Source of the DNA: Halobaculum sp. MBLA0147
Lineage (GTDB): Archaea; Halobacteriota; Halobacteria; Halobacteriales; Haloferacaceae
DNA length: 64,000 bases
Assembly: GCF_041361345.1 (NCBI RefSeq)
Contig: NZ_JBGKAD010000001.1
Location: 2,232,001-2,296,000, forward strand
Direction: 5' to 3'
Of this stretch, positions 1 to 64,000 are shown piece by piece. A program made the position numbers and the translations under genes. Position 1 is the first letter of the stretch. Every line of letters begins with the position of its first letter. Under the pieces are notes generated by a model. That model did no database searches. It saw only the letters and a list, made by a program, of their open reading frames with translations, and was not told the origin of the DNA.

Positions 1-276
1 GCCCGTCCCGCACCCGACCTCCAACAGCGGGACGCCGTCGACCTCGGTCGCGGGGTCGTCGGTCTCGGCCAGACACGCGTCGCCCGTCCCCGCCACGGCC
101 CCGTCCGCGGCCGCCACATCCACGGCCGCTCCGTCCGCGACTGCTCCGTCCGCGACCGCGCAGACGCCGTGTCGCTCGGCGGCCGCCAACAGGAACGACA
201 CGTCGCGGTCGTAGTCCCACTCCGACTGGATCGTGTCGTACAGCGCCGGGAACTCCGAGTACAGGCGGTCGGTCAC
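1..276 (-). CDS. SAM-dependent methyltransferase, N-terminal part (runs off the window)
   Basis: The gene reads leftward from a GTG at 276 and leaves the window after 92 codons. The last visible residues are LLEVGCGTG (84-92), the class I methyltransferase motif I that binds S-adenosylmethionine. The N-terminus (TDRLYSEFPALYDTIQSEWDYDRDV) resembles the YxxxxxxYD opening of small-molecule methyltransferases. Residues about 42-65 are a low-complexity Ala/Asp/Gly run built from repeats of ADGA, probably a non-conserved insertion before the Rossmann fold. The substrate cannot be inferred because the C-terminal part is missing. The fold call is secure; the specific function is unknown. Confidence 0.8.
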   Translation of the reverse strand, partial: MTDRLYSEFPALYDTIQSEWDYDRDVSFLLAAAERHGVCAVADGAVADGAAVDVAAADGAVAGTGDACLAETDDPATEVDGVPLLEVGCGTG

Positions 277-421
277 ACTCCCCGGTCGCGAGGCGAGCGA
301 CGAGAGTCCCGCGGGCGTTCTCGCCGTGTGACACACCCCAGGACCCGGTGTGGGCCGTCGTGACGGGCACGAGAGGGGGCGATACGGAGGGCTTATGCCG
401 GAGGCACCGAACGTCTTGCGT

Positions 422-1003
422 ATGAGCGACCCCGAAGAGACGTTCTACACCGAAGAACGGTGGCAGAACTGGCTCGACCGTGTGGACGACCAGGACCTCG
501 ACCCCGAGGAGGAAGACTCCGCACGGCTCCTGCTCAACCTCCAGAACGACACGGCCATCGCCGTCGCGAAGATCCTCGCGGCGTTCGACGACGGCCGCCT
601 CGACGAGGACGCGGCCGTCGAGGAGATCGCGGGTGTCCGCGACGTGGTGTTGGCGGAGGTGGAGATGGACGACGAGGAGACGACGATGCTGATCGACGGG
701 GTCCAGACGAGTCTGGTGCCGGTGTTCTACGCCGCCGAGGAGTACGTCGTCGGCGGGACGCCCGAGGAGGGGACCGTCCCCGAGTACGTCGACGCCGCTG
801 CCGACGCCGAGGCCGCCGAGGATGTCGACGCCGCCCTGGGCTACCTCGTCCAGGCGGGCACGCTGATCGTCGACGGCGCGGAGCTGCCGATGGAGGTCGT
901 CGAGGACCTGGAGTACGGGCTCGTCTCCGAGTGGGTCAACGGACTCGACTCGCTGCAGACCGCGCTGGCCGACCCCGAGGTCGTCGAGGAAGACGACGAC
1001 TGA
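422..1003 (+). CDS. DUF2150 family protein
   Basis: This is a 193-residue, very acidic protein starting MSDPEETFYTEERWQNWL, which matches the haloarchaeal DUF2150 family from memory. Upstream in-frame starts exist, but the ATG at 422 has a TTATG box about 29 nt upstream (391-398), as expected for a leaderless haloarchaeal transcript, and family members begin at this Met. No membrane segment, signal peptide or catalytic motif is visible. The function of the family is not known; it is a soluble cytoplasmic protein. Confidence 0.85.
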   Translation: MSDPEETFYTEERWQNWLDRVDDQDLDPEEEDSARLLLNLQNDTAIAVAKILAAFDDGRLDEDAAVEEIAGVRDVVLAEVEMDDEETTMLIDGVQTSLVPVFYAAEEYVVGGTPEEGTVPEYVDAAADAEAAEDVDAALGYLVQAGTLIVDGAELPMEVVEDLEYGLVSEWVNGLDSLQTALADPEVVEEDDD

Positions 1004-1136
1004 GCCGCCGCGCGTCTCTCTTCTGGGGTCTCCCGCCGTCTCGTCACCGCCGGGCGCGAGTACACGCGTCGCACGCCAGAGGACGGCGTTCGGCGGTGGC
1101 AGCAAGCTTATGCCTCGCCGAGCGGAAATTGGTGGT

Positions 1137-3731
1137 ATGTCGTTTTGGGGGGACGACCGGTCGCAGTCCGTACAGGTAGGGGCGATTCTCCTGTTCGGGT
1201 TCGTGATCATCGGGATGTCGACGTACCAGGCGACGGTCGTCCCGTCACAGAACGAGGAGATCGAGTTCGGCCACGAGCAGACGGTGCGGTCGGACATGAT
1301 CCAGGTCCGCAACAGCGTCGTGAGCACCGGCACCACCGGCGAGACGGCGCCGACGGAGGTGAAACTCGGGACGCGGTTCCCGAGTCGGACGCTGTTCATC
1401 AACCCGCCACCGGCGGTCGGGGAGTTGAAGACCGGGCCACCACGGAACGTGACGGTGAACTTCACGCGGGCGACGTTCCAGAGCCCCTACCCGGGCGAGA
1501 CGGACGACTTCTGGGCCGACGAGAGTGGGGATCTCCCCGCACGGGACGGGAACTACTCGACACGCGCCATCCAGTACCGGTCGAACTACCGCGTGTACGA
1601 CGGCGGTGCGGCGAACGTCACCGTGGAGTTGGGACACGCCTACGCCGGCTACGAGAACGGCCGGACGGTGAACCTCACCAGTTCGCCGGTGTTCGTCTCC
1701 GGCGAGCGTGTCACCGTCTTCCTCGTGAAGGGAGAGTACCGGAAGACCGGTGTCGACACGGTGTCGGTGGACCCGGAGGCGATCTCGACGGTCCAGCGAC
1801 GCGAGTCCGTGGAGAACTTCTCCGTCGTCGTCCCGACGCGGCTGGAGCCGGGTGCCGTCCGGTCGCTGCTCGACCAGCAGTACGGGAGCGGCACGTCGGT
1901 CGGCACGCTCGGCAGCAGTGCGGACGTGAAGGTCGGGCCCGCTGCGGGCAGTGATCGGGTCAACGTGACGTTCACCAACCGGACGTACGCCTTCGCCGTC
2001 GCGGCCGTCGAGTTGGACGAAGACGGAGACGACGAGGCAGACGTGCCGACGAAGGCGAGTTCGCTCGATCCGGTTTCCGTCGAGGCCAGTGTTCAAAAAG
2101 GCTCGACGGCACGGGTCGTGTTGGAGGTCCGCGACCAGTTCGGGAACCAGAACACGAGTGCGTTCGTTCGAGCGAACAGCACCACCGGGTCGTGGGTCGG
2201 CGGCAGTGGGACGACGCTGAACGAGACAGTCGACGGCGACGGGCGAGTTGCGTTCGAGTTCGACACCCGTCCCGGCAACGTCTCGGCTGGAGCCGAGTAC
2301 GCGCTGAACTTCACCCTCAATCGGTCGCTGTCGCCTGGGGTCGTCGGTGACGGATCGTTCGACAACACGACCGGCGAGAACGTGACAGTGCGTGTCTCTG
2401 TGACACCGGGTGGCGGCGGCGGTGGTGTCGGAGACTCACCGTACACCCTACAGTGGCGAGGTACCGAGACTGCGGGGAACACGGTGCTCGACTACTACGC
2501 TAGCAACGACACGTTGGTAGCCAGTGGACGAGACGAAGGTGAGACGATCCAGTTGACGACACTCGTCAGTGACGACGAGGGACCGTTGAACGGGGTGAGT
2601 GTCGACTTCGCGTCGAACAGCTCGACGGCTGTGTCGTACCCAGGAAGTTCCTCGGTCGACACGAACACTGAGGGGAAGGCGAACGTCACCGTCTCGCTGG
2701 ACGAGAACGGGACGACTCGTCTGATCGCGTCGGCGACACAAGGGTCGGACGACATCAACCTGAGTGTACGGAACCTCTCTCCTACTGGCCCTAGTCCTCC
2801 CGCAGGCCCACCGTCACCGGGAGTCGTCTACGCAATCGGTGGCACGCTTCGCACCGTCGATGAAGAGGGACGGATCGCGACCTACGACACCGGTGGGAAC
2901 GCCCCGAAGGCGTTCGGCCCGATGAGTGCGGACTTGGACGGTGACGGGAAGAAGGAGATTCCGTACGTGACGAACAGCGGCAACGAGATCAAGATCGTCG
3001 ACCTCGACAACGAAACCCAGTCGGTGGTCACTGGAGACATCAAGAACACGGGATTGGGTGTCGGCGATCTTGACGGGGATGGTAACCCATCCCTCTTCTT
3101 CATCGATAGTGGAACAGATGAAATAAAAAAGGTCGAGTCGCCGGTAGGGTCAGGCACACCCACGCGGTTGGATTCATCCCCAGGTGGGAGTACAAACTAT
3201 ATAACCGGTGGCAGTGTCGCCGGAATAGCTGATTTCAGTGGCACTGCACACCTGATTTACTATCAGTCTAACCGTGTCAAGTCAGCGGAGGGACAACCCG
3301 GAGGGGGGCAGCGAGATGTGAAATCGGTGGAAACACTCGTCGGCGATTCGGGAATCTCTGTCGAGCAGGAGTCCGTCGGTTCCCCAGGCGACTTTGACGA
3401 CGACGGTGACGACGAAGTTCCGTTCCAGGTCCAGAGCTCTCCGTACCTCCGGTACGCCGAGAGTGATTCTTCGTTCACGTCGTTCACTGGAACGGACGAC
3501 GAACCGAAGTCTGGTTCTATCGGCACGTTCGATATTGAAGGAGACGGGTCTATCGACGCCGTGTACATCAATAGCAGCGAACAACTGACCTACGTGAACA
3601 CGAACATCTCACCCACGACGGTCCCTTCGGAGGATGGCATCATCGAACCGGTCGACACGGACACTGGTGTGGCCGACCGAGAGCCCGTTCCACTCGAACC
3701 GGCGACGTACACACGCCTCCGAACTGAGTAA
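1137..3731 (+). CDS. Membrane-anchored surface glycoprotein with Ig-like and FG-GAP/VCBS-like repeats
   Basis: The protein has 864 residues. The ATG at 1137 is preferred over an in-frame upstream ATG because a CTTATG box lies about 27 nt upstream of it. Residues 1-35 (QSVQVGAILLFGFVIIGMSTY) form a pilin-like N-terminal hydrophobic helix that probably anchors the protein or acts as a class III-type signal. Residues to about 310 form a beta-rich ectodomain with many N-x-S/T sequons, suggesting N-glycosylation. Two Ig-like segments follow (about 310-440 and 460-550), separated by a Gly-rich linker. The last 270 residues carry repeats with Asp-rich calcium-loop motifs (DLDGDGKKE, DLDGDGNPS, DFDDDGDDE, DIEGDGSID), as in FG-GAP/VCBS beta-propeller blades. 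A role in adhesion or cell-surface binding is inferred. The 3' part (about 3080-3600) is visibly richer in A/T. Confidence 0.75.
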   Translation: MSFWGDDRSQSVQVGAILLFGFVIIGMSTYQATVVPSQNEEIEFGHEQTVRSDMIQVRNSVVSTGTTGETAPTEVKLGTRFPSRTLFINPPPAVGELKTGPPRNVTVNFTRATFQSPYPGETDDFWADESGDLPARDGNYSTRAIQYRSNYRVYDGGAANVTVELGHAYAGYENGRTVNLTSSPVFVSGERVTVFLVKGEYRKTGVDTVSVDPEAISTVQRRESVENFSVVVPTRLEPGAVRSLLDQQYGSGTSVGTLGSSADVKVGPAAGSDRVNVTFTNRTYAFAVAAVELDEDGDDEADVPTKASSLDPVSVEASVQKGSTARVVLEVRDQFGNQNTSAFVRANSTTGSWVGGSGTTLNETVDGDGRVAFEFDTRPGNVSAGAEYALNFTLNRSLSPGVVGDGSFDNTTGENVTVRVSVTPGGGGGGVGDSPYTLQWRGTETAGNTVLDYYASNDTLVASGRDEGETIQLTTLVSDDEGPLNGVSVDFASNSSTAVSYPGSSSVDTNTEGKANVTVSLDENGTTRLIASATQGSDDINLSVRNLSPTGPSPPAGPPSPGVVYAIGGTLRTVDEEGRIATYDTGGNAPKAFGPMSADLDGDGKKEIPYVTNSGNEIKIVDLDNETQSVVTGDIKNTGLGVGDLDGDGNPSLFFIDSGTDEIKKVESPVGSGTPTRLDSSPGGSTNYITGGSVAGIADFSGTAHLIYYQSNRVKSAEGQPGGGQRDVKSVETLVGDSGISVEQESVGSPGDFDDDGDDEVPFQVQSSPYLRYAESDSSFTSFTGTDDEPKSGSIGTFDIEGDGSIDAVYINSSEQLTYVNTNISPTTVPSEDGIIEPVDTDTGVADREPVPLEPATYTRLRTE

Positions 3732-3792
3732 CGACATCTGTCGAAAACGAACATCGACAGACCAATAAGCCAGTTTCACCAACGGGACGGGT

Positions 3793-5127
3793 ATGACAAC
3801 CGTCGGGATCGACGCCGTCGAGATCTGGACCGGCAAACTCAAACTGGACCTGCCGGAGACGTTCGCGCCAGCACAGGGTGACGATCCGGAGAAGTACACG
3901 AAGGGGCTGGGGTTGGAGGCCTCCTCGTTCCCGGACACCTACGAGGACATCGTCACCATGGGCGCGAACGCGGCCAAGCGACTGATGGACCGGAAGGGGC
4001 TCGCGCCCGACGACGTGGGCCGGATCGACGTGGCGACGGAGTCGGCGTTCGACAACTCGAAGCCGGTGTCGACGTACGTCGCCGGCTGTCTCGAACAGGT
4101 GTACGACGGCGACTTCCACCACGCGAACAAAGGCGAGCGGAAGTTCGCGTGTATCTCCGGGACGCAGGCGTTGGACGACGCCTACAACTGGATCGCGGCC
4201 GGACGGAACCGCGACCGCGCGGCGCTGGTGATCGCGACGGACACGGCCTTGTACGCTCGCGACTCCTCCGGCGAGGCGACGCAGGGCGCCGGCGCGGTGG
4301 CGATGCTGATCGACGAGGACCCGAACCTCGTCGCGCTCTCGCACGAGCAGGGGTACGGCAGCGCCGACGAGACGGACTTCCTGAAACCCCAACAGCAGTT
4401 CCCGAGCGTCGACGGGAAGCGGTCGATGCAGGTGTACCTCGCGCGGATGCGCGAGGCGCTGGAGGACTACGAGTCGCAGGTGCCGACGCACCCGGACGAC
4501 TTCGCGTACGTCCCCTTCCACACGCCGTTCCCGGGGATGGTGCGGAAGGCCGGGCTGCTGGGCTACCGGCACATCCTCCGGAACACGGACCTGGAGGACG
4601 CCGTCGCCGACGAGATCGGCCGCCAGCCGCGCCAGGAGTCGTTCGAGGATCGAGAGGCCTACGAGGAGGCGATCCAGGCGTACATGGACGACCTGAAGGG
4701 GACGGACCGCTACCGCGAGTGGTACGACGCGACGATCGAGCCGACGCTGTCCATCTCGCGGCAGGTCGGCAACTGGTACACCGGCTCCGTCCACCTCGCG
4801 CGCGCCTCGGCGCTGAAGACGGCCGCCGAGACGGGCCGCGGGCTGACGGGCGAGACGCTGTTGGTCGCCTCCTACGGCTCCGGCGCACAGGCGGAGATCC
4901 ACGCGGAGACGATCCAGGAGGGCTGGAAGGCAGAGATCGAGGCGCTTAGTATCGACGAACAGCTCCGGCGACGGTACGACCTCTCGTTCGAGGAGTACGA
5001 GGAGGTCCACGACGCACACAACCACGACCTCGACAGAGAGGTCGAGGAGTTCACCCAGCCCAGCGGGGAGTTCGTCCACGCCGGGTGGGGCCGGATGAAC
5101 GAGCGCAAGTACGAGTACGTGGAGTGA
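3793..5127 (+). CDS. hmgB: Hydroxymethylglutaryl-CoA synthase
   Basis: HMG-CoA synthase condenses acetyl-CoA with acetoacetyl-CoA in the mevalonate pathway that feeds archaeal isoprenoid lipid synthesis. The 444-residue length is normal for the archaeal enzyme. The catalytic triad is recognisable: Glu83 in ATESAFDNSK, Cys120 in KFACISGTQA and His243 in PFHTPFPGM. The C-terminal half keeps the YGSGAQAE segment. An AATAAG box lies about 27-30 nt upstream of the ATG at 3793, consistent with its own leaderless promoter. The next gene, a thioredoxin, follows after about 100 nt on the same strand and need not be co-transcribed. The assignment is secure. Confidence 0.95.
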   Translation: MTTVGIDAVEIWTGKLKLDLPETFAPAQGDDPEKYTKGLGLEASSFPDTYEDIVTMGANAAKRLMDRKGLAPDDVGRIDVATESAFDNSKPVSTYVAGCLEQVYDGDFHHANKGERKFACISGTQALDDAYNWIAAGRNRDRAALVIATDTALYARDSSGEATQGAGAVAMLIDEDPNLVALSHEQGYGSADETDFLKPQQQFPSVDGKRSMQVYLARMREALEDYESQVPTHPDDFAYVPFHTPFPGMVRKAGLLGYRHILRNTDLEDAVADEIGRQPRQESFEDREAYEEAIQAYMDDLKGTDRYREWYDATIEPTLSISRQVGNWYTGSVHLARASALKTAAETGRGLTGETLLVASYGSGAQAEIHAETIQEGWKAEIEALSIDEQLRRRYDLSFEEYEEVHDAHNHDLDREVEEFTQPSGEFVHAGWGRMNERKYEYVE

Positions 5128-5226
5128 CGACCCACACTCGATCGCGAGGCTGACAGGATTCACGCCCGGTCGCGACCGGGACACGACCGCGACGGAGACA
5201 GGTACGTTCGACACGTTCTACGACTC

Positions 5227-5568
5227 GTGACGGAGCCCACCACACGACCGCGGCGGATCGACGGGGCGCGGCTCGCCGACGAGATCGCGAGCCACGACAC
5301 GTTGCTCGTCCAGTTCTACACGGAGGGGTGTACGCTCTGTGCGTCGATGGAGCCGGTGCTCGACAACGTCGTCCGCGAGACAGGCGTCGACGCCGTGCTC
5401 GTCAACCCACGCGACGCCGCCGGACTGGTCGAGCGCCACCGGATCACGAGTGTCCCGACGCTCGCGCTGTTCCGGGACGGCGAGGAACTCGCCCGCCTCG
5501 CAGACGGGTTCGTCGCCGGCGACCGCCTGACGAGCTTCCTCGCGGACAACGGCTTCGACGGCGCCTGA
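5227..5568 (+). CDS. Thioredoxin family protein
   Basis: This is a 113-residue single-domain thioredoxin fold. The redox motif is CTLC (in YTEGCTLCASM, about residues 36-39) rather than the classical CGPC, and the cis-proline loop is TSVPTLALF. It has no signal peptide, so it should act in the cytoplasm as a disulfide reductase or thiol carrier. It starts with GTG at 5227. The non-canonical CxxC dipeptide means its redox potential and partners may differ from housekeeping thioredoxin. The stop codon lies at the start of a 27-bp tandem repeat that fills the space to the convergent M24 peptidase gene. Confidence 0.85.
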   Translation: MTEPTTRPRRIDGARLADEIASHDTLLVQFYTEGCTLCASMEPVLDNVVRETGVDAVLVNPRDAAGLVERHRITSVPTLALFRDGEELARLADGFVAGDRLTSFLADNGFDGA

Positions 5569-5635
5569 GCCGTCGCGCCCGGTGGTGACTCCCGAGCCGT
5601 CGCGCCCGGTGGTGACTCCCGAGCCGTCGCGGCGA
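5567..5635. repeat. 27-bp tandem repeat, about 2.5 copies, between convergent genes
   Basis: The unit beginning GAGCCGTCGCGCCCGGTGGT starts at 5567, 5594 and 5621 (third copy partial), an exact 27-bp period. The first copy overlaps the TGA of the thioredoxin gene. The repeat occupies most of the gap to the stop codon of the M24 peptidase gene. Confidence 0.9.
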
Positions 5636-5652
5636 CCCGCGTCCCCGCCCGA

Positions 5653-6894
5653 TCACCACGCCGCGGAGCGGTCCCGCGGCGTGCTCCCGAGCGGGTACGG
5701 CTGGAGCAGTTCGTAGCCGTCCTCGCGGATGACCACCAAGTCCTCGATCCGCACTCCGCCGTGCTCGGGGTCGTACACGCCGGGTTCGACTGTCACCACG
5801 TCGCCGGCCGCGAGTGACTCCGAACCGGACAGCGACGGCGCCTCGTGGAGCGACAGCCCGACCCCGTGACCCGTCGAGTGGGTGAAGCCGACCTCCTCGG
5901 AGTCGATCCGGAAGCCGTGTGCCGCCAGTTCGGCGGCCGCCTCCTCGTGGACCGTGCTCGCCTGGACACCCGCGCCGGCGGCGAGTTCGTCGAGTGCCGC
6001 CTCGCGGGCCGCCTCGCAGGCGACGTACGCGCGCCGCTCCCAGCCACCCGGTGCGGCGACGACGAACGTCCGCGTCACGTCCGCGTAGTAGCCCGCCGGC
6101 CCGCGCGGCGAGAGGTCCAACAACACCGTCTCGCCGGCGAAGATCGCGTCGTCCCCGACGTAGTGGAGGTCCGCGGCCGTCGCCCCCGCACCGATCACGG
6201 AGTTGCCCGACGGGTCGACGCCCGCGGCGGCGAGCGTCGCGTTCACTTGCCGGCGGAGGCGTTCGGTCGTCAACGGACGCCCGTCCCAGTGGAGCCGGTC
6301 GTCGTCGGCGACGCTCGCCCGGGCGAGCACCGTCTCCGCGCGAGCCAGCCCGCGAACGGCGGCCCGCTGGACGACGCGGTGGCGTTCGATCTCGGCGTCG
6401 GTCTTCGTCCGCCGAGCCCGACTCGTGGCGTCGCTGGCGGTCACCTCGTAGCCCGCCGCCTCCAGTCGTGCGACCGCGTCGTGGCGGATCTGTGCGGGCA
6501 CGAGCACGGGGCCCGAGACGCCGGCGTCGGCCAACACCGCCGCGGCGCGCTCGCCGGCGGGGTCGCCGACGGCGTCGGTCCGCACCGCGTCGCCGGGGAA
6601 CTCCCGCCGCGCCTGCTCGGCGAACAGTGCCGGCGCACACAACACCGTGTGGCCGCTCGCGCTCGACCGTGTGGACCCGGACGACGGCTCGCTCTCGGCG
6701 GTCGTGTCGGCGTCGTCGGGCAGGAAGACGAACGCGTACGGGCGATCCGGCCCGCGGAACCGCGTCAGGTACCGCATGTCGTCGTCCGTCCGGTCGGCGA
6801 CGTGGACGAACGCCCCTGCGTCGCGGTCGGCGACGGCCGCCGCGAGCTCCTCGTACGTGGTCGTCGGTCGCCGACCGCGCGTGTCCTCTGTCAC
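5653..6894 (-). CDS. M24 family metallopeptidase (Xaa-Pro aminopeptidase-like)
   Basis: The 413-residue protein has the two-domain architecture of prolidase/aminopeptidase P: an N-terminal creatinase-like domain (to about 165) and a C-terminal pita-bread domain. Metal-binding motifs are visible: the [20 protein letters not shown] segment with two Asp, [14 protein letters not shown] with the His, and VEPGVY and GVRIEDLVV with the Glu residues. The GTG at 6894 is chosen over an ATG nine codons upstream because a CTTTTTG element lies about 27 nt before it. The enzyme probably removes N-terminal residues before proline in the cytoplasm; exact substrate preference cannot be read. It lies downstream of the toxin-antitoxin pair on the same strand, with a 95-nt gap. 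Confidence 0.88.
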
Positions 6895-6989
6895 ACCTCT
6901 CTCGCAGACCGCGAGAGACAAAAAGCGGGTCGTTCGTGGGCTCGGTGGTCGCGTGGACGGGAGAGTGAGTACCGTGGCTGGGGCCTGTG

Positions 6990-7319
6990 TCAGGTCGGTT
7001 CCGTCAGCCGACGAATTTCGCCGGCGACTGCAGAGACTGTCTCGTCGTCCACCTGTGCGACACGCTTCAACACTTCACCGTGTGAGAAGACGTGGAGCGA
7101 CCACGGGCTCGCGTAGCTCGGCGAGATCTTCAGCTCCCCCTCGGTCAGCTCGGATTCGGTGAGTGTGACGGTACGGTCTCGTTCGGTCGACGTCACCACA
7201 CAGACGGTGTACCGTTCGCCGTGGAACGGACGGCGGTCGTTCGAGACGACGAGGTACGGTCTCACACCGCCGTTGAACGTGGCCGGTGCGAGCACCACAC
7301 TCCCCTGTGCGTACGCCAC
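6990..7319 (-). CDS. PemK/MazF-like toxin (putative mRNA interferase)
   Basis: The 109-residue protein begins [32 protein letters not shown], which matches the PemK/MazF beta-barrel opening (G-x-V-x-x-x-x-F ... RP-hydrophobic-VVSND). A later T/S-rich strand ([10 protein letters not shown]) fits the family. The GTG at 7319 lies two bases beyond the stop of the upstream winged-helix gene, so the two are translated as a unit. The longer reading frame upstream of this GTG overlaps the partner gene and is rejected as a start. MazF-type proteins cleave mRNA; here that is inferred from fold and operon context. The pair is a likely type II toxin-antitoxin module, with an HTH protein in the antitoxin position. 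Confidence 0.75.
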
Positions 7320-7321
7320 GA

Positions 7322-7681
7322 TCAGGCGTTCTCCCCGAGGTCCGGAGCGGACTCGACCCACCCGTCGTCCTCACCGTACGCGTCGTCCCCGTACTCCTCT
7401 GCGACTGTCGAGAGTCCGACGAGGGTCGCGACTCGAGAGGCTGCCACGTCCTCTGCGAGTGCCCAGTAACCGTCTACGTTCCGCACGAGCCCCTTCTCAC
7501 GGAGACGAGCGAGCGTCTTGTGGACACTCCCGTCTGCGACGTCCGTCATCTCGACGAGCTCACTCGGGGTGAATCCCATCTCTGGATGGTCCGCGAGCGC
7601 GGCGAGTAGTCGGTGTCCGTTTGTCTCCGGTCTGACCGGCGGTGCGTCCGTCTCGTCGTCACGGCCGAGTTCGACTGGCAT
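7322..7681 (-). CDS. Winged-helix DNA-binding protein, probable antitoxin/regulator of the MazF-like gene
   Basis: This is a 119-residue protein with a MarR/IclR-like winged helix (about 20-85: LLAALADHPEMGFTPSEL, then VADGSVHKTLARLREKGLV as recognition helix) and a C-terminal acidic tail that could cover the toxin. It is immediately upstream of, and nearly overlaps, the MazF-like gene, the usual antitoxin-first order. Just before its ATG lie three direct repeats of CTGACATACC type (7680-7709, minus strand), a candidate operator for autoregulation. The antitoxin role is inferred from context only. Confidence 0.7.
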   Translation of the reverse strand: MPVELGRDDETDAPPVRPETNGHRLLAALADHPEMGFTPSELVEMTDVADGSVHKTLARLREKGLVRNVDGYWALAEDVAASRVATLVGLSTVAEEYGDDAYGEDDGWVESAPDLGENA

Positions 7682-7709
7682 GTCAGTGTACGTCAGGGTA
7701 TGTCAGCGG
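7680..7709 (-). promoter_or_regulatory. Three 10-bp direct repeats at the start of the toxin-antitoxin operon
   Basis: Reading on the minus strand, CTGACATACC, CTGACGTACA and CTGACATG follow one another at exact 10-bp spacing and run into the ATG. Repeats phased to one helical turn next to a gene for a DNA-binding protein suggest an operator. This is inference from sequence only. Confidence 0.4.
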
Positions 7710-7828
7710 GACACCTAACTCCTCCGGCAGTTCGAGACAGCGTCCTACCGTCTGCCGCTCGAACTACTCGGCCGACGGACGGCGACACCGGAACGACCCC
7801 GTCGGACGGAGTGAAAACGAGCGCGGCC

Positions 7829-9694
7829 TCACTCCGCGTCGGCGGCGACCGTCTCCTCGTCGTCGACCTCGGCCTCGGTGATCTCGTCGATCAGGTCGGC
7901 GGGCGGCTCCTCGCGGAGTTCGTTCTGCAAGACGACGCTGATCGGGAGCGTCGGCGCGCCGTCGATGAGGTTCTCCAGCATGACGAGTCGCTCGCGAGCA
8001 CGCGACATCCCGACGTAGAACACGCGCCGCTCGTTGTCGGTGAGGATGGGCACCGGGTCGGTCGTCTTCGTGAACTCGTCGACGCCGTCGACGTCGATCC
8101 CCTGCTGGGCGGCCTGGGCGGCCATCTGCTCGACGACCTTCTCCGTCAGGTCCGTCGTGACGAACACGTGGTCGGCCTCGCGACCCTTGGCGGAGTGGAT
8201 CGTCCCCAGCCGGACGCGGTCCGGCGCCATCCCGTCGTAGTCGCCCGCGAAGTACGCCTTCAGCGACTTCCGCTGGAAGGAGGTGATCTTCCGAGCCATG
8301 TCGCCCGCACTCGCCGGCCCCGGCATGAACGGGACGTAGTCCGTCACGTCCTCCGGCGACAGCGGGATCTCCGCGAGGTCGTCCTCCTCGCTCGTCTCCT
8401 CGACGTCGTCGAGGAAGTCGTACAGTTCCTCGCGGTCCGCGGTGCCGAACGCCGACTCCTGGAGGATGTCCGCCAGCCGCCGTGCCTCCAGCGCCGTCAA
8501 CGCCTCGTCGCGGTCCACCTTCTCGATGGCCCGCACGTAGTCCGTCAGCCGGTCGGTCCACATCCGCTGGTCCGTGAGACACGAGAACGGGATCCCCTCG
8601 GTGATGAACTGGTCGATGAACTGGAACATCTGGTACCGCGCCCGGAACAACACCATCACCGTCTCGTCGTCCGTCTCGCGGACGGTTCCACGGACGTTCC
8701 GCACCAGGTCGAGGATCGAGGGGGACTCCACCGCCTCCACGACGCCACCCTCCTTGCGGGGTTCGAGGTCCTTCTCGCGACGCTTCTCGATGTGACGCAC
8801 CTCCGTGTTCACCACGTCGAGGATCTTCGAGGGGAGCCGGTAGGAGTTCGGGAGCACCTCGTCGTCGTCGACGCGAGTGTCCAAGAGGAGGTCCGGGTCC
8901 GCACCCTGCCAGGCGTACACGACCTGGTCGTCGTCGCCGGCGATCAGACACTGCTCGACGTGCGGCCGCCACTCCTCGTACACCTCGTACTGGAGGGTCG
9001 TGATGTCCTGGAACTCGTCGATCACGAGGTAGTCGACGTTCGGCACGAGCGAGCGCTGGTGGACCCGCTCCAGCATGTCGGCGAACCCGACCACGTCGTG
9101 TTCGCCCTTGTAGTTGCGCCACCCGCGGATCGCCTCGGGGACGCTCACGCGGTCGTCGTCGGAGGGCCACGTCGGCGTGTACTTGTTCCCCTCCTGGGCG
9201 TTGGGGTCGATGTCCGGCGGGAGCCGGACCTCCTCTTCGTCCCACTGGAACGGGACATCGTACCAGTCGGCCACGTCGCGGTCGGTCCGCTGGAGCCACT
9301 GGGAGGTGGCGATGATCTTGTTGCCGAGCGTGGTCGAGCGGGCCGTCCGTCGCCCCGCGCCGGAGTACTCGTCTTCGAACTCCAGGCCGTACTCGTCGCA
9401 GAACTCCTCCTTCTCGTCTTCTCCCACCACGTCGCCACGGGAGAGATCGAGGAGTTCGTACGCCTTCGCGTGCATCGTACAGACGTTACCCTGGAGGTGC
9501 CGCGGCGTCGTGTCGAGCCGCTCGGCGAGGCGCTCGCGCACCTCGGCGGCCGCCGCCCGCGTGTACGAGACGACGAGGACGTCTCGAACCTCCACGCCGT
9601 CCTGCTCGAGGAGACCCTCGACCCGGTCCAGCAGCGCGGTCGTCTTCCCGCTGCCGGGGCCGCCGAACAGGCGCGTCACTGTTGGGTCGCTCAT
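7829..9694 (-). CDS. UvrD/Rep-like superfamily I DNA helicase
   Basis: The 621-residue protein carries the SF1A helicase motifs in order: Walker A GGPGSGKTT (about 10-18), motif Ia VVSYTRAAAAEVRERL, motif II VIDEFQDIT, motif III GDDDQVVYAWQGA, motif V VRLGTIHSAKGREADHVFV and motif VI FYVGMSRARERL. This fits ATP-dependent 3'-5' helicases used in repair and replication restart. Members of this haloarchaeal group are shorter than bacterial UvrD. The ATG at 9694 is chosen because MSDPTVTRLFGGPGSGKT is the natural beginning. A longer open frame extends to 11467, but it crosses a tandem repeat and the antisense of the M20 gene and is not credible as coding. Confidence 0.92.
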   Translation of the reverse strand: MSDPTVTRLFGGPGSGKTTALLDRVEGLLEQDGVEVRDVLVVSYTRAAAAEVRERLAERLDTTPRHLQGNVCTMHAKAYELLDLSRGDVVGEDEKEEFCDEYGLEFEDEYSGAGRRTARSTTLGNKIIATSQWLQRTDRDVADWYDVPFQWDEEEVRLPPDIDPNAQEGNKYTPTWPSDDDRVSVPEAIRGWRNYKGEHDVVGFADMLERVHQRSLVPNVDYLVIDEFQDITTLQYEVYEEWRPHVEQCLIAGDDDQVVYAWQGADPDLLLDTRVDDDEVLPNSYRLPSKILDVVNTEVRHIEKRREKDLEPRKEGGVVEAVESPSILDLVRNVRGTVRETDDETVMVLFRARYQMFQFIDQFITEGIPFSCLTDQRMWTDRLTDYVRAIEKVDRDEALTALEARRLADILQESAFGTADREELYDFLDDVEETSEEDDLAEIPLSPEDVTDYVPFMPGPASAGDMARKITSFQRKSLKAYFAGDYDGMAPDRVRLGTIHSAKGREADHVFVTTDLTEKVVEQMAAQAAQQGIDVDGVDEFTKTTDPVPILTDNERRVFYVGMSRARERLVMLENLIDGAPTLPISVVLQNELREEPPADLIDEITEAEVDDEETVAADAE

Positions 9695-10010
9695 CAGAGG
9701 CACACACGGCACGGTGGAACATAAGCCCCGTGGCTCAGTCGGACCCTCACCCCAGTGAAACGTCCGTTCAGTGGTGGCTGAGAAGCGGCCGATTTCGGCC
9801 GTTGAGTGGTCTCTACGCCGCACTCTCGGCAGTGTCGACCGTGACAACCGAGTGGTCACGCCGCACGAGTCGAGAGTCGTGGTCGACGAGCCCACGAACG
9901 GGTCGTCGTCCCGCGGTCTCGCGCGGTCCGTCACCCATCGACGGGTCGGCGTGACCACCGACCGAACGCCGTCGGGGCCCGTGTACACCGGATCACACCT
10001 CGGTGTCCCC
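9695..10010. other. Intergenic region without a recognisable gene
   Basis: This stretch lies between the divergent helicase and M20 peptidase genes, upstream of a 38-bp tandem array. Short open frames here lack codon bias, known motifs or convincing starts. I see no tRNA, hairpin-plus-T terminator or IS end in it. Confidence 0.5.
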
Positions 10011-10220
10011 CCGGCGAGACACACACCGGACCAGACCGTGACACCCTCCCGGCGAGACACACACCGGACCAGACCGTGACACCCTCCCGGCGAGACACAC
10101 ACCGGACCAGACCCCGACGTCCTCCCGGCGGGACACACACCGGAACAGACCGTGACACCCTCCCGGCGAGACACACACCGGACCACACCCCGACGTCCTC
10201 CCGGCGGGACACACGCACCG
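10011..10220. repeat. 38-bp tandem repeat (about 5.5 copies) upstream of the M20 peptidase gene
   Basis: The block GGCGAGACACACACCGGACC recurs at 10013, 10051, 10089, 10127, 10165 and 10203, an exact 38-bp period. The second half of the unit alternates between a GTGACACCCTCCC and a CCCGACGTCCTCCC version. The period is not a multiple of three, so the array is not coding. It ends some 20 bp before the probable promoter (GATTAG, about 10238) of the M20 gene. No unique spacers separate the copies, so it is not a CRISPR. Confidence 0.92.
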
Positions 10221-10267
10221 CGGCGAGACACCCCACCGATTAGTCCCACCCGGTCGTACGGCGGGGT

Positions 10268-11545
10268 GTGACACAGCTCCGCACCGAGGCCGATCGCCGT
10301 GCGTTCGTGGAGTCGTCGTGTCGGTTCGACTCCGTGACCGGCGCGGAGGCACCCCACCAGGAGTGGTTCCGCGACCGCCTCGCCGACTTCGGCTTCGAGA
10401 CGTACACGTGGACCGGCGACGCCGAGCGGTTGGCCGACCACCCGTCGTTCCCGGACGACCCGGCCGAGATCGACACCGCGGACCGCCCGAGTGTCGGCGG
10501 CGTCCTGTCGTTCGGCGATCCCGACGCCGGCCCGACGCTCGTGTTGAACGGCCACTGTGACGTGGTGCCGGTCGACCGCGAGTCGTGGTCGTCGCCCCCG
10601 TTCGAGCCGACGTGGGACGAGGCGGGCGAGCGACTCACCTGCCGCGGCGCCGCGGACATGAAGGCCGGGCTCGGGGCGTGTGTCGCCGCCGCGCTCGCGC
10701 TCCGCGAGCGGGTCGACCGTGGTGAGACCGAGTCGATCGACGGCCGCGTGGTCGTCGAGTCGGTGGTCGACGAGGAGGCCGGCGGGATCGGGGCGGCGAC
10801 GGCGGCGCTGTCGAACCCGTACCCGTTCGAGCGGGACGCGGTCGTCGTCGCGGAGCCGACGGAGCTGCGCCCCGTGACCGCCACGGAGGGGAGTCTGATG
10901 AAACGGCTCCGCCTCCGCGGGCGGTCGGCACACGCCGCGACGCGGTGGCGTGGTGAGTCGGTCCTCCCACACTTCCGGGCTATCCACGAGGCCGTCGAGG
11001 CGTTCGGCGCCGAACGCGCCGAGACGGTGACCCACCCGCTGTACGAGCGGTTCGACGACCCGTGGCCGGTGAACGTCGGCCACGTCGAGGCGGGGTCGTG
11101 GGCCTCCAGCGTGCCGGCGACGCTCACCGCGGAGTTCCGGATCGGTGTCGCACCGGGCGAGTCCGTCGCCGCCGTCGAGGCCGCCGTCGACGAGCGCGTC
11201 GCCGCCGTCGCGGCAGAGCGGCCGTGGCTCGCCGACCACCCGCCGACGTTCGAACGGTTCTCCGTCCAGTTCGAACCCGCCGAGACGGACCCCGACGCGC
11301 CGGTCGTCCGCCACCTCCGAGACGCGATGGGGACCGTCGGACTCGAAGACACCGAGCCCGTCGGGGCGACGTACGGTGCCGACTCGCGCCACTACGTCGC
11401 GGCCGGCATCCCGGCCGTCTGCTTCGGCCCCGGGAGCATCGAGCAGGCGCACTTCCCCGACGAACACGTGGCGTGGCGCGAGGTCGAGACCGCGCGGGCG
11501 GTGCTCGTCGAGACGGCGGCCCGGTTCCTCGTGGACGGTGGGTGA
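10268..11545 (+). CDS. M20 family metallopeptidase (ArgE/DapE/carboxypeptidase G2 type)
   Basis: The 425-residue protein has the M20 signature: NGHCDVVP with the first metal His, CRGAADMKAG with the bridging Asp, VDEEAGG with the catalytic and metal Glu, and a late metal His near EQAHFPDEHV. A dimerisation domain spans about 195-310. The enzyme is a cytoplasmic zinc amidohydrolase that could remove acyl groups from amino acids or cleave dipeptides; substrate cannot be assigned. The GTG start at 10268 has a GATTAG box about 27 nt upstream. It is unrelated in detail to the M20D protein at 15996-17294. Confidence 0.88.
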   Translation: MTQLRTEADRRAFVESSCRFDSVTGAEAPHQEWFRDRLADFGFETYTWTGDAERLADHPSFPDDPAEIDTADRPSVGGVLSFGDPDAGPTLVLNGHCDVVPVDRESWSSPPFEPTWDEAGERLTCRGAADMKAGLGACVAAALALRERVDRGETESIDGRVVVESVVDEEAGGIGAATAALSNPYPFERDAVVVAEPTELRPVTATEGSLMKRLRLRGRSAHAATRWRGESVLPHFRAIHEAVEAFGAERAETVTHPLYERFDDPWPVNVGHVEAGSWASSVPATLTAEFRIGVAPGESVAAVEAAVDERVAAVAAERPWLADHPPTFERFSVQFEPAETDPDAPVVRHLRDAMGTVGLEDTEPVGATYGADSRHYVAAGIPAVCFGPGSIEQAHFPDEHVAWREVETARAVLVETAARFLVDGG

Positions 11546-11676
11546 CGGCTCGGCGTCTCGCGGTCGGTCTCGTGCGTTCGGACCGCGGCGTCGTCTCGGT
11601 GTGTCCGTTCTCTAGTCGTTCCGACGACCAGAAACGGAACCAAAGACACTCGTGGGTACCGCCCGAGGGGCCACCT

Positions 11677-12186
11677 ATGGAGCACGTCTCCGTCGACAGT
11701 GTCGAGTCGTCACCGGTCGGAACCGACGCGGACAGACGCCCACTCACCGAACCGCTCGGGACGACGGATCTGGCGATCAACCACTACAGTCTCGACGCGG
11801 GCGAGCGACTGAGCAACGGCGTCCACGCCCACGCCGACCAGGAGGAGGTGTTCGTCGTCACCGAGGGTGAGGTGGTGTTCACCACACCCGAGGAGACGGT
11901 GACGGTCGCGGCCGGGGAGGCGATCAGGTTCGCACCCGGCGAGTTCCAGTCCGGCGGCGCACCCGACGACGCGTCGGCGACGGTCCTCGCGCTGGGCGCA
12001 CCCCGCGACAGCGAAGACGTGCGGGTCCCGTTCGCGTGTCCCGCCTGCTCGGCGGAGGCGGTCCGGATCACCGGTCCCGCAGACGACGCCGAGGGCGAGG
12101 ACGCGTTCACCTTCGTCTGTCCGGAGTGTGACGAGGAGGGGACCGTCGACCCGCAGGACAACGAGATGGGTACCGTCGGGCCGTAG
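11677..12186 (+). CDS. Cupin-domain protein with C-terminal zinc ribbon
   Basis: This 169-residue protein combines a cupin beta-barrel (about 25-110; GVHAHADQEEVFVVTEGEV is the first cupin motif with two His and a Glu) with a C-terminal segment holding two CxxC pairs (ACPACSAEAV and VCPECDEEG), a likely zinc ribbon. Cupins bind small ligands or metals; the ribbon may stabilise the protein or bind nucleic acid. The ATG at 11677 is the first start that yields the full cupin. No operon partner is obvious; the nearest genes are over 100 nt away. The function is not known. Confidence 0.8.
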   Translation: MEHVSVDSVESSPVGTDADRRPLTEPLGTTDLAINHYSLDAGERLSNGVHAHADQEEVFVVTEGEVVFTTPEETVTVAAGEAIRFAPGEFQSGGAPDDASATVLALGAPRDSEDVRVPFACPACSAEAVRITGPADDAEGEDAFTFVCPECDEEGTVDPQDNEMGTVGP

Positions 12187-12327
12187 AGCGACGAGCCGGA
12201 AGCGACCGTCGTCGGACGGTCCCCCGAGCACCCGCCCACCCTCCGATCCGACGTGTACTCGCGTCTCGGTACCGATTCGGGGCGACGAGAGGGAACACTG
12301 AAGAGCGACCCGGCGGTACGCCGGCAC

Positions 12328-13167
12328 GTGATTCCACCCATCGCCAGCCGGTTCGTCGCCGGGGAGGAGCCGGCGACGGCGTTCGAACACACGCGCCAGA
12401 CGAACGCGGACGACGTCGGCGTGATCCTCAACCTCTTAGGTGAACACTACCACGAACGCGCGCCGGCCGACGCGGACGCGGCGGCCTACGAGTCGTTGAT
12501 CGCGGACCTGGGGAAGACGGAGCTCGACGGCTGCGTCTCCGTGAAACCCTCCCAGCTCGGGATCGACGTGGGTCCGGACGTGTTCGCCGAGAACTACCGG
12601 CGCGTCGTGGCCGCCGGTGCCGAACACGACGTGTTCGTCTGGTGTGACATGGAGGACGCGACGACGACGGACACCACGCTGGAGGCGTTCACGGAGGTGG
12701 CCGCGGAGTACCCCTGGCAGGTGGGGCTGTGCGTGCAGGCGAACCTCCGGCGGACACGGGCGGACCTCGAGGCGTTGCTCGACGTGCCGGGGAAGCTCCG
12801 TCTCGTGAAGGGTGCCTACGACGAGGACGAGGAGATCGCCTACACGGAGAAGACGGCCGTCGACGAGGCGTACCGCGAGGGACTGCGGCTCCTGTTCGAC
12901 GCGCGGGACCGCGGGATCGCGGTCGGGAGCCACGACCCCGAGATGATCGCGCTGGCCGCCGAACTCCACGAGCGACACGGCGGCGACTACGAGGTCCAGA
13001 TGTTGATGGGCGTCCGCGAGGAGGCCCAACGACGCCTCGCGAGCGAGGGCGTCGAGGTGTGGCAGTACGCGCCGTACGGCGACAAGTGGCTGTCGTACTT
13101 CTACCGGCGAGTGCGCGAGCGGAAGGAGAACCTCGCGTTCGCGGCGCGTGCGGTGCTGGGCGTCTGA
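12328..13167 (+). CDS. Proline dehydrogenase family protein
   Basis: The 279-residue protein matches the FAD-binding TIM barrel of proline dehydrogenase, which oxidises proline to pyrroline-5-carboxylate. Visible family motifs are SVKPSQLG (beta-strand with Lys), VWCDMED, QANLRRT, RLVKGAYDE, GSHDPE, QMLMGVREE, and the C-terminal YAPYGDKWLSYFYRRVRERK, which holds the paired arginines that bind the proline carboxylate. The GTG at 12328 (VIPPIASRFVAGE) is preferred because homologues begin at this point; an in-frame ATG 25 codons upstream would add an unrelated extension. It stands alone; the P5C dehydrogenase partner is not adjacent. Confidence 0.88.
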   Translation: MIPPIASRFVAGEEPATAFEHTRQTNADDVGVILNLLGEHYHERAPADADAAAYESLIADLGKTELDGCVSVKPSQLGIDVGPDVFAENYRRVVAAGAEHDVFVWCDMEDATTTDTTLEAFTEVAAEYPWQVGLCVQANLRRTRADLEALLDVPGKLRLVKGAYDEDEEIAYTEKTAVDEAYREGLRLLFDARDRGIAVGSHDPEMIALAAELHERHGGDYEVQMLMGVREEAQRRLASEGVEVWQYAPYGDKWLSYFYRRVRERKENLAFAARAVLGV

Positions 13168-13290
13168 CGGTGTCTGGGCCTCCGACGGCGTCTGGGCGCG
13201 TGACGAGCACACGAGGCGACACGGGGTCGTCGCCCGGTTCGGATGTGGAAGGCTGATTACGGGTGCCGTCCAACGACCTCACAGTAACCG

Positions 13291-14013
13291 ATGACGACGT
13301 GGAAACGAGACTTCGCCAGTGGGTTGGTCGTGATCACGCCGCTGCTGGTGATCGTGTTCGTCATCGGGTGGGTGTACACCCGGCTGAGTCAGCTGGGTGT
13401 CCCGAAGATCGAGAACGCGAGACAGTTCCTCCCGTGGTGGTTCCCGCCGGAACTGTTGCAGGTGACGGTCGCGTTGACCGTGTTCGTGCTGTTGGTGTTC
13501 TCGGCGGGCTACCTGATGCGGACCACCGCCGGCCGGGTCGTCGAGGACGTGATCGACGGGGTGATCAACCGTGTGCCGGGGTTGCGGGTCGTGTACAACG
13601 CCTCGAAGTTGGCCGTCGAGACGGCGCTCACCGGGACGGAGGACCTCCAGGCGCCGGTGAAGGTCGAACCCTGGCCGGGGATGCGGATGACGGCGTTCAA
13701 GACGGGGAAGACGACGCCGGACGGCCGCGAGACGATCTTCCTGCCCACTGCACCGAACATCACCACCGGGTTCGTCATCGAGGTCGACCCGGAGGACATC
13801 ACCGAGACGGACGAGCGCGTCGAGGAGGCGTTGACCCGTATCCTCTCGGCCGGGTTCGGCGAACAGGAACAGGGGGTGCCCATCGACGTGACGGACGCCA
13901 CCGACGGCGACGACGGCGGGGCGACCCGCGTCGACGTGGACGCGACGCCCGGCGGCGAGTCGGCGGAGACGGACGGGGACGGCGGTCGGGGAGCGGAGAC
14001 CGGCGACGACTGA
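13291..14013 (+). CDS. DUF502 family membrane protein
   Basis: The 240-residue protein has two N-terminal transmembrane helices (about 9-30 and 53-75) followed by the DUF502 cytoplasmic or external domain with RVPGLRVVYNASKLAVE and FLPTAPNITTGFVIEV motifs. The C-terminal 40 residues are an acidic Asp/Gly/Thr-rich tail not expected in the core family. The ATG at 13291 begins MTTWKRDFASGLVVITPLL, the standard family opening. The function of DUF502 proteins is unknown; a membrane role is all that can be said. Confidence 0.88.
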   Translation: MTTWKRDFASGLVVITPLLVIVFVIGWVYTRLSQLGVPKIENARQFLPWWFPPELLQVTVALTVFVLLVFSAGYLMRTTAGRVVEDVIDGVINRVPGLRVVYNASKLAVETALTGTEDLQAPVKVEPWPGMRMTAFKTGKTTPDGRETIFLPTAPNITTGFVIEVDPEDITETDERVEEALTRILSAGFGEQEQGVPIDVTDATDGDDGGATRVDVDATPGGESAETDGDGGRGAETGDD

Positions 14014-14146
14014 GGCGGACGCCGCGGCGCGCCCGTCTCGTTCGTGTGTCGCCTGGTCTGCGTGTCGCCTCGTTCGGGCGTCACCTCGTTCGCGTGCCGT
14101 GGCACCGACCGAACGGGTCAAGTCGACGGGGAGTCACTCGCGAGAC

Positions 14147-14608
14147 GTGACAGACACGGACGAGGCGGTCCCGCTCGACGAGGAGCACGAGGAACTGCTG
14201 GCGGCGTTCGTCGAGTCCCACGGGTTCCTCTCGTGGCTGGACCTCCGGGTCGAGGAGCTGGAGCGCGGGCGGATCGTCATGTCGGTGCCGTACGACGAGA
14301 AGCTGGTCAACCCCGGGTCCGAAGTCGGCTCGATTCACGGCGGCGTCGCCGCCTCGCTGATCGACACCGCGTCGGGGTTCGCCCTGCGGTCGACGTTCGA
14401 CGACCCGACCACCGGCTCGCTGGCGACGACGGACCTCAACGTGACCTACCTCCGCCCGGCGACGGACGACCTCCGCGTCGAGGCGGAGGTGTTGCGTGCC
14501 GGCGAGTCGATGGGGTTCACGGACACGCTCGTCACCAGCGTCGCCCCCGACGGCGAGACGAAGGACGTCGCAGTCGGGCGCACGTCGTACCGCCTGTTCA
14601 GAGAGTAG
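14147..14608 (+). CDS. Hotdog-fold thioesterase (PaaI family)
   Basis: The 153-residue protein has a single hotdog domain. The PaaI signature GSIHGGVAASLIDTASGFAL (about 63-82) supplies the helix, and TTDLNVTYLRPA the following strand. Such proteins hydrolyse acyl-CoA thioesters, often aromatic or hydroxylated ones. The GTG at 14147 gives VTDTDEAVPL; a more upstream ATG adds 16 basic residues that do not look coding. The last codons and TAG are duplicated: an 18-bp block at 14594-14611 is repeated at 14612-14629. Confidence 0.82.
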   Translation: MTDTDEAVPLDEEHEELLAAFVESHGFLSWLDLRVEELERGRIVMSVPYDEKLVNPGSEVGSIHGGVAASLIDTASGFALRSTFDDPTTGSLATTDLNVTYLRPATDDLRVEAEVLRAGESMGFTDTLVTSVAPDGETKDVAVGRTSYRLFRE

Positions 14609-14718
14609 TCGCTGTTCAGAGAGTAGTCGCGGCTGCCGCGGGTACGTCGTCCCGCGAGCGTCCGGGGCGTCGTCTCACGACCCCCGGCGCACCGCGCGTC
14701 TCGCCACTTCGACCGGAC

Positions 14719-14964
14719 TCACGACTCCTCGTCGTCGTCCGTCGAGACCACGCCGCCGACGGCGCGTTCCGCCACCGCACCCGGCACGTCGCTCGGTGTC
14801 GTCAGCTTCTGCGGGAGCAACACCATCAGGACCGCCAGTACGAGGAACCCGCCGCCGACGACGGCGTCGCCACCGAGCGCTCGCTCGATCCCGTAGCCGG
14901 CCACCGGGAGCGCGAAGATCAACATCCCCACCGTCCCGAGCATGTCCAGGATTCCGAGACGCAC
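14719..14964 (-). CDS. Small two-helix membrane protein
   Basis: This is an 81-residue protein with two predicted transmembrane helices (about 9-25, LGTVGMLIFALPVAGYG; and 34-52, VVGGGFLVLAVLMVLLPQ) and an acidic C-terminal tail ending DDDEES. The GTG at 14964 (VRLGILDML) resembles the start of a conserved small haloarchaeal membrane family (DUF7533, from memory). An internal ATG at 14943 is an alternative. Its function is unknown. It is convergent with the thioesterase gene. Confidence 0.65.
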   Translation of the reverse strand: MRLGILDMLGTVGMLIFALPVAGYGIERALGGDAVVGGGFLVLAVLMVLLPQKLTTPSDVPGAVAERAVGGVVSTDDDEES

Positions 14965-15160
14965 ACGACGCCGTCGGTGCGCCGCGGAGGAAAGCGTTCC
15001 CACTCTCCGTCCGTCCCGAGTGGCTCCCGACCACGCCGTCCGTCTGCCCCACCGGTTCCGCACCGTCGAGGACGCCGGACTCCCGTGTCACCGACGCGGC
15101 GGTCGATTTCCCACGTCACGGAAACGATACGCTTTCCGTAACCGAGATCCAACCACGTGT

Positions 15161-15916
15161 GTGTTCACCGGAATCGTCGAGACGACGGGTGAGGTGGTCG
15201 CACGCGAGACGACGAGCGAGGGGTTGCGACTCCGCGTCGCGGCGGACGGGTTGGACGACCTCCACCACGGGCAGTCGATCGCCGTCAGCGGCGTCTGTCT
15301 CACGGTCGAGTCGTTCGGCGTCGTCGACCCCGACGACACGGGCCGGGTCGCGGGTGAGAGTGACGACTCGACGGCGTCGGCGGAGACGGACGACAGTATC
15401 GGCGAGGCGGACGAGGGTGTCGTCGAGACGGACGGCGGCGTCGTCGAACGCGACGAGTCGGCGACCGACCGCCACTGGTTCGAGGTGTTCCTCGCGGCGG
15501 AGACGGTCGCGAAGACGTACCTCGACGACCTCCGCGTCGGGGACGTGGTCAACGTCGAGCGCGCGCTCCCGGCGGACGGCCGCTTCGACGGGCACCTCGT
15601 GCAGGGCCACGTCGACACGACCGCCGAGATCACCGGGATCGACCGCGTCGGCGAGGACTGGCGGTTCGCGTTCTCGCTCCCCGAGGGGTTCGGCCAGTAC
15701 GTCGTCGGGAAAGGGTCGGTCGCACTCGACGGCATCTCGCTGACGGTCGCCGAACGCGACGCGGAGACGTTCGAGGTCGCCATCGTCCCCACGACCTACG
15801 AGGTCACCAACCTCTCGGAGAAGTCCGTCGGCGACCCCGTCCACCTGGAGGTCGACGTGGTCGCGAAGTACGTCGAGTCGATGCTCGACGGCTACGTCGA
15901 CGCACTCGCCGAGTGA
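15161..15916 (+). CDS. ribE: Riboflavin synthase, alpha-chain type, with a long acidic insertion
   Basis: Riboflavin synthase dismutates two 6,7-dimethyl-8-ribityllumazine molecules to riboflavin. The protein has 251 residues and two lumazine-binding barrels, each with its hallmarks: VFTGIVETTG start, SVSGVCLTV-type motif (41-49), HLVQGHVDTTAEI and GSVALDGISLTVAE. The GTG at 15161 is directly followed by FTGIVE, the conserved N-terminus. Residues about 54-104 of the first barrel are an acidic Asp/Glu/Ser/Thr-rich segment where usual enzymes have only a short loop before the HWFEVFLAAET strand. The enzyme is therefore about 45 residues longer than standard. The barrels are intact, so activity is expected. 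Confidence 0.9.
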   Translation: MFTGIVETTGEVVARETTSEGLRLRVAADGLDDLHHGQSIAVSGVCLTVESFGVVDPDDTGRVAGESDDSTASAETDDSIGEADEGVVETDGGVVERDESATDRHWFEVFLAAETVAKTYLDDLRVGDVVNVERALPADGRFDGHLVQGHVDTTAEITGIDRVGEDWRFAFSLPEGFGQYVVGKGSVALDGISLTVAERDAETFEVAIVPTTYEVTNLSEKSVGDPVHLEVDVVAKYVESMLDGYVDALAE

Positions 15917-15951
15917 GCGGCGGGCGTCACCGTAGTGTCCGAAACGACTGT

Positions 15952-16007
15952 CACGCGTCGCCTCGGTTCTCGAAGCACGACCGGCACGCGTCGCCTCAGT
16001 TCTCGAA
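15952..16007. repeat. 33-bp tandem duplication covering the 3' end of the M20D gene
   Basis: The 23-bp block starting CACGCGTCGCCTCGGTTCTC at 15952 recurs at 15985 with one mismatch. The second copy contains the stop codon of the leftward amidohydrolase gene (complement of 15996-15998), so the duplication copies the gene's end into the intergenic space. Confidence 0.8.
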
Positions 16008-17294
16008 CGTCGTCGCCGGCCGCTCGCGTGCGACCCGGAGCACGGCCCCCGAGAGCACGTCGACGCCGATCTCCAGGGAGCGTTCCTCCACGTCGAACGT
16101 CGCCGTGTGGTGGCCGCCGGGGTGGCTGGTGCCGACCCCGACGTACGTCGCCAGGCCGCCGTTCGACTGGACGGCGTCCATCATGAACGTCGCGTCCTCG
16201 CTGCCGCCGAGTTCGTCGCGGTCGAGCACGCTGTCGACCGTCGCCGTCTCCCCTGCCACGTCCGTCACCAACTCGACCAACTCCTCGTCGGAAGTCGCCG
16301 ACGGTGCTCGCCCGAGGCGACTCGTCTCCACGTCGACCTCGTGGAGGTCCGCCGCCGACTGGACCACGGTCTCTGCCTTCTCGTCCATGTACTCCATCAA
16401 CTCCGTCGTCTCGCCGCGCACTTCGCCCTCGACGAACGACTCCTCGGGGACGATATTGGTCGCCGTGCCGCCGCCGACGATGCCGGCGTTGACGCGGGTC
16501 GCGCCGTCTGCGTGTCGCGGGATGGCGTAGAGGTTCTGGATCGCCGTCGCGGCCGCCTGCACCGCGTTCTGCCCCTGCTCGGGGTGGCCGCCGGCGTGGG
16601 ACGGCTCGCCGTCGAACTCCGCACGGAAGTGCGAGACGGCGAGGAACCCGTCCATCCCGCCGATCACCTCGCCGGTCGGGTGGTCCAGCCCGACGTGGGC
16701 GGCGAAGAAGTACTCCACGTCGTCCAACAGCCCGGACGCGACCATCGGCTCGCCGCCGACGATCTGCTCCTCGCCGGGCTGGAAGAACACCTTCAGCGTC
16801 CCCTCGAAGTCGCTGTCGAGCACGCGGTCGATCGTCCCGAGCCCGAACGTCGCGTGGGCGTCGTGGCCGCAGGCGTGCATGTACCCCTCCGTCTCCGAGC
16901 GGAACCCCTCGGCCGCCGGGACGTGGTCGCCGTCCTCGGCCTCCCGAATCGGGAGGGCGTCGATGTCGACCCGGAGGCCGACCGTCGGCCCGTCGCCGCG
17001 CTCGACCACGGCGACCGCACCGGTGTACCCCTCGCCGATCTCCTCGATCACGGCCGGGTCGGCCCCGGCGTCCAACGCGCGCTGGCGCCACTCGTCGAGT
17101 TCGTCGGCGTCGGGGACGTTGCGTCGCTCCCCGCCGTGGATCTGCTCGCCGGTCAGGACCTCGTCGACGTCGCGGTCGCGGAGTGCCGCGACGATCCGTG
17201 CGGTGGTGTAGAACTCACACCACGCCGGCTCCGGGTGTCGGTGGAGGTCGCGTCTGAACGCCACGAGTTCGTCCGCCGCCGTCTGACTGCTCAT
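15996..17294 (-). CDS. M20D amidohydrolase (AbgA/B or IAA-amino-acid hydrolase-like)
   Basis: The 432-residue protein belongs to the M20D branch. Key motifs are RRDLHRHPEPAWCEF near the N-terminus, LRVDIDALPI, the CGHDAH metal motif (in HACGHDAHATFG), FFQPGEEQ with catalytic Glu and a late SHPGGHHTATFDVEE with the last metal His. The dimerisation domain includes GEPSHAGGHPEQGQNAV. Enzymes of this group hydrolyse N-acyl amino acids or p-aminobenzoyl-glutamate in the cytoplasm. The ATG at 17294 is followed by the family start. Substrate is not predictable. Confidence 0.88.
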   Translation of the reverse strand: MSSQTAADELVAFRRDLHRHPEPAWCEFYTTARIVAALRDRDVDEVLTGEQIHGGERRNVPDADELDEWRQRALDAGADPAVIEEIGEGYTGAVAVVERGDGPTVGLRVDIDALPIREAEDGDHVPAAEGFRSETEGYMHACGHDAHATFGLGTIDRVLDSDFEGTLKVFFQPGEEQIVGGEPMVASGLLDDVEYFFAAHVGLDHPTGEVIGGMDGFLAVSHFRAEFDGEPSHAGGHPEQGQNAVQAAATAIQNLYAIPRHADGATRVNAGIVGGGTATNIVPEESFVEGEVRGETTELMEYMDEKAETVVQSAADLHEVDVETSRLGRAPSATSDEELVELVTDVAGETATVDSVLDRDELGGSEDATFMMDAVQSNGGLATYVGVGTSHPGGHHTATFDVEERSLEIGVDVLSGAVLRVARERPATTFEN

Positions 17295-17330
17295 ACACGA
17301 GCCTCACTCGGCGCGGGCATAAGTCACCCT

Positions 17331-17456
17331 CTCGCGGTGGGTGTCTCCGGCGGTTCGGCAGTCTCGCGGTGGGTGTCTCCGGCGGTTCGGCAGTCTCGCG
17401 GTGGGTGTCTCCGGCGGTTCGGCAGTCTCGCGGTGGGTGTCTCCGGCGGTTCGGTG
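17331..17456. repeat. 32-bp tandem repeat, four copies, between two leftward genes
   Basis: The block CTCGCGGTGGGTGTCTCCGG starts at 17331, 17363, 17395 and 17427, an exact 32-bp period with essentially identical copies. It lies between the start of the M20D gene and the stop of the histidine kinase gene. The near-perfect identity suggests recent expansion. It contains no unique spacers. Confidence 0.95.
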
Positions 17457-17476
17457 GCGGTGACGGGGCCGTGGGG

Positions 17477-19228
17477 TCACTCCTCGCCGTCCGCGCGCGG
17501 GCCGTCCTCGGGTCCCGTGTGGAACGCGAACCGGGCGCCGCCGGCCCAACTCTCCTCGATCTCGACCGTCCAGCCGTGGGCGCGGGTGAGCTCCGCGACG
17601 ATCGCCAGCCCCAGTCCGGTGCCGTCGTCGTAGCTCGTCCCGTACTCGAACACGTCCTCGCGGCGGTCCGGCTCGATCCCCGGCCCGTCGTCCGCGACGT
17701 AGAACCCCTCGCCGTCGATCCGGCCGATCCGGACCGTCACCGGCCCGCCGGCGGTGCCGAACTCGTCGTCGTCGCCGTCCGTTCCGGTGACACCGCCGCC
17801 GTCGGCGCCGCCACCGTCGCTCGTGGCCGCGTCGGCACCGCCGTCTGCAGCCGTACTGCCGTCACCACCTCCGCCTGCACCGGCGGCGTGTTCGACGGCG
17901 TTGCGGAGGAGGTTGTCGAGGATTCGCTCGACGCGTTCGCGGTCGGCCGACACGGTCCACTCGGGCGGCTCCTCGCCGTCCGCGTCCGGGAACACCAGCG
18001 TCGGGCCTTGCCCGGTCGTCACCTCCGCGAGTCGGTCGGCGACGTCGGGGACACACACCCGCTCGCGCTCGTCGACCTTCGCCCCCTCGCGGGCCAGCGT
18101 CAGCGTCTGCTCGACGAGCGTCGACATCCGCTCGACGGCCGTCTGGACCTCCGCCAGGTGCCGTTCCACCGCCTCGGAGTCCGTCTCGCTGCGCGCGACC
18201 TCCGTGTACCCCGAGACGATGCTGATCGGGTTCCGGAGGTCGTGGCTCAACACGCTGGCGAAGCGGTCCAGTCGTTCGTTCTGCCGTTCCAGTTCCCGCT
18301 CGCGGTCTCGCAGCGCTCGCTCGCGCTCCACGCGGTCCATCGCCGCCTCGACGTTCGCCGCGAACACGCGCGCCAACTCGAGGTCCGTCTCGGAGATGGC
18401 CGCCGGCTCCGTCGTCCCCATCGTCAACACGCCGTGCTCGCCCAGGGGGGCGACGAGCATACTCCCGGAGCCGCTGCGCTCGACGTCGTCGTCGATCGTC
18501 GTCACGTCCTGGAAGACGAGGAACTCGTCGTCGTCGAACGCCCGCCACTGGATCGTCTCGCCGCGCTCGTAGGCCGGCCGCTCGCCCGGGGTGACACTCC
18601 GTGTCGCCGTCGAGATCGCCGTCGGCAGCAGTCGATCCGGATCCGGCGTGTACAGCCGGACCGTGTTCAACGGGAACCCGATGACGTTCTCGACGGCGTC
18701 GGCCGCCACCTGCGCGACGGCCTCGCGGCTCTCGGCGGTGAGCATCTCTCGGGTCGTCCCGTGGAGTTCGACGAAGCGGTCCCGGCCGCCACCCTCCGTC
18801 GGCGGCGGCGTCCACGCGAGGTAGCCGACTTCCGTCGTCCGCCGGTCGGTTCCGGTCTCCCCGTCGCCGCCCCAACTGCTCGCGTCCCCCTCGTCGGTCG
18901 CGTCCGTCCCGCCGGTCACGTCCGTCTCGTCGGCTACGGCCGTCTCGACCGGCAGGTACGTGACGCGGAACGACTCTCGACCGGCGTCCGTCTGGACCGC
19001 GACCGGACCGCCGGGCCGTCCACCTGCCGGGTCACCGTCGGTGGTCGCGACGGCGAACGACCGCGCGATCAACCCCTCGGTGTCCGCCTCGAACGTCTCT
19101 GCGAAGGCGTCGTTCGTCGTGGCGGCGACCGGCCCGTCGGATGTCACGTGGACGACCGCGACCGGCTCCGGGAACGACGCGAGTACGTCGACGGCGACCG
19201 GGAACTCGTTCAGGTTCGCGTCCGCCAC
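17477..19228 (-). CDS. PAS-GAF sensor histidine kinase
   Basis: The 583-residue soluble kinase has an N-terminal PAS-like domain (about 10-130), a GAF domain (about 150-305, ending in GVLTMGTTEPAAISETDLELARVFA), a short coiled coil, a HisKA domain with H-box FASVLSHDLRNPISIV, and a HATPase domain with N-box RILDNLLRNAVEHA and G-boxes ADDGPGIE and GTGLGLAIV. An insertion of about 45 Gly/Asp/Ala residues sits between the N-box and the G1 box, longer than usual. It has no membrane helix, so the signal is cytoplasmic. No response regulator is adjacent. The GAF and kinase parts closely parallel the protein at 55328-56746. Confidence 0.9.
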   Translation of the reverse strand: MADANLNEFPVAVDVLASFPEPVAVVHVTSDGPVAATTNDAFAETFEADTEGLIARSFAVATTDGDPAGGRPGGPVAVQTDAGRESFRVTYLPVETAVADETDVTGGTDATDEGDASSWGGDGETGTDRRTTEVGYLAWTPPPTEGGGRDRFVELHGTTREMLTAESREAVAQVAADAVENVIGFPLNTVRLYTPDPDRLLPTAISTATRSVTPGERPAYERGETIQWRAFDDDEFLVFQDVTTIDDDVERSGSGSMLVAPLGEHGVLTMGTTEPAAISETDLELARVFAANVEAAMDRVERERALRDRERELERQNERLDRFASVLSHDLRNPISIVSGYTEVARSETDSEAVERHLAEVQTAVERMSTLVEQTLTLAREGAKVDERERVCVPDVADRLAEVTTGQGPTLVFPDADGEEPPEWTVSADRERVERILDNLLRNAVEHAAGAGGGGDGSTAADGGADAATSDGGGADGGGVTGTDGDDDEFGTAGGPVTVRIGRIDGEGFYVADDGPGIEPDRREDVFEYGTSYDDGTGLGLAIVAELTRAHGWTVEIEESWAGGARFAFHTGPEDGPRADGEE

Positions 19229-19542
19229 GGCGCGGCGTCACCTCCGTCCCCGGACCACGTCTCCCCACGACGACGGTCGCGACACCCCCGACGGCCACGA
19301 CGGACGGCCCCGACGCCCCTCGTGGCCACGTGACACACTCGTCCTCTCGCGTCCCGCTGGCTCGTCGTCATGCGAGGTGGCTGTAACTGCCGCGTGATAT
19401 AGTTACCCGTTGTTGAATACTCCAAGTTCTTGTATACAACGGCGAGACGGGCTGATGGGCCGACGGCGGCGAGTCGACCCGTTCTCCCGACCGGCCAGGG
19501 CACCCGGTGGGTGTCGAACCGCCGTCGGTCGCTTCGGGTCGA
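19229..19542. other. Intergenic region with an AT-rich island carrying inverted repeats
   Basis: No gene is recognisable. Positions 19380-19442 are strikingly AT-rich. They hold GTAACT (19383-19388) facing AGTTAC (19400-19405), CCGTTGT (19407-19413) facing ACAACGG (19436-19442), and the palindrome TGTATACA. Read leftward, CTATATCA (about 19394-19401) could be a TATA box for the histidine kinase with a 5' leader of roughly 140 nt. The region may be a regulator-binding site; this is inference. Confidence 0.5.
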
Positions 19543-20748
19543 CTACCAGGCGTACGCCTCGCGCGGGTCGACCTCGTCTTCGGCGCGGTCGAAGACGTGT
19601 TCCCCGTCGACGAAGACGTGCTGGCTCCGGGTGTCGACGCGGTAGAACTCCCCGTCCCAGGCGACGAGGTCGGCGTCCGTCCCCGGCTCGAGGGTGCCGA
19701 CCCGGTCCGCGACGCCGAGGATCTCCGCGGGGTTCGTCGTCACGGTGTCGAGTGCCGCCTCCGCCGGGAGTCCCTCGCGGACGGCGAGCCCGACACACAC
19801 GTCCAGGTGTTGCTGTGGCAGCACCGGCGCGTCCGTCTGGATCGCGACCGTGACGCCCGCCTCGTGGAGGATCCCCGGCGTCTCGAAGGTGATGTTCCGG
19901 AGTTCGTACTTCGTCGCCGAGGAGATCGACGGCCCGACCACCGCCGGCACGTCACGCTCGACGAACTCCTCGGCGATCAGGTGCCCCTCCGTCGCGTGTT
20001 CGATCGAGAGGTCGTCGATCCCGAACTCGTCGGCGATCCGGAACACCGTCGCGATGTCGTCGGCGCGGTGGGCGTGGACCCGCAGCGGGAGCTCCCCCTC
20101 CAACACGCGGACGAGGTTCTCCATCCCCACGTCGCGCTCGAAGGGTTCGTCGTCGGCCGCCGCCGCGGCCTTCCGGTCGCGGTAGTCCTCCGCGGCCGTG
20201 AACTCCTCGCGCAGCGTCGCCGCGACGCCCGGTCGCGTCGAGGGTTGTCGGCCCTCCGACTCCCCGTGGAACCGCTTCGGGTTCTCTCCCATCGCGGCCT
20301 TCATCCCGTCCTCGCGCAGCAGCATCCGGTCGGCGACCTTCCCGTGGGTCTTCACCGAGACGATGACCCCGCCGATGACGTTGCCCGACCCCATCCGCGC
20401 CGAGACGGTGGTCACGCCGTTCTGGAAGGCGTGTTTCAGCTCCTCGTCGCGTGGGTGGAACCCGTCCAAGGCGTTGACGTGGGGTGTCGTCGCGCTGGTT
20501 CCCTCGTTGAAGTCGCCGTCCTCCGGCTCCCCCCACTCGGCCATCCCGGCGTGGCTGTGGGCGTCGACGAGACCGGGCGTGATCTCCAACCCGCTGGCGT
20601 CGACCTCGCGCGCGTCGGCGGGGGCGTCGACCTCGCCGACGGCGGCGATCTCGTCCCCGTCGATCAGTACGTCTCCCTCGACGACACCACGTTCCGTCTG
20701 CGTGTGGACGCGTCCTCCGCGGACGACGACTGTGTCGGAGTCTGTCAC
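19543..20748 (-). CDS. Amidohydrolase superfamily protein (imidazolonepropionase-like)
   Basis: The protein has 401 residues. The amidohydrolase barrel shows the metal-binding VDAHSHAGMAEW at about 62-73, a later His in RVHAHRADD, SIEHATEGH, and the Asp in IQTDAPVLPQQHLD; the C-terminal composite strand includes GTLEPGTDADLVAWDG. The N- and C-terminal beta-sandwich segments are typical of imidazolonepropionase/dihydroorotase-like hydrolases. The GTG at 20748 is chosen on the CACTTGT element about 27 nt upstream; GTG 20760 or ATG 20790 are alternatives. Substrate is unknown. It follows the GH16 gene by 64 nt on the same strand. Confidence 0.85.
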   Translation of the reverse strand: MTDSDTVVVRGGRVHTQTERGVVEGDVLIDGDEIAAVGEVDAPADAREVDASGLEITPGLVDAHSHAGMAEWGEPEDGDFNEGTSATTPHVNALDGFHPRDEELKHAFQNGVTTVSARMGSGNVIGGVIVSVKTHGKVADRMLLREDGMKAAMGENPKRFHGESEGRQPSTRPGVAATLREEFTAAEDYRDRKAAAAADDEPFERDVGMENLVRVLEGELPLRVHAHRADDIATVFRIADEFGIDDLSIEHATEGHLIAEEFVERDVPAVVGPSISSATKYELRNITFETPGILHEAGVTVAIQTDAPVLPQQHLDVCVGLAVREGLPAEAALDTVTTNPAEILGVADRVGTLEPGTDADLVAWDGEFYRVDTRSQHVFVDGEHVFDRAEDEVDPREAYAW

Positions 20749-20812
20749 GCGGTCGGAGACGGTGGGCCGCGACAAGTGTCTTGGCCTCACCCGCTCGGTT
20801 GCCGGCTCTGGC

Positions 20813-21628
20813 TCACCGTTCGACTTCCAACAGCCTGAACTGATCGATCACGAGTTCCTCTGACCACGCTGTCGAGAGATCGGCCTCGCCAACCCGGTTG
20901 ACGTGCGTCGAGAAGACCGGGGCGAACGGCCGTGCGGCGTCGCCGGTGAGGGAGGCGAGCATCGGGGCTGGCTCCCGTCGTGTCGCGACACGTCGACCGT
21001 CGAAGTACCACTCGACCCGGTCGGTGAACCACGCACAGCCGTACGTGTGGAGCCCCGCCGTGAGATCGACCCCCGTGTCGACGGCCGTCGGCGCGTGCTC
21101 GTGTACGGAGCTGTCGCCCGGTTCGCCCGAGTGACTCCAGTGGACGTCGGCGTGGAGTCGCCGACGGGCCGCCGTGGGGTCGTCGCCGCGCTGGAGGAGT
21201 TCGACGATATCGATCTCGGGCGGCCAGGTCGTGTCCGCGGCGTGCATCCAGAACGCCGGAAGCACCCCCGTTCGTCCCGGGAGCCGGAGACGCGCCTCGA
21301 CGTACTGTCCGGGCGACGGGTCGATCGCGACACCGACCGACGGGTGGTGTGACAGCCCGCCGACGCTGGCGTTGATCACCCCCTGGTGACAGCCCGCTGG
21401 GCCAGTTCCCTCCGACTCGATCTCGAGGAGACACTGCCCGTCTCGCACGGAGACGTGGTCTGCACTGACCGTCGCGTCGTCGTCGGGAATCCACTCTGCC
21501 CGGTCGACGAACCCCACGCTCCACCGATCTGTGTCGAACTCGTTCCAGTTCTCTTCGACGACGACACGCCACCCCTCGTCGGGCGTCGGCGCCGACGGGG
21601 CGGACGTGTGTGTAGACTCGTCTGTCAT
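20813..21628 (-). CDS. Glycoside hydrolase family 16 protein without a signal peptide
   Basis: The 271-residue protein has the GH16 jelly roll. The catalytic signature is E138-I-D140-I-V-E143 (PPEIDIVELLQ), with nucleophile and acid/base Glu and the helper Asp. Flanking strands YVEARLRLPGRTGVLPAFWM and HTYGCAWFTDRVEWYFDGR are typical. GH16 enzymes cut or transfer beta-1,3/1,4-glucans and related polymers. No Sec or Tat signal is present: the N-terminus is MTDESTHTSAPSAPTPDEG, so the enzyme appears cytoplasmic, unusual for a polysaccharide hydrolase. The upstream gene is a membrane glycosyltransferase, suggesting a shared polymer. Confidence 0.85.
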   Translation of the reverse strand: MTDESTHTSAPSAPTPDEGWRVVVEENWNEFDTDRWSVGFVDRAEWIPDDDATVSADHVSVRDGQCLLEIESEGTGPAGCHQGVINASVGGLSHHPSVGVAIDPSPGQYVEARLRLPGRTGVLPAFWMHAADTTWPPEIDIVELLQRGDDPTAARRRLHADVHWSHSGEPGDSSVHEHAPTAVDTGVDLTAGLHTYGCAWFTDRVEWYFDGRRVATRREPAPMLASLTGDAARPFAPVFSTHVNRVGEADLSTAWSEELVIDQFRLLEVER

Positions 21629-21763
21629 CTGTCTCTCCGGTCGGCTCCCCAGACAGCCCGGCGTCGCTCCGAGCGCCCCGACTGTCGCGAGACTGGCGCG
21701 CCGGGGGGCCGGAACCCGGTCACGACTCCGTCTCGGTCGGCCGGTCGGATGAATCTGTCTCGA

Positions 21764-23038
21764 CTACTCCCGGAACAGTGCGTCGTCGATCCCACCGTCA
21801 CTGACGAGCTCCTCCTCGCCGTCGTGGTCGGCGATCGCACCCTCTTCTAGCATCGGGTTCCGCTCCTCTAACGTCGTGGGACCGACCACCTCCGTCTCCG
21901 GAGCGACCTTCTCCGTCACCGCGAACGTCTCGATCGGGGAGACGTACCCCCACAGCGCGCCGACGGTGTTCAACACGACCAACAACGGCGTCAGCGGGAG
22001 CGCCAGCAGCGTCACCCGCTCGTGGCGGCCGTAGACCGTGACGCCTACTCCAGTGACGACGAACAGTGTCAGGAACTCGGCCAACGACACGAGTTGGTAC
22101 ACGGACGACTGCGGGACGTACTGCGGAAACAGGAACAACAGGAGCGAGAGCACGGGGACGAGCGGGGACAACGCCCACGCGACCATCCGGAACGAGAGGA
22201 ACAGTTGGTACCGACGCGGGAGCAGGTCCGAGGAGTGTTGTGTCCCCGAGAACCACCGCCGTCGCTGGCGGAACATCCCACGCAGCGTCGGCGGTGCCTG
22301 GTTCCGAAACTTCAGGTTCAACACGCGGAAGTCGAGAGTCCCCGCCTCGGCCGCACGCCAGACGAAGGTGGTGTCTTCGGTGATCGTCTCGACGTCCCAC
22401 GTGACCTCGTCTTCCAGCGACTGCCGGATCGCGATCCCCCCACCCCAGGCGTACAACGGGTAGTCGAAGCGGCCGAACGCGCGTTGTTCGTACTGGTAGC
22501 CGATCCGGAACGTCTCCGAGAGGTACGCGATCCACGACCCGGTGAAGATGGGCATCTCGGTGATCTGGACCACGTCCGCGTCCGGCAACCCCCGGAACTG
22601 TTGGACCAGCGTGTCCTCGTCGAGGTACAACACGAACTCCTTCGAGCAGGGAACGTGTCGACGTGCCCACTCCAGCGCGCGGCCCTTGTGTCGCGCTGCA
22701 CAGTCGAACTCGTCGGGGACGACGTGGACCGTCGCCCCGTCGATGTCCATCTCCTGTTCGGCGATCACGCGGACACCTTCGACCGCCTCGGGGACCGAGT
22801 CGACGGTCCCTTGGACGACCGCCTCCGCGCCGATCGTCAGAATACGGACCTGGACGTCGTCGTGATCGTAGACGAGTTCGTCGTCCGAGACGAGCTGGCC
22901 GCGCGCGAGCAGGAGCACCTCGTACAGCCAGAACAACACCGACACGGAGTACAACAGAAACACCGACCAGACGACCACCAACACGATCGTGGTGAGCGTG
23001 ATCACCGGCGACCACACCCGGGGCCGTGTCCACCCCAC
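21764..23038 (-). CDS. Membrane family 2 glycosyltransferase (egghead/beta-glycan synthase-like)
   Basis: The 424-residue protein has an N-terminal helix pair (about 10-45), a GT-A catalytic domain with DEDT at 140-143 (metal-binding DxD), a TEDTTFVWRA acceptor-site motif and QRRRWFSGT, the QxxRW motif of processive beta-glycosyltransferases. Four hydrophobic segments follow (about 285-385). The ITEDT and RQRRRW pattern resembles Egh-like mannosyl/glucosyltransferases. It should polymerise or transfer sugar from a nucleotide donor at the cytoplasmic membrane face. It is followed on the same strand, 135 nt later, by the GH16 gene. Donor and product are unknown. Confidence 0.85.
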   Translation of the reverse strand: MGWTRPRVWSPVITLTTIVLVVVWSVFLLYSVSVLFWLYEVLLLARGQLVSDDELVYDHDDVQVRILTIGAEAVVQGTVDSVPEAVEGVRVIAEQEMDIDGATVHVVPDEFDCAARHKGRALEWARRHVPCSKEFVLYLDEDTLVQQFRGLPDADVVQITEMPIFTGSWIAYLSETFRIGYQYEQRAFGRFDYPLYAWGGGIAIRQSLEDEVTWDVETITEDTTFVWRAAEAGTLDFRVLNLKFRNQAPPTLRGMFRQRRRWFSGTQHSSDLLPRRYQLFLSFRMVAWALSPLVPVLSLLLFLFPQYVPQSSVYQLVSLAEFLTLFVVTGVGVTVYGRHERVTLLALPLTPLLVVLNTVGALWGYVSPIETFAVTEKVAPETEVVGPTTLEERNPMLEEGAIADHDGEEELVSDGGIDDALFRE

Positions 23039-23141
23039 CCTCTGCAGTCGGGCGTCGCGCCGTTCGGCTGTTCGTGACGTGTCGGTGTGTCGGGTTCTAG
23101 GGCGCCGGTCGTCGCCTGTCCGATCGGCGACATACAGCGGC

Positions 23142-23492
23142 TCACTCCTCGTAGGCGAGGTTCATCAGCCACTGGGTGAACGAGTCGCTGTTGGGGTCGA
23201 CCTCCTCCTCGCCGATGAACGGCGAGAGCATGTCCCCGGCCATCAGAAGCGAGAAGTCCAGGTCGCGGGCCGTCGGCAAGAGGAGGTACGTGTTGTGGCC
23301 GTCGTACACCGTCTCCTCGCGGCGGATCAGCTCCTTCTCCAGCAGTTTCTCCGCGATACGACTCCCCTTCCGCGAGGACACGTCGAGTTCCTTCCAGAAG
23401 TCACTCTGGTGGATCCCACCCGTCTCGCGGACCAACTCCAGCGCCTCCCGCTCGACGTCGGAGAGTTCCGCTTCCGCCTCGGCGACGCTCAT
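23142..23492 (-). CDS. Winged-helix transcriptional regulator
   Basis: The 116-residue protein has a single winged helix (about 10-75; IHQSDFWKELDVSSRKGSRI as turn and recognition helix) and a conserved C-terminus LLMAGDMLSPFIGEEEVDP. A close haloarchaeal family is recognisable, MarR/Lrp-like, with unknown targets. The ATG at 23492 is supported by a perfect TTTAAA box at 23517-23522 (minus strand). It is transcribed leftward toward the glycosyltransferase gene with about 100 nt between them, so regulation of that cluster is possible but unproven. Confidence 0.82.
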   Translation of the reverse strand: MSVAEAEAELSDVEREALELVRETGGIHQSDFWKELDVSSRKGSRIAEKLLEKELIRREETVYDGHNTYLLLPTARDLDFSLLMAGDMLSPFIGEEEVDPNSDSFTQWLMNLAYEE

Positions 23493-23516
23493 ACACGAGA
23501 GTGGGTGTGTCTCCGG

Positions 23517-23522
23517 TTTAAA
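23517..23522 (-). promoter_or_regulatory. TATA box of the winged-helix regulator gene
   Basis: TTTAAA, 25-30 nt upstream of the ATG at 23492, in an otherwise GC-rich context. The spacing fits a leaderless transcript. Confidence 0.6.
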
Positions 23523-23572
23523 TCCTGTTCTCGCCCGAGCGGCCGGCGGACTCGCCGATCGGATCACCGTAC

Positions 23573-24301
23573 TCACGGGTCGACACGCTCGAACGCCGTC
23601 TCACACGGCGGGCCGTCCGCGAACCGGTAGTCGCTCGTCCCGTCGGCGAACAGCGTGACCAGCGACGCGGACACCGTCCCGTAACCGTCCTCGTGAACAC
23701 AGACACCGAACTCGTGGTCGCCCAGCGCCGTCGCGGCGCGGTCGCGCCACGCGGTCGCCGTCTCACCCGGCTCGGGGCGGAGATGCTCGCGCAGACGGAC
23801 GGCGGCGTCGGCGCGTTCCGGTCCCAACTCCGGCCGCTCGGGTGGCTCGTAGAAGTCGCCGTCGAGCCCCACGTTGCCGAGGACGTGGACCCCCGGCTCC
23901 AGCGTCGTCGGCGCGAGGTGGCCGTCCCACGACAGCAGGATCGCGGCGTCGGCGTCCGCGACGAGCAGGTTGAACCCGTCGTACTCGTGGTCGGCGACGG
24001 CCTCCTCGACGTGTCGCGCCGCCGCCTCCGCCGACGCGGCGCGCAGACAGTCCCGGACCAACAGCCCCCGCGAGCGCTCGCCGGCCAACCCCTCGACCCA
24101 GCGGTTCGTCAGGCCGACGAACAGCCCGTCGTCCGTGTGCCCGATCCAGGTGCCGCCCGCCTCGACGTCCAGTGGCGCGACGATCCCCGGCTCGATCTCG
24201 CGGGGCGGCTCGGACGGCCGATCCGTCGCCTCGTCGCGGTTCGCCGCCGCCACCACGGGCGCGTCGGGGAACACCTGCCACGCCAACGTCAGCGTACACA
24301 T
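23573..24301 (-). CDS. NRDE family protein (TANGO2-like)
   Basis: The 242-residue protein starts MCTLTLAWQ, where Cys2 follows the initiator Met as in the NRDE family, and contains the name-giving AANRDEATDRPS motif. GGTWIGHTDDGLFVGLTNR and GLLVRDCL are further family blocks. An Ntn-hydrolase-like fold with Cys2 as potential nucleophile is suggested by homology. In eukaryotes TANGO2 is linked to heme and lipid handling; no prokaryotic function is established. The start is fixed by the conserved MC pair. Confidence 0.88.
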   Translation of the reverse strand: MCTLTLAWQVFPDAPVVAAANRDEATDRPSEPPREIEPGIVAPLDVEAGGTWIGHTDDGLFVGLTNRWVEGLAGERSRGLLVRDCLRAASAEAAARHVEEAVADHEYDGFNLLVADADAAILLSWDGHLAPTTLEPGVHVLGNVGLDGDFYEPPERPELGPERADAAVRLREHLRPEPGETATAWRDRAATALGDHEFGVCVHEDGYGTVSASLVTLFADGTSDYRFADGPPCETAFERVDP

Positions 24302-24487
24302 ACCCGTCCGTCGGTGCCCGACCGGGATAGTGGGTCGGGTGGCGGCACGCCGTGGGGAGACCAGCACGAAACCCGAGAGCGACGGCACCACCGCTGCCCG
24401 CTCCGCCGTCGTCGGAGCGGAACGGCTGAGCCGCCTCGCCGCCGCCGGAGCGGAACGGCCAAGTCGCCACGCCGTCGTCTCTCGGGC

Positions 24488-24844
24488 GTGCGAGTGGTAC
24501 ACGACCCGGCCGACGGGGAGTCGACGACGCTGGCGACGGAGGTGGAGGTGGCGGACACGTTCCTCCAACAGGCGCTCGGGTTGATGTTCCGGCGGTCGAT
24601 CCCGGACGACTACGCGTTGGTGTTCCCGTTCGACGGCGTCGGCAGGCGCGACACGCACATGGTGTTCGTCCCGTTCCCCATCGACGTGGTGTGGCTCGTC
24701 GACGGCGAGGTGGAGGCAGTACGGGAACTCCGCCCGTGGCGTGGGCTCGCCGCCGCGGAGGCGGACACCCTGATCGAACTACCCGCCGGCACCGCGGACG
24801 GAGTCGCCGTCGGCGACGAACTGCGGGTGTCGGGACTCGACTGA
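24488..24844 (+). CDS. DUF192 family protein, cytoplasmic
   Basis: The 118-residue protein is the bare DUF192 domain. Motifs include TFLQQALGLMFRRSIPDDYALVF, THMVFVPFPIDVVWLVDGEV and ELPAGTADGVAVGDEL. Family proteins form a small beta-barrel with no established function. The GTG at 24488 (VRVVHDPADG) leaves no signal peptide, unlike the second DUF192 gene at 38827-39327, which has a membrane anchor. The preceding gap contains an imperfect repeat of CGGAGCGGAACGGC. Confidence 0.82.
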   Translation: MRVVHDPADGESTTLATEVEVADTFLQQALGLMFRRSIPDDYALVFPFDGVGRRDTHMVFVPFPIDVVWLVDGEVEAVRELRPWRGLAAAEADTLIELPAGTADGVAVGDELRVSGLD

Positions 24845-24927
24845 GAGACACCCGAACGGACGCGAGCCCTCGTCGACGGTGTCTCCACCACAGCTATTTG
24901 TCCACCGTCGACCTACGTGGGGATACG

Positions 24928-25152
24928 ATGGCGTCGAAACACTCGAACACGAACGACGACCTCGCGACGGCGGTGGGCCGGTACGCGCTCGGCGAGATCT
25001 CGCTCGGTCGGGCTGCCGAGCGCGCCGAGATGACGCGGTGGGAGTTCGAGGAACTCTTAGAGGAATCTGGGTTCGACGCCCTGTACGGTCCACGGACGGC
25101 CGCCGAGCTGGAGTCCGAAGTCGCCGCAGCGAGTCGGCTCGACGACGAGTGA
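24928..25152 (+). CDS. UPF0175 family antitoxin-like protein
   Basis: The 74-residue protein matches UPF0175: LATAVGRYALGEISLGRAAERAEMTRWEFEELLEESGF is the HTH-like core. UPF0175 proteins commonly precede PIN-domain (DUF3368) toxin genes as small antitoxins. Its TGA overlaps the GTG of the PIN gene (GTGA at 25149-25152), so the two are translationally coupled. A CTATTTG element (about 24893-24899) lies roughly 30 nt upstream of the ATG at 24928 and may be the promoter. Confidence 0.8.
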   Translation: MASKHSNTNDDLATAVGRYALGEISLGRAAERAEMTRWEFEELLEESGFDALYGPRTAAELESEVAAASRLDDE

Positions 25153-25658
25153 CCGTGTCTGGAGATGCTCCGAGGGTGTGGGTCGACGCGACCGTGCTGA
25201 GCAACTTCGCCGTCGCCGGTGGCGTCTCGTTTCTCGTTCGAGTGACCGACGATCTGGTCACGAGCGTCGCCGTCGCCGAAGAGATCGAAACCGGAGTCGA
25301 AGCCGGGTACGATCACCTCGAGACGGTCTCGGACGCACTCGAGAGACGGATACCGGTGGTGACCGTCGAACGGGACGACACGTTCCGTCGTCTCCGCGAA
25401 CGACTGGATCTGGGAGAGGCGACCTGCCTCCGTGGCGCGGCGCGACGCGGTGGCATCGTCGCGACGGACGACGCGGCGGCCAGAGACGCTGCCGAACGAC
25501 GGACGATCGACGTCACGGGATCGGTGGGGCTGCTCGCCGTCGGCGTTCGCCGCGACGAGATCTCGCCGGAGACGGCGAACCAGTGGCTGGACCGGTGGCA
25601 GACGGAACGTGGATACTACGCCCCAGTCGACCGCATCGAGTCGGTGCTCGGCGACTGA
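25149..25658 (+). CDS. PIN-domain (DUF3368-like) putative toxin nuclease
   Basis: The 169-residue protein has a PIN fold. Acidic residues in the expected places are Asp13 (VWVDATVLSNF), Glu45 (AVAEEIETG), Glu90 (LDLGEATCLRGA) and Asp107/Asp108 (GGIVATDDAAARD), which would coordinate Mg2+ for RNA cleavage. The gene overlaps the UPF0175 gene by four bases. With the antitoxin-like partner this is a VapBC-like type II module. The catalytic set is complete, so an active nuclease is expected; the RNA target is unknown. Confidence 0.82.
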   Translation: MTVSGDAPRVWVDATVLSNFAVAGGVSFLVRVTDDLVTSVAVAEEIETGVEAGYDHLETVSDALERRIPVVTVERDDTFRRLRERLDLGEATCLRGAARRGGIVATDDAAARDAAERRTIDVTGSVGLLAVGVRRDEISPETANQWLDRWQTERGYYAPVDRIESVLGD

Positions 25659-25899
25659 CCAACAACCGCCCCCGGCGTATCGAAGCGCCGTCTCCGATTC
25701 GCACGCACCGAGAGAGCCCACGAGACACACGCCCACCCGCACGCGACCGGACCGGACACACGTCCAGTTGTCGGCGCGTGTGCGACCCCGGAGTCGACGA
25801 ACGCCGAAGAAATCTGGGGAACGACCGGGAAGATCCGGGTCTGTGAGCGGTTCACGCTTCCGAAGGCTTTTCGTCGCCCCACGGGAAGGTGGCGGTAGT

Positions 25900-27684
25900 A
25901 TGCCAGCGGACTTCAACTGGGCCATCGGCGGCGAGGCCGGCGATGGCATCGCCTCTACCGGGAAGATCTTCGCACAAGCACTCTCCCGGGCGGGGCGACA
26001 CGTCTTCACGTCGAAGGACTTCGCGTCTCGGATTCGAGGCGGCTACACTGCCTACAAGGTGCGGACGAGCACCGAGCAGGTCAAGTCGGTCGTCGACCGT
26101 CTCGACGTGTTGATCGCGCTCACGCCACGAACCATCGAGGAGAACCTCGACGAACTCCACGAGGGGTCGGTGATCATCTACGACGGGGAACGCACCACGA
26201 TGCAGGACGTGGAGATCCCCGACGGGATGATCGGACTCGACGTGCCGTTGCAGGACCTCGCGGAGGAGGCCGGCGGCGCGATCATGGCCAACATCGTCGC
26301 CCTGGGGGCGGCCTGTGAGGCGACGGCGTTCCCCATCGAGAACCTCGACTCCGCGCTCGACAAGCGGTTCGGCGACAAGGGGTCGGCCATCGTCGAGAAC
26401 AACGAACAGGCCGCCCGGAAGGGCCAAGAGTACGTCCAGTCGGAGTACGACGACGTGGAGTTCGACTACGACTTAGAGACGACGGACGACGACTACGTCC
26501 TCCTCAACGGCGACGAGGCCATCGGGATGGGTGCCATCGCGGCCGGCTGTCGGTTCTACGCCGGCTACCCCATCACACCCGCGACGGACGTGATGGAGTA
26601 CCTGACGGGCCGGATCGAGCAGTTCGGCGGGCACGTCGTCCAGGCGGAAGACGAGCTGTCGGCGATCAACCTGGCGCTCGGGGCGGCGCGGGCCGGCGCC
26701 CGGTCGATGACCGCCACCTCCGGGCCGGGGATCGACCTGATGTCCGAGACGTTCGGGCTCGTCGCCACCAGCGAGACGCCGCTGGTGATCTGTGACGTGA
26801 TGCGGTCGGGCCCCTCGACGGGGATGCCGACGAAACAGGAGCAGGGCGACCTCAACATGACGTTGTACGGCGGCCACGGCGAGGTACCGCGGTTCGTCGT
26901 CGCACCGACCAGCGTCGACGAGTGCTTCTGGAAGACGGTGGAGGCGTTCAACCTCGCCGAGAAGTACCAGGTGCCCGTCTACCTCGTCGCGGACCTCTCG
27001 ATGGCCGTCACCGAGCGGACGTTCGAGCCGGACACCTTCGACATGGACGCCGTCGACGTCGAGCGCGGCAACGTCGTCGACGCCGAGGGTGCTGCCGAAC
27101 ACGCGACCGAGAAGGGGCAGTTCAAGCCCCACGAGCTCACCGAGGACGGGATCAGCCCGCGTGCGTTCCCCGGCACGACCGGCGGCGCACACATGACGAC
27201 CGGGCTGGAACACGACGAACTCGGTCGTCGGACGGAGGACACCGAGATGCGCGTCGAGCAGGTGGACAAACGCAACCGCAAGGTCGAGACCGCCCGCGAG
27301 CGCGAGAACTTCGACTACCGCGAGTTCGGCGACCCGGAGGCGGACAGTCTCGTCGTGACGTGGGGCTCCAACGAGGGTGCCATCGTCGAGGCGCTCGACA
27401 TGCTGGAGGAACCCGTCCGCGTCGTCTCGGTGCCGTACATCTTCCCGCGCCCGGACCTCACCGAGGAGTTCGAGCGTGCCGACGACGTGATCGTCGTCGA
27501 GTGTAACGAGACCGGCCAGTTCGCGGACGTGCTGGAACACGACACGCTCCAGCGGGTGAAACGCATCAACAAGTACAACGGCGTCCGCTACAAGGCGGAC
27601 GAACTCGCGGACCGGATCGCGGAGACGCTGGCGGAGCCGGCGCCCGGTGCCGGCGGCGACTCACAGGAGGTCGAGGCAGAATGA
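25900..27684 (+). CDS. korA: 2-oxoacid:ferredoxin oxidoreductase, alpha subunit (KorA)
   Basis: The 594-residue subunit fuses the gamma domain (to about 190; IGGEAGDGIASTGKIFAQAL) with the alpha domain (from about 205; GCRFYAGYPITPATDVMEYL; AEDELSAINLALGAARAGARSMTATSGPG). With KorB it oxidatively decarboxylates a 2-oxoacid, passing electrons to ferredoxin, in place of NAD-linked dehydrogenases in the haloarchaeal TCA cycle. Size and sequence favour the 2-oxoglutarate enzyme over the pyruvate one, from memory. The ATG at 25900 has a GGCTTTTCG element about 30 nt upstream. Its TGA overlaps the korB ATG. Confidence 0.9.
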   Translation: MPADFNWAIGGEAGDGIASTGKIFAQALSRAGRHVFTSKDFASRIRGGYTAYKVRTSTEQVKSVVDRLDVLIALTPRTIEENLDELHEGSVIIYDGERTTMQDVEIPDGMIGLDVPLQDLAEEAGGAIMANIVALGAACEATAFPIENLDSALDKRFGDKGSAIVENNEQAARKGQEYVQSEYDDVEFDYDLETTDDDYVLLNGDEAIGMGAIAAGCRFYAGYPITPATDVMEYLTGRIEQFGGHVVQAEDELSAINLALGAARAGARSMTATSGPGIDLMSETFGLVATSETPLVICDVMRSGPSTGMPTKQEQGDLNMTLYGGHGEVPRFVVAPTSVDECFWKTVEAFNLAEKYQVPVYLVADLSMAVTERTFEPDTFDMDAVDVERGNVVDAEGAAEHATEKGQFKPHELTEDGISPRAFPGTTGGAHMTTGLEHDELGRRTEDTEMRVEQVDKRNRKVETARERENFDYREFGDPEADSLVVTWGSNEGAIVEALDMLEEPVRVVSVPYIFPRPDLTEEFERADDVIVVECNETGQFADVLEHDTLQRVKRINKYNGVRYKADELADRIAETLAEPAPGAGGDSQEVEAE

Positions 27685-28544
27685 GCTCAGACGTTCGATT
27701 CACCGACTTCAAGTCCGACAAGCAGCCGACGTGGTGTCCCGGGTGCGGCGACTTCGGGACGATGAACGGGATGATGAAGGCACTCGCGGAGACGGGCAAC
27801 GACCCGGACAACACCTTCGTCGTCGCCGGTATCGGCTGTTCCGGCAAGATCGGCACGTACATGCACAGCTACGCGCTCCACGGCGTCCACGGCCGCGCGC
27901 TCCCGGTCGGGACGGGCGTGAAGCTCGCCAACCCGGACCTGGAGGTGATGGTCGCCGGCGGCGACGGCGACGGCTACTCCATCGGTGCGGGCCACTTCGT
28001 CCACACCGTCCGACGGAACGTGGACATGAGCTACGTCGTGATGGACAACCGGATCTACGGGCTGACGAAGGGGCAAGCCTCCCCGACCTCGCGCGAGGAC
28101 TTCGAGACCTCCACGACGCCGGAGGGCCCCAAGCAGCCCCCGGTCAACCCGCTCGCGCTGGCACTCGCCAGCGGCGCGACGTTCATCGCGCAGTCGTTCT
28201 CCAGTGACGCCCTGCGCCACCAGGAGATCGTCCAGAAGGCGATCGAACACGACGGGTTCGGCTTCGTCAACGTGTTCTCGCCGTGTGTCACGTTCAACGA
28301 CGTGGACACCTACGACTACTTCCGCGACTCGCTGGTCGACCTGCAGGAGGCCGACCACGACCCGACGGACCGCGAGGCCGCGAAGGAGAAGGTGTTGGAC
28401 GCCGACAAGGAGTACATGGGCGTCATCTGGCAGGACGAGGACAGCGTCCCGTACCACGAGGCCCACGGCGTCGACGAGAACATGGCCGAGATCCCCGACG
28501 GCGCGCCCGACGGCGCGACGGATCTGGTCAGAGAGTTCTACTAA
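27681..28544 (+). CDS. korB: 2-oxoacid:ferredoxin oxidoreductase, beta subunit (KorB)
   Basis: The 287-residue subunit binds thiamine diphosphate: GDGDGYSIGAGHF (about 94-106) followed by MDN at 121-123 is the TPP/Mg motif. Four cysteines (Cys19 and Cys22 in WCPGCG, Cys53 in GIGCSG and Cys in NVFSPCVTF) fit the 4Fe-4S ligands of this family. ATGA overlap with korA shows a co-transcribed pair. The TAA at 28542-28544 is followed within 20 nt by the first copy of the two-hairpin element, likely where transcription ends. Confidence 0.92.
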   Translation: MSSDVRFTDFKSDKQPTWCPGCGDFGTMNGMMKALAETGNDPDNTFVVAGIGCSGKIGTYMHSYALHGVHGRALPVGTGVKLANPDLEVMVAGGDGDGYSIGAGHFVHTVRRNVDMSYVVMDNRIYGLTKGQASPTSREDFETSTTPEGPKQPPVNPLALALASGATFIAQSFSSDALRHQEIVQKAIEHDGFGFVNVFSPCVTFNDVDTYDYFRDSLVDLQEADHDPTDREAAKEKVLDADKEYMGVIWQDEDSVPYHEAHGVDENMAEIPDGAPDGATDLVREFY

Positions 28545-28562
28545 GCACCGACCTTCTTCGGC

Positions 28563-28676
28563 ACCGACCTTTTTCACTCCTCGGGTGGCGCGCGACGCGC
28601 GCCACCCGAGGAAAAAAGCTCGAGCAAAAAGGGCCGCGAGCGCGCCGAGGGCGCGCTCGCGGTGGGTGTGCTGGCG
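28563..28676 (+). repeat. Two-hairpin element, copy A
   Basis: The order is ACCGACC, T5, hairpin 1 (28579-28611, 15-bp stem CCTCGGGTGGCGCGC with loop GAC), A6, GCTCGAGC, A5, then hairpin 2 (28636-28660, stem GCGAGCGCGCC with loop GAG), then GGTGGGTGTGCTGGCG. It starts 18 nt after the korB stop, and an extra ACCGACCTT lies at 28547. korB and the downstream hbd gene converge here. The apical stem of hairpin 1 (GCGC/GCGC) differs from copies B and C (CCGCC/GGCGG) but stays paired. Confidence 0.9.
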
Positions 28677-28875
28677 CGTGACCGCCGCCGCACCGCCGCC
28701 GTACCGCAACCGCTGCCGTACCGCTCCGCCGCCGCGGCCGCTGCCGCACCGCCACCGCACCGCTCCGCACTGCAGATCTATCTTCGGTCGACGCTCGCGA
28801 CCCGAGCCTACTGCTCCACTACCGCCACACCGCCCCGCCACCGCTCTGCACCGCTCCACACCGCCACCGCTCCGC
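28677..28875. repeat. CACCGC-rich degenerate tail of copy A
   Basis: This stretch consists largely of repeated ACCGC/CACCGCT words with substitutions and reaches to the stop codon of the leftward hydroxyacyl-CoA dehydrogenase gene. A CTGCAGATCTATCTTCGG patch interrupts it. No gene is present. Confidence 0.7.
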
Positions 28876-29739
28876 TCAGTCGTACTCGTAGAACCCCTCG
28901 CCGGTCTTCTTCCCGAGTTTCCCGGCGTCGACCTTCCGCTTGAGCAGGTACGCGGGCTTGTACCGGTCACCCAACTCCTCGTGGAGCGTCTGGCTCGCGT
29001 CCAGACAGATGTCCAACCCGATGTGGTCGGCCAGCTCCAACGGCCCCATCGGCACGTTCGTCCCGAGTTTCATCCCCTTGTCGAGGTCACCCTTCGAGGC
29101 GACACCCTCGTCGTACGCGCGGATCCCCTCGTTGATCCACGGCATCAACACCCGGTTCGTCACGAACCCCGGCTTGTCGTCCGACTCCCACGTCTCCTTC
29201 CCCAGTGCCTCCGCGAACTCGTGGGCGAACGCCGTCACCTCCGAGTCGGTGTGCTCCCCCGTGACCACCTCGACACCCTCCATGATCGGCACCGGGTTCA
29301 TGAAGTGGAGCCCGACGACCTGTGCCGGCCGGTTCGTCGCGGCCGCGATGGTCGTGATCGACAGCGTCGACGTGTTCGTCCCCAACACCACGTCGTCGTC
29401 GACCAACTCGTCGAGGTCCGCGAAGATGTCGCGCTTGATGTCCATGTCCTCGACGGCCGCCTCGATCACGAGGTCCGCGTCCGCGAGGTCCTCCAACGCC
29501 GTCGTCCCCGCGATCCGCTCGCGGATCGTCTCGGGCGACTCCCCGTCCGGGAGCGCCTCCTTCTCGGCGAGGCGACCCAGCGACGAGTCGATGCTGTCGA
29601 ACCCGTCCTCGACGAACGACTCCTCGATGTCGCGCATCACCACGTCGTAGCCGGCCGTCGCCGCCACCTGTGCGATCCCGTTGCCCATCGTGCCGGCGCC
29701 GACGACGCCGACGGTGTCCACCTGCGAGAGCGAACGCAT
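28876..29739 (-). CDS. 3-hydroxyacyl-CoA dehydrogenase (3-hydroxybutyryl-CoA dehydrogenase type)
   Basis: The 287-residue protein has an N-terminal NAD-binding Rossmann domain (VGVVGAGTMGNGIAQVAATAG, with GxGxxG) and the C-terminal helical domain (KPGFVTNRVLMPWINEGI, MGPLELADHIGLDICL). Catalytic His is in VVGLHFMNPVPIMEGVEVV and Glu follows. It oxidises (S)-3-hydroxyacyl-CoA in fatty-acid or hydroxybutyrate metabolism. The ATG at 29739 is preferred over one seven codons upstream because of a CTTACC element about 27 nt before it. No beta-oxidation partners are adjacent. Confidence 0.9.
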   Translation of the reverse strand: MRSLSQVDTVGVVGAGTMGNGIAQVAATAGYDVVMRDIEESFVEDGFDSIDSSLGRLAEKEALPDGESPETIRERIAGTTALEDLADADLVIEAAVEDMDIKRDIFADLDELVDDDVVLGTNTSTLSITTIAAATNRPAQVVGLHFMNPVPIMEGVEVVTGEHTDSEVTAFAHEFAEALGKETWESDDKPGFVTNRVLMPWINEGIRAYDEGVASKGDLDKGMKLGTNVPMGPLELADHIGLDICLDASQTLHEELGDRYKPAYLLKRKVDAGKLGKKTGEGFYEYD

Positions 29740-29913
29740 ACGCGACACTCCCGGCGGCACCGTGGTAAGCGTAGCGGGACGTGGTCGTCCGCTCGCGACG
29801 GCGCGTCCACCCTCCGAGTGGGACGCGTGGTCGCGACCCGTCGCGCCCGTGTCGGACGCTCGTCACCCGTCTACGGGAAACGTTCAAGACCGGCGGTAGC
29901 CAACCGGAGACCA

Positions 29914-31212
29914 GTGACCGCCGACGCCGACACCGACGAGCCGGAGCCGACGGCGTTGAAGTTCGTCGGGCCGGCGACGGCCGAGCGGCTCGCCGACGCC
30001 GCCTTCGGCGCCGCGGAGATCGCCGCCAGAGAGGTGTCGTTCAACATGCTCCGTGCGGCCGGCGTCAACCCCGGCGTGGCGGCGAAGATCCGTCGCGAAC
30101 ACTCGCTGCCGTGGTCCTTCGAGACGGAAGACAGCGACGGCGACCTCGACCGCCGGTCGACACAGGTCCGCGGGCTCGGCGACGGCGAACGTGCGTGGGT
30201 CGCCGCATCCGAGGGGGACTGGGACGACCCGGCGAACGCGCCCGACGGCGCCGCCACGACGCCGACGGACGAGGACGGCGGCGGTTCCCCGACGGTGTCG
30301 TTCGAGACGGGTGAGAGCGAGTGGCCCGAGCCGGCGACCCCCGCGGGCGTCGAGACGGCCGACGGCACCGGACTCGACGGCCCGCCGACCGCCGCGGATC
30401 GACACGGCGACGAGTCGGACGACGGGATCCAGGCGGGTGTCGAGGACGGACCGGCCGCGGACGACGCCGAGACGGGAGCGGACGGCTCGCCCGGCGACAC
30501 CGCCGGGACGGAGCGAGGGACCGACGACCCGACCGTCGACGACGGGGCGGCGACGGACACGGCGTGGCCCGACACCGCTCGCCCGGACACGGTCGTCACC
30601 GTCGAGGAGGCGGACGCGGTCGGCGAGTGGCCCGAGACGGCCCGGCCGGAGGGTGTCGCGACGGCAGACGACACGGACGGACCGGGTGCCGACGCGGCGT
30701 GGCCGGCGGTCGTCGGCGGTGTCTCCACGGAGGAGGCAGAGAGCGACGAGTCGGACGAGACGGAGCGGCGCACGAACGGCACGGCACAGGCCGACGGTGC
30801 TGGAGGGGTCGTGGACACCACCACGGACGGCCCCGTCGCGAGGAACACCCCCGACGACTCCGTCACGGACGACACCGCCACGGACGACTCCGTCACGGAC
30901 GACACCGCCACGGACGACACCGCCACGGACGACTCCGGCACGGACGACACTACGCCAGACGAGTCGGGCGAAAGAGGCGAGTCTGCGGACGGTCCGGCCG
31001 AGGAGCCGGCGTGGCAGACGCGCTCGTCGCCGACGCCACTCTCGGTGCTCGACGAGGTAGACGAGACGACTCAGCGCCGACTCGCGACCGCCGGCATCAC
31101 CTCGCTGCGCGCACTGGCGACGGCCGATCCGGACGCCGTGGCCGGCGCACTCGGACTCGAACCCGAACGGCTCGCCACCCTCCGTGCCGCGGCCCGCCGC
31201 TACACGGAGTGA
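29914..31212 (+). CDS. Helix-hairpin-helix protein with a long acidic disordered middle
   Basis: The protein has 432 residues. The N-terminal domain (about 12-75: ALKFVGPATAERLADAAF ... NPGVAAKIRREHSLPWSFE) and the C-terminal domain (about 375-430: SVLDEVDETTQRRLATAGI ... PDAVAGALGLEPERLATLRAAA) are HhH-like DNA-binding units. Between them lie about 300 acidic, Thr/Asp/Gly-rich residues, including a DDSVTDDTATDD-type repeat at about 315-345. Tethered HhH domains suggest a DNA-associated scaffold or a repair accessory. The GTG at 29914 is the first that includes the whole N-terminal domain. The function is unknown. Confidence 0.8.
   Translation: MTADADTDEPEPTALKFVGPATAERLADAAFGAAEIAAREVSFNMLRAAGVNPGVAAKIRREHSLPWSFETEDSDGDLDRRSTQVRGLGDGERAWVAASEGDWDDPANAPDGAATTPTDEDGGGSPTVSFETGESEWPEPATPAGVETADGTGLDGPPTAADRHGDESDDGIQAGVEDGPAADDAETGADGSPGDTAGTERGTDDPTVDDGAATDTAWPDTARPDTVVTVEEADAVGEWPETARPEGVATADDTDGPGADAAWPAVVGGVSTEEAESDESDETERRTNGTAQADGAGGVVDTTTDGPVARNTPDDSVTDDTATDDSVTDDTATDDTATDDSGTDDTTPDESGERGESADGPAEEPAWQTRSSPTPLSVLDEVDETTQRRLATAGITSLRALATADPDAVAGALGLEPERLATLRAAARRYTE
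30855..30948 (+). repeat. Imperfect tandem repeat coding for T-D-D units inside the HhH protein
   Basis: The block GACTCCGTCACGGACGACAC and its variants GACACCGCCACGGACGAC repeat with 15-bp/30-bp periodicity, all multiples of three, encoding DSVTD/DTATD. It lies in the disordered linker and probably varies in length between strains. Confidence 0.75.
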
Positions 31213-31329
31213 GTCGCCCGTCGATGCACGGAGTGCCCTCCCAGTGTCGTTCGATTTCCCGGGAGAGAACACGCGAACGTAGAAAACTCGAAACCGAGTG
31301 AATTTCTGTTCGTGCTCGGTCCCCCTCGA

Positions 31330-31335
31330 TTTATG
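31330..31335 (+). promoter_or_regulatory. TATA box of the fba-fbp operon
   Basis: TTTATG, 29-34 nt upstream of the fba ATG, in a locally AT-richer stretch (31280-31340). The spacing fits a near-leaderless transcript. Confidence 0.55.
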
Positions 31336-31363
31336 TGGTGTCGCGTCCCCACTGTGAGACGAG

Positions 31364-32182
31364 ATGTTACCGGACGCGGACGACGCGATCACGCGCGAGG
31401 GACGGAGTCTGATCTTGGCGTACGACCACGGGCTCGAACACGGCCCGGTCGACTTCGAGCCGAACCCGGAGACGGCGGACCCCGAGCGAGTGTTCGAGTT
31501 GGCGACACACGACGCCGTCACCGCTCTGGCGGTCCAGAAGGGGATCGCCGAGGCGTACTACCCGGGGTACGCGGACGAGGTGAACCTCCTGACGAAGCTC
31601 AACGGCACCTCGAACCTCTGGATGGGCGAGCCGGACTCGGCGCTGAACTGTAGCGTCGAGTACGCCGCCGAGGAACTCGACGCGGACGCGATCGGCTTCA
31701 CGCTGTACGCCGGCGCGAACGGCGAGGTGGAGATGGCCGAGGAGTTCCGGCGCGTCCAGGAGGCGGCCCGCGAGTACGGACTCGGCGTCGTGATGTGGGC
31801 GTACCCCCGCGGACAGGGACTCAAGAACGACACGAAGCCGGGCGTCATCAGTTACGCCGCGCGGATGGGGTTGGAGTTGGGTGCCGACATCGCGAAGGTG
31901 AAGTACCCCGGCGACGCCGACGCGATGGCACACGCCTGTGAGGTGTCCGGGCGGACGAAGGTGGTCATGTCCGGCGGCTCGAAGACGGACGACCGCGCGT
32001 TCCTGACGACCGTCCGCGAGGCGGTCGACGCCGGTGCAGACGGGTTGGCCGTCGGTCGCAACGTGTTCCAGCGGGAGAACCCGCGCGAGATTCTCGACGC
32101 GCTGGAGGCCGTCATCTTCGAGGACGCCTCGGTCGACGCGGCACTCGAACACACCGGCGCTCCCGCGGTCGCGGACGACTGA
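31364..32182 (+). CDS. fba: Class I fructose-bisphosphate aldolase (archaeal type)
   Basis: The 272-residue protein is the archaeal class I (DhnA/FbaB) aldolase: [15 protein letters not shown] start, [11 protein letters not shown], the Schiff-base segment [10 protein letters not shown] with Lys180 the likely active-site lysine, and the phosphate-binding VMSGGSK and [10 protein letters not shown]. It interconverts fructose 1,6-bisphosphate with dihydroxyacetone phosphate and glyceraldehyde 3-phosphate. A TTTATG box (31330-31335) lies about 30 nt upstream of the ATG. One nucleotide separates its stop from the FBPase gene, so the two form an operon that is mainly gluconeogenic in haloarchaea. 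Confidence 0.93.
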
Positions 32183-32183
32183 G

Positions 32184-33158
32184 ATGGGAGACGACACACC
32201 GCGAGCGGCCGACGACGGGGAGGACACCGGCGACACCTCGCGAGTTACCGACGGCGGCGAGCACGCCGACGACGCTCGGCGAGTTACCGACGGCGGAGAC
32301 GACACTGGCGACGCCACCGACACCGTCGCGCGCGTGTTCGACGCGGTCGCGGATCTCGCTCCAGAGATCCGTGCGAGTCTCCCCGGCCGTCGCCGCTACC
32401 TCGACGCCGAGAACCCCTCGGGCGAGACCGTGCTGGCGGCCGACGTCCACGCCGACGAGCTGCTCCGGGAGCGACTGACCGGACTCGACGGTGTCGGCGC
32501 GTACGCCAGCGAGGAGGGGGAGTCGGTCGTCGACGCCGGCACGGGTGTGTCGGTGACGTGTGACCCGCTCGACGGCTCCTCGAACCTCACCTCGAACAAC
32601 GCGATGGGGACGGTGATCGGCGTGTACGACGCCCCACTCCCGGCGTCGGGTCGGGACCTCCTCGCCGCGGGGTACGTCCTCTACGGACCGATCACGACGA
32701 TGGTCGTCGCCCGCGAGGCAGTGACGGAGTACCTCGTCACCGACGACGGAGACCGCGAGCGACTCGACGACCTCTCTCTGCCGCGCGACCCGACGGTGTA
32801 CGGCGTCGGCGGGCGTGCGCCCGACTGGCCCGACGGCGTCGCGTCGTACGTCGAGTCGCTGGAGACGGACGGGCTCAAACTGCGGTACGGCGGCGCGATG
32901 GTCGGCGACGTGAACCAGGTGCTCACCTACGGCGGCGTGTTCGCGTACCCGACGCTGGAGTCGCGTCCCGAGGGGAAACTCCGGCTGCAGTTCGAGGGGA
33001 ACCCGATCGCGTACGTCGTCGAGACTGCCGGCGGCCGCTCCTCGGACGGCACGGGGTCGATCCTCGACCGCGAGGCGACGACACTCCACGGACGCACGCC
33101 CGTCTACGTCGGGAACGACGAGTTGGTCGAGAGACTGGAGTCGACGCTGTCGGCGTGA
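32184..33158 (+). CDS. fbp: Fructose-1,6-bisphosphatase, class I, with acidic N-terminal extension
   Basis: The 324-residue protein hydrolyses fructose 1,6-bisphosphate to fructose 6-phosphate. The metal/phosphate motif CDPLDGSSN spans 126-134, preceded by the EEGE-type motif (SEEGESV, about 109-115), and followed by the sugar-phosphate loop [17 protein letters not shown]. Residues 1-45 are an acidic extension with repeated VTDGGxxxDD units not found in the core enzyme. The ATG follows the fba stop by one base. Co-location with aldolase makes a two-gene gluconeogenic unit. Confidence 0.92.
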
Positions 33159-33257
33159 GGCGGTCCGGCGGCCGTACCCGTCGGGCAGTGGGTCGCCTCG
33201 GCTCGCGCGTCGTGCCGGACCCGTACGGTTGAAATCGGCCACTCACTTACCCGGTGT

Positions 33258-34145
33258 GTGCGCGTCTACGACGTCGGCGGGGACGACCCCGACTACGCGG
33301 TCGTCGCCTGTCTCCACGGGGACGAGCGGTGTGGATTACACGCGGTCGAGTACGTCCGCGAGCACGCCGCCGCGCTGCGGGCTCCAGTTCGTCTCGTCGT
33401 CGCCAACGAGCGGGCGGTCGACGCCGGTGTCCGCGCCGTCGACGAGGACTGCAACCGGGTGTTCCCCGGCGACTCCGACGGCGACACACACGAGCGACGG
33501 CTGGCGGCACGCGTGCTCGACGCGGTCGCCGGCCGGACCGTGCTCGACCTCCACTCGACGCACTCGACGGCGGAACCGTTCGCCATCGTCGCCCGGGCCG
33601 ACGACCGCGCGCTGCGACTGGCGGCCGCGACCGGGACCGCACACGTCGTCGACGCCAGCTACGTCGGCGGCGGCCTCTTGAGCCACGTCGACGGTGTGGC
33701 GGTCGAGTGCGGGTTGACCGGCACGGACGCGGCCGCGGCCGACGCTGTCCGGATCGTCGCGCGGTTCCTCACCGCCGCCGACGTGCTCGCCGACCCCGAC
33801 GACCTCCTCGCGCTCGCGGGTGACGACACCACGGGTGGGTGTGGTGGTGACGACCACCCGCAGCCGGACGTGACTCCAGGCGCACTCCCGCCACGCGACC
33901 CGGACACCCGTCCGACCGTCTACCGGATCGTCGGCGAGGCCGGCGAGCCGGGCGACGTGTTCGTCGCCGAGAACTTCGCGCTCGTCGCGGCCGGCGAGCG
34001 GTACGCGACGCGTGACGGCACGCCGGTCGTCGCCGAGGAGGCGTTCGTCCCCGTGTTGATGTCGACGGACGGCTACGACGACAAACTCGGGTTCAGAGCC
34101 CGCCAACTCGGCCCGCTGGCGGGGCTGGGCGACGAGGACGACTGA
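33258..34145 (+). CDS. Succinylglutamate desuccinylase/aspartoacylase family zinc hydrolase
   Basis: The 295-residue protein has the M14-like zinc motif CLHGDERCG (His and Glu), a downstream DLHSTHSTAEP with the third zinc His, DEDCNRVFPGD with the substrate-binding NR pair, and VECGL for the catalytic Glu. The C-terminal 100 residues form a beta-domain seen in this family. These enzymes deacylate N-acyl amino acids. The GTG at 33258 starts VRVYDVGGDDPDY. It follows fbp by about 100 nt and is probably transcribed separately. Substrate unknown. Confidence 0.85.
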   Translation: MRVYDVGGDDPDYAVVACLHGDERCGLHAVEYVREHAAALRAPVRLVVANERAVDAGVRAVDEDCNRVFPGDSDGDTHERRLAARVLDAVAGRTVLDLHSTHSTAEPFAIVARADDRALRLAAATGTAHVVDASYVGGGLLSHVDGVAVECGLTGTDAAAADAVRIVARFLTAADVLADPDDLLALAGDDTTGGCGGDDHPQPDVTPGALPPRDPDTRPTVYRIVGEAGEPGDVFVAENFALVAAGERYATRDGTPVVAEEAFVPVLMSTDGYDDKLGFRARQLGPLAGLGDEDD

Positions 34146-34196
34146 TCGGACGACACGACGCGGCTCGGCGAGAACGTCCGGGGACCGACGGGGGCG

Positions 34197-35033
34197 TCAG
34201 CTGCTCTTCGTCTCGGTGTCGTCGTCGCGGAGTTCTTCGAGTTCCGCCTCGATCTCCTCGTCGGCGGCCTCCGTCTCCAGATCCTCGAGGTTCGCCTCCG
34301 TGTCCGTGGAGTCGTCCGGCTCGGGCTCGGTCGTGCTCTTGCCCATCTCGGACTTGAGCGTCTCCAGTTCCGTCTCGACCTCGCGGTCGGCACGGCCCTG
34401 CTGGAGTTCCCGGTCGATCTCGTCGCCGCTGGCCATCGCGTCGTCGAAGGTGCCGTTGGCCTGGAGTTCGTCCATCGCCTCCGAGCGCGCCTCCATCTCC
34501 TCGGTGCGCTCTTCGGCGCGCTCGATGGCGCGGCCCACGTCCTCCATCTCGTCGCCGACGCCGGACATCGCCTCGTTCGCGCGGTTGGACGCCTCCGCGG
34601 CCTCGTAGCGCGCCTTCATCGTCTCCTTCTTCGTCTTGAACTCCTCGATGCGGGTCTGGAGCTGGTTCTTCTTCTCGACGAGTTGGTCCTGCGTACTCTG
34701 GAGGTCGGCGATCTGACTCTCCAAGTCCTCGATCTGGCTCATCTTCGACTTCTTCTTCTCCAGCGCCTTCCGCGCGAGATCCTCGCGGTCCTGCTGGACG
34801 GCCTCGCGAGCCTGTTCGTTGTGTTTGTCGACGTTGTCCTCCAGTTTGCGCTTCTGCATCTCCAGTCGCTTCTTCTGGGTCGTCAGGTCGGCGATCCCCT
34901 GCTTGACCTCCTGCAGCTCGTCGCGCATCTGCTCGTAGCTGTAGTCGAGGGTCTCGGAGGGGTCCTCCGCCCGGTTGAGCACGGAGTTGAGCTTCGACCG
35001 GACGACGTACGACGCCCGAGAGAGGATTCCCAT
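34197..35033 (-). CDS. pspA: PspA/IM30 family coiled-coil membrane-stress protein
   Basis: The 278-residue protein starts MGILSRASYVVRSKLNSVLNRAEDPSETLDYSYEQM, the PspA N-terminus with amphipathic membrane-binding helix. A long charged coiled coil follows (about 35-190), then an acidic C-terminal third rich in Glu/Asp/Thr. PspA-type ESCRT-III-like proteins bind damaged or remodelling membranes. The ATG at 35033 has a TTTATC box (minus strand, 35057-35063). No phage-shock partner genes are beside it. The acidic tail is longer than in bacterial PspA. Confidence 0.88.
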   Translation of the reverse strand: MGILSRASYVVRSKLNSVLNRAEDPSETLDYSYEQMRDELQEVKQGIADLTTQKKRLEMQKRKLEDNVDKHNEQAREAVQQDREDLARKALEKKKSKMSQIEDLESQIADLQSTQDQLVEKKNQLQTRIEEFKTKKETMKARYEAAEASNRANEAMSGVGDEMEDVGRAIERAEERTEEMEARSEAMDELQANGTFDDAMASGDEIDRELQQGRADREVETELETLKSEMGKSTTEPEPDDSTDTEANLEDLETEAADEEIEAELEELRDDDTETKSS

Positions 35034-35184
35034 ACACGGCCATTGGGACTCTACCAGATAAATCCTGATCACACGTCTCGCGACGCTCGACGCTGCCTCC
35101 CGCCGACCGGCCGACCGACTCCGATCTCGACGGTCTCGAGCGGACGCCGACAGACTCGTGAGGGTCACGCTCGGATCGGCAGGC

Positions 35185-35907
35185 GTGACAGACGACACGA
35201 CGGGTGACACCGGAACCGGTGGGGAGACCGACTCGCCCGCGCAGGAGTCGGTCGTCGTCCCGGGTGGTCGCGACGTGCGCGGGACACTGGATCGTGCGGC
35301 GCGCGGCGCGAACCACGCGGTGGACGACGACACCGACCACCGGACGAGCGACGAGACCGCCGACGCCTGTGTCGTCGCGTGTCCGCCACACCCACAGCAC
35401 CGCGGACACCGGGGTGACGACCGACTCGTCGCCGTCTCGGAGACGGTCCGCGCGGCCGGGATCGACTGTCTCCGGTTCGACTACGGCGACTGGGACGAGG
35501 GGTACGGGGAGCGGGCGGACGTGCGAGCCGCCGTCGACTGGGCCCGCGAACGGTACGACTGTGTCGGCCTGTTCGGGTTCAGTTTCGGTGCCACCCTGAG
35601 TCTCCTCGTCGCGGGCGAGGACCGGGATGTCGCGGTCGTCGTCGCGTTGGCCCCGACTGCCCGCATCGCGTCGGATCTCGACGCGGTCGCGGCCGTCCCG
35701 TCGGTCACCGCGCCGCTCCGGGTCGTCTACGGCAGTCGCGACGACGTGGCCGACTGTGAGCCGGTGGTCGCGGCGGTCGCGGACGCGCGCCGCGCCGGCG
35801 CGGACGCCGAGACACGGGAACTCGCTGCGGACCACTTCTTCGTCGGGCAGACGGACCAGGTGGCCGCCGCCGCGGGGGAGCCACTCGTCTCCGTGCTGGC
35901 CGAGTGA
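35185..35907 (+). CDS. Alpha/beta-hydrolase (dienelactone hydrolase-like)
   Basis: The 240-residue protein has an alpha/beta-hydrolase core: VACPPHPQHRGHRGDD with the oxyanion region, nucleophile elbow GFSFGA (Ser), VYGSRDDV with the acid residue and AADHFFVGQ with the catalytic His. It is a soluble hydrolase of unknown substrate, similar to COG2945-type proteins. The GTG at 35185 (VTDDTTGDTG) is favoured over an earlier ATG whose extra nine residues look non-coding. It starts about 150 nt from the divergent pspA gene. Confidence 0.82.
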   Translation: MTDDTTGDTGTGGETDSPAQESVVVPGGRDVRGTLDRAARGANHAVDDDTDHRTSDETADACVVACPPHPQHRGHRGDDRLVAVSETVRAAGIDCLRFDYGDWDEGYGERADVRAAVDWARERYDCVGLFGFSFGATLSLLVAGEDRDVAVVVALAPTARIASDLDAVAAVPSVTAPLRVVYGSRDDVADCEPVVAAVADARRAGADAETRELAADHFFVGQTDQVAAAAGEPLVSVLAE

Positions 35908-36154
35908 GTCGCCCGGCGCTCGCCGATCCACCGACACGACGAGACGCCGTCGGCCGGCGTACCGACACGGCCCCTCCGACCGACACCGAGACGACGACCG
36001 AGAACTGTGGATTCGAGAGGGTTTCGTCCGGACTCCCGACCGCGCGGTCGGAGATCCTCCCGATTCTCTCCGATACAGAACAAATGTCCACTATTCACAG
36101 TCTCCGTGACACACGTGCACACTCTATTCCGGCTGGCGTGGACAGATGAGAAGG

Positions 36155-36160
36155 GTTATA
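36155..36160 (+). promoter_or_regulatory. TATA box of cspA
   Basis: TTATA about 28-33 nt upstream of the cspA ATG. The surrounding 36060-36190 region is noticeably AT-richer than its neighbours. The 280 nt between the hydrolase and cspA genes hold no other recognisable gene. Confidence 0.6.
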
Positions 36161-36187
36161 CGTGTGTCCCGCGTTCGTTCGGTTGCA

Positions 36188-36382
36188 ATGGCGAAAGGAA
36201 ACGTTGACTTCTTCAACGACACAGGCGGCTACGGTTTCATCTCGACGGACGACTCGGAGGAGGACGTGTTCTTCCACATGGAAGACGTCGGCGGTCCGGA
36301 TCTGACGGAGGGTGAGGAGATCGAATTCGAAATCGAGCAGGCGGACAAGGGCCCGCGCGCGACGAACGTCGTGCGGCTGTAA
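36188..36382 (+). CDS. cspA: Cold-shock-domain protein
   Basis: The 64-residue protein is a single cold-shock domain that binds single-stranded nucleic acid and melts RNA structure. RNP1 is GGYGFI (13-18), RNP2 is DVFFHM (26-31). The ATG at 36188 (MAKGNVDFFND) is the family start; an upstream ATG gives a spurious basic extension. A TTATA box lies about 30 nt before it. It is convergent with the ABC exporter; copy B of the two-hairpin element lies between them. Confidence 0.95.
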   Translation: MAKGNVDFFNDTGGYGFISTDDSEEDVFFHMEDVGGPDLTEGEEIEFEIEQADKGPRATNVVRL

Positions 36383-36499
36383 CTCGGCCAGACGCGACCC
36401 ACAATCGACTGTGCTGCGACTTCTCTTCGGACGCGACACGAGGTAGCGACGGCGTCGTCGGTGAGACGCGACACGACTCGCACAGCGGTGGTGCCGGTC

Positions 36500-36619
36500 G
36501 TGGTCGCGGCAGAGCGATCCAGTGCGGAGCGGTGGCGGTACGGAGCAGTCGCGGAGCGGTGGCGGTAGCGGTCGCGGAGCGGTAGCGGTGGCGGAGCGGT
36601 GCGGCTGCGGAGCGGTCAC
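36500..36619. repeat. CACCGC-rich tail of copy B (complement strand)
   Basis: On the minus strand the sequence is a run of CACCGCTCCGC/ACCGCTACCGC-like words; on the plus strand it reads GCGGTAGCGGT and similar. Positions 36383-36499 upstream of it hold no recognisable gene. Confidence 0.7.
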
Positions 36620-36735
36620 CGCCAGCACACCCACCGCGAGCGCGCCGAACGGCGCGCTCGCGGCCCTTTTTGGCCGAGCTTTTTTCCTCGGGTGGCCGCC
36701 GCAGGCGGCCACCCCGAGGAGTCAAAAAGGTCGGT
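36620..36735 (-). repeat. Two-hairpin element, copy B
   Basis: The element reads on the minus strand and begins two nucleotides after the TGA of the ABC exporter gene: ACCGACC, T5, hairpin 1 (36686-36719), A6, GCTCGGCC, A5, hairpin 2 (36636-36661, stem GCGAGCGCGCCG with loop TT) and GGTGGGTGTGCTGGCG. Hairpin 1 has the CCGCC/GGCGG apical stem and one bulged base compared with copies A and D. It lies between convergent genes cspA and the ABC exporter. Confidence 0.9.
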
Positions 36736-36737
36736 CT

Positions 36738-38690
36738 TCAGTCGTCCGTCGCCTCGGCGCTGGTGCGACTCGCGCGTTCGCTGGCGCGTTCGACGAACTC
36801 CTCGGGGAGCTCGTCGATCTCGCCCGCCTGGACGCCCCAGAGGTGGGCGTACAGCCCGTCCTCGGCCAGCAGGTCCTCGTGACTGCCGCGTTCGACGATC
36901 CGGCCGTCCTCCAAGACGACGATGGTGTCGGCGTCCTTGATCGTCGACAGCCGGTGGGCGATGGCGAAGGTGGTGCGGTCCTCGGTGAGTTTGTCCAGCG
37001 AGCGCTGGATCAGCATCTCCGTCTCCGTGTCCACGTCCGAGGTCGCCTCGTCCAAGATGAGGATCTCCGGGTCCTTCAGGACGGCGCGGGCGATGGAGAG
37101 CCGCTGGCGCTGCCCGCCCGACAGCTTCACGCCGCGTTCGCCGATCTCCGTGTCGTACCCCTCGGGGAGGTTGGTGATGAAGTCGTGTGCCTCCGCGACC
37201 TTCGCGGCCTCGACGATCTCCTCGTGGCTCGCGTCGAAGGTGCCGTACTCGATGTTCTCGGCGACCGTGCCGTAGAACATGAAGCTCTCCTGGGAGACGT
37301 AGCCGAGCGACTGGCGGAGACTCGGGATCGTCACGTCACGCAGGTCCTGGCCGTCGATCTCGATCGCTCCGTCGTCGACGTCGTACATCCGGAGGAGGAG
37401 CTTGAGGACGGTGGACTTCCCGGCACCCGTCGGCCCGACGAGTGCCATCGTCTCGCCGCCACCCACCTCGAAGCTCACGTCTTCGACGATCGTCTCCTCG
37501 TCGTCGTAGCCGAACGTCACGTCGTCGTAGACGATCTCGCCGTCGGTGACTTCGAGTGCCTGCGCGTCCGGGTCCTCGACGATCCGGGAGGGCTCGTCCA
37601 TCAGCCCGAAGATCCGCGCCGAGGAGGCACGCGCCCGCTGGTACATGTTGATGATCTGGCCGAACTGCGCCATCGGCCAGATGAACCGCTGGGTGAGGGT
37701 GATGAAGATGATGAACTCCCCGATGGAGACGGTGCCAGCGAACGGACCGGGAGCGCCGTCGAACACCCACAGGCCGCCGACGAGGAAGGTCAACACGAAG
37801 CCGACGCCGGCGATGACACGCAGTCCCGGGAAGAACTTGATCCGGGTGGCGATGGCGTCCCAGTTGGCGTCGAAGTAGTCCATCGACACGTCGTCGACGC
37901 GGTCGGACTCGAACCCCTCGGTGTTGGAGGTCTTGATCACCTGGACGCCGCCGAGGTTGTTCTCCAGTCGGGAGTTGAGCTGTCCGACCGACGAGCGCAC
38001 GTCGGCGTACTTCGGCTGGATCGTGGAGATGAACCGCCAGGTGAAGAAGGCGATCAGCGGGACCGGTACCAACGCGACGAGCGCCAGCTGCCAGTTGATC
38101 GAGAAGAGGATGGCGGCGATGGCGATCACCATCACCGAGAGCCGGAAGAAGGAGTTCATCCCGTCGTTGAGGAACCGCTCCAGGCGGTTCACGTCGTTCG
38201 AGAGGATGGACATCATCTCGCCGGTCTGCTTGTCGGCGAAGAAGTCCATGTTCAATCGCTGCATCTTGTCGTACGTGTCGGTCCGCACGTCGTGTTGGAT
38301 GTTCTGCGCGAAGGAGTTCCACCCCCAGTTCCGAGACCAGTGGAAGGAGGCGCCACCGAAGAAGCCGAGCCCGATCAGCCCGATGGAGAGGTAGAACTGG
38401 CCCATCTGGGTGGCGGGGACGACGGCCTCCAGCCACGGCGTCGGGAGGCGTGTCAGTCCGTGGACGGACTCGACGTACGTCGTCTCGTCGCGGAAGATGG
38501 AGTCGACCGCGACCCCCAACACGAGTGGGGGGACGAGGTCGAGCACGCGAGCGACGACGCTCGCGACGAAGCCGACGACGAACTGGAGAGTGTTCTCGCG
38601 ACCGTACTCGCCGAACAACCGACGCATCGGATTGTCCGTCTTCTCGCGGACGTCTTCGAAGGGGTCGTCTTCCTCAGCGGGGTGACTCAT
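36738..38690 (-). CDS. ABC exporter, fused permease and ATPase
   Basis: The 650-residue half-transporter has six predicted transmembrane helices in residues about 35-350 and a C-terminal ATPase with Walker A GPTGAGKST, Q-loop region YVSQESFMF, signature LSGGQRQRLSIARA, Walker B ILILDEATSDVD and switch AIAHRLSTI. It should act as a homodimer exporting lipids, peptides or drugs. The ATG at 38690 has a GGATTTAG element about 27 nt upstream. The gene ends two bases before element copy B. Substrate unknown. Confidence 0.92.
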   Translation of the reverse strand: MSHPAEEDDPFEDVREKTDNPMRRLFGEYGRENTLQFVVGFVASVVARVLDLVPPLVLGVAVDSIFRDETTYVESVHGLTRLPTPWLEAVVPATQMGQFYLSIGLIGLGFFGGASFHWSRNWGWNSFAQNIQHDVRTDTYDKMQRLNMDFFADKQTGEMMSILSNDVNRLERFLNDGMNSFFRLSVMVIAIAAILFSINWQLALVALVPVPLIAFFTWRFISTIQPKYADVRSSVGQLNSRLENNLGGVQVIKTSNTEGFESDRVDDVSMDYFDANWDAIATRIKFFPGLRVIAGVGFVLTFLVGGLWVFDGAPGPFAGTVSIGEFIIFITLTQRFIWPMAQFGQIINMYQRARASSARIFGLMDEPSRIVEDPDAQALEVTDGEIVYDDVTFGYDDEETIVEDVSFEVGGGETMALVGPTGAGKSTVLKLLLRMYDVDDGAIEIDGQDLRDVTIPSLRQSLGYVSQESFMFYGTVAENIEYGTFDASHEEIVEAAKVAEAHDFITNLPEGYDTEIGERGVKLSGGQRQRLSIARAVLKDPEILILDEATSDVDTETEMLIQRSLDKLTEDRTTFAIAHRLSTIKDADTIVVLEDGRIVERGSHEDLLAEDGLYAHLWGVQAGEIDELPEEFVERASERASRTSAEATDD

Positions 38691-38826
38691 GGGGTACGAG
38701 ACGGTGGTGTCCCAGTCACTAAATCCTTCGCTTCGTTTCGAAACACGGGGGGTTCTGCCCTGCCGGAACGGGTGGCTGCCGGCGGGACCGTCCCATCCGA
38801 CGTGGGTCGTGGGCGGCCGACGCGAC

Positions 38827-39327
38827 TCACTCGGCCGCCCGACCGGGCCACGAGAGCGTGTCGCCGACGGTCACGCCCGTCCGGTTCGTGTAGCCGTACG
38901 GCACTTCGAGGACGTACTGCCCCCGCCCGCGGTAGCGTTCCAGTGCCGATTCGGGTGTGTTCGGCGGCGGGAGTTCCGCGTGGTGGACTCGTGTGACCGT
39001 CCCGTTCGGGGCGACGAAGAGGATGTCCAGCGGGAAGGCCATGTCACGCATCACGTAGGCGTACTGCCCCGGCGCGTCGTGGACGAACAGCATCCCCTCG
39101 TCGTCGTCCAGCGAGTCGGTGGCCGAGAGGCCGACGTAGCGTTTGCGGCTCGTGTCGGCGATCCGCACGTCGACGGTCGCGAGCGTCGTCCCGTCCTCGT
39201 CGGCGACGGTCACCGTCGTCCGCTCGTACTCGCTCGGAGCGAGGAGTCCCGGGGCGAGCGTGACCGCCACGCCGCCGGCTACCAACAGGAGCAGCACCAC
39301 GGTGACGACGAGGCGTCTGCGTGCCAC
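38827..39327 (-). CDS. Membrane-anchored DUF192 family protein
   Basis: The 166-residue protein has an N-terminal hydrophobic helix (VVTVVLLLLVAGGVAVTLA, about 6-25) that anchors or exports it, then a DUF192 domain (RYVGLSATDSLDDDEGMLF, YVMRDMAFPLDILFV, VLEVPYGYTNRTGVTVGDTL). Domain size is normal; function is unknown. The GTG at 39327 (VARRRLVV) is favoured because a CTTTCG element lies about 25 nt upstream; a longer frame starts at 39378. It is a paralogue of the soluble DUF192 at 24488-24844 but poorly similar outside the motifs. Confidence 0.78.
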   Translation of the reverse strand: MARRRLVVTVVLLLLVAGGVAVTLAPGLLAPSEYERTTVTVADEDGTTLATVDVRIADTSRKRYVGLSATDSLDDDEGMLFVHDAPGQYAYVMRDMAFPLDILFVAPNGTVTRVHHAELPPPNTPESALERYRGRGQYVLEVPYGYTNRTGVTVGDTLSWPGRAAE

Positions 39328-39412
39328 ACGACCATCTGGTGGTGAGTCGCCGAAAGCGTGTCGACAGACGAAAGGCAAACGTTATTCTTCGTCGTGTGTC
39401 AGTGTCGACAGC

Positions 39413-39485
39413 GGGCTCGTGGTCTAGTGGTTATGACGCTTCCCTTACAAGGAAGAGATCGGCGGTTCGATCCCGCCCGAGCCCA
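39413..39485 (+). tRNA. tRNA-Val (anticodon UAC)
   Basis: The 73-nt sequence folds as a cloverleaf: acceptor GGGCTCG/CGAGCCC, D-arm with GGTCTAGTGG, anticodon stem CTTCC/GGAAG with loop CTTACAA (anticodon TAC at 39446-39448), and T-arm GGCGGTTCGATCCCGCC. A is the discriminator base; CCA is not encoded. No intron is present. The 3' half is duplicated 84 bp downstream. Confidence 0.95.
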
Positions 39486-39580
39486 TGCGAGGCGGATCGA
39501 GCCCTAGTCGCGCGCAGCGAACGTCGTGAGCGAGCACGTCTGGTTCCGGTTCGATCCCGCCCGAGCCCATGCGAGGCGGA
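39463..39580 (+). repeat. 34-bp direct repeat of the tRNA 3' end (attachment-site-like scar)
   Basis: The 34 bases at 39463-39496, covering the T-arm, acceptor 3' strand and a short trailer, recur exactly at 39547-39580. A 50-bp spacer separates them. Duplicated tRNA 3' ends are the usual footprint of site-specific integration by tyrosine recombinases. No integrase or cargo remains between the copies, so it may be the scar of a lost or shrunken element, or a simple tandem duplication. Confidence 0.85.
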
Positions 39581-39641
39581 GATTCTGATCGCTCGGTGTT
39601 ACAGGCCGGCACTCGACCGGTGGTCGGACCCGTCGCGGAAG

Positions 39642-40730
39642 TCAGTCGTCGCCGGGGTCCGGTTCTGCGTCTGCCGGCGCGTGTTCGCGTCCGAGTTCTT
39701 CGGCAGCGTCCCCCGCCGTCGCCGTGTCGTCGGCCGCCGCCGTACCCTCGACGGCCGTCTCGCGCGTGGTCGCGCCGACACCCGTGCCCGTACGCTCGGG
39801 GTCTGCCTCCGGGACGCGCTCTTCCAGTGCCTCGACGCGGTCGAGCATCTCCCCGTGGAGCGTCACGACCAGGTCCGACAGCGCGGCGAAGATGAGGAAC
39901 TGGATCCCGAGGATGATCGCGGTTCCACCGGCGAACGCCAGCACCTCGTGGGAGATCCGGTTGACGAACCAGTCGTAGGCGACGAACGCCTCGACGGCGA
40001 CTCCGAGGAGCCCGACGGCGACCCCGAGACTCCCGAAGTAGAACAGCGGGTTCGCCGTCTTCGCCTTCCGGTACAGCGCCGCGAGGATGATCCACCCGTC
40101 TTTCACCGGGTGGAGGTTCGTGCTCGACCCGTCCGGTCGCGGGAGATACGTGATCGGGACGACCTCGACGGCGATCCCACGGCGCGCACACTCCACGCAC
40201 ATCTCCGTCTCGATACCGAACCCGTCCGCGAGCAGGCGGAGTCGCCGGAACGACGCGACGGTGAACGCCCGGTACCCCGAGAGGATGTCCCCGTAGTCCT
40301 CCCCGTGGATCACCCGGAACAGCCAGTTGAAGATCGAGTTCCCGACGTCGTTGAACCGCGTCATCGCGTCCTCGTGCATCTCGCCGTACCGGTCGCCGAT
40401 CACGTGCTCGGCGCGGCCCGCGAACAGCGGCTCCAACATCGCGTCGGCGTCCTCCGGCCGGTAGGTGCAGTCGGCGTCCGCCAGGAGGACGTACGGCGTG
40501 TCCACGTGCTCGCGGACCCCCTCGCGAATCGCCTGCCCCTTCCCACTGCCGGACTGGACGACGACTCGCGCGCCGGCCTCACGAGCGATCTCCCGCGTCC
40601 CGTCGCTCGACCCGCCGTCGACGACGAGGACGTTCTCGAACCCTGCGTCCCGGAACCCCTCGACGACCTCCCCGACCGTCTCCGACTCCTGGTAGGCGGG
40701 CAACAGGACACAGACTGCGTCGCGATCCAT
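39642..40730 (-). CDS. aglJ: AglJ-like dolichol-phosphate glycosyltransferase
   Basis: The 362-residue protein has a GT2 domain (about 5-230) with VLLPAYQESETVGEVVEGF, VVDGGSSDGT, QSGSGKGQAIREG, LADADCTY (DxD) and DILSGYRAFT, then two or three transmembrane helices (about 248-330) and an acidic tail. It matches from memory the haloarchaeal AglJ group, which loads the first sugar onto dolichol phosphate for S-layer N-glycosylation. The ATG at 40730 (MDRDAVCVLLPAY) begins the conserved domain; a longer frame runs through element copy C and is rejected. Confidence 0.82.
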   Translation of the reverse strand: MDRDAVCVLLPAYQESETVGEVVEGFRDAGFENVLVVDGGSSDGTREIAREAGARVVVQSGSGKGQAIREGVREHVDTPYVLLADADCTYRPEDADAMLEPLFAGRAEHVIGDRYGEMHEDAMTRFNDVGNSIFNWLFRVIHGEDYGDILSGYRAFTVASFRRLRLLADGFGIETEMCVECARRGIAVEVVPITYLPRPDGSSTNLHPVKDGWIILAALYRKAKTANPLFYFGSLGVAVGLLGVAVEAFVAYDWFVNRISHEVLAFAGGTAIILGIQFLIFAALSDLVVTLHGEMLDRVEALEERVPEADPERTGTGVGATTRETAVEGTAAADDTATAGDAAEELGREHAPADAEPDPGDD

Positions 40731-40769
40731 CACACGCCAGTCGTCTCGGGAGGGTGATAGGCCTTCCCC

Positions 40770-40885
40770 ACCGACCTTTTTCACTCCTCGGGGTGGCCGC
40801 CTGCGGCGGCCACCCGAGGAAAAAAGCTCGGCCAAAAAGGGCCGCGAGCGCGCCGTTCGGCGCGCTCGCGGTGAGTGTGCTGGCG
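40770..40885 (+). repeat. Two-hairpin element, copy C
   Basis: It has the order of copies A, B and D: ACCGACC, T5, hairpin 1 (40786-40819, apical CCGCC/GGCGG), A6, GCTCGGCC, A5, hairpin 2 (40844-40869, loop TT), GGTGAGTGTGCTGGCG. The copy is almost identical to copy B. Unlike the others it does not follow a gene end. It lies 40 nt upstream of the start of the leftward aglJ gene, in a divergent gap. Confidence 0.9.
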
Positions 40886-41530
40886 GCGACCGCCACCGCA
40901 CCGCTCCGCGCCACACCGCTGTCGCTCTCCACCGCACCGCACCACTACCGCACCGCTCCGCCCCGCCACCGAACCTCCTCGCCCCGCACCGCCATCGCCC
41001 CGCACCGCACCACTACCGCACCGCTCCGCCCCGCCACCGAACCTCCTCGCCCCGCACCGCCATCGCCCCGCACCGCACCACTACCGCACCGCTCCGCCCC
41101 GCCACCGAACCTCCTCGCCCCGCACCGCCATCGCCCCGCACCGCACCACTACCGCACCGCTCCGCCCCGCCACCGAACCTCCTCGCCCCGCACCGCCATC
41201 GCCCCGCACCGCACCACGACCGCCCCGCAACCGCACCGCCCCATCCCTACACCGCCCCAGCCCCGCACCGCCATCGCCCCGCCCCGCACCACGACCGCCC
41301 CGCAACCGCACCGCCCCATCCCTACACCGCCCCAGCCCCGCACCGCCATCGCCCCGCCCCGCACCACGACCGCCCCGCAACCGCACCGCCCCATCCCTAC
41401 ACCGCCCCAGCCCCGCACCGCCATCGCCCCGCCCCGCACCACGACCGCCCCGCAACCGCACCGCCCCATCCCTACACCGCCCCAGCTCCGCACCGCCCCA
41501 GCCCCGCACCGCAACCGCCTCCATACGGAG
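40886..41530. repeat. Expanded CACCGC tail of copy C: 68-bp (x4) and 75-bp (x4) tandem arrays
   Basis: After copy C the CACCGC-rich tail forms two arrays. The word GAACCTCCTC recurs at 40971, 41039, 41107 and 41175 (68-bp period). The word CCATCCCTAC recurs at 41241, 41316, 41391 and 41466 (75-bp period). Copies within each array are nearly identical, so expansion is recent. Long open frames across it encode only Pro/Ala/Arg/His low complexity and are not genes. Confidence 0.92.
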
Positions 41531-41753
41531 ACTGCTACGGCCAGTCTCTCCGAGACCACCGTTTCGCCTGCAGACGGTCGTCGACCCCCGGGCGGATCCA
41601 CCCGAGACACCACCGACTGCCCCCACCTCACGCGCCACGGTGCCCACCGACTGGCACCTACGCCGGACGAGTCCGACGGCCGTCGGACGGACGCGAGACG
41701 CTCCGTCCGCCGCCACCACGAGGTTGATACCCGACGAGCCCCTCAGACCGACT

Positions 41754-41924
41754 ATGCAGTGTCACTACTGCGACGAGGACGCGGCCTACGCCGCCGAGTC
41801 CGACGGGCTCCGCGTCGGTCTCTGCGAAGACCACTTCCGCGAGCGCGTCGAGGAACTCGCCGAAGACGAGGGCCTCGAACGCGTCCGCGAACAAGTCGAC
41901 GTGCGACAACCCGACCACGAGTAG
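41754..41924 (+). CDS. Small CxxC protein (DUF6757-like)
   Basis: The 56-residue protein starts MQCHYCDEDAAYAAESDGLRVGLC and has CHYC plus a later Cys-Glu-Asp-His (CEDH), a probable zinc-binding set, followed by an acidic helix. It looks like a conserved small haloarchaeal zinc protein family (DUF6757, from memory). A TTGATAC element lies about 27 nt upstream of the ATG. The function is unknown. The gene is much shorter than the open frame around it, which runs through the CACCGC arrays. Confidence 0.75.
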   Translation: MQCHYCDEDAAYAAESDGLRVGLCEDHFRERVEELAEDEGLERVREQVDVRQPDHE

Positions 41925-42141
41925 GCACCCGCCGTCGTCCACACGGACGCTGCCCCGCTGTCACCTCCGGCGCGCCACGGCACCCCACCCGCTCGACTCC
42001 TCACCCGCACCTGTCGCCGCCTACCGTCTGCCCTCTCCCGGTTACTCCTCCCCTCGTCGGACGAGCGGACGCTCGACCACCCGTGACCACCCGGCGGGGC
42101 CTCGGCAAACGGTTATGTGAGTTCGTGACGAATAGGCACAC

Positions 42142-43233
42142 ATGGACGTACTCGTCACGGGAGCCACGGGGTTCGTCGGGAGTCGACTGGTCCCCGCGCT
42201 CCGTGACGCCGGACACACGGTGACGGCGCTGGTGCGGGACGTCGACCGCTACGACGCGCCCGAGGGGGTCGCGGTCGCGGAGGGTGATCTGCTGGAACCG
42301 GGCTCGTTCGAGTCGGCGCTCGCGGGGCAAGACGCCGCCTACTACCTGGTCCACTCGATGGGGTCGGGCGACGACTTCGCCGAACGCGACCGGCGGGCCG
42401 CACGGTACTTCACCCGCGCGGCGACGGACGCGGGCGTCGGCCGGGTGATCTACCTCGGCGGACTGGGGGACGACGACGACCGCCTCTCGGAGCACCTCCA
42501 GTCGCGTCGCGAGGTGGAGTACCTGCTCGCCGACGGCGGCCCGGCGGTGACGACGCTGCGTGCGGGGATCCTCGTCGGCGAAGGAGGTATCTCCTGGCGG
42601 ATGGTCCGCCAGTTGGCCGAGCGGCTCCCGGTGATGGTGACCCCGCGGTGGGTGAACACCCGCTGTCAGCCGATCCACGTCGACGACGCGGTGGCGTACC
42701 TCGTCGGCATCCTCGAACACCCCGAGACGGCCGGCGAGACGTACGAGATCGGCGGCCCCGACGTGCTCACCTACGGCGAGATGCTGCGACGGACGCGCGA
42801 GCTGATCGGCGGCCACCTCCTCGTGATCCCCGTCCCGGTGCTCACACCGCGACTCTCTTCGCGGTGGGTGAGTCTCGTCACCGACGTGGACGCGCCGGTC
42901 GTCCGGCCGCTCGTCGAGGGGCTCCGCAACCCGGTGGTGGTGACGGACGACTCCATCCGCGAGTACGTCGCCCCCGACCTCACCTCGTTCGACGACGCCG
43001 TCCGACTGGCGCTGGCACGCCGTGCCGCCGAGACGGGGACCCGTCGCTACGACCACGTCGCGGGCGTCGAGGCAGTCCGCGACGGCGCCGCGCCGACGAC
43101 GGGGGCGACCACGGGCGGCGGTCGCGCGCGGCGGGCGGCCGCCGACCCCGACCCCGACCCCGACCCCGGCTCCGAGACGGAAGTCGTAACCGACGGCGCC
43201 GGTGACTCGTCGGACCGAGGGTCCGAGACGTGA
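42142..43233 (+). CDS. NAD(P)-binding SDR-like protein (NDUFA9/atypical SDR)
   Basis: The 363-residue protein has a Rossmann N-terminus with GATGFVG (about 7-13), AAYYLVHSMG, YLGGLGDDDD, TTLRAGILVGEGG and QPIHVDDAVAYLVGIL, typical of extended atypical SDRs of the NAD-dependent epimerase/NDUFA9 kind. A C-terminal extension ends in a Pro-Asp repeat (DPDPDPDPG) and acidic tail. Substrate is unknown; some relatives are complex I assembly or quinone-related factors. The ATG at 42142 has a GGTTATG box about 27 nt upstream. Its stop overlaps the next gene (GTGA). Confidence 0.82.
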   Translation: MDVLVTGATGFVGSRLVPALRDAGHTVTALVRDVDRYDAPEGVAVAEGDLLEPGSFESALAGQDAAYYLVHSMGSGDDFAERDRRAARYFTRAATDAGVGRVIYLGGLGDDDDRLSEHLQSRREVEYLLADGGPAVTTLRAGILVGEGGISWRMVRQLAERLPVMVTPRWVNTRCQPIHVDDAVAYLVGILEHPETAGETYEIGGPDVLTYGEMLRRTRELIGGHLLVIPVPVLTPRLSSRWVSLVTDVDAPVVRPLVEGLRNPVVVTDDSIREYVAPDLTSFDDAVRLALARRAAETGTRRYDHVAGVEAVRDGAAPTTGATTGGGRARRAAADPDPDPDPGSETEVVTDGAGDSSDRGSET

Positions 43234-44126
43234 GCCGGGAACCGACCGACGAGACACCCGACGGGAGCGCCGCGACCGAGACGACCGACGGAGCGACCGA
43301 CGCGGATCCGACGGACGACGGCGACGCGCCAGTTCCGGACGGCGGTCTGGGGACGCGGACGGCGCGTCACCCCGGCGAGACGGAGGAGCCGGCGTTCGGG
43401 GAGACGTGGGTGTACGAGAGTATCGTCAGCGCGCTCCCGGGGGCGAACCTCGCGGGTGCGCCGGCCGTCGCGCTCCAGTTGGGTGTGTTCCTCGGCGCGA
43501 TGGTGATCGTCGCGGCCGCCTACGGACTCTGGCAGGCGGTCGTCCCCGGCGTCGCGGCGGTCGCCGTCGCCGCCGTCGGGAGCTACCTCATGTTGCGTCT
43601 GAGCGAGGCGTCCCGCACCGCCGCGGCACCGAGCCGCTACTACCGGCTCCTCTTCGGGTCGAGTATCGAGGTCGTCCTCGCGGTGCTCGCCTTCATCGCA
43701 CTGCTCACACACCTGTTCGTCTACGAGCCACAGTTCGCCGGCGAGGCGCCGCCGCTGGCGGCGATCCTCCCGCTGCCGGTCGAGCCGGCGACGGAGCCGC
43801 TCGTGACGGCGCTGTTCGGCGAGGAGCCACCCGTCGTCGCGGTGTACCTCACGCTGTTGGTGTTGTGGGACCTCTGTTACCGGATCGGCACCTCCTGGTG
43901 GGCGGCGGTCGTCTCGCTGTACCGCGAACTGCGGCTCTCCGACGGCACGGAGACGGCGACGTTCCGGCGGCTGGACGTGCTGAACGTCGGGTTCGCCGCG
44001 ACACAGACCCTGTTGCTCCCCTTCCTCTTCGACCGCCCCGTGTTGCTCGTCGCCGTCGGCGGCCACGTCGGCGCCGTCGTCGTCGTCTCCGGGGCCGCCG
44101 TCCTGTTGTCGCTCCGGAACGACTGA
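43230..44126 (+). CDS. Multi-pass membrane protein
   Basis: The 298-residue protein has an acidic N-terminal 60 residues and five or six hydrophobic segments (for example VALQLGVFLGAMVIVAAAYG, AVVPGVAAVAVAAVGSYLML, SIEVVLAVLAFIALLTHLF, VAVYLTLLVLWDLCYRI, VLLVAVGGHVGAVVVVSGAA). It overlaps the SDR gene by four bases, so they are co-transcribed. The function is unknown; a conserved haloarchaeal membrane family of unknown role (DUF7530, uncertain) is possible. Confidence 0.75.
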   Translation: MSREPTDETPDGSAATETTDGATDADPTDDGDAPVPDGGLGTRTARHPGETEEPAFGETWVYESIVSALPGANLAGAPAVALQLGVFLGAMVIVAAAYGLWQAVVPGVAAVAVAAVGSYLMLRLSEASRTAAAPSRYYRLLFGSSIEVVLAVLAFIALLTHLFVYEPQFAGEAPPLAAILPLPVEPATEPLVTALFGEEPPVVAVYLTLLVLWDLCYRIGTSWWAAVVSLYRELRLSDGTETATFRRLDVLNVGFAATQTLLLPFLFDRPVLLVAVGGHVGAVVVVSGAAVLLSLRND

Positions 44127-44219
44127 CGCCGCTCGACGGCTCTCCTCCGTCGGTCGATCCGTGTCCGTCCGTCGTCGCCCGTCCGGAGGTTCAAGTGGGT
44201 TAGCGCCCACCTCCAGTCG

Positions 44220-45545
44220 ATGAACGACGAGTCGTCGGACGGCGGTGCCGCGGACGACGATCCTGCCGTCTCGGCCGGCCAGCGACCCGACGACGCCGGG
44301 TTCGAGTGGGTCGAGGAGCCGGCGCGCGGCACCGACTCGTCCGGCGACGTAGCCGGCGCCCCCCTCGATGGCGCAGCCGGCGGCCGAGCAGACGACGGGC
44401 CGCCCCAGTCCGGTGGCGGCCCGGCGCCGGGGACTGTCGACACCGAACCGGAGGAGTTCGCGGACGACGAGCGACGCGTCGGACTCGACGACGTGGACTC
44501 GGAGCCACTCGGCGGCTGGGACGCGGTCCCGGACGATCCGCCGAGCGAAGAGACGATCGGAGCGACGAGATCGGACGACAGTGTCGAGACATCGACCACG
44601 GAGAGCTCCCCGACCGAACGGGCGCCCCACCCCGCCGCTCGCGGAAGTCGCTCCGACGCGGACGCTGCACCGTCTGCCGTGCCGCGACCACCGGCCACGT
44701 GGCGCGAGTCGGACCCGACGGGTGCCCGTTGGTGGCGCGCGCTGTACCGTGGCACACAACTGTCCGCGCTGGTCGTCCTCGCGTGGTCGGTGCCGCTCGC
44801 GGCGTTCGACCTGACGACACGGCTGGCACCGGGTGCCGTCTCGCGTGGGACGGCCGTCGCCGTCGTCTGCCTCGCCGTCGTCGCCGTGCTGGTGCGGTTC
44901 CTGGTCTTACCAGTGGCGCTGTACCGCGACGCGACGTTACTGCGTCGCGCCGACGCCGTCCCGTGGGAGCCGGACCGTCGGTTCTACCTCCTCGTCGGCG
45001 CGCTCGCGGCGACCCCGACGTGTCTGTACTACCTCTACAAGCGCGGCCGCTACGTCGGGAACCCACGACTCCGGCTCGGCGGTGCCGTCGTCCGCTACGA
45101 GTCACAGAGCGTCCGGTCGAACTGGTGGGTCGCCGTCGCCGTCGCGACGGTCGTCGGTCCGGTGACCGACGTGCTCGGCGTCGCGACCGGCGGGCTGTCC
45201 TCGCCGGTCGGTGCCGTCCGCGTCGCCGTCGGCGGCCCACTCCTGTCGTTGACGAGTGTCCGGACCGTCGTCGGAACGTTCGGCGCACTCCCGACGCCCG
45301 TCGACGTGGCCGTCGGCGCGCCGGTCCTCGCCGTCGGCGGCGTGGTCGTGACGCTGCGACTCGCCGTGTTGCCGGTGGCCTTCTACCGCGACGCCACCGC
45401 CGTCCGGCGGTCCGACGCCGACTGGGAGCCGCTCGCGCTGTGGTACGCTCTCGCCGGCTGGGTGTTCGCCGTCCCGACCGCGGTCGTCTACCTCGCCCGC
45501 CGCCTGACGTACACCGACGTGTCACTCACCGGGCGGGACGCCTGA
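44220..45545 (+). CDS. Membrane protein with two homologous halves
   Basis: The 441-residue protein has a disordered acidic N-terminus (about 1-165) and about six transmembrane helices. The membrane part contains a repeated block: LPVALYRDATLLRRADAVPW ... LYYLYKRGRYVG (about 235-285) and LPVAFYRDATAVRRSDADW ... VVYLARRLTYTD (about 382-432). The internal duplication suggests an ancient tandem repeat of a three-helix unit. No known family is recognised. The ATG at 44220 follows the previous gene by 94 nt. Confidence 0.72.
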   Translation: MNDESSDGGAADDDPAVSAGQRPDDAGFEWVEEPARGTDSSGDVAGAPLDGAAGGRADDGPPQSGGGPAPGTVDTEPEEFADDERRVGLDDVDSEPLGGWDAVPDDPPSEETIGATRSDDSVETSTTESSPTERAPHPAARGSRSDADAAPSAVPRPPATWRESDPTGARWWRALYRGTQLSALVVLAWSVPLAAFDLTTRLAPGAVSRGTAVAVVCLAVVAVLVRFLVLPVALYRDATLLRRADAVPWEPDRRFYLLVGALAATPTCLYYLYKRGRYVGNPRLRLGGAVVRYESQSVRSNWWVAVAVATVVGPVTDVLGVATGGLSSPVGAVRVAVGGPLLSLTSVRTVVGTFGALPTPVDVAVGAPVLAVGGVVVTLRLAVLPVAFYRDATAVRRSDADWEPLALWYALAGWVFAVPTAVVYLARRLTYTDVSLTGRDA

Positions 45546-45608
45546 CCGACGCCGTCGGGGGTGTGTGCGTTCGGAAAACCTTTCGGCGCGACCGACCGAC
45601 GGCGAGGT

Positions 45609-46343
45609 ATGGACACCGCGAGTGGGGCGACGGCGGACGCGGCGGACACGCCACGGGCGCGTCTGGCACGACGGATCGCGGGCGAGATCACCCTCTCGGA
45701 GGACCCCGGCGCCACGCTCCGGAAGTGGCGCACCGACTTCGGCGTCTCCCAGACGGAACTGGCGTCGGTGATGGACGTCTCCTCGTCGGTCGTCTCCGAC
45801 TACGAGAGCGGTCGCCGCGCCTCACCGGGCATCGCCTTCGTCTCCCGCGTCGTCGCGGCGCTGTTGGACATCGACGAGTCGCGCGGCGGCGACCGCATTC
45901 GCCAGTTCGCCCGCGTCGTCTCCGCCGGCTTCGAGTCCGACATCGTCCGCGACATCCGCGAGTACCCCGCCGCACGCCCGACGACGGACGTGTACGAGGC
46001 GTTAGACGCCACCGAGGTCGCGGCCGGCGACCGCGACACCGTCAACGGCCACACGGTGATCGACAGTATCGAGGCGATCACGTCGCTGTCCAGCGAGGAG
46101 TTCTACCGCCTCTACGGCCAGTCGACGGACCGCGCGCTCGTCTTCACCGAGGTCACCCGGGGGGAGTCCCCGCTGGTCGCGCTGCGGGTCGTCACCCCGA
46201 CCCCCAACGCCGTGATCCTCCACGGCGTCGACGCCGCCGACCTGTGGGAACACGCCCCGCGACTCGCCCGCGCCGACGGGTTCTCCCTGGCCGTCTCCAC
46301 CGCACCGCTCGAGACGGCGTTGGAGAATCTCAGAGCGCTGTAA
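45609..46343 (+). CDS. XRE-type helix-turn-helix regulator with C-terminal sensor-like domain
   Basis: The 244-residue protein has an XRE HTH (about 35-95: LRKWRTDFGVSQTELASVM, VSSSVVSDYESGRRASPG) and a C-terminal alpha/beta domain (about 130-244; VIDSIEAITSLSSEEFYRLYGQS, ALVFTEVTRGESPLVALRVV). It resembles the archaeal COG1709-type regulators, from memory. The ligand is unknown. The ATG at 45609 has an AAAACCTTTC element about 30 nt upstream. Its TAA is immediately followed by element copy D. Confidence 0.85.
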   Translation: MDTASGATADAADTPRARLARRIAGEITLSEDPGATLRKWRTDFGVSQTELASVMDVSSSVVSDYESGRRASPGIAFVSRVVAALLDIDESRGGDRIRQFARVVSAGFESDIVRDIREYPAARPTTDVYEALDATEVAAGDRDTVNGHTVIDSIEAITSLSSEEFYRLYGQSTDRALVFTEVTRGESPLVALRVVTPTPNAVILHGVDAADLWEHAPRLARADGFSLAVSTAPLETALENLRAL

Positions 46344-46458
46344 ACCGACCTTTTTCACTCCTCGGGTGGCGCGCCCCGCGCGCCACCCGAGGAAAAAAGC
46401 TCGATCAAAAAGGGCCGCGAGCGCGCCGTCCGGCGCGCTCGCGGTGGATTGCGGTGCA
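46344..46458 (+). repeat. Two-hairpin element, copy D
   Basis: The element starts on the base after the TAA of the HTH gene: ACCGACC, T5, hairpin 1 (46360-46392, stem CCTCGGGTGGCGCGC, loop CCC), A6, GCTCGATC, A5, hairpin 2 (46417-46442, loop TC), then a diverged GGTGGATTGCGGTGCAG. The genes on either side converge. Its hairpin 1 stem matches copy A; its linker differs (ATC versus AGC/GCC). Confidence 0.9.
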
Positions 46459-46580
46459 GCGACCGCGACCGCACCGCTCCCGCACTACCCCCCACTGCGC
46501 CGCACTGCGCCGCACCGTTCCGCAACCGCACCGCTCCCGCACCACGCCGCACCGTTCCGCAACCGCTCCGCACTGACCGA
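46459..46580. repeat. CACCGC-rich tail of copy D
   Basis: This is a run of ACCGC/CCGCACTGCGCCGCACCGTTCCGC-like words with duplicated pieces: CACCGTTCCGCAACCGC occurs twice, about 46516-46532 and 46549-46565. It ends about 45 bp before the ferredoxin stop. Confidence 0.7.
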
Positions 46581-46626
46581 CCGCCCGACGCCGACCTGCC
46601 GAGGTTCCGACCCCCGAACGTGACCC

Positions 46627-46869
46627 TCAGACGATCTGCTCGCCGTCCTCGTCGTACACCGCGATGGCGTCCACCGGACACGTCCGCGCGGCGAACTTCG
46701 CGTCCAACTCCGCCCCGTCCGGCACGGGCATCGAGAACACCTCCTCGTCGATCTCCTCTGCACCGGGCAGATCCGCCTTCCCGGCGTCCCGGTTCTCCTC
46801 GAACGCGTCCCACTCCGCCACGCACTGGTACATCCCCACGCACACGTCGCGGTCGAACTCCACTCGCAT
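46627..46869 (-). CDS. Small ferredoxin
   Basis: The 80-residue protein has a ferredoxin fold with an iron-sulfur ligand set DRDVCVGMYQC near the N-terminus and ARTCPVDAIAV near the C-terminus. The first motif is C-x5-C, lacking the middle Cys of the CxxCxxC pattern, which suggests a 3Fe-4S cluster or a fourth ligand other than Cys. It transfers single electrons in the cytoplasm; partners unknown. The ATG at 46869 has a GTTTTG element about 27 nt upstream. A larger frame extends to 47172 but is unsupported. Confidence 0.85.
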   Translation of the reverse strand: MRVEFDRDVCVGMYQCVAEWDAFEENRDAGKADLPGAEEIDEEVFSMPVPDGAELDAKFAARTCPVDAIAVYDEDGEQIV

Positions 46870-46925
46870 ACCGGACGTAGGGGACGCCACGGACAAAACC
46901 TCTCGCTCTCCCCGTGACGACCCAC

Positions 46926-47732
46926 TCACGGCGGGTGCTCGCGCGGTCGGAGATCGACCTCGTGTGACCACGCCGTCGCCGGCTGCTCGACCACGTCGAG
47001 CACTGCCTCCGCGACCGTGGTCGGCGACATCGTCCGCTCCAGATCGGTCGTCGCGTCCGCCGGTGGGATCGTCCCACCGACGGCGACGTAACAGACGTGG
47101 ACCCCGTCCGGCCCCGCTCGTCGTGCGAGCGAGCGCGCCAGTCCGCGCGTCCCGAACGCCGCCGCACCCCACCCTGGGAGCCGCTCGCTGCCGTCGTGCG
47201 CGTACGTCGTTCCCGTGAAGACCACCGTCCCCTCGCCACGCTCGCGCATCGCTGGGAGCACAGCCGCCGCGAGGGTCCCACCACCCTCGATCCGTGTCCG
47301 GACGGGGCGCGCGAACGTCTCGGCGTTCTCGAGTGTTCCGCCGGTCGCACTCGCGTTGTGGACCACCACGTCGACTGGGCCGTACTCGTTCTCGGCGGTC
47401 TCGACGGCTCGCTCGACGGCTGTCCCGTCGGTCACGTTCGCCTGGACGGCCAGCGCCTCGTACCCGTCCGCACGCAGTTCGGCCGCCAGCGACGAGACGT
47501 ACTCCTCCGACCGCGCCACCGCCACCACCGCGTCGCCCGCCCGAGCGAACACCCGTGCGAGTCCCGTCCCCAGCCGCTCGCCGACACCGGCGAGCAGCAC
47601 CGTCCGCCGATCCGTCGTCGTCCCGCCGGTCCCACCGCCCGTGTCCGCCGTCGTCCCGCCGGTCCCACCGCTCGTGTCCGCCGTCGTCCCGCCGGTCCCA
47701 TCATCCGTCTCCGTCGAGGTGTCGTCGGTCAC
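46926..47732 (-). CDS. SDR-fold protein lacking the catalytic Tyr-Lys pair
   Basis: The 268-residue protein is an SDR by its VLLAGVGERLGTGLARVFA nucleotide-binding start, VDVVVHNASATGG and VVFTGTTYA strands. At the active-site helix the expected YxxxK reads WGAAA (GWGAAAFGTRGLARSLA), and the usual Ser is Thr. It may bind NAD(P) without standard chemistry. Residues about 8-40 are a tandem GGTGGTTADT-type repeat. The GTG at 47732 is preferred on a CTCTTGTCG element about 27 nt upstream. It lies about 130 nt downstream of cheD on the same strand. Confidence 0.75.
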   Translation of the reverse strand: MTDDTSTETDDGTGGTTADTSGGTGGTTADTGGGTGGTTTDRRTVLLAGVGERLGTGLARVFARAGDAVVAVARSEEYVSSLAAELRADGYEALAVQANVTDGTAVERAVETAENEYGPVDVVVHNASATGGTLENAETFARPVRTRIEGGGTLAAAVLPAMRERGEGTVVFTGTTYAHDGSERLPGWGAAAFGTRGLARSLARRAGPDGVHVCYVAVGGTIPPADATTDLERTMSPTTVAEAVLDVVEQPATAWSHEVDLRPREHPP

Positions 47733-47861
47733 ACTCGCCGCTCGCTCGCCCACGACAAGAGTGTTCGCCGAACGCCAGTCACGTACGTGGTCCGACAGGA
47801 AGGACGCTCGTGAGAGGTGAGAACGCCGAGCCGGCGAGCTCAGACGGGGTTCTCTCCGGTC

Positions 47862-48404
47862 TCACAACACACGCCGGTCGCCGTCCGCACTGGAGACGGC
47901 GAGTTCCCCCGCCGCCGGCTCGAACTTCAGCGAGCGCCCGTTACTCCCACCGGTGTCGCTCCCCTCGATGGGAACGTTCCGCTCGTCGAGTGCCCGCTCG
48001 GCCGCCGCGACGTTCTGCTCGCCGACCGAGGCGCTCTCCGTCTCCAAGTCGAGCATCGAACTGGCACCCGCCAGTTTCGCCCGGATCGAGCGCCGCGAGG
48101 CACCCGCACGGTCGAGTGCCGCGAGCATCTCGTCGATCCCCTCGACGACGAACTTCTCCGGCGGTCCGGGGTGGTCCGCGGACTCGGGGAGCATCGCGTG
48201 GAGCAGCCCACCGATCCCGGTCGTCGGGTCGTACAGCGCCACGCCGAGACACGACCCCAACCCACTGGTGACCAACACCACGTCACGGTCCGTGACGTGG
48301 GCGTCGGAGACGCCGACCTTCAGGCGCTCCTTCCCGTCGTCGTGTAGCCCGCTCCCCGACGCCGTGTTCGTGCGACCGCCGACCCCCGAGTCGGAACTCC
48401 CCAT
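47862..48404 (-). CDS. cheD: Chemoreceptor glutamine deamidase CheD
   Basis: The 180-residue protein has the CheD core: DVVLVTSGLGSCLGVALYD with the catalytic Cys in GSCLG, and GGLLHAMLPESAD with the catalytic His. CheD deamidates glutamines in chemotaxis receptors and interacts with CheC, tuning adaptation. It is the last gene of the leftward cheY-cheC-cheD unit, six bases after cheC. N-terminal 25 residues are a poorly conserved Gly/Ser-rich extension. Confidence 0.92.
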   Translation of the reverse strand: MGSSDSGVGGRTNTASGSGLHDDGKERLKVGVSDAHVTDRDVVLVTSGLGSCLGVALYDPTTGIGGLLHAMLPESADHPGPPEKFVVEGIDEMLAALDRAGASRRSIRAKLAGASSMLDLETESASVGEQNVAAAERALDERNVPIEGSDTGGSNGRSLKFEPAAGELAVSSADGDRRVL

Positions 48405-48410
48405 GTGGTG

Positions 48411-49616
48411 TCAGAGTGCTCCGTCTGCGCCGACCGACGCCTCGGTGTCGATGTTGTCCAGTGCCGCCGCGAGTTCGTGTTGGTCCGGCAACGCGTAGAT
48501 GTCACACCGCACGTCTCCGTCCGGCGTCCGGATCGTCGAGTCGATGATGAACGCGTGTTCCTGCGTCCGGCCCAACCGACTCACCAGCGGGTCCATCACG
48601 GCCGACCCCATGTCGTGGATGAACTGGGGTGGCGTGTGCTCGATACTCGTCTGGAGCACGTTCGCCCACCCGTCGATGAACCCGCTCGTCATGATGTTGC
48701 CCAACTCACGGAGCGCGCCACGTTCCATCTCGCCGATACCGGGCTCCGTCTCCGTCGGGATCATCCCCTGGGCGACCTCCTCGGCGGAGGCCTCGTCGAA
48801 CAGGATCGCGAGGTAGCCGCTCGGGTTCCCGTGGAGTTCGAAGATCGTCCCCGCGACGGTGTCGTCGCCCACCTCCGAGGGGACGTCCTGGATCGGGACG
48901 AACCGGAGCCGCGACACCTCCACGTCCGTCTCCGTCCCGGTCATCATGGTGATGTTGTCGGCGGCGCTCGTCGCCCCCTGTTTCGTCATCTGGTTGAACT
49001 CCGGCAGCTTCTCGACGGGAATCGCCGGGGCGCTGCCGCCGCCGGTCCGCTGGAGCATCTCCGTGAACCCGGCGTACTCCGGCAGCATGTAGATCGTGAA
49101 CTCCAACTCGTCGGACAACGAGCGGATCTTCGACTCGAACATGAACACGCCCGAGCGATCCGTGTCCAGGGCACCGTCCGGGAGGATGTCCGTCCCGCTC
49201 GCGCGGACGTACGACGGCGGCGTCATGTCGATCCCGACACCGAGGTGGTCCGCCCACCCGTCGATGAACCCACTCGTCATGATGTTGCCGGCCTCCTGAA
49301 CCCCGCTGCGAGCGAACGCCTCGTCTTCGATCGAGCCGTCGCCGGGCATCAGCTTGTCCAACAACACTTCGGCGGCGTCCGTCTCGAAAGCCATCACGGT
49401 CTGGCCCGCGATTCCACCCTCCAAGCCGACCTCGACGCCGACGAACTCGCGGCCGGTGAAGGTGTCACGCAGGTCGCCCGCCGCCATCAGTGTCACGTCC
49501 GTCACGTCGACGTACACGTCCGTCCCGGTGAGCGTGCCCAGCGAGTCGGCGGCGGTGCTGGCTCCCTCGCTGGCGAGCCGGCTGAACGTCTCCAGCGACT
49601 GGATGTCGACGTACAT
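48411..49616 (-). CDS. cheC: CheC with two CheC domains in one chain
   Basis: The 401-residue protein is a tandem fusion of two CheC/FliY-like domains. Each has the phosphatase-type motif: EAGNIMTSGFIDGW (about 108-121) and ELGNIMTSGFIDGW (about 305-318), with Glu and Asn as catalytic residues. Bacterial CheC has a single domain of about 210 residues. CheC dephosphorylates CheY-P and binds CheD. The ATG at 49616 follows the cheY stop by three bases, so the genes are co-translated. Confidence 0.92.
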   Translation of the reverse strand: MYVDIQSLETFSRLASEGASTAADSLGTLTGTDVYVDVTDVTLMAAGDLRDTFTGREFVGVEVGLEGGIAGQTVMAFETDAAEVLLDKLMPGDGSIEDEAFARSGVQEAGNIMTSGFIDGWADHLGVGIDMTPPSYVRASGTDILPDGALDTDRSGVFMFESKIRSLSDELEFTIYMLPEYAGFTEMLQRTGGGSAPAIPVEKLPEFNQMTKQGATSAADNITMMTGTETDVEVSRLRFVPIQDVPSEVGDDTVAGTIFELHGNPSGYLAILFDEASAEEVAQGMIPTETEPGIGEMERGALRELGNIMTSGFIDGWANVLQTSIEHTPPQFIHDMGSAVMDPLVSRLGRTQEHAFIIDSTIRTPDGDVRCDIYALPDQHELAAALDNIDTEASVGADGAL

Positions 49617-49619
49617 TCG

Positions 49620-49982
49620 CTACGCTGGGACCGCGTCGTTGATCGCCTCGAGCACGTTCGGCTTCTGGAACGGCTTCGTGATGTACCCCTCTGCACCCGC
49701 CTTGATCGCCTCCTTCATCTTCTCCTCCTGTCCGACGGACGTACACATGATGATCGTCGCGTCGGGGTCCTCCGACATGATCTCCTCCGTCGCCTCGATC
49801 CCGTTGCGGATCGGCATCACGATGTCCATCATCACCAGGTCCGGATCGTCGTCCTGGTACATGTCGACCGCCTCGACACCGTTCTCGGCCTCCCCCACGA
49901 TCTCGAACTCTTCTTCGAGAATCTCCCGCAGGAGGTTCCGCATGAACTCCGAGTCGTCGGCAATGAGTACCCGAGTCGCCAT
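49620..49982 (-). CDS. cheY: Chemotaxis response regulator CheY
   Basis: The 120-residue receiver domain has the acidic pocket (LIADDSEF), phospho-acceptor Asp in LVMMDIVMPIRNGIEA, the Thr/Ser switch in TIIMCTSVGQ and Lys in YITKPFQKP. It receives phosphate from CheA and signals to the archaellum motor. The ATG at 49982 has a TTTTTAC box (minus strand, about 50006-50013). It is first gene of the cheY-cheC-cheD unit. Confidence 0.95.
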   Translation of the reverse strand: MATRVLIADDSEFMRNLLREILEEEFEIVGEAENGVEAVDMYQDDDPDLVMMDIVMPIRNGIEATEEIMSEDPDATIIMCTSVGQEEKMKEAIKAGAEGYITKPFQKPNVLEAINDAVPA

Positions 49983-50005
49983 GCGGGAGGCAAACTCCCC
50001 GACAC

Positions 50006-50013
50006 GTAAAAAC
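50006..50013 (-). promoter_or_regulatory. TATA box of the cheY-cheC-cheD operon
   Basis: GTTTTTAC about 25-31 nt upstream of the cheY ATG, spaced for a leaderless transcript. Confidence 0.55.
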
Positions 50014-50071
50014 ACTCCCCCGACCGTATCAGGTGTGAGAACAGGTCCACCACGGCCCGGACGCCCCCGAC

Positions 50072-51391
50072 TCACTCGAAGGTGATCGACCCCTCGTCTC
50101 TGGCCGCCTGCAGCAGGTCGCCGATGGAGTCGTCCGGCGACAGGTCGTGTTCGACGGCCACGTCCTTGATCAGGCTCGGCGGGAGCTGGACCGACACGTC
50201 CGAGCGAGCCAACAACAGCCCGAGGGCCTTCGACGGTGGGGTGTCCTCGGCGGCGTTGTGGAGGAACCACGTCACCAGCGTCTCGAACGTCGTCGGGAGG
50301 TCGTCCGAGACCATCCGGTGGCGGTTCGTCTCCCCGTCGATCGACAGCGTGGCGTCGAACCCGTGTGCGAACTCGTTGTCCGCCAGCGACTGCGCGAGGA
50401 ACTCCCGCACCTCCGCGGCGTCGACGCCGCTCGGCGTCCCGCCGGGCGCGCCGCGCGCCACGTCGGGGTCTGACGCCGTCCGGTCGCGTGCCGGCGGGTC
50501 GCGCGCCCCCGCACGACCAGCCTGTCCACGGAGGTCCGGGACGCCGTCGGGTCCACCCGCACCGGGACCGCCGCCCGCGCCACCACTCGGCGCGCCGGCA
50601 CCCGTCCTCCCGCCGTTCGCCCCGCCACCGGGAGCACCCCCGGCGCTCTCGCCGGCCGCACCGGACTGTGGCCGGCCGCCCGCACCGCCGGCCGCACCGG
50701 CACCACGACCCTGCGTCGTCCCGCCGTCCGTTCCGTGGTTCGGTGCTCCACCGGACTGCGGTTGGCCGCCGCCACCGCCACCGCGAGGCTGTCGTCCACC
50801 ACCACCCGACTGTGGGGTGTTCCCGCCGGTCTGCTGGTCACCCCGTCTGCCGTTCTGTCGCCCGCCGCCGGACTGCTGGCCGCTACTCCGTCCGCCGGAC
50901 TGCTGGTGACCACCGCCGTTCGGTGGTTGCTGACCCCCTCGACCGCCGGGTGTACCTCCCTGGCCACCGTTCGGTCGTTGTCCGCCGCCCGCGGCGTGAT
51001 CGCCACCGCCGTTCTGTCGTCCGCCACCACCGTGTCCGCCGGGTCGTCGTCGACCGCCGCCAGCGGCTCGCCCGCCATCGCCGTTCTGTCGTTGACCGCC
51101 ACCGCCGTTCTGTCGTTGACCGCCACCGCCGTTCTGTCGCTGACCGCCACCGTTCGGTGCGCCGCCGGACTGCTGGCGGCCACCACTCTGCCCGCCGGAC
51201 TGCTGGTGGCCACCGCCCTGCCCGCCTTCACCCTGGGGAAGCTGCCCGTGGTCGCTCCCGCCGACCCCACGCGGCGGCCCGTCCGCGGAGACGACGTACC
51301 GATCGTCGCCGATCTCGGCGACCCGCTCGTCGTCCGCGATGTCGAACTCGCTGGGGTCCAACACCGGACCGTCCGCGGGGTCGTCGCTCAT
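50072..51391 (-). CDS. Chemotaxis-cluster protein with a long Gly/Gln/Asn-rich low-complexity middle (DUF7500-like)
   Basis: The 439-residue protein has a short conserved N-terminus (LDPSEFDIADDERVAEIGDDRYVVS, about 11-35), about 270 residues of low complexity (repeats such as QRQNGGGG, HQQSGG, PNGG, RGG) and a folded C-terminal domain of about 120 residues (DAAEVREFLAQSLADNEF ... DEGSITFE). The edges match a haloarchaeal family, DUF7500 from memory. Unusually the middle is not acidic; it is rich in Gly, Gln, Asn and Arg, like phase-separating proteins. It lies 89 nt upstream of cheY. A TTTTTAG box precedes the ATG. Function unknown. Confidence 0.82.
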   Translation of the reverse strand: MSDDPADGPVLDPSEFDIADDERVAEIGDDRYVVSADGPPRGVGGSDHGQLPQGEGGQGGGHQQSGGQSGGRQQSGGAPNGGGQRQNGGGGQRQNGGGGQRQNGDGGRAAGGGRRRPGGHGGGGRQNGGGDHAAGGGQRPNGGQGGTPGGRGGQQPPNGGGHQQSGGRSSGQQSGGGRQNGRRGDQQTGGNTPQSGGGGRQPRGGGGGGQPQSGGAPNHGTDGGTTQGRGAGAAGGAGGRPQSGAAGESAGGAPGGGANGGRTGAGAPSGGAGGGPGAGGPDGVPDLRGQAGRAGARDPPARDRTASDPDVARGAPGGTPSGVDAAEVREFLAQSLADNEFAHGFDATLSIDGETNRHRMVSDDLPTTFETLVTWFLHNAAEDTPPSKALGLLLARSDVSVQLPPSLIKDVAVEHDLSPDDSIGDLLQAARDEGSITFE

Positions 51392-51676
51392 GGCGTCCGC
51401 TACGCGGCGACGAGCTAAAAATGTGGGCTCCGTTCACGCAGCCGTTCGGCGCAGACGCCTCGACCCGCTCTCTCGCCCGGCCGACCCGACCGCCACGAGA
51501 CGGTCGTCCGCCTCCACCACCGAACGACCACCCACACCACCGGCCACGCCGCCACGGGACGACGACACCTCCGAACTACCGAACGAACGTCCACTGCTCG
51601 GCGGAGAACTGGACACGCGACCGGACTACTGCGGGGACCGAGAGCGTATTAGTCCACCCGGCTCCAATCGAGGGTG

Positions 51677-52510
51677 ATGAGTACCGGGACGGTTCTCCAG
51701 CGCGACGACGTACCGCTCGACCTCCGGCTGTCGGAGGCCGAACTCGACACCACCCGCGACCACCTCGTCTCGTTCGTCGAGGAGCAGGTCGACGCCGCCG
51801 GTGCGGACGGCGCCGTGCTCGGCCTGTCGGGTGGGATCGACTCGACGACCGTCGCACACCTCGCCGTCGAGGCGTTGGGTGCGGACGCGGTCCACGGGCT
51901 CGTGATGCCCTCGGAGGTGAACGACCCGGACAACATGAGCGACGCCGAGCGCGTCGCCGAACTGCTGGGGATCGACTACGACGTGGTCGAGATCTCGCCC
52001 ATCGCCGAGCAGTTCTTCGAGGCGCTCCCGGACGCGGCCGACGACCAGATGGCGACCGGCAACGTCCGCGTGCGGATCCGCGCGGTGATGAACTACTTCC
52101 TCGCCAACGCCGAGAACCGCCTCGTACTCGGCACCGGCAACCGCAGCGAGGCGCTGACCGGCTACTACACGAAGTACGGCGACCAGGCGGTCGACTGCAA
52201 CCCGATCGGGACGCTGTACAAACAGCAGGTCCGACAGCTCGCCGACCACCTCGGCGTCCCCGAGGACCTCGTGATGAAGACCCCCTCCGCGGGGATGTGG
52301 GTCGGCCAGACGGACGAGGAGGAGATGGGGCTCGACTACGACACCCTCGACGCGATCCTCGCGGTCCACGTCGACGGTGGCCTCTCGACGAGCGCCACCT
52401 GCGAGGCGCTGGACGTGCCACGCGAGCACGTCGAACGGGTCCGCGAGTTGTACGAGTCGTCCGCCCACAAGCGTGCGATGCCACCCGCACCCGACGACCT
52501 CGGACTGTGA
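51677..52510 (+). CDS. nadE: NAD+ synthase
   Basis: The 277-residue protein is an ammonia- or glutamine-tunnel-independent NAD synthase that amidates deamido-NAD. The PP-loop is SGGIDS (51-56), followed by MPSEVNDPDNMSDAERVAE, NRVLGTGNRSE-like LVLGTGNRSEALTGYYTKYGD and PSAGMWVGQTDEEEMG. It has no N-terminal glutaminase domain, so it uses ammonia. The ATG at 51677 is supported by a TATTAG box about 27 nt upstream; a GTG at 51674 is adjacent. Confidence 0.95.
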   Translation: MSTGTVLQRDDVPLDLRLSEAELDTTRDHLVSFVEEQVDAAGADGAVLGLSGGIDSTTVAHLAVEALGADAVHGLVMPSEVNDPDNMSDAERVAELLGIDYDVVEISPIAEQFFEALPDAADDQMATGNVRVRIRAVMNYFLANAENRLVLGTGNRSEALTGYYTKYGDQAVDCNPIGTLYKQQVRQLADHLGVPEDLVMKTPSAGMWVGQTDEEEMGLDYDTLDAILAVHVDGGLSTSATCEALDVPREHVERVRELYESSAHKRAMPPAPDDLGL

Positions 52511-52845
52511 AGACCGACTGTGGGGCCGCTCCCACCGACGCGCCACCCTGGACACGTCACTCCGTGTCGGACCGGTGACACGCGCCGCAGCCGGCCCGAC
52601 TCGCCGCGTCCAGCCGTCGTCGCCGAGGGGTCGACCGCCGGCCTCGCGCGCGGTTTGGGACGACTAGCGAGGCGGTCACGACACCGTCACGTCGACGACT
52701 GTCGGTCGCCCCGGCGACGGTCGTCGAGGGCGGATCGGCAGGCTCGTCCGGGCGAGTCGTCCGTGGGCGGCGGACTTTCGAATGTTGCACCCAACTGCGA
52801 CTGCTGGGAAACGGTTTTGTCCCCTACACCTTCTACTACCGACAT
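52511..52845. other. Intergenic region without a recognisable gene
   Basis: This 335-nt stretch follows nadE. Only the GTTTTGT element at about 52813, the likely promoter of the next gene, stands out. No terminator hairpin, tRNA or conserved open frame is evident. Confidence 0.5.
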
Positions 52846-53250
52846 ATGCCAGATCCGATCTCCGAGGATCTCCGCGAGGAGCTGGACTGTTTGTCGCTGC
52901 TCGAGTCCTTCCACGGACTCAAAGAGCTCGACCGGCAGGTGTTCGTCGCACTCGCGGACAGCGAGGATCCACTCACGGTCAAGGAGATCGGCGACGTCGT
53001 CGACAGGGAGCGGTCGACGGCCTACCGCGCCGTCCAGCGGCTGCTCGAGGCGGGGTACATCCAGAAGGAACAGGTGAACTACGAGGAGGGGGGCTACTAC
53101 CACGTCTACCGGGTCGACGAGACGGAGGCGGTCGCCGACGAGATGCAGCGGATGCTCAACGACTGGTACGCGAAGATGGGCCAGTTGATCGACGAGTTCC
53201 GCGAGGAGTACGCCGACCAGGAGACGACCGCCACCCACCCAGAGCAGTGA
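52846..53250 (+). CDS. TrmB-like single winged-helix regulator
   Basis: The 134-residue protein has a winged helix (about 28-80: PLTVKEIGDVVDRERSTAYRAVQRLLEAGYI) and a conserved C-terminal coiled helix (MQRMLNDWYAKMGQLIDEF) that probably dimerises. It has one cysteine, Cys15, before the HTH. The layout recalls the haloarchaeal thiol-sensing TrmB-family regulator OxsR, but this is a resemblance only. A GTTTTGT element lies about 30 nt upstream of the ATG. Targets are unknown. Confidence 0.8.
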   Translation: MPDPISEDLREELDCLSLLESFHGLKELDRQVFVALADSEDPLTVKEIGDVVDRERSTAYRAVQRLLEAGYIQKEQVNYEEGGYYHVYRVDETEAVADEMQRMLNDWYAKMGQLIDEFREEYADQETTATHPEQ

Positions 53251-53373
53251 CGACCGCCGGGCCGGTGTGAGTCGACGCCGCCCGGAGCAGTGACTCGCGT
53301 CGGGGACTCCCGACACCACACCACCGCGGACGCGGCAGTTCGGTCTCTCAGTTCACCCACTCCGGTACCGTGC

Positions 53374-54942
53374 TCACTTCACCCACTTCGGTACCTTCCG
53401 GAGCAGTCGCGCCACCGTCGTCAGGCCGGCCGCCCACAGCCGATCCGGCACCGGACCGGGGTCGAGTTGCAGTGCGCGGCCGGTCGCGACGGTCTGGGCT
53501 GCGGTGTACCGCAACAGCCCCTCGGCTCCGTGGCGCCGCCCGAGTCCGGAGTCCCCACGACCACCCATCGGCGCGTCGAGCGAGGCCCACGCGGCCGCGT
53601 ACCCCTCGTTGACGGAGACGGTCCCGGTCTCCAGTCGCCGCGCGACCGCCTCGCCACGCTCCACGTCGCCGGCCCAGACGGCGCCGTGGAGCCCGTAGTC
53701 GGTGTCGTTGGCGCGTGCGACCGCCTCGTCGACGCTCTCGACGGGGTACAACGAGACGACCGGGCCGAACGTCTCCGTCTCGTGGGCGACGGCGTCGGCG
53801 GTCACGTCCTCCAACACAGTCGGTTCGTGGAAGAACGGCCCCAGGTCGGGGCGCGGCTCCCCGCCGGCGACCACCGTGGCGCCGTTCGCCACGGCGTCCT
53901 CGACGTGCTCGCGAGTCTTCTCGAACTGTGCCCGCGAGAGCAGCGGCCCCATCTCCGCGCGCCACTCGTAGTCGAACCCGAGGGTGATCTCTCCGACCGC
54001 CTCGGCGAACGCCGCCCGGAACGGTTCGTACACGTCCTCGTGGACGTACAGCCGCTCCGTCGTGATACACAACTGCCCCGCGTTGGCGAAACACGACCGG
54101 ACGGATCGCCGCGCCGCCTCCTCCGGGTCGGCGTCGTCCAAGACGAGCAGCGGGTTCTTGCCACCCAACTCCATCGACGTGGGGACGAGTTGCTCGCCCG
54201 CCTGTGCGGCGACCTGTCTCCCGGCGGCGGTGCTCCCGGTGAACGAGACGTAGTCGACCGCCTCCACGAGCGGCGGACCGACCTCCGGGCCACGTCCCGA
54301 GACCACCTGGAACAGCTCCGGCGGGAGGCCGGCCTCGACGAGCAGGCGTCTGGCGTACAGGGCGACGTGTGTGGTCTCCTCGGCGGGTTTACAGACGACC
54401 CCGTTGCCGGCCGCCAGCGCCGGGAGTGCGTCGGAGATCGCCAGCGTGAGGGGGTAGTTCCACGGGGCGATCAGCCCGACGACGCCGACCGGGTGGTGGT
54501 GGACCGTCGCCCGGATCGCGCCGGGGACGGCGCCCTGTCGGCGCTCACTGGCGAGCGTGTCGGCGGCGGTGTCGGCGTAGTAGCCCGCCGTCACCGCCAC
54601 GTCGAACACCTCCTCGGCGGCGTCGCGGCGCGACTTCCCGGTCTCGCGTTGGACGAGGTCCCGGAGCGTGGACTGCTCGGCCAGCACCCGGTCCGCGAAC
54701 TCGTCTAGCACCGCCGTGCGCTCGGCCACGTCGCGCTCGCGCCACGCCTCGCTCGCCTCCCGTGCCGTCTCGACGGCGGTCGCGACCTCCGTCGCCGTCG
54801 CCTCCGGCACCTGCACGTACGTCTCGCCGGTCACGGGCGACACCACGTCGATCTCGGTGTCCCGGTCCCCGTCCGACGCGACGGCCAGTTCCTCGTGGAG
54901 CGACGCGAGTCGGCCGCTCGGCCACCCGCTGGTTCGTGTCAC
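53374..54942 (-). CDS. Aldehyde dehydrogenase (succinate-semialdehyde dehydrogenase-like)
   Basis: The 522-residue protein is an NAD(P)-dependent aldehyde dehydrogenase: IAPWNYPLTLAI, FTGSTAAGRQVA, catalytic Glu in MELGGKNPLLV and catalytic Cys in NAGQLCITTERLYV, with SVNEGYA and the C-terminal APMGGRGDSGLGRR. It oxidises an aldehyde to an acid; the closest type is succinate-semialdehyde dehydrogenase, but the substrate is not certain. The GTG at 54942 is chosen to start a plausible N-terminus (VTRTSGWPSGRLASLHEEL). Confidence 0.9.
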   Translation of the reverse strand: MTRTSGWPSGRLASLHEELAVASDGDRDTEIDVVSPVTGETYVQVPEATATEVATAVETAREASEAWRERDVAERTAVLDEFADRVLAEQSTLRDLVQRETGKSRRDAAEEVFDVAVTAGYYADTAADTLASERRQGAVPGAIRATVHHHPVGVVGLIAPWNYPLTLAISDALPALAAGNGVVCKPAEETTHVALYARRLLVEAGLPPELFQVVSGRGPEVGPPLVEAVDYVSFTGSTAAGRQVAAQAGEQLVPTSMELGGKNPLLVLDDADPEEAARRSVRSCFANAGQLCITTERLYVHEDVYEPFRAAFAEAVGEITLGFDYEWRAEMGPLLSRAQFEKTREHVEDAVANGATVVAGGEPRPDLGPFFHEPTVLEDVTADAVAHETETFGPVVSLYPVESVDEAVARANDTDYGLHGAVWAGDVERGEAVARRLETGTVSVNEGYAAAWASLDAPMGGRGDSGLGRRHGAEGLLRYTAAQTVATGRALQLDPGPVPDRLWAAGLTTVARLLRKVPKWVK

Positions 54943-55327
54943 GGGCCACCACACGGGGGTGGCGGGCAAAGACCCGACGGTTCGGTGGCGGCGTCCCACC
55001 GTCGGCGTCCTCACCACTCGCTGACACGACAGCGGGGTGACAGCCGTGCGGGTGCGTGTGGTGGTCGGACGCACGCGTCGCACTGGCGACCGGAGTGGCC
55101 GAAACCGACGAACGGGCGGTTCGACGGGTCGAGCGGTGCGTTCTCGACGGGTCGCACCTCGTCTATCGAACGCTCCCGAGCGATCCAGAGAGACGTGTGT
55201 CGTCGAGACGGGTCACGAGCCGTCTGGGTGGGTCACCGCCGAACACGAGCGGTGTGTGCCGTCGGTAGCCGTTCGGTGTGGTCATAGGAGCGTTCACACG
55301 GCCGGGGGTTCGTCACTCCGACGAACG
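54943..55327. other. Intergenic region without a recognisable gene
   Basis: This is a 385-nt gap between divergent ALDH and histidine kinase genes. Several frames stay open, but their basic, Arg-rich translations lack family resemblance. No clear TATA box for the kinase was found. Confidence 0.5.
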
Positions 55328-56746
55328 ATGGCAGGCGAGCACACAGGGTGTCCACGGAACGGGTGGCCGGTGACGGACGGGGGTGTCGCCGACGAGACGG
55401 ACGGGGGTGTCGCCGACGAGACGGACGGGGGTGTCGCCGACGAGACGGACGGAGGTGTCGCCGACGAAGCGGACGGAGGTGTCGCCGACGAAGCGGACGG
55501 AGGTGTCGCCGACGAAGCGGACGACGCCGGCGACGAGACGACGACGGACGGAGCCGTGTCGTCGACGACGGCGACCACCGGAGACGGCGCCGTGCCCCCG
55601 GAGACGGCGGGGACGGCGGCAGACGCGACGCGACTCCGTCGGCTCCACGAGGCGACACGCGAGATGGTCGCACGCGAACGGGAGGAGTCGATCGCGGCGG
55701 TGGCCGTCGACGCGGCGGCAGACATCCTCGGGTTCCCGTTCGTCTCCGTCCGCCTCCACGACGAGGAGACGGACCGACTGACACCCGTCGCGGCCGCCGA
55801 GGAGACGGTCGCCCGCGCGGGTGACTGCCGGCCCTACGAGCGTGGCGAGACGATCCAGTGGGAGGCGTTCGACGAGGGAGAGACGCGGCTGTACCCGGAC
55901 GTTCGCGCCGTCGACGACGCGGTCGAGCGCCCCGGCGGCGGGAGTATGCTCGTCGTCCCGCTGGGTGGTCGCGGCGTGTTGACCCTGGGGACACCCGACA
56001 CTGACGGGTTCGACGCGGCGGACGTCGAGACCGCCCGCGTGCTCGGCGCGAACCTCCAGACCGCACTGGAACGTGCCGCGCGCCTCCGCCAGATCGAGCG
56101 CCACGAGGACTCGCTGGCGGCGAAGACGGAACGACTCGACCGCTTCGCCAGCCTCGTCGCCCACGAGTTCCGGAACCCGCTGGCGATCGCCGCGGGCCAC
56201 CTGGAACTGTGTGCGCCACGCGACGACGCCGAGTCGGAACACCTCGGGGCCGCCCGCGACGCCGTCGACCGGATGGATCGACTGACGGAGAGTATCCTCG
56301 ATCTCACGAGTGAACGAGGACTGACGGACGGGACGACGACGGTCTCGGTCGACTACGTCGCCCGCTCGGTCTGGGCGGAGTACGCACCCGACCCGGCGAC
56401 GCTGGAGACCGACGACGACGTGACCGTGGCGGCCGACCGCGACCGACTGCGGACGCTGTTCGAGAACCTCTTCGACAACGCGGTCGGCCTCGGCGGGCCG
56501 CACGTGACGGTGACGGTCCGCGAGCGCGCGGACGGCGCCGGCTTCGTCGTGCGCGACGACGGCCCCGGCTTCGACACCTCGGACCCGACGGAGTTGTTCC
56601 AGTACGGGACGACGGTCGAGAACGCGGGCACTGGACTGGGACTGGCGCTCGTCCGCGACATCGCGGAGGCACACGACTGGGCGGTGGACGTGTCGAGTCC
56701 GCCGACGGGTGGCGCGACGTTCGTGTTCGACACGGACCCGTCGTGA
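55328..56746 (+). CDS. GAF-domain sensor histidine kinase
   Basis: The 472-residue soluble kinase has an N-terminal repeat of DGGVADET/DGGVADEA (six units, about 17-64), a GAF domain (about 105-255, with GETIQWEAFDEGETRLY and GVLTLGTPDTDGF), HisKA with FASLVAHEFRNPLAIA (phospho-His), and HATPase with LFENLFDNAVGLG, RDDGPGFD and GTGLGLALV. GAF and kinase parts are clearly paralogous to 17477-19228, but this protein lacks the PAS domain. No response regulator is near. The signal is unknown. Confidence 0.9.
   Translation: MAGEHTGCPRNGWPVTDGGVADETDGGVADETDGGVADETDGGVADEADGGVADEADGGVADEADDAGDETTTDGAVSSTTATTGDGAVPPETAGTAADATRLRRLHEATREMVAREREESIAAVAVDAAADILGFPFVSVRLHDEETDRLTPVAAAEETVARAGDCRPYERGETIQWEAFDEGETRLYPDVRAVDDAVERPGGGSMLVVPLGGRGVLTLGTPDTDGFDAADVETARVLGANLQTALERAARLRQIERHEDSLAAKTERLDRFASLVAHEFRNPLAIAAGHLELCAPRDDAESEHLGAARDAVDRMDRLTESILDLTSERGLTDGTTTVSVDYVARSVWAEYAPDPATLETDDDVTVAADRDRLRTLFENLFDNAVGLGGPHVTVTVRERADGAGFVVRDDGPGFDTSDPTELFQYGTTVENAGTGLGLALVRDIAEAHDWAVDVSSPPTGGATFVFDTDPS
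55376..55519 (+). repeat. 24-bp tandem repeat (six copies) in the histidine kinase coding region
   Basis: Units start at 55376, 55400, 55424, 55448, 55472 and 55496. Each encodes DGGVADE plus T or A. The 24-bp period keeps the frame, so copy number can vary without breaking the protein. Confidence 0.93.
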
Positions 56747-56928
56747 CCCGATCGGTGAGGGTGCCGACGACACACCCGACGCAGCGGCACGGCTCGGCCC
56801 CGTCTCGTCGACCTCTCTCACCTCGGGTGTCTCCGTCTCGCCGACTCCTCACACCCTCCACTCGGCCCCGTCTCGCTCACTCCGCACACCCCGGAGGTAC
56901 TTACCGTTTGCCCGTCGCAGGTGGAGGT

Positions 56929-57747
56929 GTGCAAGCAGTCACGCTCGGTCCGGCGGGGACGTACTCACACCGTGCAGCCCGTGCCGTCGCCGACGAGGTG
57001 GCGTTCCGCGAGTCCGTCGGCGCCATCGTCGACGCGGTGATCGACGGCGACCACGACCGCGGTGTCGTCCCCGTCGAGAACAGTATCGAGGGGAGTGTCA
57101 CGGAGAGTCTCGACGCGCTCGCGGACGGCAACGTCGCCGTCCTGCGGGAGGTCGTCACGCCGATCCGCCACGCCCTGCTCGCGCAGTCGCCCGACTTCCA
57201 ACTGGTGGCGTCACACTCGCAGGCGCTGGCGCAGTGCCGAGAGTTCCTCGAACGTGAGTACCCGGACCGGCGCCGCGAGGCGGTCGCCTCGACGGCCCGC
57301 GGCGTCGCCCGCGCACGCGAGGACGACTCCGTCGCGGCCATCGGCCACCCGGCGAACGCGACGGAGACGGCGCCGGAGTTGGACGTGTTGGCCGAAGACA
57401 TTCAGGACCGCTCCTCGAACGCGACGCGGTTCCTCGTGATCGGCCCCGAGGACCAGCGGTCGCGTGCCGGCGGGAAGACCTCCGTCGTCGTCTACCCCGC
57501 GGCGAACTACCCCGGGCTCCTCTTGGAGTTGCTGGAGGCGTTCGCCGAGCGGGACGTGAACCTCTCGCGCGTGGAGTCGCGCCCGAGCGGGGAGCGACTC
57601 GGCGACTACCTCTTCCACGTAGACTTCGAGGCGGGGCTGTACGAGGAGCGCACCGAACGGGCGCTCGCGGCGGTGCGCGACGTGATCGCCGACGACGGCT
57701 GGGTCCGCGTGCTCGGCTCGTACGACACCGAGCACGTGGTGGCGTAG
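56929..57747 (+). CDS. pheA: Prephenate dehydratase
   Basis: The 272-residue enzyme converts prephenate to phenylpyruvate in phenylalanine synthesis. The catalytic domain has TLGPAGTYSHRAA, VPVENSIEGSV and the TRF motif in SSNATRFLVIG; a C-terminal ACT domain (LLLELLEAFAERDVNLSRVESRPS) binds phenylalanine for feedback control. There is no fused chorismate mutase. The GTG at 56929 (VQAVTLGPAG) has a CTTACC element about 27 nt upstream; a longer frame upstream is unsupported. Confidence 0.93.
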   Translation: MQAVTLGPAGTYSHRAARAVADEVAFRESVGAIVDAVIDGDHDRGVVPVENSIEGSVTESLDALADGNVAVLREVVTPIRHALLAQSPDFQLVASHSQALAQCREFLEREYPDRRREAVASTARGVARAREDDSVAAIGHPANATETAPELDVLAEDIQDRSSNATRFLVIGPEDQRSRAGGKTSVVVYPAANYPGLLLELLEAFAERDVNLSRVESRPSGERLGDYLFHVDFEAGLYEERTERALAAVRDVIADDGWVRVLGSYDTEHVVA

Positions 57748-57818
57748 ACGCACCTACTGCCGTCGCCGCTGCCGTCGTCGTCTGGGTCGGGCCGTACTCT
57801 CGCCGTCCCCGAGCGAAC

Positions 57819-58310
57819 TCAGACGTTCTCTCCCTGGTAGTCGCCGTCGTAGGTGCCGTCGGCGTCGGCCGCGGCCAACACGAACTGCCCGATCCGCGCG
57901 CCGGGACGCACCTCGATCGGGTGGGTCACCTGGAGCAGCCCCTCGCCGCGGCCCTCGTAGCCCGCGTCCCACACCGCCGTCTCCAGCGTCGCGCCGTTGC
58001 GCATCAGCGACGAGCGCGGGAGGACGAACCCGACACAGTCGTCGGGCACGGAGATCACCTCGCCGTACCGGACGACGTAGCCGCCCGGCTCCAGCCAGTA
58101 CAGCAGTTCCCCGTCCGCGTCGGCGTCCGGCTCGACGCGGCGTCTGTCGCCGATCCGCTTGTCGTCGGTGTCGATCCGCCCGGGCTCGGCCGGCTCGAAC
58201 ACCGCGTCGAGCGTGAGGTCGACCCCGTTCGGCTGGACTTGCTCGTCGTCGAGCGCCTCGCCGTCGTGTGGTCGCAGCGCGGCCGCGACCGTCGAACCTG
58301 ACTGGAACAC
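57819..58310 (-). CDS. dut: dUTPase of the dCTP-deaminase-like fold
   Basis: The 163-residue protein has the trimeric dUTPase/dCTP deaminase core: QPNGVDLTLDAVF, PRSSLMRNGATLETAVWDAGYEGRGEG and a C-terminal GxYDGDYQGENV. Length and the start VFQSGSTVAAAL match the haloarchaeal enzyme annotated as deoxyuridine triphosphate nucleotidohydrolase; a dCTP-deaminase activity is possible. It limits uracil in DNA. The GTG at 58310 has a CTTACG element about 25 nt upstream. It is divergent from the Tat lipoprotein gene. Confidence 0.85.
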   Translation of the reverse strand: MFQSGSTVAAALRPHDGEALDDEQVQPNGVDLTLDAVFEPAEPGRIDTDDKRIGDRRRVEPDADADGELLYWLEPGGYVVRYGEVISVPDDCVGFVLPRSSLMRNGATLETAVWDAGYEGRGEGLLQVTHPIEVRPGARIGQFVLAAADADGTYDGDYQGENV

Positions 58311-58401
58311 GCACGAGTGACCACGGCTCGGCGTCGTAAGTGGCACGATGGCGGACGCACCCACCAGAAAGCACTTCTCTCGATCGGCTGATTTTATCGA
58401 C

Positions 58402-58944
58402 GTGAACGACGAACCGAGTCGACGACGGGTGCTGCGGTCGGTCGCAGTCGGGGGGAGTCTCGCGGCGCTCACGACGACCGCCGGCTGTGCCGGGAGGACC
58501 GAGACGGCGACACCGACCGACACGTCGACACGGTCGGACGCGACGGAGACGACATCTGGAGCCACCTCGCCCCCGTCGTCCGAGACGACGGGCCCGTGCG
58601 CCGGTGCGTTCGACGACGAGTCGACGACGACACCGGCGTGTGCCGACACCACGCTCGAGGTCAGTGTCTACGGTCGTCCGGAGACACCGACACCGACGGA
58701 CAGCACGAGCACCCCCTACAAGTTCGTCAAGGATGTCGTCGTGGAGGTCACGCTCGAGGGTGATCGCCCGCGGACACTACGGGGGTGTATCGAGACGCTC
58801 TGTCCCGACGTCGAACGCCGCCCGGTCTCGGTGTCGCTTCCGGAGGGGGCGACGACGCGGACGTACGAGTTCGGCCCGTTCGGATACCACTGCATCGGCG
58901 ACCTCGCGTTCTGGGTCGAGGGCTGTCGACGAGACGGCGACTGA
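58402..58944 (+). CDS. Tat-exported lipoprotein
   Basis: The 180-residue protein has a twin-arginine lipoprotein signal: RRRVLRSV followed by a hydrophobic stretch and lipobox-like TTAGC, with Cys29 the lipidated residue. A Thr/Ser-rich low-complexity spacer follows, then a small beta-rich domain with several Cys (CADTT, CIETLC, YHCIGD, EGCRR). The GTG at 58402 makes a compact signal; an ATG at 58348 in frame would lengthen it by 18 residues. Function unknown; it is surface-anchored. Confidence 0.8.
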   Translation: MNDEPSRRRVLRSVAVGGSLAALTTTAGCAGRTETATPTDTSTRSDATETTSGATSPPSSETTGPCAGAFDDESTTTPACADTTLEVSVYGRPETPTPTDSTSTPYKFVKDVVVEVTLEGDRPRTLRGCIETLCPDVERRPVSVSLPEGATTRTYEFGPFGYHCIGDLAFWVEGCRRDGD

Positions 58945-59080
58945 CCGTTGCCGTCGTGGCACCTGTCTCGTAGGTCCCCCATCTGCGCCGAGAGACACGC
59001 CGAAAGCCGTCGGCACCCCATCGACGGAACTCCGTCACTGCCACTGGTGGACCCTCGGCACCCTCCCCAGCGGAACGTCG

Positions 59081-59956
59081 TCACTCCCGCGGACGGGACA
59101 CGTCGATTGGTGCCGCGGCACGCAACGCGGGTGGCATCCAGCGGTACCAGATCCGGCGGGCGTGTCGCCGCGGGCGTTCCGTCAACGAGACGACGAACGG
59201 GACGGCGCGGTCGCGGACGACGCCCAGCGTGACGAGCGCCACCCACCCGGCGACGCCGAGCCCCATCGTCCCGAACAACACCGCGTTGATCGCGTCGAAC
59301 CCACCCTCCCACAGTCGGGTGCCGAACAGGCGATCCGAGAGCCAGAACAGTGTCGTGAACCACAGCGAGACGGCCGCGACGAGCATCGACGTGTTCGCCC
59401 ACCGCAGCCACCGACTCGGCCCGACGCGCTCGCTCGTCTCGCGGGCGGTCGCCGCGCCCCGTTCCGTCCGCGTCCGCAGGTCCACGTCGCCGAGCGACGC
59501 CAGTTCCTCGGCCGCGACAGACACGCGTCCGTCGGTGTCGAGACGAGAGTCGAGTACGGCTTCCGCCGAGCGGGTGTCGTCCGACGCGTCGACGACGCTC
59601 TCGACCGCAGCTCGCTCTTCGGGGTCGTCCCCCTGGCTCGCGGCGAGTGCTCGCTCGCGGGCGGTTCGCACGACTCGTTCGCGGTCGACACCCTGCAGCG
59701 TCCGGGCGCGTTCGAGGGTGAGGTGTGCCGCCGCGAGCGACTCGACCAGGTCCGCCTCGTCGGCGTCTTCGAAGGCCCCCGCCAGTTGGTCGTCGGGGTA
59801 GTCGTCGAGCAGTCGGAAGTCGGCGACGCCGGACTGGAGGCGGTCGCGGATCCGCTGTTGGTCGCGGCGCCGCTTCGCGTCGTCCACGTCGGTGAACCCC
59901 TCCCGCACCCGACGCCGCTGGGTCTTCGTCAGCAACGATGCGGACTTGCGCTTCAC
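59081..59956 (-). CDS. Membrane protein with coiled N-terminal domain
   Basis: The 291-residue protein has a basic, then charged helical N-terminal region (about 1-160) and two transmembrane helices near the C-terminus (MLVAAVSLWFTTLFWL and AVLFGTMGLGVAGWVALVTLGVV). The GTG at 59956 (VKRKSASLLTKTQRRRVREGF) is the first start with a plausible protein; an in-frame start at 60238 would extend over the upstream region with atypical composition. No known family is recognised beyond haloarchaeal hypothetical proteins. Confidence 0.7.
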   Translation of the reverse strand: MKRKSASLLTKTQRRRVREGFTDVDDAKRRRDQQRIRDRLQSGVADFRLLDDYPDDQLAGAFEDADEADLVESLAAAHLTLERARTLQGVDRERVVRTARERALAASQGDDPEERAAVESVVDASDDTRSAEAVLDSRLDTDGRVSVAAEELASLGDVDLRTRTERGAATARETSERVGPSRWLRWANTSMLVAAVSLWFTTLFWLSDRLFGTRLWEGGFDAINAVLFGTMGLGVAGWVALVTLGVVRDRAVPFVVSLTERPRRHARRIWYRWMPPALRAAAPIDVSRPRE

Positions 59957-60183
59957 GAGACGGGGTACGGGACGCACGGGGCTTGTACTTTCCCGTCTGC
60001 AGCGTTCGGACCGACCGGTGTACGCCCCGTACAAGCCGTTCGGCGGGGCGAGCGACCGGTGTGAACGGTGAGCCGCCGTCGGGTCGACGAACGGCCGGAT
60101 TTCGGGTGGACGGCCGTCCAGCGGCGTCCAGACCGGTGAAACGAGTTCCGGGTCTAAGTGCCGGGGGCGACACGACCGCCGCG

Positions 60184-61302
60184 ATGGCAGCGATCGAGAC
60201 GGACGACCTACGGAAGGAGTACGGGGAGGTGACCGCACTCGACGATCTCGACCTCGTCGTCGAGACCGGCGAAGTGTTCGGGTTCCTCGGTCCGAACGGC
60301 GCCGGGAAGTCGACGGCGATCAGCGTGTTGCTGGGCTACGTCGCTCCGACGGCCGGGACGGCGACGGTCCTCGGCTCCGACGTGACCGAGCACCCCGCGG
60401 CGGTGCGCGCCGAGACGGGAGTGCTCCCGGAGAACGTCGGCGTGTACGACCGACTCACGGCACGCGAACACGTCGCCTCGGCGGTCCGGATACAGGACGC
60501 GACCGAGGAGCCGGCGACACTGTTGGACCGCGTCGGTCTCGCTCGCGACGCGTGGGATCGGCCCGCGGGCGAGTTCTCGACGGGGATGACACAGCGACTC
60601 GCGCTGGCGACGGCACTGGTCGGTGACCCGGACCTGCTCGTGTTGGACGAGCCACAGGCCGGGCTCGACCCGAACGGTCGAGCGGCGGTGCGCGACCTCG
60701 TCCGCGAGGAGGCGCGAGCCGGGACGACCGTCTTCTTCTCGTCGCACGTCGTCTCGGAGGTGGCGACCGTCGCGGACCGCGTGGGCGTGATGCGTGCCGG
60801 CGAGTTGGTCGCGGCAGACGGCGTCGACACACTCCGAGAGAGACTCGGCGGCGAGACCGTCGTCGCGGCGGAACTCGTCGACCCCGCCGTCGACCTCGGC
60901 GCGGTTCGGAACACGTCGGGTGTCACCGCGGTCGACGCCGTCGACGGCTCCACGGGACCGGGAACGGAGACGGAGACGGAGACCGACACGGAGACACTCG
61001 AGGACGCGCACGTCGCCGTCACCTGCGGGACGGCGCGTACGAAGGCCCGCGTCGTCGCGCAGCTGGAGGAGACCGCCGGCGTCGCGGACTTCCGCGTCGA
61101 GACGGGCAGCCTGGAGGCGTCGTTCGCCACGCTCACCGAGGGCGCACGAGCCGGCGAGCGCACCGCCGACGCGGTGGACGAGACGGGTGGTGGTGGAGAC
61201 CCGACCGACGAGACGGGTGGGACGGACGACGCGACGAGTGAGGTGGCGAGCGACGAGGTGGCGAGCGCAACTGTCGCGGCTGGAACGGAGGTGTCGTCGT
61301 GA
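60184..61302 (+). CDS. ABC-2 transporter ATP-binding protein
   Basis: The 372-residue ATPase has Walker A GPNGAGKST (about 39-47), Q-loop VLPENVG, signature FSTGMTQRLALA, Walker B LLVLDEPQAGLD and switch SSHVVSE. After about residue 215 comes a regulatory C-terminal region with an acidic TETETETDTETLED insert and an acidic tail. Its TGA overlaps the permease GTG (GTGA). Like NosF/CcmA-type subunits it drives an exporter or quality-control pump. Substrate unknown. Confidence 0.88.
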   Translation: MAAIETDDLRKEYGEVTALDDLDLVVETGEVFGFLGPNGAGKSTAISVLLGYVAPTAGTATVLGSDVTEHPAAVRAETGVLPENVGVYDRLTAREHVASAVRIQDATEEPATLLDRVGLARDAWDRPAGEFSTGMTQRLALATALVGDPDLLVLDEPQAGLDPNGRAAVRDLVREEARAGTTVFFSSHVVSEVATVADRVGVMRAGELVAADGVDTLRERLGGETVVAAELVDPAVDLGAVRNTSGVTAVDAVDGSTGPGTETETETDTETLEDAHVAVTCGTARTKARVVAQLEETAGVADFRVETGSLEASFATLTEGARAGERTADAVDETGGGGDPTDETGGTDDATSEVASDEVASATVAAGTEVSS

Positions 61303-62126
61303 CGACCCTGCGTGCGGTCGGTGGTGTGATCCGACAGGATCTCGCGGACGCCCGTCGATCCCGGCTGCTCCAGGCGGTGTTGGGGCTGTACGTGCTGTTC
61401 GTCGGGCTCCTCTTCGCTGGCGTCGGACTCACGGCGGGGCAGACGGTCCTCGCGGCCGTCCGGATCACGGTGCTGTTGGGGTTCCTGTTCGTCCCACTGG
61501 TCGCGCTGTTGGCCGGCTACCTGGCGGTGGCGGGCGAGCGCGAGTCCGGGACGCTCAGACTGCTGCTCGGTTACGGGCTCGAACGGAAGACGGTGGTGCT
61601 CGGCAAGTACCTCTCGCGTGTCGGTCTCGTCTCTGCGGGGCTCGTCGCCGCGTTCGTGGTCGCGGGGGCGGTCGCCGTCGTCCCGGGACTGTACCCCGAG
61701 CCACGACTCGCGACGGTGGCGACGTTCGGCGGCTTGACCGTCGCGTTCGCCGCGGCGTACGTCGCCGTCGCCGTCGCAGTGTCGACGGTGGCGGAGTCAC
61801 GGCGCGCGGCGACGACGCGGACGCTCGTCGTCTACTTCGTGTTCACGCTCTTCTGGTCGCGCGCGGGACCGACGACGGTCCCACAACTGGTCGGTGGCGT
61901 CCTCGACCACCTCACTGGCAGTCCCCCGTCCGGGTGGGTGTGGAACGTGTTCCTGGCCGCCAGCCCCGCGGAGGCGTACTTCCAAGCGCTGACCCTGTTG
62001 CCCGGCGACGCGCTGGTCTCCGGGACGGCGTTGCGGCCGATCACGCTGGTCGGTATCCTGCTCGCCTGGATCGTCCTCCCGACGGCACTCGCCGCTCTGC
62101 AGTTCGAGCGGGTGGACGTCGACTGA
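61299..62126 (+). CDS. ABC-2 transporter permease
   Basis: The 275-residue protein has six predicted transmembrane helices (for example LLQAVLGLYVLFVGLLFAGVGL, VTLLGFLFVPLVALLAGYLAV-like region at about 56-75, VGLVSAGLVAAFVVAGAVAV, ATFGGLTVAFAAAYVAVAVAV) and a NosY-like layout with AGERESGTLRLLLGYG after helix 2. It is translationally coupled to the ATPase gene. The two make a complete transporter as a 2+2 complex. The array of 25-bp repeats begins about 55 nt after its stop. Confidence 0.85.
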   Translation: MTTLRAVGGVIRQDLADARRSRLLQAVLGLYVLFVGLLFAGVGLTAGQTVLAAVRITVLLGFLFVPLVALLAGYLAVAGERESGTLRLLLGYGLERKTVVLGKYLSRVGLVSAGLVAAFVVAGAVAVVPGLYPEPRLATVATFGGLTVAFAAAYVAVAVAVSTVAESRRAATTRTLVVYFVFTLFWSRAGPTTVPQLVGGVLDHLTGSPPSGWVWNVFLAASPAEAYFQALTLLPGDALVSGTALRPITLVGILLAWIVLPTALAALQFERVDVD

Positions 62127-62180
62127 CCGTCGCGCCGGAGCCACCACGCACTGCCACTCGGTAGGCGCTCCCGAGTCTCC

Positions 62181-62396
62181 GCCGACGTACTACCCTCCAC
62201 ACCCCGCCGACGCACCGCTCTCCACACCCCGCCGGCGCACCGCTCTCACACCCTGCCGACGCACCGCTCTCCACACCCTGCCGACGCACCGCTCTCCACA
62301 CCCCGCCGGCGCACCGTCCTCCACACCCCGCCGACGCACCGCTCTCCACACCCCGCCGGCGCACCGCCCTCCACACCCCGCCGACGCACTACTCTC
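62181..62396. repeat. 25-bp tandem repeat, nine copies, upstream of aconitase
   Basis: The word GCCG(A/G)CGCACCGCTC recurs at 62181, 62206, 62231, 62255, 62280, 62305, 62330, 62355 and 62380, spaced 25 bp except once 24. Copies alternate irregularly between GACG and GGCG. It ends about 140 bp before the aconitase TATA box. No unique spacers are present. The gap 62397-62539 has no gene. Confidence 0.93.
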
Positions 62397-62539
62397 GCGA
62401 CGATCCCGTCGATACCGGCAGACGACGACCGTCGAAGTCGCCGCAAACACTGCGAGACGCGACGGCCTCGACCGGCGCGCTGCCTCCGAATCCCGACGCA
62501 GTCTGTCGATCTTGCGAGAGCAGTCACACTCTCGCCGGA

Positions 62540-62547
62540 TTTATATC
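62540..62547 (+). promoter_or_regulatory. TATA box of the aconitase gene
   Basis: TTTATATC, 26-33 nt upstream of the ATG at 62573, the best archaeal TATA match in the window. It implies a short or absent leader. Confidence 0.7.
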
Positions 62548-62572
62548 TGTTCGGAGGCGAGTCCCGGACGAT

Positions 62573-64000
62573 ATGGGACAGACGATCACGGAGAAGATCC
62601 TAGACGATCACCTCGTCGAGGGTGAACTCGAGACCGGCGAGGAGATCGGTATCGACGTCGACCAGGTGCTGACACAGGACACCACGGGGACCATGGTCTG
62701 GCTCCAGTTCGAGGCGCTGGAGATGGACGAGGTTCAGACGGAACTCGCCGCGCAGTACTGCGACCACCAGACGTACCAGTTCGACTTCAAGAACACGGAC
62801 GACCACCGGTTCCTCCGCTCGGCGGCGGGGACGTACGGCGCGTACTTCTCCCGGCCCGGCAACGGGATCTGTCACCAGGTCCACAAGGAGAACTTCGCGG
62901 CACCCGGCAAGACGCTGCTCGGCTCCGACAGCCACACGCCGACCCCCGGCGGCCTCGGCCAGCTCGCCATCGGTGCGGGTGGCCTCGACATCGCCGTCGC
63001 GATGGGTGGTGGCGCCTACTACGTCGAGATGCCCGAGGTCGTCAACGTCCACCTCACCGGCGAACTGCCGGAGTGGGCGACGGCCAAGGACGTGATCCTG
63101 AAGCTGCTCCAGGAGCTCACGGTCAAGGGCGGCGTGGACAAGGTGCTGGAGTACACCGGTCCGGGCGCGGAGTCGCTGTCGGTCCCCGAGCGGACGACGA
63201 TCACGAACATGGGGACGGAACTGGGTGCGACCTCCTCCATCTTCCCGACCGACGAGAAGACGAGAGAGTGGCTCGCGAAGTTCGACCGCGAGGACGAGTT
63301 CGTCGACCTCTCGGCGGACGACGACGCCGAGTACGCCGACACGATCGAACTCGACCTCTCGGAGCTGGAGCCGCTGATCGCCAAGCCGTCGATGCCGGAC
63401 AACGTCGTGCCGGTCAGCGAGGTCGAGGGGACGGAGGTCGACCAGGTGATGGTCGGCTCCTGTACCAACGGCGCATACGAGGACATCCTCCCGTCGGCGA
63501 AGATGCTCGCGGGCGAGCGGGTGAACCCGACGACGGAGATGATCGTCGCACCCGGCTCGAAGCAGGCCAGCGAGATGCTCGCCCGTAACGGCTGGACGGC
63601 GGAGTTGATGGCCGCCGGAGTCAACTTCTCGGAGGCGACGTGTGGTGCCTGTATCGGCATCGGCCACGTGCCGGCTTCCGACTCCGTCTCGCTGCGAACC
63701 TTCAACCGCAACTTCGAGGGTCGCTCGGGGATCGAGGACGACTCCGTGTACCTCTGTTCGCCGGAGGTCGCCACCGCGGCGGCGATCACGGGCGAGATCA
63801 CGGACCCGCGCAACCTGGACATGGAGGCGCCCGGCTTCGAGATGGGCACCGGTTACAGTCCCGGCATGGGCCAGGACGACCCGGACATCATCTCGCCGGA
63901 CCAGTCCGTCGACGACGAACTCATCAAGGGGCCGAACATCGGCGACGTGCCCCTGAAGGACGAACTCGGTAGCGACCTCGGCGGCGAGGCGCTGTTGAAG
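62573..64000 (+). CDS. acn: Aconitate hydratase, N-terminal 476 residues (runs off the window)
   Basis: Aconitase interconverts citrate and isocitrate in the TCA cycle. The visible part starts MGQTITEKILDDHLVEGEL and includes GSDSHTPTPGGLGQLAIGAGG, DIAVAMGGGAYYVEMP, the first cluster ligand in GSCTNGAYEDILPSAKM and the paired ligands in TCGACIGIGH, which bind the 4Fe-4S cluster. About 180 residues, including the C-terminal swivel domain, lie beyond 64000. The frame is open to the window end without a stop. The archaeal enzyme is about 650 residues. Promoter TTTATATC is upstream. Confidence 0.93.
   Translation, partial: MGQTITEKILDDHLVEGELETGEEIGIDVDQVLTQDTTGTMVWLQFEALEMDEVQTELAAQYCDHQTYQFDFKNTDDHRFLRSAAGTYGAYFSRPGNGICHQVHKENFAAPGKTLLGSDSHTPTPGGLGQLAIGAGGLDIAVAMGGGAYYVEMPEVVNVHLTGELPEWATAKDVILKLLQELTVKGGVDKVLEYTGPGAESLSVPERTTITNMGTELGATSSIFPTDEKTREWLAKFDREDEFVDLSADDDAEYADTIELDLSELEPLIAKPSMPDNVVPVSEVEGTEVDQVMVGSCTNGAYEDILPSAKMLAGERVNPTTEMIVAPGSKQASEMLARNGWTAELMAAGVNFSEATCGACIGIGHVPASDSVSLRTFNRNFEGRSGIEDDSVYLCSPEVATAAAITGEITDPRNLDMEAPGFEMGTGYSPGMGQDDPDIISPDQSVDDELIKGPNIGDVPLKDELGSDLGGEALLK

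Follow-up and report, generated by a model that had tools for sequence, protein, structure and literature searches.

A DUF7500 protein encoded beside cheY in Halobaculum sp. MBLA0147: a candidate accessory protein of the haloarchaeal archaellum with a lineage-specific glycine-rich spacer

The locus and its gene neighbourhood

The window, by which we mean the whole 64,000-nucleotide stretch of the Halobaculum sp. MBLA0147 genome that was analysed, contained an open reading frame with an ATG start codon encoding a member of the DUF7500 family, followed on the same strand by cheY, cheC and cheD. The frame and both ends of the encoded protein were maintained in three congeneric genomes, and it is therefore a coding sequence rather than a chance frame. 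No NCBIfam model matched the protein. The features of the locus were as follows:

50072-51391, minus strand: DUF7500 (PF24332) protein, 439 amino acids (open reading frame list and translation; Pfam score 188.8 bits, curated cut-off 27)
51287-51370, minus strand: conserved N-terminal motif, residues 8-35 (GPVLDPSEFDIADDERVAEIGDDRYVVS; conservation in 82 homologues, AF2 hairpin in a short homologue)
50432-51286, minus strand: Gly/Gln/Arg/Asn-rich spacer, residues 36-320 (composition; differing repeat units in congeners; pLDDT <50 for the spacer of a short homologue)
51072-51152, minus strand: 24-bp DNA tandem repeat in the spacer, encoding QRQNGGGG units (TRF, 3.4 copies, 96% matches)
50438-50464, minus strand: DVARGAPGG motif directly before the C-terminal domain (read from sequences)
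50075-50431, minus strand: folded C-terminal domain, residues 321-439 (AF2)
50093-50179, minus strand: last two helices of the C-terminal domain (H85-94 and H103-113 of the model; DSSP), missing from the short form
49620-49982, minus strand: cheY, the next gene downstream (NCBIfam NF041367 CheY_Halo, 208.9 bits)
48411-49616, minus strand: cheC, of CheC/CheX type, matched in two stretches (Pfam PF04509, PF13690)
47862-48404, minus strand: cheD (Pfam PF03975)

As originally predicted, the gene lies upstream of cheY, with a gap of 89 bp after its stop codon. The only che genes within the window were cheY-cheC-cheD. The others (cheW, cheB, cheA, cheR, a gene for a HEAT-type protein, and cheF) were located at about 1.55 Mb, and arlCE-F-G-H-I-J at about 1.61 Mb, of the same contig; the window thus carries a detached part of the genes for motility. 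The motility and chemotaxis context extended to homologues, since nearly all of the 63 mapped loci encoding the long form of DUF7500 (see below) adjoined archaellin, arl or che genes. The commonest order was archaellin-archaellin-DUF7500-cheY-cheC-(cheD)-arlCE-arlF-arlG-arlH-arlI-arlJ. Neighbouring genes were named from similarity clusters, and representatives of archaellin, arlF, arlH, arlI, arlJ, arlCE, cheW and cheF were confirmed by Pfam/NCBIfam.

In most mapped loci, including those of genomes without CheF, DUF7500 came directly after archaellin genes in the same orientation, in many cases 47-190 bp away. Such an arrangement would equally suit a chaperone- or regulator-like factor serving the expression, delivery or assembly of archaellins rather than the motor or its switching. 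We consider this unlikely, because families f12 and f17 place DUF7500 away from archaellin genes, as the first gene of a cheW-cheY-cheB-cheA operon, and because in the present genus the gene stays with cheY-cheC-cheD, far from arlCE-J. In addition, the C-terminal half of the protein goes with CheF, which would be unexpected for an archaellin factor.

Architecture of the protein

Three parts made up the protein: an N-terminal motif of 28 residues, a spacer of 285 and a folded C-terminal domain of 119. Both conserved DUF7500 ends were present, as two stretches matching profile positions 2-58 and 51-187. Within the N-terminal motif, the R was invariant among 82 homologues, the V was kept in 81 and the P and the D in 79 each. 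Modelling of a complete short homologue with AF2 predicted a beta-hairpin across V.EI..GRYVVS of this motif (pLDDT 77-79), a spacer with pLDDT <50 and the same C-terminal domain as in the window protein. The domain itself, modelled from 74 aligned domains (mean pLDDT 89.4, pTM 0.67), was predicted to fold as alpha-beta-beta followed by four helices, and was preceded by an RGAP-like motif in Halobaculum as well as in each of the four congeners. The C-terminal domain had no significant PDB relative by sequence or by fold, so that its fold hints at no particular partner. A likeness to ArlD/E, suggested by eye from a W..L / L..DH pattern, was rejected: hhalign assigned it a probability of 0.2-0.5%, no better than that of control families.

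Composition and variation of the spacer

The original prediction described a frame with a low-complexity, Gly/Gln/Asn/Arg-rich middle between two conserved ends, and frame, ends and composition were all borne out. The spacer comprised 115 Gly, 33 Gln, 27 Arg and 11 Asn among its 285 residues (40% Gly, 15% Gln+Asn, net charge +13) and was devoid of Lys, Tyr, Phe and Trp. Among the repeats named in that prediction, QNGG occurred three times and QQSGG four times; RGG was found only twice and had been overstated. The neutral-to-basic character described there held for the spacer, with a pI of about 12, and not for the whole: because both ends are acidic (pI about 4.1), the complete protein has a pI of only 5.2, compared to a median of 4.3 for the window.

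Spacer codons (50432-51286) showed a GC3 of 0.69 vs. 0.96 in the C-terminal domain, and runs of at least four G numbered 6, where synonymous resampling led us to expect about 23. The low GC3 and the shortage of G runs were also present in two congeners. Avoidance of long G runs or an origin from repeats could explain this bias.

Among 82 distinct long-form homologues, both ends were conserved while the spacer varied between 33 and 341 residues in length (33-100 in most, median 62), in agreement with the proposed length-variable middle. The comparison of orthologues that had been suggested as a check thus gave a divided answer: a disordered middle was kept, its composition was not. The usual spacer was acidic and rich in Ser/Thr/Pro/Ala, and the strongly Gly-rich version was typical of the genus of Halobaculum sp. 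MBLA0147, in whose four species the Gly-rich spacers measured 341, 290, 263 and 187 residues and were built from different repeat units. In genus g12 the spacer was Gln/Ser-rich, with 27-31 Gln+Asn per 80 residues. In a sample of 88 called genes of the present genome, 6 contained a very low-complexity tract, the 5 besides DUF7500 including ArlCE, CheA and a kinase, and many tandem arrays were found within the window. Given this variation by genus, the low-complexity tracts elsewhere in the genome and the tandem arrays of the window, the Gly-rich middle is best explained as a spacer expanded by repeats within this lineage. The spacer is a flexible, lineage-specific link between the conserved ends and not the conserved working part.

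Several repetitive tracts were recorded elsewhere. The ArlCE protein of this genome (L157:9869-11236 and upstream) is very rich in Gly over a tract close to the N terminus, and a histidine-kinase-like open reading frame at 55370-56746 of the window carries about six tandem DGGVADE(T/A) copies derived from a 24-bp DNA repeat. Outside called genes, tandem arrays were located at 10010-10214 (38-bp units), 40932-41513 (68-75-bp units) and 62179-62396 (25-bp units).

A Gly/Gln/Asn/Arg-rich spacer encoded upstream of cheY had been suggested as the functional, prion-like part of the protein, possibly driving condensation and so organising a pole of the cell or its chemotaxis array, and the Gln+Asn densities reached in genus g12 would agree with this. 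Prion-like regions typically hold about 30 Gln+Asn in 80 residues; the densest stretch of the present spacer held 20, and it lacked the stickers, whether aromatic residues or dense RGG motifs, on which condensation could draw. The composition is moreover not conserved, since most homologues have short spacers that are acidic or Ser/Thr/Pro/Ala-rich, and tracts of low complexity are also present in other, unrelated proteins of the genome. DUF7500 is furthermore found in archaellated genomes without CheW, as described below. We therefore regard condensation as very unlikely to be the function of the family; it may occur within this one genus.

Distribution across genomes

When 295 genomes were drawn from across the phylum, DUF7500 matches were confined to the order Halobacteriales. 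Among 293 Halobacteriales genomes, raw counts that include shared ancestry showed DUF7500 and ArlD/E together in 212 genomes, DUF7500 alone in 5, ArlD/E alone in 3 and neither in 73, meaning that 212 of the 215 genomes with ArlD/E carried DUF7500. On the same basis, DUF7500 and CheF were both present in 164 genomes, DUF7500 alone in 53, CheF alone in 1 and neither in 75. There were 48 carriers with ArlD/E and without CheF, 17 of which also lacked any CheW-domain protein; in these 17 archaellated genomes, DUF7500 usually lay beside archaellin genes. DUF7500 is more closely associated with the archaellum than with chemotaxis. It combines phyletic co-occurrence with archaella and linkage with arl genes, as would be expected of an archaellum component. 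It was not restricted to genomes with CheA/CheW, as a chemotaxis-array component would be: the 17 archaellated carriers without a CheW-domain protein indicate that it cannot be solely part of the array, and the proposed role as array organiser was not upheld.

Two of the genomes lacking both CheF and CheW, G222 and G153, encoded the long form between archaellins and arl genes, and in G222 the neighbours were confirmed as archaellin, ArlF, ArlH, ArlI and ArlJ. A fusion with ArlCE, considered for both on account of a longer open reading frame, was dismissed, as the extra 130-165 C-terminal residues were low in complexity and an ArlCE is encoded separately in G153. Low-complexity C-terminal tails of about 130-165 residues were observed on the DUF7500 proteins at L074:8210-9550 and L082:7902-9161, in two genomes without CheF and CheW, and ended in similar W-containing stretches (SWNWVGSDVD and SWDWVGSDVD). 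Weak DUF7500 matches were examined in 13 genomes, all but one without CheF; nine of the 13 genes were within about 200 bp of an archaellin gene or arlCE, and all 13 were at most 2.6 kb from an arl gene.

Long and short forms

Most weak matches stopped at positions 142-167 of the 187-position profile and were without the last two helices of the C-terminal domain. When carriers were classed accordingly, leaving out two, the long form was found in 163 CheF-positive and 11 CheF-negative carriers, and the short form in 1 CheF-positive carrier, with a marginal CheF match, and 40 CheF-negative ones. The share of the long form was thus 163/164 among CheF-positive vs. 11/51 among CheF-negative carriers. 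In a tree of the shared core, which had few columns and long branches, all long forms fell on one side of a branch (support 86/60). As the long form is one clade, its link with CheF represents few independent events and not 200. The window protein is a long form: its match reaches profile position 187, it groups with the long forms and it is followed by cheY-cheC-cheD.

Related DUF7500 copies away from archaellin genes were present in five genomes (G251, G158, G104, G248 and G287). The existence of short, unlinked paralogues indicates that not every member of the family is tied to archaella. A second, short DUF7500-like protein was also observed in the genome under study (L070:8310-8990; G000 contig 1, about 780 kb), away from motility genes and adjoining a 144-amino-acid Gly/Met-rich protein.

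Proposed role

The coupling of DUF7500 to archaella in genomes without chemotaxis points to the archaellum as its obligatory partner, and the combination of two conserved ends with an unconstrained spacer points to a two-ended adaptor. We infer, with a probability of about 0.5, that the DUF7500 protein is a soluble, cytoplasmic, haloarchaea-specific accessory protein of the archaellum that works at the motor as a tether or adaptor with two binding ends. One partner would be bound by the N-terminal beta-hairpin motif and another by the folded C-terminal domain, and the disordered spacer would set the reach between them. On the archaellum side, the partner would most likely be ArlH or the ArlCE/ArlD ring. 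We favour the ring, since this is where CheF delivers the output of chemotaxis to the motor (PMC4858521), and the CheF-linked helices at the C terminus agree with the ring side. In the long form, the helix pair may be turned towards CheF, CheY or CheC. The Gly-rich spacer of this genus would be a repeat-expanded version, loosely constrained in length and composition.

A variable tether between conserved ends could also belong to a spatial landmark that helps to position the motor at the pole, with one end bound to it and the other to a polar protein of the MinD or polar cap type. That DUF7500 accompanies archaella regardless of chemotaxis would be in line with this, as would the observation that archaella and chemosensory arrays of Haloferax are both polar and are placed independently (PMC6509185). 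We judge a landmark role quite improbable, and the adaptor or tether at the motor remains our preferred reading.

More broadly, we tentatively suggest that the haloarchaeal archaellum has in DUF7500 a nearly universal component that has gone unrecognised, a two-ended motor adaptor in which the core would serve every archaellum, the helix pair would have been added or kept for CheF output and the spacer would drift. A protein of unassigned function that occurs in 212 of 215 sampled archaellated Halobacteriales is a strong candidate for a missing archaellum part. It also represents a natural tether with conserved ends and, between them, a composition that is acidic in some members and basic and Gly-rich in others, so that the importance of linker chemistry can be tested directly. 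It also holds a caution for the reading of raw sequence, since the most conspicuous stretch, the low-complexity middle, is the least conserved part of the protein.

Comparison with known systems

ArlCE and ArlD (PF04659, PF05377) resemble the DUF7500 protein in being encoded in archaellum clusters, and the ArlCE of this genome likewise has long low-complexity tracts between folded parts; they differ in that no homology to DUF7500 was detectable (hhalign probability <1%). CheF (PF04283) is an archaeal adaptor between chemotaxis proteins and FlaDCE/ArlCDE of the archaellum and is often encoded in the same cluster (PMC4858521). The likeness is one of working only: profile comparison gave no similarity between the two, and CheF occurs in a subset of archaellated genomes, whereas DUF7500 occurs in nearly all. 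A possible analogue of a two-ended tether is ParP of Vibrio, a che-associated protein reported to tether arrays to a polar anchor (PMC5706961); ParP differs in being bacterial and array-bound.

A literature search returned no paper on DUF7500, and a paper on the Halobacterium interactome contained nothing on a candidate locus tag. The search yielded a single mention of HVO_1208 of Haloferax volcanii, merely as a neighbour of csmR and arlA1/arlA2 (PMC13286277). The presence of a DUF7500 protein in H. volcanii was established by a profile-search control, and from synteny we infer that it is HVO_1208. With that assignment, HVO_1208 has the same succession of N-terminal motif, spacer and C-terminal domain as the window protein and is likewise encoded beside csmR, archaellin and cheY genes. 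The spacer of the window protein, Gly-rich and 285 residues long, stands apart from those of most DUF7500 homologues, which have 33-100 residues and are mostly acidic, and the copy in H. volcanii places the family in a genetically tractable archaeon.
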